Below the pieces are notes generated by a model. The model had not been told where the DNA came from. It saw only the letters and a list, made by a program, of their open reading frames with translations, and made no database searches. A stretch of 34,738 nt of DNA from Desulfobotulus alkaliphilus (GTDB lineage: Bacteria > Desulfobacterota > Desulfobacteria > Desulfobacterales > ASO4-4), in assembly GCF_007830435.1 (NCBI RefSeq), contig NZ_VLLC01000032.1, positions 1 through 34,738 on the forward strand, read 5' to 3'. Shown here in pieces: positions 1 through 34,738 of this stretch (the stretch's first letter is position 1; every line of letters begins with the position of its first letter). Both the position numbers and the translations under genes were made by a program.

Positions 1-178
1 CGGGGAGTTTTTGCCGCTTCCGCACAGGGCAAGAGGCTCCCGAATCCGGCACTCAAGATCTATAGGCATTTTTGCTCCCGTAAAGGGCTTGAGCTTTTCA
101 GCTTGAGTGCCGGATTGCGTCACGGGCAAATAGCCTGGGGCCTGTGCATCTGCCTTGCAGGTATGGTGCTTGGAAAAC
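1..178 (-). repeat. Dispersed mosaic repeat, copy 1 (cut by window edge)
   Basis: Reverse complement of the left part of the repeats at 8496 and 10740. Shared blocks include the complement of CCAAGTACCATACCTGCAAG and of GCTTCTTGCCCTGTGCGG. Similarity stops near 178, after the complement of GTTTTCCAAG. The copy is interrupted at 43-116 by a nested palindromic insert. The rest of the repeat would lie left of the window. No plausible protein is encoded. It sits just beyond the qmoC terminator. Confidence 0.85.
43..116. repeat. Nested 74-bp insert with 15-bp inverted ends
   Basis: Bounded by AATCCGGCACTCAAG (43-57) and its exact complement CTTGAGTGCCGGATT (102-116). The interior carries CCCGTAAAGGGCTTGAG, which matches the interior of the insert at 10811-10885 in opposite orientation. 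It sits inside the larger repeat at the same point as in copy 3. It is too small to encode a transposase. A MITE-like or REP-like element is an inference. Confidence 0.75.
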
Positions 179-193
179 AATGCTCCCTGACAG

Positions 194-230
194 AAAAACG
201 GTGGTCCGAATATACCGGACCACCGCTTTT
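194..230. terminator. Bidirectional terminator after qmoC
   Basis: CGGTGGTCCG (199-208) pairs with CGGACCACCG (216-225) over a 7-nt loop. A run of five A lies to the left (194-198), giving a U-tract for the minus-strand qmo transcript. CTTTTTT follows on the right for plus-strand transcripts entering from the repeat. It ends the apr-qmo unit. Confidence 0.85.
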
Positions 231-273
231 TTATACCTGCCTTCTCTTTAAAAAAAGAGAGGTTTTCCAGCGC

Positions 274-1455
274 TTACTTCCGTCCACTGTATGCCTGATA
301 TCCCATGGCTGCTGTCCGGTAAACCAGATGGGCCATCTTGGAAAAGGGAAGATAGGCAAAGAGATGGAAGATGGCAATGAGGTGGATGTAGTAGGAAAGG
401 TAGCTCAGGAAAGCCACGCCCCCCAGACGGAACATCTGGGTAAACATCCCCGTTACCGCAACGACCATGATCACGCCCAGAATATACCAGTCTTTATAGG
501 CAGACTTCTGATCTTTTCTGGCCAGACGGTTTTTCATCATCAGTGCAATACCAATGATCAGGGCCACACCGGAAACGTTGGCCACCCACTTGATGGGGTT
601 GAGCTGGCTGTAGGGTGTTGCCTGATGCATGAAGTAAACACCGATGAAAACAAGACCCGTTACAATGGCAAGGCCTATGAAGGAGAAAAGAACCATCATA
701 TGGGCCGTTGCCCGTTCACGGTTTTCGCCGCACTCGGAAAACTTCTTGTGCTTGCCTATGGTAGGCAGCACCTGCCAGATGGCTTTTGCATATTCCACCC
801 AGTCCAGATCCGTCCTTCTGGTTTTTCCTTCAAGGATGGCGTTGGCGTGCATATCCGCAATAAAGCGTTTTAAACCCAGACCAAAAACAATCACAACGGC
901 CAGAGCCAGAGGAACAAAAACAATATCCACAAACCAGCTGGAAATAAAGTTGGAAGCGGCAATACCCGGAACGGGAAGACCGTCATGGGTGTGGTACCAC
1001 ATTTCTCCGCCAAAAATCTTTGCAAAGAACCCATGCCCGAATACCGTCAGAAAAGCAAAGAAAGCAAAAATGGCCGCAGGAACCGCCGTCAGAATGCCCA
1101 GCTTGCTCGGATCATTCACCATCTTGCCAAGGAATTTGGGCTGGGCATACTCGGTAATGGCATAGGAACGGATGGCTCCCAACACATCTCCAGGTGCAGC
1201 TCCCCTCGGACACATGGTGCTGCAGTCACCGCACTGGTGGCAGAGCCAGATGTCCGAGCTGCCCACAAGCTTATCCTTCAACCCCCAGGAAGCAGCGATC
1301 ATTTCCTTTCTGGGAAAGGGCTTTTCTTCGGGGGATATGGGGCAGGCTACGGAGCAGGTGGCACACTGAAAGCATTTTTTCAGGGTATCCCCGCCGAGGC
1401 CCACCACCTCATTGATAAAGCCTATATCCGGCTCTACCACATATTTCTGTGTCAT
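274..1455 (-). CDS. qmoC: Quinone-interacting membrane oxidoreductase subunit QmoC
   Basis: 393 aa, the usual size for QmoC. It is the membrane subunit of the QmoABC complex, which passes electrons from menaquinol toward adenylylsulfate reductase. The N-terminus is HdrC-like with two [4Fe-4S] motifs: Cys28, 31, 34, 38 (CFQCATCSVACP) and Cys72, 75, 78, 82 (CHQCGDCSTMCP). From about residue 115 it is a cytochrome-b-type membrane domain with roughly six hydrophobic segments (near 117-140, 170-195, 253-275, 290-307, 326-345 and 350-372). Histidines in the membrane part are candidate heme b ligands. It is the last gene of the operon, 46 nt after qmoB, and is followed by a strong terminator. The fused HdrC plus HdrE-like layout is specific to Qmo/Hdr-type complexes, so the call is firm. 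Confidence 0.96.
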   Translation of the reverse strand: MTQKYVVEPDIGFINEVVGLGGDTLKKCFQCATCSVACPISPEEKPFPRKEMIAASWGLKDKLVGSSDIWLCHQCGDCSTMCPRGAAPGDVLGAIRSYAITEYAQPKFLGKMVNDPSKLGILTAVPAAIFAFFAFLTVFGHGFFAKIFGGEMWYHTHDGLPVPGIAASNFISSWFVDIVFVPLALAVVIVFGLGLKRFIADMHANAILEGKTRRTDLDWVEYAKAIWQVLPTIGKHKKFSECGENRERATAHMMVLFSFIGLAIVTGLVFIGVYFMHQATPYSQLNPIKWVANVSGVALIIGIALMMKNRLARKDQKSAYKDWYILGVIMVVAVTGMFTQMFRLGGVAFLSYLSYYIHLIAIFHLFAYLPFSKMAHLVYRTAAMGYQAYSGRK

Positions 1456-1501
1456 CGACCTACCTCCTCAAAATTAAGATTGGGCAATTTGGTTTAACGT
1501 A

Positions 1502-3838
1502 TCAGAAGCCCTTGAAGGGGTTCGGACCCATTTCTTCAATTCTTGCCACAAACTTGTTGATCAGCTCAGGGGCCTTGTCATACTCATCAATGGCAATCTC
1601 AAACTGGGCAATGCGCTCATCTTCAAGGCCAAGGCTTGTGAGGGTATCCCCCATCTTGCTGGAGCGCACATCCATCAGTTCAGAGCCCTTAATGAAGTGG
1701 CATTGATAGTCATCTCCGTGCTTGCATCCCATCATGAACACGCCGTCCATACCCTGGGAAAGGGCATCCTTGATCCAGATAACGTTGACGGAACCCAGGC
1801 AGCGAACGGGAATAATGCGCACATCCGCATGATAGGAGATGCGGTTCATGGCCGCCATATCCAGCGCAGGATAGGCATCATTCTCACATACAAAGCCAAG
1901 AATACGCATGGGAGGCTCATCAAAATCCATATCCGAGGGAACCCAGACACTTTTTACCATGGACCCCACGGAATCAATGGAGTAGTCCGCAAAACCAATG
2001 ATGCGCTCAGGACAGGCACCCATACAGGTACCACAGCGGCGGCAGCGGGTGGGATTGGGCTTGGGCGTACCACGCTCATCATCATCCAAGGCACCGAAGG
2101 GACATTCTTCCGTACAACGCTTGCACTGGGTACAGCGCTGAAAGAAAAAGTCAGGGAAGGTCATGTCACCGGAACGGGGATGGACGGCCACACCGCGGTT
2201 GGAAGACTCCACGCACTGGATGGCCTTGAGGGCCGCACCGGTGGCGTCTTCCATGGACTCTTCAATGGTCTGGCTTCTCCGGATGGCACCAGCGGCATAC
2301 ACACCGGTACGCTGGGTTTCATAGGGAAAGCAGATAAAGTTGGAGTCCGCATATCCGTCAAAGGATTTAATCTCCCGGAAGCCGGGGCCCTGACGATAGG
2401 CAAGATTCACCACAGGATCATCTTTGGTGGCAGGAACCATACCCGCAGCAAGGACCACAAGGTCGGCTTTGATCTGAATTTCTTCACCCAGAAGGGTATT
2501 GGCGGCGGTGACCACAAGGCCTTCGGCAGCACTTTCCACAGCAGTCACTTCCCCCTTGGTCATAAAGACACCGGGATCCTGCTGCATGGACTTATAGAAA
2601 TTTTCCTGAAGACCGGGGGTGCGCATGTGCTGATAGATCACATAGGCCTTGCCATCGGCATAGTCTTCCCGCACATATTTGGCCTGCTTCAGGGCCACCA
2701 TGGAGGTGACGGAACCACAGTAATCAAAGTCCGTATCATCCCCATCCTTGCCGGGGCTCTGGACAAAGACAACGTTTTTAGCCGGACGCCCGTCGGAAGG
2801 ACGAACCACCTTGCCCTCCTTGGCCATCATTTCAAACTGATGGTTGGTGATGACATCGGCATTTCCCACACCCAGATGGGCAAAGGCTTCGGCATCCAGT
2901 TCCGCAGGACGCCAGCCCGCAGCAAGGATCACGGCACCATACTTGCTGCCATTGGGATCAAACTGCAGAACATCGGCACGACCCTCATTGATTTTTACAT
3001 AAATCTCACGGATCTGATCCACATCCAGGGCCTTGCCGTTTTCATCGTAACGCTGGGCTTCGGGAACAGCCAGAGGCACGTCAAACTCAATTTTCTCACC
3101 GGGCTTCTTGAAGGTCACGGTAAAATCACCGGGCTGACCCGCAATACGGGCAACCACGGTTCCCGTTTTCACATCAATCTTGGAAGAGGCTTCCACGGCT
3201 TTGATCTGATCACTTGCCACAGGCGGAATCAGGGATTCAAAGGGCATCTGTACGGGCATCTGCCTGCGCATTTTAGCCGCATAGCCACCAAGAGTGTCCT
3301 CTTTTTCCACAATGGTCACTTCATAACCAGCCGCCGCCGCATCCAGGGCAGCCCCCATACCCGTAACACCACCACCGATGACCAGAATCTTTTTGGAGAA
3401 GTTTTCCAGCTGATAGGGCTCAGGAATGGCAATCTTTTCTATGCGGGCCATGCCCATACGGATGTAGTCATCCGCCATCTGCTGAATACGGTCCAGAAAA
3501 TACTCATCGGCCTTTTCATCGTCTGTGACAGGCCCGGGGAACTCTTCCCTCTTATGGCTCCAGACAACGCCTTCCCGGAGATTCACCCGGTCCACCACAC
3601 AGCCGTCAAACTTGAAAATATCAAAATTGACCCTGCGGGAGCAGGCGGCAATGGCCAGGGCATTGGTACCCTCAGCAATATCCGCCTTGATCAGATTCAG
3701 ACCTTCCTCGCCGCAGAGGCAAGGATGGTTTTTACAGTCAAAGCGTTTTTCTGCGGCAACAGCCTCCAGTTTTTCCACATTCAGCATGTCACCGATACCG
3801 CATCCGGTACAGATATATACGCCATATTTCTTCTGCAT
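1502..3838 (-). CDS. qmoB: Quinone-interacting oxidoreductase subunit QmoB (HdrA/MvhD-like)
   Basis: 778 aa cytoplasmic flavo-iron-sulfur subunit of QmoABC. The HdrA-like N-terminus starts with cysteines at 10, 13, 35, 40 and 42. An FAD Rossmann motif GGGVTG is at 155-160, followed by VTIVEKEDTLGG. A double [4Fe-4S] ferredoxin region (CTQCKRCTEECP, then CRRCGTCMGACP) lies near residues 570-620. The last ~130 residues resemble the MvhD/HdrB-associated delta subunit (CLGSVN, then MMGCKHGDDYQCHF), so HdrA and MvhD are fused here, as is known for QmoB. It starts 12 nt after qmoA with a GGAGGGAG ribosome site and is clearly in the same transcript. By analogy with Hdr-linked systems an electron-bifurcating role has been proposed for Qmo; the sequence does not decide that. 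Confidence 0.96.
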   Translation of the reverse strand: MQKKYGVYICTGCGIGDMLNVEKLEAVAAEKRFDCKNHPCLCGEEGLNLIKADIAEGTNALAIAACSRRVNFDIFKFDGCVVDRVNLREGVVWSHKREEFPGPVTDDEKADEYFLDRIQQMADDYIRMGMARIEKIAIPEPYQLENFSKKILVIGGGVTGMGAALDAAAAGYEVTIVEKEDTLGGYAAKMRRQMPVQMPFESLIPPVASDQIKAVEASSKIDVKTGTVVARIAGQPGDFTVTFKKPGEKIEFDVPLAVPEAQRYDENGKALDVDQIREIYVKINEGRADVLQFDPNGSKYGAVILAAGWRPAELDAEAFAHLGVGNADVITNHQFEMMAKEGKVVRPSDGRPAKNVVFVQSPGKDGDDTDFDYCGSVTSMVALKQAKYVREDYADGKAYVIYQHMRTPGLQENFYKSMQQDPGVFMTKGEVTAVESAAEGLVVTAANTLLGEEIQIKADLVVLAAGMVPATKDDPVVNLAYRQGPGFREIKSFDGYADSNFICFPYETQRTGVYAAGAIRRSQTIEESMEDATGAALKAIQCVESSNRGVAVHPRSGDMTFPDFFFQRCTQCKRCTEECPFGALDDDERGTPKPNPTRCRRCGTCMGACPERIIGFADYSIDSVGSMVKSVWVPSDMDFDEPPMRILGFVCENDAYPALDMAAMNRISYHADVRIIPVRCLGSVNVIWIKDALSQGMDGVFMMGCKHGDDYQCHFIKGSELMDVRSSKMGDTLTSLGLEDERIAQFEIAIDEYDKAPELINKFVARIEEMGPNPFKGF

Positions 3839-3850
3839 GATGTCTCCCTC

Positions 3851-5119
3851 CTACCGCTTCACCAGGGTTTGAATCGCCTTGAGCGCCATACCGGTTGCAT
3901 TCTGGTTGCTGGAGACCACGTCCGCCGGCTTGTTGGCACAGCCACAGGCGAACTGACCACCCCTGGTATAATCATTCACAATGAAGCCATCTTCGGTGAA
4001 TACCAGATCCGCCCTGGGTTTCGCACCCGCCAGACTGGGCTCCATGCCCGTGGCAAGTACGGCCATATCCACAGCGCGGCTGCTCTTTTCACCGGACACG
4101 GCATTCTCAGCGGTGACAAGGATCTTACCGTCCTCTTCAGCCACTTCCGCAACCTTGCCCTTGATGAAAAAGACCTTGGGATCGTCCTTGAGCATCTTGT
4201 AAAACTTCTCATAACGATAGCCGGGAGCCCGCAGGTCTATATAATAGATGTAGACTTCCGCATCGGGATACTGGCTGCGGAGATAGGTGGCATGCTTGAG
4301 GGAAGCCATGCAGCAGATGTAGGAGCAGTAGGGCAGATGGTTTTCATCCCTTGAGCCTGCACACTGAACAAAGGCAACGGTCTCAGGGGCCTTGCCATCG
4401 GAAGGACGGACAATTTTGCCCTCCGTGGGACCGTTTTTGGACGCCATACGCTCCAGCATCATGTTGGTGATGATGTCGGGGTAACGGCCAAAACCAAGGT
4501 TATCAATTTTAGCCGCATCATAGGGCTGCCAGCCCGTGGCCCAGACAACGGAACCCACCATGAGATTCAGGGTTTTCGGCTGCATGGCAAGGTCAACGGC
4601 ACCATATTTACAGGCTTCTGCTGCCTTGGCAGCATCATCGGTTCCGATGATTTCAGGAGCGATGACATAGCGCTGGGGAAAGGCCATGCCATGGGGCAGA
4701 TAAGCCCCTTTGGTTTTGGACATGCCAAAATCAAAGGCATTGTCAATTTCTGTAGCGCAGGCGGCACTGCATTCACCGCAGCAGGTACAGTTTTCATTGA
4801 CATAGCGGGGGTTCACCTTCACCTGAACGGAATAGGCACCGGGAGTACCGGTAACACTTTCCACCTCAGCAAGGGTGAGAACCTTGATACGGGCATTGTC
4901 ACGAATTCTTTTGTAGTTGATTTCAAGGCCACAGGTCGGTGGACAGAGTTTCGGAAAATACTGATTCAGCTGGGCTACACGTCCCCCCAGTGAAGCGGTT
5001 TTTTCCACAATGTACACGTCATAGCCGACTTCGGCGGCTTCGAGGGCCGTGGTAAGACCGCTGATCCCCCCCCCGACTACCAGGATGCTGCCAGCAGGGG
5101 CTGATTGTTCCAACGTCAT
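3851..5119 (-). CDS. qmoA: Quinone-interacting oxidoreductase subunit QmoA (HdrA-like)
   Basis: 422 aa HdrA-related flavoprotein, the second soluble subunit of QmoABC. The FAD-binding motif GGGISG is at residues 16-21, followed by DVYIVEKTASLGGR. A cysteine cluster (CTCCGECSAAC, 111-121) marks an iron-sulfur site. A second nucleotide-binding segment (ATGMEPS) and a C-terminal FACGCANKP box follow. The length matches known QmoA. The start is supported by GGAGGG six bases upstream. It follows aprA after a 257-nt leader with a terminator, so qmoABC expression can be set apart from aprBA. QmoA is thought to contact AprAB directly; that comes from the family, not from this sequence. Confidence 0.96.
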   Translation of the reverse strand: MTLEQSAPAGSILVVGGGISGLTTALEAAEVGYDVYIVEKTASLGGRVAQLNQYFPKLCPPTCGLEINYKRIRDNARIKVLTLAEVESVTGTPGAYSVQVKVNPRYVNENCTCCGECSAACATEIDNAFDFGMSKTKGAYLPHGMAFPQRYVIAPEIIGTDDAAKAAEACKYGAVDLAMQPKTLNLMVGSVVWATGWQPYDAAKIDNLGFGRYPDIITNMMLERMASKNGPTEGKIVRPSDGKAPETVAFVQCAGSRDENHLPYCSYICCMASLKHATYLRSQYPDAEVYIYYIDLRAPGYRYEKFYKMLKDDPKVFFIKGKVAEVAEEDGKILVTAENAVSGEKSSRAVDMAVLATGMEPSLAGAKPRADLVFTEDGFIVNDYTRGGQFACGCANKPADVVSSNQNATGMALKAIQTLVKR

Positions 5120-5165
5120 GCTTTCCCTCCGTGATTTATTCGATCCCAGAAATAATCTCTAACAG

Positions 5166-5259
5166 TGGCACGGGCGAACAGGCTGCCTGCCATGCTCCGT
5201 GCCCACATATCCCAGGGCTTCATTCTTTTATCCTGTGAAGCCCTCGGATAATTGGGCAC
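5166..5259 (-). promoter_or_regulatory. Leader of qmoABC with mutually exclusive stems
   Basis: Read on the minus strand, an outer stem (5253-5259 with 5200-5206, GTGCCCA/TGGGCAC) encloses a perfect 9-bp hairpin (5236-5244 with 5215-5223, AGGGCTTCA/TGAAGCCCT). The 3' side of the outer stem overlaps a segment (5198-5204) that can instead pair with 5168-5174 (GGCACGG/CCGTGCC). The two folds cannot coexist. The pairing is seen in the sequence; a switching role is inferred. The region ends about 45 nt before the qmoA start. Confidence 0.5.
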
Positions 5260-5303
5260 ATACCCGAAAAAAGCCACAAAAACCCTTATAAGGGGATGTT
5301 AAC

Positions 5304-5341
5304 AAAAACCTCCTGGCCCCGGGATTCCGGAGACCAGGAGG
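5304..5341 (-). terminator. Terminator between aprA and qmoA
   Basis: On the minus strand CCTCCTGG (5334-5341) pairs with CCAGGAGG (5309-5316), with extra CCGG/CCGG pairing possible inside, and TTTTT follows (5304-5308). A smaller palindrome, CCCTTATAAGGG, with TTTTTG follows at about 5273-5294. They probably reduce read-through from the highly expressed aprBA into qmoABC. Confidence 0.8.
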
Positions 5342-5376
5342 CAAGTGCTATCCGACTACATCACACGCAAGCGTGA

Positions 5377-7353
5377 TTACATCGGGATGATGCGGTGATA
5401 AGGAACTTTCTTCATGCTCCACTCTTTGGTTTCTTTGTTGTAAGTGGAGTTAACAAAGCAGAACCAGTTCTCATCGTCCTGGCCCATGAAGTCTGTTCTG
5501 TAGTAGAAGCCGGGGAAACGGCTTTCCTTACGGAACATGATGTGGCGGGTGTGGGCTTCTACCGTATAGATACGGTGGAAGATTTCCCAGCAGCGCATCA
5601 GTTCGTGCAGGTCGCCTGCTGCCAGATGCTCACAGTCTTCGTGCATCATCTGGAAGAGTTCCATCAGGTTCTCAAGGGCAGACTGGTTGGTGCAGTAGTA
5701 GGAACCCACACCACCACCGTACTCGTTGGTGGCCTTCATCAGACGCATGGTCATACCCGCAGGCTTGCAGAATTTGGGGTTGACGTCTTTGTCTGTGGAG
5801 TAATCCTTGTGGGCAAACCAAGTTTTAACGGGCTTCCATACAAGGTCTGCTGCTTCCTGGGCGCTCATTTCAGGCTCAGGCTTAAAGTCAGGATGATTTT
5901 TTACCCATTTAACCATCATCTTGGCAGCAATGCGGCCTTCGGCATGGGAACCGGAGGAGAACTTGTGACCGGAGCAGCCGATACCGTCCGCAGCGGTGAA
6001 GAGACCTTTAACGGTGGTCATCTGGTTGTAGACCACACCATTGTCGCCCCACTTGTAATCTTCGGGAACCCAGTCTTCGTTGGGACCGGAAACCCAGATA
6101 CCGCAGCAGCCGGAGTGGGAACCCAGCAGGTAGGGTTCTGTGGGCAGAATTTCAGAATCTTTTTTCTCAGGCTCGGTGTTGGTAGCACACCACAGGTTGG
6201 CCTGACCACAGGTCATATCCAGGAAGTCTTCCCATGCTTCTGCTTCCAGATGCTTGAGCTCCTTCTTGTCCATGGTCTCGCCCAGCTTCTGGAGAGCCTT
6301 GGAGGTAACCATCATGATGGGACCACGACCCTGCTTCACTTCGTTCATCAGAAGGTGGTTACGCAGACAGGTCGGGGTGATGGGTGCAGTACCGTAAGGA
6401 GCGTACTTGGCCAGCTCATCCTTGGCATCCTGGGAAGCAGCATAGTTTTCACCCAGAGAGTTTTCCAGATGGGCTTTGAACAGAAGGAACCATGCACCAA
6501 CAGGACCGTAACCGTCTTTGAAACGGGCAGGGGTGAAGCGGTTTTCCATCATGGAAAGTTCAGCACCGGCACGAAGGGCCATGGTGTAGGTGGAGCCGGC
6601 GTTCCATACGGGATACCATGCACGGCCTTTACCTTCACCAACGGAGCGGGGCTGATAGATGTTTACAGCACCACCGCAGGCAACCAGCATGGTGTTGCAC
6701 TTGATGTAGTATACTTTGTTCTCACGGGTGGAGAAACCAACGGCACCGGCGATGCGGTTGGGCTCATTCTTGTCACGGAGCAGCTCAACGATGAATACGC
6801 GCTCAAGAATGTTTTCTTCACCAAGGGCTTTTTTGGCAGCTTCTGCAACGATGCGCTTATAGGATTCACCGTTGATCATGATCTGCCACTTACCGGTACG
6901 AACGGGCTTGGCACCGTCCTTCAGAAGACCAAGCTTCAGGCCTTTTTTACCGTCAACGTTCTTGTTTTCGGCATCTTTTTTCCAGATGGGCAGACCCCAC
7001 TCTTCGAACAGATGAACGGAGTCATCCACGTGGCGGCCAAGGTTGAAGATAAGGTCTTCACGAACAATACCCATAAGGTCGTTACGTACCATGCGCACAT
7101 AGTCGTCCACCTTGTTGTCACCAATATAGGTATTGATGGCGGAAAGACCCTGTGCTACGGCACCGGAGCGCTCAAGAGCAGCCTTGTCCACCAGAAGAAT
7201 TTTGGTGTTGTCATCGGCCCACTTTTTGATCTCAAAAGCTGCGCCACAGTTAGCCATGCCGCCACCAACGAGAAGGATATCCACTTCTTTCTCGATGATC
7301 TCAGGATTTTCAACGCATTTCAGTTCGCCCGCAGGCTGATTCGGCAATGCCAT
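5377..7353 (-). CDS. aprA: Adenylylsulfate reductase alpha subunit
   Basis: 658 aa, the family's usual length. It is the FAD-containing catalytic subunit of dissimilatory APS reductase, which reduces adenosine 5'-phosphosulfate to sulfite and AMP in the cytoplasm. It belongs to the fumarate reductase/succinate dehydrogenase flavoprotein family. The FAD dinucleotide motif GGGMANCGAA is at 30-39, followed by ILLVDKAALERSGAVAQG. A family-typical segment DDYVRMVRNDLMGIVREDL lies near residues 83-101. The late glycine-rich stretch FTAADGIGCSGHKFSSGSHA binds the flavin. The start is ATG with GGGAGG upstream. It follows aprB by 71 nt and pairs with it as the AprAB heterodimer. Essential for sulfate respiration; in some sulfur oxidisers the enzyme runs in reverse, but the Qmo partner here points to reduction. 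Confidence 0.98.
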   Translation of the reverse strand: MALPNQPAGELKCVENPEIIEKEVDILLVGGGMANCGAAFEIKKWADDNTKILLVDKAALERSGAVAQGLSAINTYIGDNKVDDYVRMVRNDLMGIVREDLIFNLGRHVDDSVHLFEEWGLPIWKKDAENKNVDGKKGLKLGLLKDGAKPVRTGKWQIMINGESYKRIVAEAAKKALGEENILERVFIVELLRDKNEPNRIAGAVGFSTRENKVYYIKCNTMLVACGGAVNIYQPRSVGEGKGRAWYPVWNAGSTYTMALRAGAELSMMENRFTPARFKDGYGPVGAWFLLFKAHLENSLGENYAASQDAKDELAKYAPYGTAPITPTCLRNHLLMNEVKQGRGPIMMVTSKALQKLGETMDKKELKHLEAEAWEDFLDMTCGQANLWCATNTEPEKKDSEILPTEPYLLGSHSGCCGIWVSGPNEDWVPEDYKWGDNGVVYNQMTTVKGLFTAADGIGCSGHKFSSGSHAEGRIAAKMMVKWVKNHPDFKPEPEMSAQEAADLVWKPVKTWFAHKDYSTDKDVNPKFCKPAGMTMRLMKATNEYGGGVGSYYCTNQSALENLMELFQMMHEDCEHLAAGDLHELMRCWEIFHRIYTVEAHTRHIMFRKESRFPGFYYRTDFMGQDDENWFCFVNSTYNKETKEWSMKKVPYHRIIPM

Positions 7354-7424
7354 TGTATAGCCTCCCTAAACGATTCTAGTTAAGGAATGATGTTTAAATA
7401 CGATAAACCCCAGTCTTCTTAAGA

Positions 7425-7874
7425 TCAGGATTTCCATACAGGAGGTGCTTCGGGAGCAGCCTGCTTGAACCCGGTCTCTTCTTCCGTAAACAGGAATTCA
7501 GAATCAAGGTCCTTGCCCTTGGCACCTTCGTATGCATTGGCAGTACCTTCAGCAGTGGTCCGGATGGGGAACTTGAAGCGCTTCACAACGCCATTCCGGA
7601 ACTTACAGGTCCACATGATGTCTTCGGTACCCATCATGGGAACAAGATCGGAACCCATGGGAACGAAGTCAGAGTAGCCGCGAACGCCAATGGCCTGGTT
7701 CGGGCAGATTTTGATGCAGGAGAAGCACTCCCAGCATGCATCCGGCTCCTGGTTGTAGGCCTTCATGGCGTTGGGATCCAGCACCATAAGGTCGTTGGGG
7801 CAGATGTACATGCAAGCAGTTTTCTCTCCGCCTTTGCATCCGTCACATTTTTCTGCGATTACAAAGCTTGGCAT
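7425..7874 (-). CDS. aprB: Adenylylsulfate reductase beta subunit
   Basis: 149 aa iron-sulfur subunit of APS reductase, which carries electrons from the donor to the FAD in AprA. Two [4Fe-4S] motifs are visible. The first is CysXXCys with a longer loop (Cys10, 13, 21, 25), which is characteristic of AprB; the second is CWECFSCIKICP (Cys47, 50, 53, 57). The C-terminal tail after about residue 90 would wrap around AprA in known structures. It is the first gene of the operon, with GGGAGGT seven bases before the ATG. Its leader is about 280-320 nt long, with two candidate promoters at 8157-8225. No sat gene lies next to it in this window. Confidence 0.98.
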   Translation of the reverse strand: MPSFVIAEKCDGCKGGEKTACMYICPNDLMVLDPNAMKAYNQEPDACWECFSCIKICPNQAIGVRGYSDFVPMGSDLVPMMGTEDIMWTCKFRNGVVKRFKFPIRTTAEGTANAYEGAKGKDLDSEFLFTEEETGFKQAAPEAPPVWKS

Positions 7875-8156
7875 TTACAATACCTCCCTAAGTTGTACGT
7901 TGAACCAAACTCCTAACGATAAACAATCCGGCCGGCACACATACCATACCGGAGACCAAAAAACCTTTATAATACCCTATGCAGCCCAGAAGCAGCCCGG
8001 CAGGAATATACGGAAAAGATCCGACTATCATCCGGAACCACCAATGAGCAGAACATCAGCACACATCAGAAAGAACACCCTTTCCGATAAAAAACCGGAA
8101 AGCAATCATATTTCCTGCAGAGCATTGTAAAAACAAGACCGAAAATGCTTTTTGCT

Positions 8157-8185
8157 TTTATATCAGTAAGATACACCAAGACCAA
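8157..8185 (-). promoter_or_regulatory. Candidate sigma-70 promoter for aprBA, proximal
   Basis: On the minus strand, -35 TTGGTC (8180-8185), a 17-nt spacer, and -10 TATAAA (8157-8162). Transcription would start near 8150 and leave a leader of about 275 nt before aprB. Judged by eye from consensus only. Confidence 0.5.
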
Positions 8186-8196
8186 TTGAAATGCGA

Positions 8197-8225
8197 AGTT
8201 AACACCTGCAAAGCAGATTTGTCAA
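8197..8225 (-). promoter_or_regulatory. Candidate sigma-70 promoter for aprBA, distal
   Basis: On the minus strand, a perfect -35 TTGACA (8220-8225), a 17-nt spacer, and -10 TTAACT (8197-8202, weak). With the proximal candidate it would make a tandem promoter for a strongly expressed respiratory operon. Confidence 0.45.
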
Positions 8226-8495
8226 GCAAATTCTCCATGAGGCTTTCCTCACACCTGGAAAAAGCTAAAAAAAACCACCAAAAACACAATATAAAGCAAG
8301 TAAAAAATAGAACGATACAAAATATAGATCTTTGCGGCAAAAAAAAGAAACATTGTTCCCCTGACAAACACAGGATCAAAGGCGGCTGCCGGAAAATCCG
8401 TATCGGGCTGGTGGCCCCCAAATTCGCCAGATGCTATTTTTTTTGTCATGGCGAAATCCATTTAAGCATCGTACAAAGCTTTTAATTTGTAACTG

Positions 8496-8815
8496 TTCGA
8501 CACAGTTTTCCAAGTACCATACCTGCAAGACAGATGCACAGGCCCCAGGCTATTTGCCCGTGACGCAATCTTATTCTTAGAGCTTCTTGCCCTGTGCGGA
8601 AGCGGCAAAAACTCCCCGCCACAGGCAGGATAAGCTTTTTGATTACCATGGCAGGCCTAAGCACGCTGCCTTTGTGGCGGCTCAGACAGTTTGCCGCTTC
8701 TTTCGCACAGGCCTGCAAAGCTCTGATCCGAAACGATTGCAATGTCACTTGCAAATAGCCACGGAGCCTTGCAACAGTACAAAACTGATGCAATTACAGC
8801 ATTGGCAGTGCTGAA
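8496..8815 (+). repeat. Dispersed mosaic repeat, copy 2 (no nested insert)
   Basis: About 320 bp, collinear with copy 3 (10740-11139) except that the 75-bp palindromic insert is absent and a short segment near the right end (TCAGAATAAAC in copies 2b and 3) is missing. Where copies 1 and 3 carry the insert, this copy has AATCTTATTCTTAG. It lies in inverted orientation to copy 1. A 103-codon frame on the minus strand is broken by a one-base length change in copy 3, so a protein is unlikely. Confidence 0.85.
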
Positions 8816-8854
8816 TAATTATCTTGCTTTTTATAGTAGGCTTTGTTTTTTTAG

Positions 8855-8971
8855 CTTGAGTGCCGGAATCCGAAACGTTTGCAATGTCCCTTGCAAATAG
8901 CCACAGAGCCTTGCAACAGTACAAAACTGATGCAATTACAGCATTGGCAGTTCAGAATAAACGGTGCTGAA
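8855..8971 (+). repeat. Partial repeat copy 2b
   Basis: The right-hand 100 bp of the repeat (from ATCCGAAACG to TGCTGAA), nearly identical to the end of copy 2 just upstream, so the two form a local direct duplication. Its left end is fused to CTTGAGTGCCGGA (8855-8867), which is 13 nt of the inverted end of the nested insert. This suggests rearrangement at the insert end. It ends shortly before the YkgJ gene at 9018. Confidence 0.8.
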
Positions 8972-9017
8972 TAATTACTTTAATTTTACTTTTTACATTT
9001 ATACAAAGGCTTTTTAA

Positions 9018-9758
9018 ATGAATGAAAATCCAAGCGACTGCCTGCAACCCATAAACCCGGACCACCCCCTCTGCTTTGACTGCCACGAAGGGCTGCCCTG
9101 CTTCAATCAGTGCTGCCATGACATCTGCCAGCTTCTCTACCCCTATGACATTCTGCGCCTGAAAAAAAATCTTTGCATGAAGGCCTCAGATTTCCTTTCC
9201 GCCTACTGCATCATCCATGACGGGGAAGGCAGCGGCCTTCCCGTGGTCTCCTTCCGGCTGGACAAGGCAAATCATCAGGCCTGCCCCTTCCTCACAAAAG
9301 AGGGATGCCGGGTATATGAAGACCGCCCTGCATCCTGCAGGATTTTCCCCCTTGCCCGGGGACTGGTCCGGGACAGGGCAACAGGGAACCTCCAGACCCA
9401 CTATGCCCGCATTCCCGACCCCCTGTGCAAAGGCTTTGAATCCAAAAAAACAAATACACTGAAAGAATGGATTGCAAGTCAGGACATGGCAATTTATGAC
9501 CTGATGAATGATGCCATGATGCCCCTGATCAGCCTCAAAAACCGGCTGATGCCCGGCCCCCTCCAGCCGGACCATAAAAATATTTTCATCCTGGGCTGCT
9601 ACAATCTCGATGATTTCCGCACAAGGATCTATGAAAGCGGAGAGCTGCGGGGGATTTTTCCGGATCAGCGGCTGGCTGCCGCAGAAAACAGCGACGAGGA
9701 ACTCCTGCTGCTTGCCATGGACTGGGTCCGCCACCGCCTCTTTGGCGCAGCCCTGTAA
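9018..9758 (+). CDS. YkgJ-family cysteine-cluster protein
   Basis: 246 aa. It belongs to the YkgJ (UPF0153) family of presumed zinc- or iron-chelating proteins. Visible ligands are Cys22, Cys28, Cys32-Cys33 in CHEGLPCFNQCC, then Cys89 (CPFL), Cys97 (GCRVY) and Cys107 in RPASCRIFP, the family signature. It is longer than minimal family members and shares a C-terminal part (ending MDWVRHRLFG) with the protein at 11339-12124, so the two are full-length paralogs. It starts at ATG right after an A+T-rich stretch that adjoins repeat copy 2b. An SDR-like gene follows 26 nt later, probably in the same transcript. The biochemical role of the family is not settled; metal binding is inferred from the cysteines. 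Confidence 0.85.
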   Translation: MNENPSDCLQPINPDHPLCFDCHEGLPCFNQCCHDICQLLYPYDILRLKKNLCMKASDFLSAYCIIHDGEGSGLPVVSFRLDKANHQACPFLTKEGCRVYEDRPASCRIFPLARGLVRDRATGNLQTHYARIPDPLCKGFESKKTNTLKEWIASQDMAIYDLMNDAMMPLISLKNRLMPGPLQPDHKNIFILGCYNLDDFRTRIYESGELRGIFPDQRLAAAENSDEELLLLAMDWVRHRLFGAAL

Positions 9759-9784
9759 GCGGACAGACATGAAAGGCTGAATCT

Positions 9785-10600
9785 ATGAAACTGAAAGGAA
9801 AAGTTGCTCTGGTTCCCGGATCTGTACGGGGAATCGGCAAGGCCATTGCCTTAGACCTTGCCGCCGAAGGTGCCTCACTGGCACTGACCCGCTTTGACTG
9901 GCCCGAAAACTTCCATGAAATGGAAGCCGACTTTACCCGGACAGGCACTCCTTTTCGGATTTTCGACATTGACCTGCGCAACACCGGGGCCATCGCAGAC
10001 CTCATGGGCAAAATCCATGCCCACTTTGGCAGACTGGATATTCTCATCAACAATATCGAACGGGGTGGCATGCCCGTCGTTCATGGGAAATATACAGAAG
10101 CACAGTGGGATCTGGAACAGGAAACCACCCTCCGGGCCAAGCAGTGGCTGGCAGAGGCAGCCCTTCCCCTGCTCAAGGCTTCCGGAGAAGGCTGCCTGAT
10201 CAACATCTCTTCCATTGCCGCCCTCACAGGAAGATCAGGTCCGGCAGGCCTGCTTTTCAATGAAGGCTATGCTGCGGCAAACCGAGGGATCTCCATACTC
10301 ACGGAAACCTGGGCCAGGCTGGGAGCGCCGGAGGTACGGGTCAATGAGCTTATGCTGGGCCTTATGGAAACCCGGCACGGACCCAGGACAAGGGGCTGGG
10401 GCCTGATGAGTTCCGAACAGCAGAAGGCCCTCACGGACCACACCCTTCTGGGCCGCATCGGCCTGCCGGAAGACGTGGTGCGGGCTGTCCGCTTCCTTGT
10501 TCTGGATGCCCCCTTCATGACCGGCAGCGTCCTGCGCCTTGACGGTGGCTATGTCCTTGGCGGAGACAGGGTGCCGCCCATGCCCGTGGGTGTGGAGTAA
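9785..10600 (+). CDS. Short-chain dehydrogenase/reductase-like protein with altered active site
   Basis: 271 aa, classical SDR length. The nucleotide-binding motif GSVRGIG (12-18) is present, though the usual preceding Thr is Pro. The NNAG box reads NNIE (89-92). The catalytic Ser lies in INISS (139-143) and the Tyr is Tyr162, but the usual YxxxK lysine is Asn166 (YAAAN). The C-terminal substrate loop and the family ending (MTGSVLRLDGG) are intact. The fold is therefore surely SDR, and NAD(P) binding is plausible, but the normal proton relay is incomplete. The protein could be a reductase with an altered mechanism, or a non-catalytic one. It is probably co-transcribed with the YkgJ protein upstream; a functional tie is only inferred. 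Substrate unknown. Confidence 0.88.
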   Translation: MKLKGKVALVPGSVRGIGKAIALDLAAEGASLALTRFDWPENFHEMEADFTRTGTPFRIFDIDLRNTGAIADLMGKIHAHFGRLDILINNIERGGMPVVHGKYTEAQWDLEQETTLRAKQWLAEAALPLLKASGEGCLINISSIAALTGRSGPAGLLFNEGYAAANRGISILTETWARLGAPEVRVNELMLGLMETRHGPRTRGWGLMSSEQQKALTDHTLLGRIGLPEDVVRAVRFLVLDAPFMTGSVLRLDGGYVLGGDRVPPMPVGVE

Positions 10601-10739
10601 TGCTTCTGAGCAACTTAAATTTAGTTCTTTTAATTCAAAAACTTAAAAAATGGTCAATTACCCATCACTGATCTAAATGAGTTTGAATCCGGCACAAGTT
10701 ACTCTACGACAAGATGCCCTAACAGGGCGTGAGCTGCTG
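10601..10739. other. Gap after the SDR gene
   Basis: A+T-rich spacer without a gene. It contains AATCCGGCAC (10686-10695), 10 nt of the nested-insert end, and a small hairpin GCCCT/AGGGC around 10717-10729. It leads straight into repeat copy 3. Confidence 0.5.
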
Positions 10740-11139
10740 TTCAGCACAGTTTTCCAAGTACCATAGCTGCAAGACAGATGCACAGACCCCAGGCTCTTTA
10801 CCCGTGACGCAATCCGGCACTCAAGCTGAAAAGCTCAAGCCCTTTACGGGAACAAAAGTGCTTCAAGGATCTTGAGTGCCGGATTCGGGAGCTTCTTGCC
10901 CTGTGCGGAAGCGGCAAAAACTCCCCGCCACAGGCAGGATAAGCTTTTTGATTACCATGGCAGGCTTTAAGCACGCTGCCTTTGTGGCGGCTCAGACAGT
11001 TTGCCGCTTCTTTCGCACAGGCCTGCAAAGCTCTGATCCGAAACGATTGCAATGTCACTTGCAAATAGCCACGGGGCCTTGCAACAGTATGAAGCTGCTG
11101 CAATTACAGCATTAGCAGCTCAGAATAAACTTTGCTGAA
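10740..11139 (+). repeat. Dispersed mosaic repeat, copy 3 (with nested insert)
   Basis: 400 bp including the 75-bp palindromic insert, so about 325 bp without it. The ends TTCAGCA (10740-10746) and TGCTGAA (11133-11139) are a 7-bp inverted repeat. Copy 2 keeps the right end but has TTCGACA at the left. The body is nearly identical to copy 2 over 10886-11110. It has the same orientation as copy 2, so the YkgJ-SDR pair lies between direct copies. Confidence 0.85.
10811..10885. repeat. Nested 75-bp insert with 15-bp inverted ends
   Basis: AATCCGGCACTCAAG (10811-10825) and CTTGAGTGCCGGATT (10871-10885) are exact complements. The interior CTCAAGCCCTTTACGGG matches the insert in copy 1 in inverted sense. 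The flanks are CGTGACGC on the left and CGGGAGCTTC on the right. Copy 2 lacks it at the same point. Confidence 0.8.
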
Positions 11140-11168
11140 TAATTACCCAGATTTTACGATTGTTGGCA

Positions 11169-11187
11169 GGCACCCGTAAAGGGTGCC
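11169..11187. repeat. Small hairpin repeat of the GGCACCC type
   Basis: GGCACCC and GGGTGCC pair across GTAAA, followed by CCTAC. The same look (GTAGGGGCACCC...) recurs as intergenic repeats in many bacterial genomes. The frame translated through it on the minus strand is therefore not taken as a gene. The whole stretch 11140-11338 holds no other feature I can support. Confidence 0.45.
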
Positions 11188-11338
11188 CCTACAAAACCGG
11201 GGCCGCAAAAACCATTCACAGGGGAGCCCTTCAAGCCTGCCCGTATGAAAGCTCTCACCATGGGCCTGACAACATGCTGCCCTGCAAACGGTGGCTGGGT
11301 CAGGGCAATAATCAGATCCGATATGCCTACCCGCTCCC

Positions 11339-12124
11339 CTATTTTTTTGGCTGCATACTGGCCACCTTCATCCCCCACACACTGTGGCGAATCCAGTCAA
11401 AGCCAAAGCGCAGAAGGGCAACATCATCTTTTTTCAGTTTCCGCTTCAGATCCGGATGCACCTTGTAACGCTTGAAAAAACTGGACTCAAACAAAAAGGC
11501 CCTGAAGGCATCCAGATGATAAACAGCCATGAAGGCCATCTTTCCCTTTTTGCCATAAAAGCCCTCTGCTCCCCATGGGTTTTCAGAAAAATACAGACGC
11601 ACCGCACTCCACTCCCTTGTCATGCGGTTATGTCTCCGGGCATCCTGATCTTCGGCCCAGCTTTCAAGGGTCCAGACCTTCTCTTCTTTCTGGCCCATAC
11701 AAAAATCCGGCGGACGGAAAAAAGCCACGGTTTCCACGATGGAACCATTGGGGCCCCATACCGTCCCCTGCTCCACGGGAAAGGTGCGGCAGGTATCCGG
11801 CCTGTGGAGATAAACCGAGCATCCCTGATCCGTAAGAAAGGGACAGGTCTTTTCCTCATTCTCCGCCATGCGCAGCAGCACCTCGGGAAAAAACTCCCCC
11901 TTACGCATCACCACATCCGTATGGCGATCCATAAAATCCGAAGATGTCATATCAAGGGCCTTGCACAGCCGGAGCACATCATAGGGATAAAGGTAGAGAT
12001 TCAGGTTGCGGCAACAGAGATTGAAACAGGAAAGCCCTTCATGGCAGCGAAAGGAAAACCCCTGGCCCGGCAGAATTCTTTTTCCCGGCAAAGTATCCAG
12101 AGCCTCCACATCAAGATGCTTCAT
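11339..12124 (-). CDS. YkgJ-family cysteine-cluster protein, paralog of 9018-9758
   Basis: 261 aa. It carries the same cysteine arrangement as the protein at 9018: Cys27, Cys33, Cys37-Cys38 (CHEGLSCFNLCC), then Cys94 (CPFL), Cys102 (GCSVY) and Cys112 in RPDTCRTFP. Similarity extends to the C-terminus (FDWIRHSVWG against MDWVRHRLFG), so the two are paralogs on opposite strands separated by repeat copy 3. Its ATG overlaps the stop of the upstream gene (ATGA), which indicates translational coupling. It is the third gene of a dgt-ykgJ-ykgJ unit. A metal-binding role is inferred from the cysteines; no enzymatic activity is known for the family with certainty. Confidence 0.85.
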   Translation of the reverse strand: MKHLDVEALDTLPGKRILPGQGFSFRCHEGLSCFNLCCRNLNLYLYPYDVLRLCKALDMTSSDFMDRHTDVVMRKGEFFPEVLLRMAENEEKTCPFLTDQGCSVYLHRPDTCRTFPVEQGTVWGPNGSIVETVAFFRPPDFCMGQKEEKVWTLESWAEDQDARRHNRMTREWSAVRLYFSENPWGAEGFYGKKGKMAFMAVYHLDAFRAFLFESSFFKRYKVHPDLKRKLKKDDVALLRFGFDWIRHSVWGMKVASMQPKK

Positions 12125-12735
12125 ACCTCCCCCTCCCCTCCCACATCGGGCATGGGCAGGGTGAGCATATCCGCAATGCTCAGACGGATGCGGCCATCAT
12201 AACCCGATTTTTTACGAAGATCCTGCTCCAGCAGGGCAAGGCTTCTGTAAAGGGGCGTCCGGTCCAGAAGCACCCCCTCCCCGTCCCCAAAAAATTCACA
12301 GCCCGGCCCCTTGACCTCGCCACCACGCCCCATCATTTTCCATGGCACACCATGGAGACGGCAGATCATGGGCCTGTGGGCATACACACGGCACAGGCCA
12401 TCCACATTTAAAGGACAAAGCCCCCGGAAAAGCCCCTCTTCTCCCCCGGCATCATGGGCCTTCATGGCCTCACACAGGGCCAAAGCCCTCTCTTCCATGG
12501 CAGACCGCTCCCCTTCACCAAGCATGGAAAAACCCTTTAAAAGATAGAGAACCTCCACAAGGGTATAGTGATAAAACCGGGTGTTGCAGCAGCTGTCTAC
12601 GCATCCTGTGCAGGAAAACCCCGCACTTTTCGCCACATCGGCATAGGCCGTATCCATCCGGGCATAAAGCGCTTCCATTCCGGAAAAAAAAGAAGCCAGC
12701 ACCTCCGGTGCAAGCCCCGTTTCAAAGGCATCCAT
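12121..12735 (-). CDS. YkgJ-family cysteine-cluster protein, divergent
   Basis: 204 aa from the ATG at 12735, chosen because GGGAGG lies ten bases upstream; a TTG nine bases earlier sits too close to that site. Cysteines are 42, 45, 49-50 (CTGCVDSCC), 107 (CPL), 115 (LCRVY), 125 (RPMICRLHG) and 146. The order and the RPxxCR box fit the YkgJ family, but the rest is unlike the two longer paralogs nearby. It lies 35 nt after dgt and overlaps the next YkgJ gene by 4 nt. Two different members in one operon suggest they act together, possibly on a metal cofactor. That is inference. Confidence 0.8.
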   Translation of the reverse strand: MDAFETGLAPEVLASFFSGMEALYARMDTAYADVAKSAGFSCTGCVDSCCNTRFYHYTLVEVLYLLKGFSMLGEGERSAMEERALALCEAMKAHDAGGEEGLFRGLCPLNVDGLCRVYAHRPMICRLHGVPWKMMGRGGEVKGPGCEFFGDGEGVLLDRTPLYRSLALLEQDLRKKSGYDGRIRLSIADMLTLPMPDVGGEGEV

Positions 12736-12770
12736 GAAAAACAATCCTCCCTTTGCATCTTTCCCCGTCC

Positions 12771-13826
12771 TCAGAACTGGGGAAAGGGCATAAAAATTTT
12801 ATGATACAGATTCAGGGCATAGCGATCCGTCATACTGGCAATGGTATCACACACCACTTTTTCACGCACCTCCCCTGCAGGATCAAAGGCGGGAAGCTCC
12901 ATCCGCCGGAGCTCTGCCTGCAGTGCGTCCTCATTTTCCATGAGAAAGGCAAAAAGCTCCATCAGAATTTTCTTGGCCTTTACGAACTCATTGTGCACCT
13001 TGGGAGACCGGTACACGTTATCAAAAAGGAACTGACGCAGCTCCACCATGGTTTTGTAAACTTCATCACTCATGCGCAGACAGAAACCATCTTTTTCCAT
13101 GCTGCTGTTAAAAATAATGTCACGGATCATGGAGGTTCCACGGACCGAATGGCTTTCACCCAGAACCCTGATGCAGGATGCAGGAATCTGATGGCGGCCG
13201 ATCACACCACTGCGCACCGCATCATCAAGATCATGGTTCAGATAGGCAATGATATCTGCAATGCGGACCACCCGCCCCTCTATGGACAGGGCCGTTTCCC
13301 CGGGTTCCGTGGGAATAATATTTCCAAAACCCTTGGAGTGCTTTAAAATGCCATCCCTGACCTCGTGGCTGAGATTCAGCCCCTCCCCCCGCCTCTCAAG
13401 GCGATCCACCACACGCAGACTCTGGGCTGCATGGGAAAAATGCTCTGAGTATATTTCCTTGAGTGCCGTTTCACCGGAATGCCCAAAGGGTGTATGGCCA
13501 AGATCATGGCCCAAAGCAATGGCCTCCGTAAGATCCTCATTGAGACGCAGGGCTCTGGCAATGGTTCTGGCAACTTCCGCCACTTCCAGGGTATGGGTCA
13601 GCCGGGTTCTGTAATGATCCCCCAGGGGAGAAAGAAAAACCTGGGTCTTGTGCTTTAATCTTCTGAAGCCGCTTGAAAAAACGATCCTGTCCCTGTCCTG
13701 CTGGAAAAGTGTGCGGATGGGACATGGTTCTTCCCTGCGGCGACGCCCCCTGGAGGCTGCGGCACAACAGCCATAGGGAGCAATAAACCCCGCCTCCCTC
13801 TTTTCAAAATCTTCCCTAATGGTCAT
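12771..13826 (-). CDS. dgt: Deoxyguanosinetriphosphate triphosphohydrolase-like protein
   Basis: 351 aa HD-domain hydrolase of the dGTPase family, which splits dNTPs into deoxynucleoside and triphosphate and so helps balance the dNTP pool. The motif FRRLKHKTQVF (about 54-64) is typical. Metal ligands are visible as His78 (RLTHTLEVA) and His107-Asp108 (GHDLGHTPFGHSGE). It is shorter than the 505-aa E. coli Dgt and matches the shorter dGTPase-like branch, whose substrate range may be broader. It is the first gene of a minus-strand unit with two YkgJ genes. The ribosome site before the ATG is weak (AGGCAAG). Confidence 0.93.
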   Translation of the reverse strand: MTIREDFEKREAGFIAPYGCCAAASRGRRRREEPCPIRTLFQQDRDRIVFSSGFRRLKHKTQVFLSPLGDHYRTRLTHTLEVAEVARTIARALRLNEDLTEAIALGHDLGHTPFGHSGETALKEIYSEHFSHAAQSLRVVDRLERRGEGLNLSHEVRDGILKHSKGFGNIIPTEPGETALSIEGRVVRIADIIAYLNHDLDDAVRSGVIGRHQIPASCIRVLGESHSVRGTSMIRDIIFNSSMEKDGFCLRMSDEVYKTMVELRQFLFDNVYRSPKVHNEFVKAKKILMELFAFLMENEDALQAELRRMELPAFDPAGEVREKVVCDTIASMTDRYALNLYHKIFMPFPQF

Positions 13827-13985
13827 TGCTTGCCTGCCTGCTGGAATTGAGTTAACTTTTAAGGCCGGGCTCCATACCGGACGGGGACTATCCTATGCAC
13901 AAGAGTCCCGGTCTTGTAAAGGGGCGATGCCCCAGACAAAAAAAACGGCGGCCCGGAAAAGGACGGCAGCCATGAAAGGACAGGC

Positions 13986-14534
13986 ATGGGCAAACATCAT
14001 CTCGTCCTTGGCAGCATGCAGGACATCCTGAGCGGAGAGACCATAGAAGACAACCATGACAACCGTTACCGCCAGAAACTGGCAGCACGCCTTCTGGAGG
14101 CTGGATATAAAAGACAGGAGATCCGCTCAAACATTCCACTGATTCTGAAGTGCGATGAAAAACGGGCAAGAATTCATCTGGATTTTCTGGTAAAACCCCA
14201 TGGGAAAGCAGCCCTTCTTGTCCGTTATGGTCCCGGCTCCATTGTGACCCGCCGCACACCGGGCCGGGCAGCCGCCCTTCTCATGGATGCCGCCCTCCTT
14301 CTGGCCACCAACGGGGAAGATGCCGAGCTTCTGGAAACCCGGACAGGCACCCTCCTTTCCCTCGGCCTGGACAAGATACCACCACCGGACAGCCTTCCAC
14401 CGGCCCATACCTGTGAACAGCCCCTGACCCCGGACATGCAGGAGCGCTGCCACCGCATTCTTTATGCCTTTGAAGTCAATGATGCCTGCCCCTGCGATGA
14501 TGCGGTCTGCCATCTGGATACGGAGGAACAATGA
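13986..14534 (+). CDS. HsdR N-terminal-domain-like protein
   Basis: 182 aa, no membrane segment or signal peptide. The stretch from about residue 27 (RQKLAARLLEAGYKRQEI) to 100 resembles the type I restriction HsdR N-terminal domain (HSDR_N_2), a PD-(D/E)xK nuclease fold that also occurs as small stand-alone proteins. An Asp is present in the expected strand (HLDFLV), but where an acidic-x-Lys pair is expected the sequence reads LLVRYG. Nuclease activity is therefore doubtful. The C-terminal tail has a small cysteine group (CPCDDAVC). Its stop overlaps the start of the deaminase gene (ATGA), so the two are co-translated. No restriction-modification partner genes are nearby. Family call moderate; function unknown. 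Confidence 0.6.
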   Translation: MGKHHLVLGSMQDILSGETIEDNHDNRYRQKLAARLLEAGYKRQEIRSNIPLILKCDEKRARIHLDFLVKPHGKAALLVRYGPGSIVTRRTPGRAAALLMDAALLLATNGEDAELLETRTGTLLSLGLDKIPPPDSLPPAHTCEQPLTPDMQERCHRILYAFEVNDACPCDDAVCHLDTEEQ

Positions 14535-15085
14535 ACAAAGACCATGAATTCATGGGAGAAGCCCTGATACTGGCAGAAAATGCCCTGAAAGAAGGAGAAT
14601 TTCCCGTCGGTTGTGTCATCACCCTTAACGGAAGCATCCGGGTAAAATCCAGACGAAAAGCATCCAACGGCAGTCTTCCCAGCGAAATCACCCATGCGGA
14701 AATCCTTGCCATCCGGGAGCTGGAAAGCCTTGTCCCCGCAGCCATGCGCCATAAGGCAACCCTCTATGCCACCATGGAACCCTGCCTCATGTGCTATGCC
14801 GCCATCCTTCTTTCCGGCATCGGGCGGGTGGTATGGGCCTATGAAGATGCCATGGGTGGCGGTACGGCCTGCGACCTTTCCACCCTGCCCCCCCTCTACG
14901 GCGAAAGGCAGCCGGACATAAGACCCGCCCTCAGACGGGAAGAAAGCCTTGCCCTGTTCATGAAATTTTTCCGCAATCCCAAAAACGCCTACTGGAAAAA
15001 CAGCCTCCTTGCCCGCTACACCCTTGCCGGTGGCAGATCCCTGCCAGAGGCCGTCAGACCACAGATCCGGGGCCAAGGGATCTGA
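14531..15085 (+). CDS. tRNA-specific adenosine deaminase-like (TadA/CMP-dCMP deaminase family)
   Basis: 184 aa zinc deaminase. The motif HAE is at 55-57 (zinc ligand His55, catalytic Glu57) and PCLMC at 84-88 (zinc ligands Cys85 and Cys88). The N-terminal EGEFPVGCVI segment and the helix after PCxxC fit nucleoside and tRNA deaminases. TadA makes inosine at the wobble position of tRNA-Arg(ACG); this protein diverges from classical TadA (GSIRVKSRRKASN in place of the usual GNG...N segment). A related nucleoside or nucleotide deaminase is therefore possible. It overlaps the HsdR-N-like gene by 4 nt and lies 165 nt before infC. Confidence 0.8.
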   Translation: MNKDHEFMGEALILAENALKEGEFPVGCVITLNGSIRVKSRRKASNGSLPSEITHAEILAIRELESLVPAAMRHKATLYATMEPCLMCYAAILLSGIGRVVWAYEDAMGGGTACDLSTLPPLYGERQPDIRPALRREESLALFMKFFRNPKNAYWKNSLLARYTLAGGRSLPEAVRPQIRGQGI

Positions 15086-15136
15086 AGGGCCTGAAGCTTC
15101 CATGCGGTGCAGCCGGAATGCCTTTATATTTATTTC

Positions 15137-15165
15137 TTGCACAGCCTGAGAACATGAGGTATACG
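15137..15165 (+). promoter_or_regulatory. Candidate promoter for the infC operon
   Basis: -35 TTGCAC (15137-15142), 17-nt spacer, -10 TATACG (15160-15165). Transcription would start near 15172, about 80 nt before infC. Consensus match is moderate and judged by eye. Confidence 0.4.
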
Positions 15166-15250
15166 TACATGCTGATCTACATGAACCGATCACTTTTTAC
15201 CCCATGAGTGATTTCAACGGATAACGCGCACCACGAGGAGGTCCGGTATA

Positions 15251-15796
15251 ATTAGCAACGGACGCCAGCAGGGCCAGGAAGCTCTGCAACAAAGCAGAAC
15301 AAGGATTAATCGTAACATCAGGGCCAAGGAAGTCCGGGTCATTGATCCCGACGGAGAACAGCTGGGCATCATGCCTGTGCCCAAAGCCCTTGACATTGCC
15401 GCAGGTCTGTCCCTTGATCTGGTGGAAGTGTCCCCCCAGGCCAAACCCCCTGTATGCAAAATCATGGACTATGGAAGGTTCAAGTATGAGCTGACCAAAA
15501 AGCAGCAGGAGGCCAGAAAAAAACAGACCGTTGTCCAGCTGAAGGAGGTCAAGGTAAGGCCCAAAACCGGGGATCATGATCTGGAAACCAAGCTGAAGAA
15601 CATCCGTAAGTTTATAGAAAAACGAAACAAGGTCAAGGTTACGGTAATGTTCAGGGGCAGAGAAATCACCATGAGTGACCGCGGACGCAGCGTTCTTGAA
15701 AGCATCATCGCAGATGTTGAAGATGTTGCCGTGGTGGAATCCACGCCCAAATTTGAAGGCCGCACCATGATGATGATTCTTGTGCCCAAAACCTGA
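15251..15796 (+). CDS. infC: Translation initiation factor IF-3 (AUU start)
   Basis: 181 aa. IF-3 binds the 30S subunit, prevents premature 50S joining and proofreads the start codon. The N-domain begins RINRNIRAKEVRVIDPDG and the C-domain ends with PKFEGRTMMMILVPK, both family hallmarks. An ATG start at 15371 would delete the conserved N-terminus, and the frame upstream has no ATG or GTG before the stop at 15209-15211. The start is therefore set at ATT 15251, nine bases after a perfect AGGAGG (15236-15241). AUU is the well-known infC start in E. coli, through which IF-3 represses its own translation by rejecting the poor codon. The same autoregulation is likely here. First gene of infC-rpmI-rplT-pheST; thrS, often upstream, is absent. 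Confidence 0.95.
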   Translation: MSNGRQQGQEALQQSRTRINRNIRAKEVRVIDPDGEQLGIMPVPKALDIAAGLSLDLVEVSPQAKPPVCKIMDYGRFKYELTKKQQEARKKQTVVQLKEVKVRPKTGDHDLETKLKNIRKFIEKRNKVKVTVMFRGREITMSDRGRSVLESIIADVEDVAVVESTPKFEGRTMMMILVPKT

Positions 15797-15811
15797 AAGT
15801 TTTTAAAATAA

Positions 15812-15967
15812 GGGAATACGGGCAGTATCAGGAAGCATCCGGAAAAGTATTTCAACCCTGCACCGGCCCCCTTGTTTTATACATCCGGCCATCGCCGGAC
15901 AGAAACATAAGGTGTCCATAGCAACATTTTTTCTTATGTTCAGGATACCCGTATATTTTGTGTTCCC
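15812..15967 (+). promoter_or_regulatory. Structured leader between infC and rpmI
   Basis: AATACGGG(CAG)TATC (15815-15829) can pair with GATACCCGTAT (15944-15954) as a long-range helix with one 3-nt bulge. GGGAA (15812-15816) can alternatively pair with TTCCC (15963-15967). The enclosed segment contains a perfect hairpin TCCGGC/GCCGGA (15884-15899). A terminator follows at once. Ribosomal protein L20 is known to control its own operon through long-range RNA structures in other bacteria; this one may do the same, but no L20 site was identified. Confidence 0.5.
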
Positions 15968-15969
15968 TT

Positions 15970-16002
15970 TTCTGGCGTGTGCCTTTATACGCCAGAATTT
16001 TT
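15970..16002 (+). terminator. Terminator/attenuator upstream of rpmI
   Basis: TTCTGGCGT (15970-15978) pairs perfectly with ACGCCAGAA (15989-15997) over a 10-nt loop, followed by TTTTT (15998-16002). It lies inside an otherwise continuous operon, 92 nt before rpmI, so partial termination or regulated read-through is likely. Confidence 0.7.
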
Positions 16003-16094
16003 GTTCCTTACCCCCTGGAAATTGTTTGCAGCGCAATCCCAGGGCGAACGACAGGCCTTCACCACACGAAGGCAGTATTTACAAGGAGGCGTTC

Positions 16095-16292
16095 ATGCCA
16101 AAAATGAAGACCAACCGGGCCGCAGCCAAGCGTTTTACCCGCACTGGCTCCGGTAAGTTCAAAATCCGGAAGGCCAATGCAAGCCACATTCTGACCAAAA
16201 AAACCACCAAGAGAAAACGGAACCTGCGTCAGGGTCAGATGGCGGACAAAACCAACGAAGCACAGCTTAAGCGTCTTATGCCCTACGCATAA
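16095..16292 (+). CDS. rpmI: 50S ribosomal protein L35
   Basis: 65 aa, the normal L35 size. It starts [20 protein letters not shown] and is rich in Lys and Arg, with the conserved AxxRFxxTGSGKxK core and the [12 protein letters not shown] block. The ATG at 16095 is preceded by AAGGAGG; an in-frame extension to 15912 is not part of the protein. It follows infC after a 298-nt structured leader and precedes rplT by 154 nt, the standard order. Confidence 0.98.
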
Positions 16293-16446
16293 AGGCCACA
16301 GCTCCGGTGCCCCCGCTGCAAAAACAGCTTTCTCCGAACCTCGTCATTACAAGGGTCGCCATGGCCCTGTCCTCCGGGGTGCCACTGAATCCGGAGAAAA
16401 AGGGAAAAGCCGGATGATTACCATGTTTTTTTGAGGAGACACACCC

Positions 16447-16803
16447 ATGCGCGTAAAAAGAGGCTTTAAAGCCAGACACAGACGTAAAAAGGTATTGAAA
16501 CTTGCCAAAGGCTTCCGTGGAGGCCGCAGTAAACTTTTCCGCACAGCGGCGGATGCCGTGGACAAGGCCCTGATGTATGCCTACCGCGACCGTCGTCAGA
16601 AAAAACGGGATTTCCGCCGTCTCTGGATTGCCCGTATCAATGCTGCCGCCCGTATGAACGGCCTTTCCTACAGCCGTTTTGTTCATGGCCTGAAACTGGC
16701 CGAAATTGATCTGGACCGCAAGGTTCTGGCGGAGCTTGCCATTTCCGATCCCGAAGGTTTTGCCATCATTGCTAAAACCGCCTCCGAAAAGCTGCAGGCG
16801 TAA
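16447..16803 (+). CDS. rplT: 50S ribosomal protein L20
   Basis: 118 aa, the standard length. L20 is an early assembly protein of the large subunit and in several bacteria a repressor of its own operon. The conserved N-terminus [22 protein letters not shown] and the C-terminal globular part ([20 protein letters not shown]) are intact. GAGGAGA lies before the ATG. The 154-nt gap after rpmI contains a hairpin CTCCGG/CCGGAG near 16373-16397. A strong terminator follows the gene. Confidence 0.98.
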
Positions 16804-16866
16804 AGACATAAAGGCCTTAAAAACAGGCTGTTCCTTGTCTTCTGACCACCATGACGGGTCATGCTG

Positions 16867-16916
16867 AAAAGCCGGAACCTCCACCCCTTTCCGGGTTCGG
16901 GTTCCGGCTTTTTTTT
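16867..16916 (+). terminator. Strong terminator between rplT and pheS
   Basis: AAAAGCCGGAACC (16867-16879) pairs with GGTTCCGGCTTTT (16900-16912), 13 bp, and the T-run extends to 16916. It lies 47 nt before the pheS start, so pheST needs read-through or its own promoter. Confidence 0.85.
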
Positions 16917-16963
16917 GACCGCCATTGCAACGTTCACCCCCCCACCGAAACAGGGCATACGAC

Positions 16964-17971
16964 GTGGAAACCAGCATCGAACAACTCAAAGAAGAGGCCC
17001 TGGCCGCCCTTGGGAACGCCGGGGATCCAGCAGAAATACAGGCCCTCACCGTCCGCTATCTGGGGAAAAAAGGGCTCCTTACCCAGTACCTGCGCACCAT
17101 GGCCACCCTTGATCCGGAAGATCGCCCCGCCTTTGGCCAGCGGGTCAATGCGGCCAAAGAGGCCCTTGAAACGGCCTTCAGCGAAAAAAAGGCCGCCCTT
17201 GAAACGGCAGCCGCCGACCGGGCCACAGACATTGACATCACCCTTCCCGGCCGCAAACCTTCCCAGGGAACCCTGCACCCCCTCACCCGCATCCGCAGGG
17301 AAATATCCGACATCTTCAGCCGCTTAGGCTTTGAAATCTCCGAAGGCCCCGAGGTGGAGCTGGACTGGTACAATTTTGAGGCACTGAACATCCCTCCCCA
17401 TCACCCGGCAAGGGACATGCAGGACACCTTCTATGTATCGGACAGGGTGGTTCTGCGCACCCACACCTCGCCCATACAGATCCGCTTCATGGAAAACCAC
17501 AAGCCGCCCATCCGCATCATCGCACCGGGCCGGGTTTACCGCTGTGATTCGGATATCACCCACACCCCCATGTTCCATCAGATTGAAGGGCTTCTTGTGG
17601 ATGAAAAGGCCAGCTTCGGCGACCTCAAAGGCATACTCACCGCCTTTATCCATGCCCTCTTTGACAAAGATACCAGCTTACGTTTCCGCCCCAGCTTCTT
17701 TCCCTTTACGGAGCCCAGCGCAGAGGTGGACATCCGCTGTGTCATGTGCCGGGGCGAAGGCTGCCGCATCTGCTCCCAGACCGGGTGGCTGGAAGTTCTT
17801 GGCTGCGGCATGGTGCATCCCGTTCTCTTTGAGAACACAGGCATTGATCCGGAGCGCTACCGGGGCTTTGCCTTTGGCATGGGTGTGGAGCGTCTGACTA
17901 TGCTCAAGTACGGCATCGACGATCTCCGGAAGTTCTTCGAAAACGATATCCGATTCCTGGAGCAGTTTTAG
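16964..17971 (+). CDS. pheS: Phenylalanine--tRNA ligase alpha subunit
   Basis: 335 aa from GTG 16964. This start gives the usual PheS N-terminus ([16 protein letters not shown], coiled-coil tRNA-binding arm); the upstream in-frame extension is Pro/Arg-rich and unlike the family. AGGG lies eight bases upstream, a weak site. The class II catalytic core is clear: [10 protein letters not shown], the segment ending [22 protein letters not shown] (motif 2), and [16 protein letters not shown] (motif 3). It charges tRNA-Phe as an alpha2beta2 enzyme with PheT, which starts two bases after its stop. A Cys-rich loop ([12 protein letters not shown]) occupies a position where many bacterial PheS proteins have a similar insertion. 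Confidence 0.97.
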
Positions 17972-17973
17972 CC

Positions 17974-20397
17974 ATGAAACTCAGTCTCAACTGGCTTAAA
18001 AGCCTCATACCCGTCCCCATGAACACCGAGGAGCTGGCCCACGCCCTGACCATGGCAGGCCTCGAAGTGGAAGCCGTTGAACGGCCCTTTGCCCACCTTG
18101 ACGGCATTGTGACGGGACGTATTTTTGACATTGCCCCCCATCCCAATGCGGACAAACTGCAGACCTGCAAAGTGGATACCGGCAATGACATATTCAGCGT
18201 GGTCTGCGGTGCGCCCAACATAGAAAACGGCATGATGGCCCCTTTGGCTCCGGCAGGAACAACCATGCCCGACGGCACGGTCCTTAAAAAGGGTAAAATC
18301 CGGGGAGAAGTTTCCGAAGGCATGCTTTGCAGCGCCAGAGAGCTGAATCTGGACAACGATCATTCCGGCATCCTTGCCCTGCCCCAGGAAACCCCGCCCG
18401 GCAGCCCCTTCTGCGAAGCCATGGAAATGGATGACACCGTGCTTACCATAGGCCTGACACCCAACCGGGTGGACTGCGCCAGTGTCATGGGCCTTGCAAG
18501 GGAAGTGGCCGCCTTCGGAGAATCTTCCTTCAGGGCAGAACCCGTCTCCCTCCCGCCTGCGGACCCTGCGCTGGGTAAAATAGATACCCTTACCAGCGTC
18601 ACCGTGGAGGACAGCGAAGGCTGCCCCCGCTATGCGGCAAGGCTGCTTGCGGACATCACCGTGGGCCCGTCTCCGGCATGGCTGAAAAACCGCCTCATTG
18701 CCGCAGGCCTAAGACCCATCAACAACATTGTGGACATCACCAACTTTGTGATGCTGGAAACGGGTCAGCCCCTGCATGCCTTTGACTTCGACACCCTTGC
18801 CCAAGGCCGCATTGTGGTCCGGAAAGCCTCGGAAGGGGAAACCTTCATCACCCTTGATGAAAAAGAACGCAGGCTGGACAGGGATATGGTCATGATCTGT
18901 GACGGAGAAAAACCCGTGGCCATCGGCGGTGTCATGGGCGGCCTCCACTCCGGTGTTACGGAAAGCACCCGGCGGGTTCTCATCGAAAGCGCCTGCTTTG
19001 ATGCCCCCTCCATACGGAGAACGGCAAAAAAACTGGGGCTTTCCACGGATTCTTCCTATCGTTTTGAGCGTGGCGTAGACCCTCTGGGCACCCTTTATGC
19101 GCTGGACAAAGCCGCGGCCCTGATGCTGGAAACCGGCGGAGGAAGGATGGCGGAAGGCTGTATTGATGTACATCCCACTCCCCCTGCTCCCCGTACCATC
19201 GGCGTCAGCCCGGATTTCATCAACCAGCGCATCGGCCTGAACCTTTCCGCAGAACAGATGATCCTTCTGCTGGAAAAGGTTGGTTTTTCAGCGGGACTGC
19301 AGGGCAAAGACATTGAAGTGACCGTCCCCTCCTTCCGGGTGGATGTTTCCCGCAGGGAAGATATTTCCGAAGAAGTGGCAAGGCTCTACGGCTATGACAA
19401 TATCCCCGTCACCTTTCCGGAAATGCCTGCGGAAACAAGACTGGATCCCCCATCGGTTACCTTCCGCCGAAGACTGCAGGATCAGATGTGCGGCCTCGGT
19501 TTCCACGAGGTCATCTCCTACAGCTTTGTTGCCAAGGAAAGCGCCGACCACCTGCGCCTTCCCGGGGACCACCCCATGCGACCTGCCGTGGCCCTCTTAA
19601 ACCCCATATCCGAAGATCTGGCCATCATGCGCACCAGCATGGTCCCCGGCCTTCTGGGACTTCTGGCCCGCAACATTGCCCAGCAGGAAAAAAGCCTGAA
19701 AATTTTTGAAACCGGCAGCACCTTCACCCCCCTTGCAGGTGAGGATCTTCCCGTGGAAAGGGAAGTGCTGGCCCTGGCCTGGACGGGAAAACGTCACCCC
19801 GGCGGCTGGTATGAACACGCACCGGAATGTGATTTTTTTGATCTCAAAGGCGCCGTGGAAAGCCTGCTGGAGGCCATGAATATTCCCGGGGCCGACTATG
19901 CCGCCCCGGATTCACCGGACAGCTTTCCCTGGGTCAGAAAGGGTGCCTGCGCCTGCATCCGGTGTGAAGGCAGCATACTGGGCCACATCTATGAGGTGCA
20001 TCCGGAAACACGTCGTTTTTTTGGTATCAAGCAACCCGTTTTCATGGCAGAGATGGATCTCATCCTTCTCATGGAAAAGCAAAAGGATCTCTTCCTGTCA
20101 AAGGAGATTCCAAGGTATCCTGCCACCACAAGGGATGTCACCCTGATCCTTGACAAAGAAATCCCTGCGGCAGAAGTACTGAAAATTTCCCGTGAAAACC
20201 AGCCGGAAATCCTCGAATCCGTCAGCATCCACGACCTTTATCAGGGAGACAGAATCCCTGCAGGCAAAAAAAGCCTGACCCTGCGCATGGTCTACCGGTC
20301 CCTCACGGAAACCCTTGCGGATAAAAAGGTCAACAAAATTCAGGAAAAAATAACCCAGAATCTCCTTTCACATTTTCAGGCCACCCTGCCCGGCTGA
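17974..20397 (+). CDS. pheT: Phenylalanine--tRNA ligase beta subunit
   Basis: 807 aa, normal length. Domains in order: N-terminal segment; EMAP-II-like tRNA-binding domain (about 40-150, with GRIFDIAPHPNADKLQTCKV); the B3/B4 editing domain that clears Tyr-tRNA-Phe (about 210-380, with FDFDTLA and GGVMGG); B5 (about 400-475); a catalytic-like core; and the C-terminal FDX-ACB anticodon-binding domain (ending SLTLRMVYRSLTETLADKKV). The second half of a tightly coupled pheST pair. A GC-rich hairpin follows the stop. Confidence 0.98.
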   Translation: MKLSLNWLKSLIPVPMNTEELAHALTMAGLEVEAVERPFAHLDGIVTGRIFDIAPHPNADKLQTCKVDTGNDIFSVVCGAPNIENGMMAPLAPAGTTMPDGTVLKKGKIRGEVSEGMLCSARELNLDNDHSGILALPQETPPGSPFCEAMEMDDTVLTIGLTPNRVDCASVMGLAREVAAFGESSFRAEPVSLPPADPALGKIDTLTSVTVEDSEGCPRYAARLLADITVGPSPAWLKNRLIAAGLRPINNIVDITNFVMLETGQPLHAFDFDTLAQGRIVVRKASEGETFITLDEKERRLDRDMVMICDGEKPVAIGGVMGGLHSGVTESTRRVLIESACFDAPSIRRTAKKLGLSTDSSYRFERGVDPLGTLYALDKAAALMLETGGGRMAEGCIDVHPTPPAPRTIGVSPDFINQRIGLNLSAEQMILLLEKVGFSAGLQGKDIEVTVPSFRVDVSRREDISEEVARLYGYDNIPVTFPEMPAETRLDPPSVTFRRRLQDQMCGLGFHEVISYSFVAKESADHLRLPGDHPMRPAVALLNPISEDLAIMRTSMVPGLLGLLARNIAQQEKSLKIFETGSTFTPLAGEDLPVEREVLALAWTGKRHPGGWYEHAPECDFFDLKGAVESLLEAMNIPGADYAAPDSPDSFPWVRKGACACIRCEGSILGHIYEVHPETRRFFGIKQPVFMAEMDLILLMEKQKDLFLSKEIPRYPATTRDVTLILDKEIPAAEVLKISRENQPEILESVSIHDLYQGDRIPAGKKSLTLRMVYRSLTETLADKKVNKIQEKITQNLLSHFQATLPG

Positions 20398-20403
20398 GCA
20401 CCT

Positions 20404-20435
20404 GCCCTTCTGCCCGCCGAAACGGGCAGAAGGGC
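20404..20435 (+). terminator. Hairpin after pheT
   Basis: GCCCTTCTGCCCG (20404-20416) and CGGGCAGAAGGGC (20423-20435) form a perfect 13-bp stem with a 6-nt loop. Only CTTAT follows, so it may act as a 3' end stabiliser rather than an efficient terminator. Confidence 0.65.
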
Positions 20436-20468
20436 CTTATCACGGGTTCTGCCTGCGAAAAAGCGGGC

Positions 20469-20497
20469 TTGACATTCCCATAAAAAAATAATATTTA
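20469..20497 (+). promoter_or_regulatory. Candidate promoter for the rimP-nusA-infB operon
   Basis: A perfect -35 TTGACA (20469-20474), a 17-nt A+T-rich spacer, and -10 TATTTA (20492-20497). It would give a leader of about 155 nt before rimP that contains a terminator. Confidence 0.6.
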
Positions 20498-20593
20498 CTC
20501 CAATTGGTATGCACTGTGCTCTGCCCCTGATCCTTTGCAAAAGACAGGATGCAGACACTTCCTTTCATGCCAACAGTACCGGAATCGCCACGG

Positions 20594-20617
20594 AAAACGG
20601 GCCGCTGCCCGTTTTTT
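20594..20617 (+). terminator. Terminator/attenuator in the rimP leader
   Basis: AAAACGGGC (20594-20602), loop CGCT, GCCCGTTTT (20607-20615), and T-run to 20617. It is downstream of the candidate promoter and 32 nt before the rimP ribosome site, so transcripts from that promoter must pass it. Attenuation, possibly by NusA, is inferred. Confidence 0.75.
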
Positions 20618-20660
20618 CTTTATGGAATTCCGGTCTTCCTTTTGCTTTGGAGGCACCCGG

Positions 20661-21125
20661 TTGCACACGGAAAATAAAACTCTGATCCATCGAATTCATG
20701 ATCTTGCCCAGCCCCTTCTGGAATCCCAGGGACTGGAACTTGTTCTGGCAGACCTGGTTACGGAAGACGGTCGCCGCATTCTGCGCCTTCTCCTTGACAA
20801 ACCAGGGGGGATCACCCTTGATGACTGTGCCCGTTTTGCCAAGGAATTCGGCTACCTGCTGGATATCCACATCAACATACCCGGGCAATACACCCTGGAG
20901 GTATCTTCTCCGGGCATCAACCGCCCTCTGGTCCAGCCCCGGGATTTCGAACGCTTTGCCGGAGAAACCATCAGGCTGCGCACCCATACGGCCAGAGACG
21001 GCCAGCGCAACTTCAGGGGGGAACTACTGGGCATCACCGAGGACCAGGTGAACATCAAGCTTGCCGAAAAGACCGTTGCCATTCCCTACGGGGAAATACA
21101 TTCGGCACGGCTCTGCCGGGATTAA
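20661..21125 (+). CDS. rimP: Ribosome maturation factor RimP
   Basis: 154 aa from TTG 20661, chosen because GGAGG (20649-20653) lies seven bases upstream and the resulting length is normal for RimP. A longer in-frame extension to 20535 runs through the terminator and is rejected. Conserved features: GLELVLADLV, RILRLLLDKPGGITLDDCA, YTLEVSSPGINRPL and the C-terminal Sm-like domain (FRGELLGI...VNIKL). RimP helps assemble the 30S head around S19. It is followed by nusA after 13 nt, the standard order. Confidence 0.95.
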   Translation: MHTENKTLIHRIHDLAQPLLESQGLELVLADLVTEDGRRILRLLLDKPGGITLDDCARFAKEFGYLLDIHINIPGQYTLEVSSPGINRPLVQPRDFERFAGETIRLRTHTARDGQRNFRGELLGITEDQVNIKLAEKTVAIPYGEIHSARLCRD

Positions 21126-21138
21126 CGGAGACCATACC

Positions 21139-22536
21139 ATGCTGTTCAGCGATATAAAAAGGGTAATAGAACAGGTCAGCCGGGACAAGGGCATTCCCAT
21201 GGAAAGCCTTATCCACACCCTGGAAGAAGCCCTGGAATCTGCAGCTAAAAAGAAACTGGGTTCCCACATTGATGTGGAAGCCCAGTACAACCCGGATGCC
21301 GGAGAAATCGAAGTTTTTCAGTTCCGGGAAGTCGTTGAGGAAGTAACAAACCCCGACTTTCAGCTCAGCCTGAAGGATGGCCGCAAGCTGGATCCCGATT
21401 GTGAGATCGGTGACTCCCTGGGAACAAAGCTGGATACGACCAGCTTTGGACGCATTGCAGCCCAGTCTGCCAAGCAGGTGATTATCCAGAAGGTCAAGGA
21501 TGCGGAACGCAATGCCGTATACGACGGTTTCATTGACAGAAAGGGTGAAATCATCAACGGCATTGTCCAGCGTGTGGACAGGGGAGATATTGTGGTCAAT
21601 CTGGGCCAGACCGAAGCCCTGCTCCCTGCCAGAGAACAGATCCCAAGGGAAACCTACAGAAGGGGCGACCGTATCCGTGCAAGTATCATGAAGGTACTTC
21701 AGGACAGCCGGGGACCCCAGATCATCCTTTCCCGCACCCATCCGCAGTTTCTCATTGCCCTTTTCCGCAGTGAGGTTCCGGAAGTGGCCGAAGGGGTTGT
21801 CAATATCGAAACCGCATCCCGTGAACCCGGTGTGCGGGCAAAAATTGCCGTATCTTCTCAGGATTCCGGCGTGGATCCCGTAGGTGCCTGTGTGGGCATG
21901 AAGGGTTCCAGGGTTCAGGCCGTGGTGCAGGAACTCAGGGGCGAGAAAATCGACATCATCCCATGGAGTCCCGATGCCGCCCGCTTTGTCTGCAATGCGC
22001 TGGCACCTGCAGAAATTCTGCGTGTGGTCATTGACGAAGACAACAGGGCCATGGAAGTCATTGTTCCCGATGAATTCCTGTCCATTGCCATCGGCAAAAA
22101 AGGTCAGAATGTCCGGCTGGCATCCCGGCTGACGGGCTGGCATCTGGATGTTAAAAGCGAGGCATCCTACAGTCAGGCCATGAAGGAAGGCTATGCTGCA
22201 CTCATGGGGATTCCCGGCATCGGCATGACCCTGGCGGAAGCCCTTTATGCCGAGGGCTTCACCACCCTGCAGGATGTGGCGGATGCGGTGGTGGAAGACC
22301 TGCTGCAGGTGGAAGGCGTGGATGAAGACATGGCACTGAACATGATTCAGGCGGCCCTGCAGACCGTAGCCAGTGAAAAGAACAAAGACCGTCAGCAGGC
22401 CGAAACGGATACGGAATTCGCACCTGAAGCAGAAACAGGCAGTGATCATAAAGACGATTCGGAAACAACCTTAATAGATGAAAACCGGCAGGTCCCCGCA
22501 GATGAAGCGGCGACACCGGAATCGGAAAACGAGTAA
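21139..22536 (+). CDS. nusA: Transcription termination/antitermination factor NusA
   Basis: 465 aa from ATG 21139, with GGAG eight bases before; an in-frame extension to 21061 overlaps rimP and is not used. Domains: RNA-polymerase-binding N-domain (1 to about 125, [17 protein letters not shown]), S1 domain (about 133-200, [23 protein letters not shown]), two KH domains (about 230-345, including [21 protein letters not shown] and [20 protein letters not shown]), and a helix-hairpin-helix C-terminal unit ([17 protein letters not shown]). An acidic tail of about 40 residues ends the protein. Part of rimP-nusA-infB. Confidence 0.98.
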
Positions 22537-22614
22537 TTCCGGACCGGGAAAACCGCGGTAATTCGGAAGCTTCAGGGGTAAGAGCCCCTGCTACCGGTGA
22601 TGAAGGGGGAATGG

Positions 22615-25521
22615 ATGGGACGTATGCGAGTCTATGAGCTGGCCAAGGAGCTGAACATGACCAACAAGGCGCTCCTCGACAAAATAGCCAAAATGGATGC
22701 CGTCGAGGTACGCAGCCACATGAGTGCCCTGGAGGATGGTGAAATTGAAACCATCAAGCGCTTTGTGATGGGAAAAGATAAGGAAGAAGAAGAAAATCAA
22801 AGGGTCCAGCCCTCTGTGGTACGTCGTCGCAAGCGCCGTTCCGGCCGTTCCGGCTCTTCCGGTACACAGCAGCCGGAATCCCTTTCTTCCACTGGCAATG
22901 CAGAAAAAGCACCGGATGCTCCTGCAGATCCGCAGGAAAAGGAAGCCGTGCAGGCAGAAGCCCAGACCAGGGAAGAAAGGCCTGCAGCTTCCCAGGAAAA
23001 ACCAGAAAATACGGCAAAACCTGCGGCAAAACCGCCGAAAAAAAACAAGCGCGGAACGTCAGCCAAGGTTCTTTTCCGTCCTGAAGCAAGCCAGCCTGAA
23101 CCTGCAGCAGAAGAAAAAACGGAAATAGCCGAAGAAACCGTTCCCCAGCAGGAAGCCCCTGCCCCCTCTCTGCCGGATGTTTCCGAAAAACCGTCAGAGA
23201 CACCTGATATTCCGGTAAAAGAAGCCCTTCCTGAAACGGAGGACACCGCAATTTCACAGACAGAAATCTCCAAAGCACCAGAAAGCGCCCCAAAAACAGC
23301 CGAGGGAGCAAAAGCAGGGGAAGGTGCAGCGGAAAAAGAAGAGGCTGAGGCTGCCCAGTCTGCCCGTAAAAAGAAAAAAAATACGGCTGCAAAAATCATC
23401 AAGCGCATTGATCCTGCCGTTCTTGCCCAGATGAAATCGGACCGGAACCCGTCCAAGCCCGCAGCCCGTCCTGCTCCCGTGGAAAAACCTGCGGAACCGG
23501 ACCCCCTGGAACTGCTCATTGCAAACGAAACGCCTGCCCAGGAAACCGCACCTTCCAGCGGCAGCCGCAAGAAAAAAGGAAAGGACAGTCTTTCCAAGGA
23601 TCTTGCTGAATCCCGCATTGAAGACGGTGAACGTAAAAGCAGGAAAAAGGGCCGCAAAAAGTCCGTTGTGGAGGGAGATGCCCTTTATAACCGGGGCAAA
23701 AAGGGCAAACGGGGCAAAAAGCAGGAACAGCATCAAAAAACCCAGATCACCGTTCCCAAGGCCATCAAGCGCCGCATCAAGGTGGATGATACCATTGTGC
23801 TGGCGGAGCTGGCCAAGCGCATGGGCATCAAGGCCAGCCTCATGATCCAGAAGCTGATGATGATGGATGTCATGGCCACGGTGAACCAGACCATAGATTA
23901 TGATACTGCCGTGATTGTTGCCGGAGAATTCGGCTTTGAGGTGGAAAAGGCCTCCTTTGAGGAAGAAAACATTCTTCAGGCCCACGAGGACAGACCCGAG
24001 GAAATGATCACACGGGCACCCGTTGTCACGGTCATGGGCCATGTTGACCACGGCAAAACCTCTCTGCTGGACACCATCCGTAAAACCCGTGTGGTGACAG
24101 GTGAGGCTGGCGGCATTACCCAGCACATCGGTGCCTACTCCGTGGAGACGGACGGAGGACGCATTACCTTCCTCGACACTCCGGGCCACGAAGCCTTTAC
24201 GGCCATGCGCTCCAGGGGTGCCAAGGTTACGGATATCGTCATCCTTGTGGTGGCGGCAGACGACGGGGTCATGCCCCAGACCGTGGAAGCCATCAACCAT
24301 GCCAAGGCCGCCGAGGTACCCATCATTGTGGCCGTCAACAAAATGGACAAACCCGGGGCTGACCCGGACAGGGTCAAAAGGGAGCTTTCAGAAAAAGGTG
24401 TTGTCGCCGAAGACTGGGGGGGAGACACCATCTTCACCCATGTATCCGCCAAGGCGAATACGGGCATTGACACCCTGCTGGAAATGGTCCTGCTTCAGGC
24501 CGAGGTTCTTGACCTCAAAGCCAACCCGGACAAAAAGGCCCTGGGCCATGTGGTGGAAGCCAAGCTGGATACGGGCAGGGGCCCGGTGGCCACGGTGCTG
24601 ATTCAGGAAGGTACCCTCAAAACCGGAGATGCCGTAGTTTGTGGTATCCACCACGGTAAAATCCGGGCCATGGTCAATGACAAGGGAACCCAGATCGGTG
24701 AGGCCGGCCCCTCAATACCCGTGGAAATCCTCGGCCTTTCCGGTGTACCCGGTGCCGGTGATGAACTCTTTGCCTTAAAGGATGAAAAGGATGCCAAACA
24801 GGTGTCCACGCACAGATCCCAGAAGCAGAGGGCCAAGGAGCTTGCCAGAACCAGCCGCATGAGCCTTGAAAAACTCTTCGAGCAGATGGAAGAAGGCGAA
24901 GTCAAGGAGCTGAATCTTATCCTCAAGGCCGACGTTCAGGGCTCCATTGAAGCCATAAGGGACTCCCTTGAAAAAATGTCTTCTCCGGAAGTCAAAATTC
25001 ACATCATCCATGCGGCAACGGGTACGGTGACGGAATCCGACATCTCCCTTGCGGCGGTTTCCAACGCCATCATCCTCGGTTTCAATGTCCGTCCCGGAGC
25101 CAAGGTCCATGACATGGCCAGGGAAGAAAACGTGGATATGCGTTTCTATGACATTATCTACAATGCCCTGAAGGATATTCAGGATGCCATGGTGGGTATG
25201 ATGGCTTCCACCTTTGAGGAAAAGGTTCTGGGCCGTGCGGAAGTCCGCCAGACCTTCTTCATTCCCAAAATCGGTACCATTGCGGGATGTTTCATCACCG
25301 ATGGCACGGTTTTCAGAAACCAGAAGGTCCGCCTTCTCAGGGACGGTGTCATTATGTATGACGGAAAGATGTCCTCCCTCAAGCGTTTCAAGGATGATGC
25401 CAAAGAGGTGGCCAAAGGCTATGAGTGCGGTATCGGCATAGAAAATTACAACGACCTCAAAACGGGTGATATCATTGAATCCTACGAAATCATTGAAATC
25501 AAGCCCAGCCTGAAGGAATAA
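22615..25521 (+). CDS. infB: Translation initiation factor IF-2
   Basis: 968 aa. The start at ATG 22615 gives [15 protein letters not shown], matching the family's usual M[12 protein letters not shown] opening, with AAGGGGGA just upstream; the earlier GTG 22597 is not used. Residues about 70-400 are a low-complexity Ala/Pro/Glu/Lys linker. The GTPase core is intact: GHVDHGKTS (475-483), DTPGHE (521-526), NKMD (575-578), followed by domains II, III and C2 (ending [20 protein letters not shown]). IF-2 brings fMet-tRNA to the 30S subunit and drives subunit joining. A small hairpin CAGGGG/CCCCTG (22573-22590) precedes the ribosome site. Confidence 0.98.
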
Positions 25522-25563
25522 GGACGGCAGAGAAAGATTCCGCCGTTCAGAGACAAAAAAGCG

Positions 25564-25600
25564 AAGCCGCCCGGTGAGCGTATTCACCACCGGGCGGCTT
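25564..25600 (+). terminator. Terminator after infB
   Basis: AAGCCGCCCGGTG (25564-25576) pairs with CACCGGGCGGCTT (25588-25600) over an 11-nt loop, then TATTTACT. The U-tract is short, so some read-through into rbfA is likely. Confidence 0.75.
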
Positions 25601-25657
25601 TATTTACTATCTTAAGGTCTGCACAGAGACCAGGCCCACGCCCAAAGGAGTTTTACC

Positions 25658-26056
25658 ATGAAAGGCTCTCCCAGATCCGACCGGATCCGAGGCCGAATCC
25701 GTGAGGTTATTGCCAGTCATCTCACCCGGAACATACAGGATCCGCGTCTGCACCTTGTTACGGTAACCGGCGTGGAACTCAGCCGGGATATGCGCATTGC
25801 CACGGTTTTTTTTACCACAGCCAGCGGTCCCGATGCCCAGGCCGATGCCCTGAAGGGCTTTGAAAGTGCCAAGGGATTTTTGAAACGCAATGCAGCAAAG
25901 GATCTCGGTCTCCGGTATATGCCGGACCTGCGTTTCCGACATGACGACTCCTTTGACTATGGTGCCCGCATGGAAAAAATGCTCAAAGAAGTTCTCACGG
26001 ATGACCAGAGAGAGGACGACCATGGAGAAAGCGACGATGCCCCGGAACCTTCTTGA
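25658..26056 (+). CDS. rbfA: 30S ribosome-binding factor RbfA
   Basis: 132 aa, KH-like fold. RbfA binds the immature 30S subunit near helix 1 of 16S rRNA and is needed for late maturation, notably in the cold. The opening SDRIRGRIREVIASHL, the DPRL segment (QDPRLHLVTVTGVELSRDMRIA) and LRYMPDLRFRHDDSFDYGARME are family signatures. AAAGGAG precedes the ATG. Its C-terminus overlaps the start of the DHH gene by 35 nt. Confidence 0.96.
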   Translation: MKGSPRSDRIRGRIREVIASHLTRNIQDPRLHLVTVTGVELSRDMRIATVFFTTASGPDAQADALKGFESAKGFLKRNAAKDLGLRYMPDLRFRHDDSFDYGARMEKMLKEVLTDDQREDDHGESDDAPEPS

Positions 26057-26993
26057 AAAAAGCAGCCGTATCCTGCTGGTATCCCATGTCCAGCCCGACG
26101 GGGATGCCATCGGCTCCCTTCTGGGACTGGGGCTCAGCCTTCGGGCAAAGGGAAAAAGCATTGTCATGTACAATGAAGATCCGGTTCCCGCATCCTTTGC
26201 CTTTCTTCCCGGTGCAGATCTCATTGTGCAGGATGCAGGGGATATCAGCCGCTTTGATACCCTGATCGTTCTGGACTCCGGTGATGCGGAGCGCATGGGC
26301 AACAAGGCAGCGGAGCTGAAAAAAATCCCCGCCATCCTCAACATCGACCACCACCCCAGCAACACAGAATTTGGCACACACAATCTCATTGATACGGATG
26401 CCGCCTCCACCACGGTGATGATATGGCGTCTTTTAAAGGAGATGCAGTGGACCATTCCCGGGGATGCCGCATGGGGAATTTATACGGGGATATTTACGGA
26501 CACGGGCGGATTTCGCTTTGGGAACACCAATACGGAAGCCCTGAGCATTGCTGCGGAAATGACAGCCTGTGGCGTGCATCCGGAAACCGTTGGCACGAAT
26601 ATTCTCGGCAGCTATTCCTTCTCCTATATCCGCCTTCTTCAGAAAGCACTGGCTTCCATCCGGCTCTGCGCCGACGGAAAACTTGCCACCATGACCCTCA
26701 CACGCGCCATGTTTGAGGAAACCGGAGCCAGCGAAGAGGAAGCCAGCGGCCTTGTCAACTATGCCCGCTACATTGCAGGCGTGAAAATGGCTGTCCTGAT
26801 ACGGGAAAAAGAAGAGGAGGCCGTCCTTCCCTGGAAGGTCAGCATGAGGGCCGACAAAGACATTGATGCCTCTGCCATTGCCGTGGCCCACGGCGGTGGC
26901 GGGCACAGGGCAGCGGCTGGTTTTTCCACGGCCCTGTCCCCGGATGCCATTCTGAATATGCTGGAAAATCAAATTCAATCTCAAAGGCTATAA
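26022..26993 (+). CDS. DHH-family phosphoesterase, NrnA/nanoRNase type
   Basis: 323 aa from ATG 26022, with GAGG six bases upstream; ATG 26037 is an alternative. The DHH domain shows DGDAIGS (Asp26, Asp28), VLDSGD, and the name-giving DHH in NIDHHPSN, which bind manganese. The C-terminal DHHA1 domain ends HGGGGHRAAAGF. Proteins of this type in this operon position degrade nanoRNA and/or pAp, and some act on cyclic dinucleotide products. It sits between rbfA and truB, the standard site for the nrnA-type gene. Exact substrate cannot be told from sequence. Confidence 0.92.
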   Translation: MEKATMPRNLLEKSSRILLVSHVQPDGDAIGSLLGLGLSLRAKGKSIVMYNEDPVPASFAFLPGADLIVQDAGDISRFDTLIVLDSGDAERMGNKAAELKKIPAILNIDHHPSNTEFGTHNLIDTDAASTTVMIWRLLKEMQWTIPGDAAWGIYTGIFTDTGGFRFGNTNTEALSIAAEMTACGVHPETVGTNILGSYSFSYIRLLQKALASIRLCADGKLATMTLTRAMFEETGASEEEASGLVNYARYIAGVKMAVLIREKEEEAVLPWKVSMRADKDIDASAIAVAHGGGGHRAAAGFSTALSPDAILNMLENQIQSQRL

Positions 26994-27005
26994 AAACAAA
27001 ACCTT

Positions 27006-27926
27006 ATGCACAAAGACAGCATCCTCCTCATTGATAAACCTCCCGGCCTCAGCTCCGCAGCCGTGGTGGCCCGGGTAAAAAAATATTCCGGCATAAAAAA
27101 AGTGGGCCACGCCGGTACCCTTGATCCCTTTGCCACAGGCCTTCTCGTGGTCTGTCTTGGCAAGGCCACCCGGATTTCCCGTTACTTTCTGGGTGGAAAC
27201 AAATCCTATGAGGCCACCCTGCGCCTCGGAACGGCAACGGAAACCCAGGATCCCGAAGGCGCCATCACAGCCACCCTCCCCGTACCGGAGGTGGATGAAA
27301 AAAAGCTCCTGAAGGTATGTGAAAAATTTTCCGGCCCCATACTGCAGAGCCCGCCCGTATATTCTGCCCTAAAACACAATGGGGTTCCCCTTTACCGCCT
27401 TGCCCGTCAGGGTAAAGCCGTACAGAAGCCCCCAAGACAGGTGGTCATTCACCGTTTGCAGCCTGAAAGCATCCAGCTGCCGGACATCCGGTTCAGCGTC
27501 CACTGTTCCTCGGGCACCTATATCCGTACCCTTGCCCTTGATATGGCCGAAGCGCTGGGCAGCACCGGTCACCTTGTCGCTTTAAAACGAACGGAAACCT
27601 GCGGCTTCAGCCTTGCGCAGGCAGCTTCCCTTGATGATACCCTGAACAGCCTGCAGACGTCACAGCCCATGCCTTCCCTGATTCCCATGGCCGAAGCCCT
27701 TGGCTTTCTGCCTGAAATCCGTGTGAATAATACTTTGACGGAAAAGATCTTTCATGGCAAAGTGCTTGACACAGAGGAGATCAGCGCTCCTGTTCCGGGT
27801 CCCATACGGGTGCTGACGGAAGATGGCAGACTTGCCGCTGTGATTCGAAGGGATGAAAGCAGACAGGGCCTTTTTTCTTATGATGCCGTACTGCTGCCCC
27901 GCACTGCCCCAGGGGGGCAGCTTTAA
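27006..27926 (+). CDS. truB: tRNA pseudouridine(55) synthase
   Basis: 306 aa. It makes pseudouridine 55 in the T-loop of most tRNAs. The catalytic Asp is Asp40 in GHAGTLDPFATG. Other family blocks are LIDKPPGLSSAAVV at the start, KSYEATLRLGTATETQDPEG and CSSGTYIRTLALDMAEALG. The length is normal. It follows the DHH gene by 12 nt with only a weak ribosome site, so translation may be coupled. A 166-nt gap then leads to rpsO, the usual neighbour. Confidence 0.97.
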   Translation: MHKDSILLIDKPPGLSSAAVVARVKKYSGIKKVGHAGTLDPFATGLLVVCLGKATRISRYFLGGNKSYEATLRLGTATETQDPEGAITATLPVPEVDEKKLLKVCEKFSGPILQSPPVYSALKHNGVPLYRLARQGKAVQKPPRQVVIHRLQPESIQLPDIRFSVHCSSGTYIRTLALDMAEALGSTGHLVALKRTETCGFSLAQAASLDDTLNSLQTSQPMPSLIPMAEALGFLPEIRVNNTLTEKIFHGKVLDTEEISAPVPGPIRVLTEDGRLAAVIRRDESRQGLFSYDAVLLPRTAPGGQL

Positions 27927-28092
27927 ATAAAGCAAGCCCGGACAGACATGCCGTCTCAAAACAGCCTGCTGTCCTTTATTAGAATATCCCCATGCATACT
28001 GTTTAAGCGCTGGTGCTTACGGTCTGAATGGAATATCGGATCGAAAACGCATAGGGATGAAGACATGATTATTCCAAACAAGGAGAAACACC

Positions 28093-28362
28093 GTGGTATT
28101 TACCAATGAGCAGAAAAAAGAAATTATTGAAAAATTCAAAACCCATGAATCCGACACCGGTTCTCCGGAAGTCCAGATTGCCCTGCAGACCCACCGCATT
28201 TCCTACCTGACCGAGCATCTGAAGATTCATAAAAAAGACCATGCCTCCCGCAGGGGGCTCCTGATTCTTGTGGGCCAGCGCAGACGCCTGCTGAACTACC
28301 TGAAAAAAAAGGAAATGCAGCGTTACAGAGACATCATCGCAGCCCTCGGACTGCGGCGCTGA
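28093..28362 (+). CDS. rpsO: 30S ribosomal protein S15 (GTG start)
   Basis: 89 aa, the standard length. S15 binds 16S rRNA early and forms bridge B4. The sequence includes the signature [13 protein letters not shown] and the [21 protein letters not shown] helix. The start is GTG 28093, six bases after AGGAGA. It is followed by a terminator-like hairpin and then pnp, as in most bacteria. The leader between truB and rpsO may carry S15 feedback control, but no site was recognised. Confidence 0.98.
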
Positions 28363-28369
28363 TTTCAAG

Positions 28370-28397
28370 GGGGAAAAAGGGTTTTTCCTTTTTCCCC
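28370..28397 (+). terminator. Hairpin after rpsO
   Basis: GGGGAAAAAGG (28370-28380) pairs perfectly with CCTTTTTCCCC (28387-28397), loop GTTTTT, then GGTTTTAT. Probably a partial terminator that lets rpsO be expressed above pnp. Confidence 0.7.
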
Positions 28398-28472
28398 GGT
28401 TTTATCCACAGGGCCTGTTTCCTTCTGTCTGGAATAGGCCCTGCCCCATTCCAACGCCCATGCCCATACGAG

Positions 28473-28549
28473 GGACTTCCGCAAAAACACCTTTACGACT
28501 CTGCAAACATATGAAAATCCGAGTCGTCAAGATGTTTCTGCGTAAGTCC
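28473..28549 (+). promoter_or_regulatory. Long stem-loop in the pnp leader, candidate RNase III site
   Basis: Positions 28473-28501 pair with 28521-28549 in a single register without bulges: 25 of 29 positions are Watson-Crick, with four 1x1 mismatches, and a 19-nt loop. It lies 51 nt before the pnp start. In E. coli the pnp leader carries a similar long duplex, cut by RNase III and then used by PNPase to repress its own mRNA. The pairing is seen; the function is inferred from that case. A dispersed inverted repeat is the main alternative. Confidence 0.65.
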
Positions 28550-28599
28550 GTTCCAGCGTATTTCCGGCACACGGGCCTTCGTAAGCAAGGAGTTTTTAT

Positions 28600-30771
28600 A
28601 TGCAATCCACCTTTTCTGCAGACATCGACGGAAAAACCATATCCATCAGTACCGGGAAAATTGCCAAGCAGGCATCCGGTACAGCCATTGTTCAGTGCGG
28701 CGAAACCGTTGTCATGGTTACGGCGGTTTCATCCAGCGAAGAACGGGACATCGACTTTCTTCCCCTCACCGTTGAGTATCAGGAAAAAATCTATGCGGCT
28801 GGCCGCATTCCGGGGAATTATTTCCGCAGAGAGATGGGCAGGCCCAGTGAAAAGGAAATTCTCACCTGCCGTCTGATCGACCGCCCCATCCGCCCCCTCT
28901 TTCCCAAGGGCTACAGCAGTGAAATCCAGATCATTGCCACTGTCCTTTCCATGGACAAGGAAAACGATCCGGATATCCTTGCCATCATCGGCACCTCTGC
29001 GGCACTGACCATTTCCGATATTCCCTTTGAAGGCCCCATTGCCGGCATCCGTGTGGCAAGAATCAACAACAGATTTGTCTTCAACCCCACCCTCTCGGAC
29101 CTTAAAACCCCCGGCTGTGATATGAACATCGTGCTGGCAGGCTCCAGAACGGGTATCGTCATGGTGGAGGGCGGAACCGACTTTGTCAGTGAAGCCGATG
29201 TACTGGATGCCATCTTTTCCGGACACGAGGCCATGCAGCCCCTGATCCGGATTCAGGAACAGCTGCAGGAAGCTGCGGGCAAAGCCAAGCGCAGCTTCAC
29301 GCCTCCTGTTGTGGATGAAGAACTGGCTGCCAGAATATACGAACTGGCTGCCGCCCCTCTGGCTGAAGCCCTGAAGGTCGATGATAAAATGGTCCGCAAG
29401 GCCAATGCCAGTGCCGTCAAAAAACAGCTTCTGGAAAGCCTCGGTGAAGAAGGTGCAGAGCGTAAAAATGAGGTGATGTCCCTTTTTGACAGCCTCATGA
29501 AAAAGGTCAGCCGGAAAATTGTCCTTGAGGAAGGCACCCGTGTGGATGGCAGGGCCTTTGATGAAGTCCGGCCCATCCGTTGTGAGGTCGGCACCCTCCC
29601 CCGCCCCCATGGTTCCGCCCTCTTTACCCGTGGTGAAACCCAGGTGCTGGGTGTTCTTACCCTGGGTTCCGGAAGGGATGAGCAGCGCATCGAGACCCTT
29701 TCCGGCGACGAATCCAAACCCTTCATGCTGCACTACAACTTCCCCCCCTACTGCGTGGGCGAGGTCAAGCGCGTGGGTTCTCCCAGCAGAAGGGAATTCG
29801 GACACGGTGCCCTTGCCACCCGTGCCATTGAACCCATTCTTCCCAATACGGAAGATTTTGAGTACACCATCCGCCTTGTCTCCGAGGTTACCGAATCCAA
29901 TGGTTCCTCTTCCATGGGTACCGTATGCGCCGGCACCCTTGCCCTCATGGATGGGGGTGTTCCCATCAAGGCCCCCGTTTCCGGTATTGCCATGGGCCTT
30001 GTGAAGGAAGGCGATCAGGTGGTGGTTCTTTCTGATATTCTCGGTGACGAAGATCACACCGGAGACATGGACTTCAAGGTGGCCGGTGGTGAAGCCGGGA
30101 TCACCTCCATCCAGATGGACATCAAGATCACGGAACTTTCCAGGGACATCATGGAAAAAGCCCTTGCACAGGCCAAAGAAGGACGCCAGCATATCCTCAA
30201 GGAAATGCTGGCTGCCATTCCCCAGACCCGTGATGCCCTCTCTCCCTATGCTCCCAAGGTCTTTACCATCAAGATCAATCCTGATAAAATCCGCGATCTC
30301 ATCGGTCCCGGAGGCAAAATGATCCGGGCCATTCAGGCGGATACCCATTGTGACCTGAATGTGGATGACTCGGGAACCGTGAAAATTTCCGCAGCCAATC
30401 TGGAAGATGCAGAAGCCGCAAAAAAACTGGTGCTTGAAATCTGCATGGAGCCGGAAGTGGGTGAAATTTACACAGGCAAAGTTGTCCGGACAACGGATTT
30501 CGGTGCCTTTGTCCAGTTAAAGCCCGGAACCGATGGCCTGGTACACATCTCTGAGCTGGCCCACCACCGTGTCAAAAAAGTCACGGATGTGGTCAATGAA
30601 GGAGAAGATCTTCAGGTCAAGGTTCTTGAAATATCGAGAGACGGCAAAATCCGTCTCAGCCACAAGGCCCTTCTGGAACCTCCCGCAGGCGCACCGGCCG
30701 ATTCCGGCAACGGAAACAGCGAGCGCCCCCGCAGGGATGATTCCAACAGCAGCAGACCCCCTCGGAGATAA
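28600..30771 (+). CDS. pnp: Polyribonucleotide nucleotidyltransferase
   Basis: 723 aa. It degrades RNA 3' to 5' by phosphorolysis as a trimer. Two RNase PH-like domains (about 10-145 and 310-540, with [20 protein letters not shown] and [20 protein letters not shown]) flank an all-helical linker. KH (about 555-615, [17 protein letters not shown]) and S1 (about 625-693, [20 protein letters not shown]) domains follow. The tail is Ser/Arg/Pro-rich. AAGGAG lies seven bases before the ATG. The leader has a long stem-loop (see 28473-28549). Follows rpsO as usual. Confidence 0.98.
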
Positions 30772-30783
30772 CAATATTTTTAT

Positions 30784-32085
30784 ATGGACCCGATGACCCG
30801 AAAAACCACACTGGCCAACGGTGTCCGGATTCTGACCCATCAGGTGCCCCATGTGCGCTCCGTCGCCATGGGGATCTGGGTAGATGTGGGTGCCAGGGAT
30901 GAATCCGAAGAGGAAGCGGGCTATTCCCACTTCCTGGAACACATGATGTTCAAAGGAACAAAAAGACGCTCTGCCTATGAGCTGGCCAAGGCCTTTGATG
31001 CCATTGGCGGACAGTCCAATGCCTTTACCACAATGGAAACCACCTGCTACCATGCCCGTGTCATGGATACCCACCTGCCCACCATGGTGGATATTCTCTC
31101 GGACATGTTCCTCAATTCCTGTCTGGATCCCGAAGAAATCGAGAACGAGCGACCGGTGATTCTGCAGGAAATCGGTATGCTCGAAGACTGTCCTGAAGAG
31201 TTTGCCCATCATCTTCTGGAAAAGTACGCCTGGGGAGAGCACCCCCTTGGCCGCTCCATTCTGGGAACACCTAAAAATATCCTCAGCCTCTCATCGGAAA
31301 ACCTGTCCCTTTTTTTCCGCAAGCACTACTGCCCCTCCAGGGTAATCATCTCCCTTGCGGGCAATCTGGAACATAATCAGGTACTGGACCTTCTTGCTCC
31401 GGCCTTTGAACAGCTTCTTCCAAGCCCCGGAAGAGCCATGCGCCATACTCCGGTTATGCAAAGGGGGGTCCGGACCACTGTCCGCCCCATTGAGCAGGTC
31501 CACCTCTGCCTCGGAGCTCCGGGGCTTTCCATCACCCACGAGGACCGCTTTGCCGCCTCTCTGCTGACAACCATCCTCGGGGGCAACATGAGTTCAAGGC
31601 TTTTCCAGGAAATAAGGGAAAAAAGGGGGCTGGCCTATTCGGTCTACGCTTTTTCCGCAGGCCATATGGATACGGGCATGATGGGAATCTATGCAGGCGT
31701 CGCTCCAAGCACGGTGGAAACTTCTGCGGAACTGATCCACAGGGAACTGAGGGAACTCTGCGCAGAACCCGTTACCCAGGAAGAACTGGAAGGGGCACGG
31801 GCCTACACCAAGGGAAATATCCTGCTGTCCATGGAAAATACGGAAAACCTCATGGTCAAACTGGCCCAGAATGAAATCCATTTCGGCCGCTATGTCCCTG
31901 TGGAAGAGACCCTTGCCAAGGTCGATGAAGTCAGTCGGGAAAGTATTCTGACCTTAGCCTGTGACGCCTTTTCAGAAAACAACTTTCTGGTTTCCGTACT
32001 CGGCCCCTCGGACAATACGGCTGCTCTGGGAGAAAAATTCGGCATCTCTGAGAAAAAAGAAGCCGCAGGAGAAAAAAAGCAATGA
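30784..32085 (+). CDS. M16-family zinc peptidase
   Basis: 433 aa, a single-unit M16B (processing-peptidase-like) protein. The inverted zinc motif HFLEH is at 49-53, with a downstream Glu of the [10 protein letters not shown] segment (about 120-129) as third-ligand region. The C-terminal inactive half contains the R/Y pair region ([20 protein letters not shown]). It starts 12 nt after pnp; ATG 30793 ([10 protein letters not shown]) is an equally plausible start because neither has a good ribosome site. Genes of this kind commonly follow pnp. No signal peptide is visible, so it is probably cytoplasmic. Substrate unknown. Its stop overlaps dut (ATGA). Confidence 0.93.
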
Positions 32086-32528
32086 GAATTCCCCTGCTCC
32101 GCATGCCAAATGGAGAAGGCCTGCCTTTGCCTGCCTACATGACGGAACTTGCTGCTGGCATGGATATCCCTGCGGCTAAAGCCTGCGTCCTTCACCCCGG
32201 GGATATCGCCCTTGTCAGCACAGGGTTTGCCATGGCCCTGCCAGAGGGCTTTGAGGCCCAGATCCGCCCGAGGAGCGGACTTGCCATCCGCCACGGCATC
32301 ACCGTTGTGAACGCACCCGGCACCATTGATGCGGATTACAGGGGAGAAATCAGAATCGGCCTTATCAATCTTGGCAAAAAAAGCGTGGAGATCAAGAGGG
32401 GCGACCGCATTGCCCAGATGGTAATTGCGCCGGTCTGCAGAATTTCATGGCAGGAAACCGGAAGCCTTGAAGATACAGACAGGGGAGACGGGGGCTTCGG
32501 CCATACCGGTTCCGGTGTAATGCCATGA
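32082..32528 (+). CDS. dut: dUTP diphosphatase
   Basis: 148 aa trimeric dUTPase, which removes dUTP and supplies dUMP for thymidylate. All five motifs are present in order: AAGMDIPA (motif 1, with a shift from the usual AGxDL), [11 protein letters not shown] (2), [13 protein letters not shown] (3, with the catalytic Asp), [10 protein letters not shown] (4) and [10 protein letters not shown] (5). The overlap with both neighbours by 4 nt (ATGA) shows a coupled M16-dut-MBL set. Confidence 0.96.
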
Positions 32529-33406
32529 AAGATGGCTTTGCCCTGCCCTCTTGCCCCTCCCTTTCCCTTACGGTGCTGGCCAGCGGCAGCAGGGGTAACT
32601 GCATCTACATTGAGAGTGAAGAGACCGCCATACTGGTGGATGCGGGGTTTTCATGCAAAGAACTCCTGCGGCGCATGGACATGAAAGGTCTTTTGCCGGA
32701 AAAGCTCTCCGCCCTTGTCCTTTCCCATGAACACAGTGACCACGTAACGGGCGCGGGTGTGCTGTCCCGCAAGCTTCACCTCCCCGTATATGGTACCTCC
32801 GGCACCCTGGATGCGGCAAAAAACAAAACCGGCGTTCTCCACCGCCGAAAAGACATCACCTGTGGCGTTCCCTTTGCCGTGGGCGATCTTCTCATCCATC
32901 CCTTTTCCATTTCCCATGATGCATCCGATCCTGCGGGCTTCACCGTCAGCTCAGGCGGGCTTAAGATTGGCATTGCAACGGATCTGGGGATTGCCACAAC
33001 TCTTGTTAAAAATCACCTCAAGGGGTGTCACGCGCTGGTTCTGGAAGCCAATCACTGTCCTGTCATGCTTGAAAACGGCCCCTATCCATGGAGCCTCAAA
33101 CAAAGGGTTAAGGGGCGGACAGGTCATCTTTCCAATGGGGATGCCAGGGATCTCCTCGGAGAAATTATCCATCCGGCGCTGTCCTCCGTTGTCATTGCCC
33201 ATATCAGTGAAAAAAACAACACCCCTGAAAAAGCAGGTGCCGTGGTAGCGGAAGCCCTGAAAAACAGCAGGGCCAAACTTGTCACGGCCTGCCAGCAGCG
33301 TCCTGCGGACCCGATCCGTCTGACATCCTCCAAAGACAGCTGGCCCTGCTCTGACAATACAGAAAACTTTCAGCCGGATAAGCTGCACTATTCTTTTGCC
33401 GACTAA
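32525..33406 (+). CDS. MBL-fold metallo-hydrolase (YycJ/WalJ-like)
   Basis: 293 aa metallo-beta-lactamase fold. The zinc motif HEHSDH (His68, His70, Asp72, His73) is intact, and [12 protein letters not shown] at the start and [12 protein letters not shown] further on match the YycJ/WalJ branch, whose members are thought to be 5'-3' exonucleases linked to DNA repair. [11 protein letters not shown] and [14 protein letters not shown] carry the later ligand region. Last gene of the long operon; a terminator follows 75 nt later. The specific substrate is not shown by the sequence. Confidence 0.9.
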
Positions 33407-33421
33407 AAAACGTCCTTTTTT

Positions 33422-33478
33422 AAGCATCATACCTGTCGGACAGATGCATGGGGCAGAGCCCATACACACGGGCCCAAA
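33422..33478 (+). repeat. Possible degenerate fragment of the mosaic repeat
   Basis: ATACCTG...GACAGATGCA here matches the left part of copies 2 and 3 at 17 of 20 positions, and ACGCAA comes at about the same distance. The rest is diverged. It may be an old copy; chance cannot be excluded by eye. Confidence 0.35.
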
Positions 33479-33481
33479 CGC

Positions 33482-33509
33482 AAGAAACCGGCCAGGAAGC
33501 CGGTTTCTT
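33482..33509. terminator. Bidirectional terminator between MBL gene and small minus gene
   Basis: AAGAAACCGGC (33482-33492) pairs perfectly with GCCGGTTTCTT (33499-33509) across CAGGAA. It lies between convergent genes and could serve both, though neither side has a long U-tract. Confidence 0.7.
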
Positions 33510-33541
33510 CAATAAAATATGTGCTCCCCCCGGAGACTGTA

Positions 33542-33709
33542 TCATTTGGGTTTCTTAAAGCGGTACTCCATTTTCATATCCTTGGTATTGGGTGTTACAC
33601 CAAAAAGCGTCCAACCCCGCTCCTGATAATGGCGGATCGATTCTGTATGACGCATGGCGTTCAGCCCATCCATAAGAACTTTTTTATACTCAAGATTTAC
33701 ATTTAACAT
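33542..33709 (-). CDS. Small hypothetical protein, 55 aa
   Basis: On the minus strand GGAGG lies six to seven bases before ATG (33707-33709), and the frame runs 55 codons to TGA at 33542-33544. The protein starts MLNVNLEYKKVLMDGLNAMR, has mixed charge, no membrane segment, and ends RFKKPK. Its centre reads HYQERGWTLFGVTPNTKD. The good ribosome site, the soluble-protein composition and a convergent terminator argue that it is real. I do not recognise the family. A role in nucleic-acid or protein binding would be a guess. Confidence 0.7.
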   Translation of the reverse strand: MLNVNLEYKKVLMDGLNAMRHTESIRHYQERGWTLFGVTPNTKDMKMEYRFKKPK

Positions 33710-34223
33710 AATACACCTCCAGATTCAGAAAGCGTTACAGGCCCGGATCTTCTACAGAAACCACCGGAACCCGATCATGCAGGGCCTGCAAAAGGCCTGC
33801 ACCTAAGGTGTTTTTTTTCTACCATCCATAATGGCCACAAAAGCTACAGGCTCATCCTGAAAAACAGGTGTAAAAACGCCACTACCCAGAAAAACCATAG
33901 AATAAACCAAAGGACCTTGAAGTACGGAAAAAATCACCGAACCCCAGGATATGGGGGGGACACATAAACTATAATCTATCATTTTCATGTTCCAGTCAAG
34001 TCTTTTTTTATACAATCCCCCCCTGTTCCCCATGCACAGAAAGGCTCCCCCCTGCTAAAAAACAGGCAGCAGCCCTGCGCCATAAGGATATATTTTAAAA
34101 GATTCCATACAAGCCTGTTTACAAAAAAGCTTTAATCCTATAAGGAAGCAATTTAAATTGCGATGTGAATAATATGGAAATCCATAACGGTCCGGAAAAG
34201 ACCGATGACACAAAGGGGTTATC
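33710..34223. other. Mostly empty intergenic region
   Basis: About 510 nt. It holds a stem around GGCCT/AGGCC (33783-33797 region) plus a run of eight T near 33812-33819, which could end plus-strand transcripts. It also holds a doubtful minus-strand frame (33803-34033) and, near the right end, TTTACA (34118-34123) and TATAAG (34139-34144), a possible weak promoter with a short 15-nt spacer for the gene at 34224. Confidence 0.4.
33803..34033 (-). CDS. Doubtful small open frame
   Basis: 76 codons at most. From an internal Met near 33985 it reads MKMIDYSLCVPPISWG and then a hydrophobic part (SVIFSVLQGPLVYSMVFLG) ending FVAIMDGRKKTP. The composition is protein-like and could be a remnant or a small membrane protein, but there is no clear ribosome site and no family I recognise. 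Kept at low confidence because the surrounding 500 nt are otherwise empty. Confidence 0.2.
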   Translation of the reverse strand: MGNRGGLYKKRLDWNMKMIDYSLCVPPISWGSVIFSVLQGPLVYSMVFLGSGVFTPVFQDEPVAFVAIMDGRKKTP

Positions 34224-34738
34224 ATGGCAAAAAAACCAGTAAAGAAAAAAACCACGACAAGCCCGGCAAGCGAAGACAGTGCAAAGAAAAAAACCAGTAC
34301 GGCTAAAAAAACCAGCGCTGCGAAAAAAAACACTGCGGCTACCAAAGCCACAACAACAGCAAAATCCAGCACAGCCAAAAGCAGTGCATCTTCTGAAAAA
34401 AAGCCTGTTCTTTTCAGAAAGTTTAATGACTGGAAACCTGCAGCCCCCTTCCAGCCGGTATCCGCTGCAAAAAAGGTTCCCTCCTCTCCTCCTTTTTTCA
34501 GCACTTCCGATCCCGAAGAAGCAAAACGCATTTCTGCCCTTCTTGTGAAGCCCTTCTCTGCACAGGACTTTATCCTCTCCCCTGAAAAGAAAGCCGAGCA
34601 GGAAGCCCGGTTCAAAGCCAAGGAAGAAGCAAGGATCAAGGCCGAAGAGGAAGCAAAGAAAAAAGCCGAGGAAGAGGCAAGAATCAAGGCCGAAGAGGAA
34701 GCAAAGAAAAAAGCTGAAGAAGAGGCAAGAATTAAGGC
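34224..34738 (+). CDS. Lys/Ala/Glu-rich repeat protein, 3' end outside window
   Basis: Open from ATG 34224 to the window end (171 codons plus 2 nt), with AAGGGG about seven bases before the start. The first 60 residues are a Lys/Thr/Ala/Ser tract (MAKKPVKKKTTTSPASED...), like histone H1-like or AlgP-type tails. Residues about 60-125 are a less repetitive segment (PVLFRKFNDWKPAAPF). From about residue 128 the protein is an octapeptide repeat of the form A-[RK]-x-K-A-E-E-E, predicted as a long charged helix. TolA-like and IF-2-linker-like proteins look similar. It could bind DNA by the basic tail; this is inference. The family cannot be fixed without the C-terminus. Confidence 0.8.
   Translation, partial: MAKKPVKKKTTTSPASEDSAKKKTSTAKKTSAAKKNTAATKATTTAKSSTAKSSASSEKKPVLFRKFNDWKPAAPFQPVSAAKKVPSSPPFFSTSDPEEAKRISALLVKPFSAQDFILSPEKKAEQEARFKAKEEARIKAEEEAKKKAEEEARIKAEEEAKKKAEEEARIK
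34629..34738 (+). repeat. 48-bp in-frame tandem repeat
   Basis: Units at 34629-34676 and 34677-34724, with a third starting at 34725 and cut by the window end. Each encodes two octapeptides (ARIKAEEE, AKKKAEEE). The units differ by a few silent changes such as GCC/GCT. Copy number may vary between strains by slippage. Confidence 0.85.

Follow-up and report, generated by a model that had tools for sequence, protein, structure and literature searches.

RNase III repression of PNPase has been reported in B. burgdorferi, S. coelicolor, S. pyogenes, and C. jejuni (PMC8708148), and such control is therefore not unusual in itself. In E. coli, RNase III cuts rpsO–pnp and destabilises the pnp mRNA, with rpsO expression unaffected (PMC8708148), and self-repression by PNPase acts mainly via the 5′-UTR (PMC10362022). 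A title cited in the latter paper concerns RNase III-independent autogenous regulation in E. coli, so that feedback need not run through cleavage. In Streptomyces coelicolor, RNase III cuts an intergenic rpsO–pnp hairpin, and PNPase activity rises 2–4-fold in an rnc null strain (PMC10126417). RNase III substrates are also provided by the Correia (NEMIS) elements of Neisseria, small palindromic MITEs whose transcribed inverted repeats are bound or cut by the enzyme (PMC2649163, PMC10969869, PMC2229807) and of which the gonococcus carries over 120 copies (PMC2649163). MITE hairpins in mRNA can thus be RNase III sites.

The locus described here lies in Desulfobotulus alkaliphilus and shares with the E. 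coli leader (i) the position between rpsO and pnp, (ii) a long imperfect duplex, and (iii) in the fold, a terminator-like hairpin that follows rpsO. The E. coli K-12 leader forms 26 pairs in 30 columns and its duplex lies 67 nt before pnp, compared to 50 nt here. Homology is not apparent: R1, a model built from five pnp leaders of the window type, leaves the E. coli locus (L236) unmatched at E ≤ 1, and blastn of the rpsO–pnp stretch against E. coli genomes returns nothing. RNase III cutting at the present locus is predicted from sequence, whereas for the intergenic hairpin of S. coelicolor, which resembles it in location, cutting is known (PMC10126417). The Streptomyces system further differs in belonging to another phylum, in being cut at an internal loop, and in having an additional site in the pnp reading frame (PMC10126417); the available passages of that paper do not mention a repeat origin of its hairpin. 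Unlike the Correia elements, the duplex was found in one copy, preserved in different species next to a single ribonuclease gene. The functional kind is already known. The initial annotation had stated that the control is, to its knowledge, undescribed for this group; the open-access literature likewise yielded no description of it, nor of a probable repeat origin of a pnp leader or of MITEs in Desulfobacter*.

The rpsO–pnp spacer and its long duplex

The window, i.e., the whole stretch of 34,738 nucleotides that was analysed, carries on its forward strand rpsO, encoding ribosomal protein S15 (28093–28362; PF00312, E 7.7e-37), followed after a 237-nt spacer by pnp (28600–30771). The 723-aa pnp product was identified as polynucleotide phosphorylase by domain search and contains RNase_PH, RNase_PH_C, PNPase, KH_1, and S1 domains. 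Directly 3′ of rpsO, a pattern scan places a terminator-like hairpin with a weak T tract, GGTTTTATCC (28370–28397, forward strand). It constitutes weak evidence because 2 terminator-like sites occur in 27900–28700 against a shuffled mean of 1.1. It is followed on the same strand by a second hairpin of 13 pairs with a 9-nt loop (28409–28443), found by hairpin scan, whose sequence is absent from the congener locus L004, and then by the long duplex. AAGGAG at 28587–28592 (forward strand) is, on inspection, the likely ribosome-binding site of pnp. The genome also encodes an RNase III gene that scores above the family cut-off.

The long duplex (28473–28549, forward strand) consists of a 5′ arm (28473–28501), a 19-nt loop (28502–28520), and a 3′ arm (28521–28549) that ends 50 nt before the pnp ATG. 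An independent hairpin scan recovered it exactly and confirmed what the initial annotation had claimed, namely 25 pairs in a 29-position stem between rpsO and pnp, interrupted by four isolated mismatches (C28479·U28543, A28484·C28538, C28490·A28532, and U28494·C28528). It is the top-scoring hairpin of the window, with a strict score of 34.0 compared to 30.2 for the runner-up; hairpins were ranked by this score, a more lenient one having favoured long weak stems. None of 2000 dinucleotide shuffles of the spacer reached the score of the duplex (maximum 28.2), and RNAfold assigns the segment 28465–28555 an energy of −32.4 kcal/mol with a z of −6.25. Rfam gives 0 matches in the window at the gathering score, and below that threshold the hairpin attracts microRNA-precursor models only (best E 0.03). 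The second-best window hairpin by the strict score lies at 5199–5259 and has 22 pairs, 3 mismatches, and an 11-nt loop.

A dispersed repeat in the same genome, which the initial annotation had proposed to exclude by a genome search, did not turn up. Both BLAST with the duplex (E ≤ 0.001) and a search that allowed the 5′ arm up to 3 mismatches return a single place in the assembly, which spans 4.0 Mb in 95 contigs and is 98% complete. Elsewhere in the window, two 93-nt direct repeats at 8726–8818 and 8868–8960 are 95% identical and 142 nt apart, and a 35-nt imperfect inverted repeat (8530–8564/8744–8778) lies near them.

Conservation and distribution of the leader duplex

Two congeners, whose PNPases are 95 and 90% identical to that of the window, have the duplex at the same place. 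Relative to the closer congener, 56 of 58 arm positions and 100 of 109 positions of the upstream spacer are identical. When the window leader (L002) is compared with that of the more distant congener (L004), 53 of 58 arm positions are unchanged while the loop (3/19 aligned positions identical, 7 gaps) and the upstream spacer (43/85, 36 gaps) diverge; the stretch from the duplex to pnp retains 33 of 48 positions with 2 gaps. Leaders from two further genomes, G022 and G011 (PNPase 65 and 67% identical), also align with the window leader.

Over these five leaders, 92.8% of cells are paired versus 87.7% in shuffles, 6 pairs are changed on both sides (equalled in 10/500 shuffles), and the covariation score is 0.292 versus 0.182 (0/500 shuffles). 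A further measure, the number of additional pair types, is not significant (80/500). The compensatory changes that the initial annotation had suggested looking for in relatives are thus present, although modest and drawn from 5 sequences. The apical helix shows them, with both sides altered in 5 of its 10 pairs, whereas the basal helix is largely invariant (10 of 15 pairs never vary).

The distribution of such duplexes was surveyed in the spacers of 235 loci, with 11 duplicates removed and 3 loci lacking rpsO. The order Desulfobacterales contributed 141 spacers, 135 of which were scored, the other 6 being shorter than 40 nt. A strict rule (score of at least 24, at least 18 pairs, 3′ end no more than 100 nt from pnp, loop of up to 60 nt) identifies a long duplex near pnp in 18 of the 135, each unmatched in 200 shuffles; the spacers L230, L164, L206, L189, and L203 are missed by this rule and were inspected separately. 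In a quick PNPase tree of 74 rows, whose groups were named after the hairpins were known, a clade with a support of 96 unites 10 rows from five families (f1, f10, f18, f21, and f35), each of them with a scored long duplex in its leader (0/200 shuffles as good). The five window-type leaders alone do not form one group of this tree (2 changes; 4/500 shuffles as low). Among 14 sampled rpsO–pnp spacers of the five families, 10 of which are represented in the tree, 13 carry a long duplex, and its stem ends 17–63 nt upstream of pnp in 12 of the 13 (170 nt in L230). Of the four spacers outside the tree, three, all of family f18, have a long bulged duplex 46–53 nt from pnp (0/200 shuffles), and one of family f35 (L193) has a shorter hairpin ahead of a T run (3/200 shuffles). 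The motif GATGTT occurs across leaders at chance frequency (13 spacers versus 11.9 expected). The duplex is probably an RNA element of the pnp 5′ leader that has been vertically inherited within one clade of the order.

Long rpsO–pnp hairpins of different sequence also occur in other phyla outside the order. Six loci that are alphaproteobacterial by title (L053, L066, L074, L106, L107, and L108) have long hairpins in this spacer with arms that look alike by eye (CCATGGCAGGATCGCCGG-like), and three from Nitrospirae/Nitrospirota (L046, L048, and L062) have a long hairpin with ends that appear similar by eye, 20–23 nt before pnp.

Relation to a dispersed family of inverted repeats

Model R1, run on 389 genomes of the order with 11 candidates scored per genome, gives a match at E ≤ 0.01 in at least 19, comprising the five leader genomes and 14 others. 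On reading, many of these places belong to one palindromic family, whose 24-base end, searched with a tolerance of 3 mismatches, is present in 71 of 242 genomes, with a highest count of 184 in G043, while a reversed-pattern control gives 0 in every row listed; the same end pattern has 0 matches in G000 (the window's own genome), G001, G002, G011, and G022. The 51 distinct dispersed elements that were compared are palindromic, 44–179 bp long, with ends like GGGCTCGCGCAAAAATAACTTCAC. Identical 3-bp flanks are found in 41 of them (22 TAA, 18 TTA, and 1 ATA), as expected of a MITE. In a wider sample of the phylum, R1 matches occur in at least 4 of 395 genomes (G000, G022, G428, and G457; 11 candidates scored per genome), the last two of which lie outside the order, with fetched stretches that contain neither rpsO nor pnp.

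The end of the MITE-like family is very abundant in G043 (184 matches) and G021 (143). An autonomous partner with the same ends was not found among the places listed in the G043 and G021 stretches examined, for which L346 was read and L347 and L348 were scanned for ends. The reading frames of L344 and L345 are, by eye, ordinary-looking genes beside separate short elements, with no transposase found.

A second model, R2, was built from 12 dispersed copies and leans towards the leaders because 10 of the 12 came from the R1 search. With 150 candidates scored per genome (150 of 1212 in G000), R2 at E ≤ 1 reports the pnp leader as the sole place in G000 (1.3e-6), G011 (4.3e-6), G002 (1.1e-5), G022 (9.9e-5), and G001 (8.9e-4), and reports none in G012, G014, and G030. 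Among 12 further genomes, again with 150 candidates scored in each, it finds weak or dispersed places in 8, and G128 is the one genome whose pnp leader it recovers (E 8e-4); it reports no leader of the f18 or f35 genomes searched at this depth, and L009 is marginal (E 0.098). Pairing alone can also earn an R2 score, as L140 and L128 reach 36–38 bits. Owing to these biases (R1-derived copies, partial candidate scoring, and the contribution of pairing), profiles that score sequence only were used, with loci containing pnp-leader copies removed by hand from the profiles as well as from the flank comparison.

With a profile of 58 ends, the two arms of the duplex rank first and second in the window at 10.7 and 9.7 bits (next 1.4), and 0 of 100,000 pairing-preserving permutations match L002, L003, L159, or L012. 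A second profile, comprising 48 ends of dispersed copies found by pattern and no R1-found locus, again ranks the arms first and second at 8.8 and 7.1 bits (next 1.7). Permutations as good number 0 of 100,000 for the same four leaders and 3 for L004, and over the 135 order spacers L012, L003, L119, L002, L009, and L159 occupy ranks 1–6. Both arms are in register with the MITE-like end, the 5′ arm (28473–28501) starting at its position 1 and the 3′ arm (28521–28549) matching as the reverse complement. The terminal inverted repeats of the duplex therefore resemble the MITE-like family by R2, itself biased towards leaders, and by both profiles.

This resemblance may instead reflect chance or convergence, the leader being an ordinary pnp RNase III hairpin, a reading that is a serious contender even if it falls somewhat short of even odds. 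With the 48-end profile, 217 control stretches taken upstream of rpsO reach at most 10.4, above L002 (8.8), and dinucleotide shuffles reach the leader score in 1 (L002), 4 (L003), 7 (L004), 4 (L159), and 0 (L012) of 1000 cases. Controls and shuffles thus sometimes equal single-arm scores, and one arm alone is not decisive. The family was, moreover, found by searching for resemblance, which calls for a look-elsewhere discount in favour of chance or convergence, and the window copy, flanked by GAG and GTT, shows no TTA/TAA target-site duplication. Against these points, the two arms score far above everything else in the window and match in register with the hairpin ends, which as far as sequence goes is a stronger point than a single arm, and no permutation equals the match in four leaders; the four are related, so that their permutation results are not independent tests.

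The window duplex has ends like those of the dispersed TTA/TAA-flanked family but lacks the target duplication, and where several dispersed copies would be expected of such a family, G000 has one place only. It is thus probably a derivative of the MITE-like family rather than a member. Window-type leader copies end GACTT(A/C)CGC on most arms, and GCGTAAGTC is common to the five leaders and absent from the dispersed-copy loci checked, which together with the tree favours one old event followed by descent. On balance, descent from a MITE that entered the region ahead of pnp in an ancestor, was retained as a putative RNase III site, and has since been immobile is slightly favoured. A locus of G033 (L223, 960–1051) has, upstream of rpsO, a weak match to R1 (E 0.24) and R2 (E 0.088) with one GGACTTACGCA end.

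Candidate function and alternative readings

The reading preferred here, at a probability of roughly 0.6, is that the duplex is an RNase III-processed pnp leader through which PNPase would limit its own level, by analogy with the described systems. Transcripts running into pnp would fold the duplex, RNase III would cleave within the long stem, and PNPase would clear the upstream strand from the cleaved duplex, block translation, or both, so that the pnp message would be lost and the enzyme would keep its own abundance in check. The PNPase-dependent step follows the scheme of E. coli pnp autocontrol. We infer, in line with this scheme, co-transcription of rpsO and pnp, RNase III cleavage, and PNPase feedback. 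The likeness to an RNase III-processed leader noted in the initial annotation is partly supported, by the position, the architecture, the conservation, and the RNase III gene; what changes is the likely origin of the leader, since its arms resemble the ends of a transposon-like repeat scattered through other genomes of the order.

The same hairpin anatomy would be equally at home in a leader where RNase III sets the stability of the pnp mRNA or uncouples pnp from rpsO without any PNPase feedback, and in E. coli the cleavage does destabilise pnp mRNA with no effect on rpsO (PMC8708148). This reading is unlikely given that cleavage in Streptomyces and E. coli is linked to pnp autoregulation (PMC10126417). 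Resemblance of the arms to the ends of an abundant MITE-like family could also mean that the hairpin is an inert transposon remnant before pnp with no regulatory role, and R2 matches the rpsO–pnp spacer of G124 (L164) as well, though with a low sequence-only score (−0.9). Such a role-free relic is distinctly improbable in light of the arms kept against a diverging loop and upstream spacer, the compensatory changes, and the long duplexes in nearly all of the sampled spacers of the five families.

Two further readings concern other RNA functions. E. coli K-12 annotates sraG on the strand opposite the rpsO–pnp spacer, and the hairpin might analogously serve an antisense small RNA; this is very improbable, as the window lacks an Rfam match at the gathering score and a simple sigma-70 scan of both strands of 27900–28700 finds 0 promoter-like sites, a weak point given 0.7 expected in shuffles. 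That a stable hairpin within a leader acts as an intrinsic terminator or attenuator is hardly credible here, where the 3′ arm has no T run following it and the terminator scan picks only the 28370–28397 hairpin and one site inside rpsO.

Combining RNase III processing with the repeat origin gives a more specific and tentative account, which is possible but on present odds rather doubtful: a MITE placed before pnp in the ancestor of several families would have lost mobility and become domesticated as an RNase III operator for PNPase self-control. Reports of pnp control by RNase III come from distant phyla, and a leader duplex traceable to a mobile inverted repeat would offer a concrete route for such control arising more than once, a transcribed MITE being a ready-made RNase III substrate. 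The order provides a natural series, from leaders that contain the element to relatives in which the dispersed family occurs and others that have neither. If the domestication account were true, the f18 and f35 leaders and the elements of G124 and G052 would represent pnp leaders repeatedly recruiting transposon palindromes as ribonuclease sites. The latter two are rpsO–pnp inverted-repeat elements of two other families (L164 of G124, 433–551; L140 of G052, 2030–2129) that have ATAATTAATTTCACAAGGATAGA in common, and may belong to a further repeat family ahead of pnp or be distantly related to the MITE-like family.
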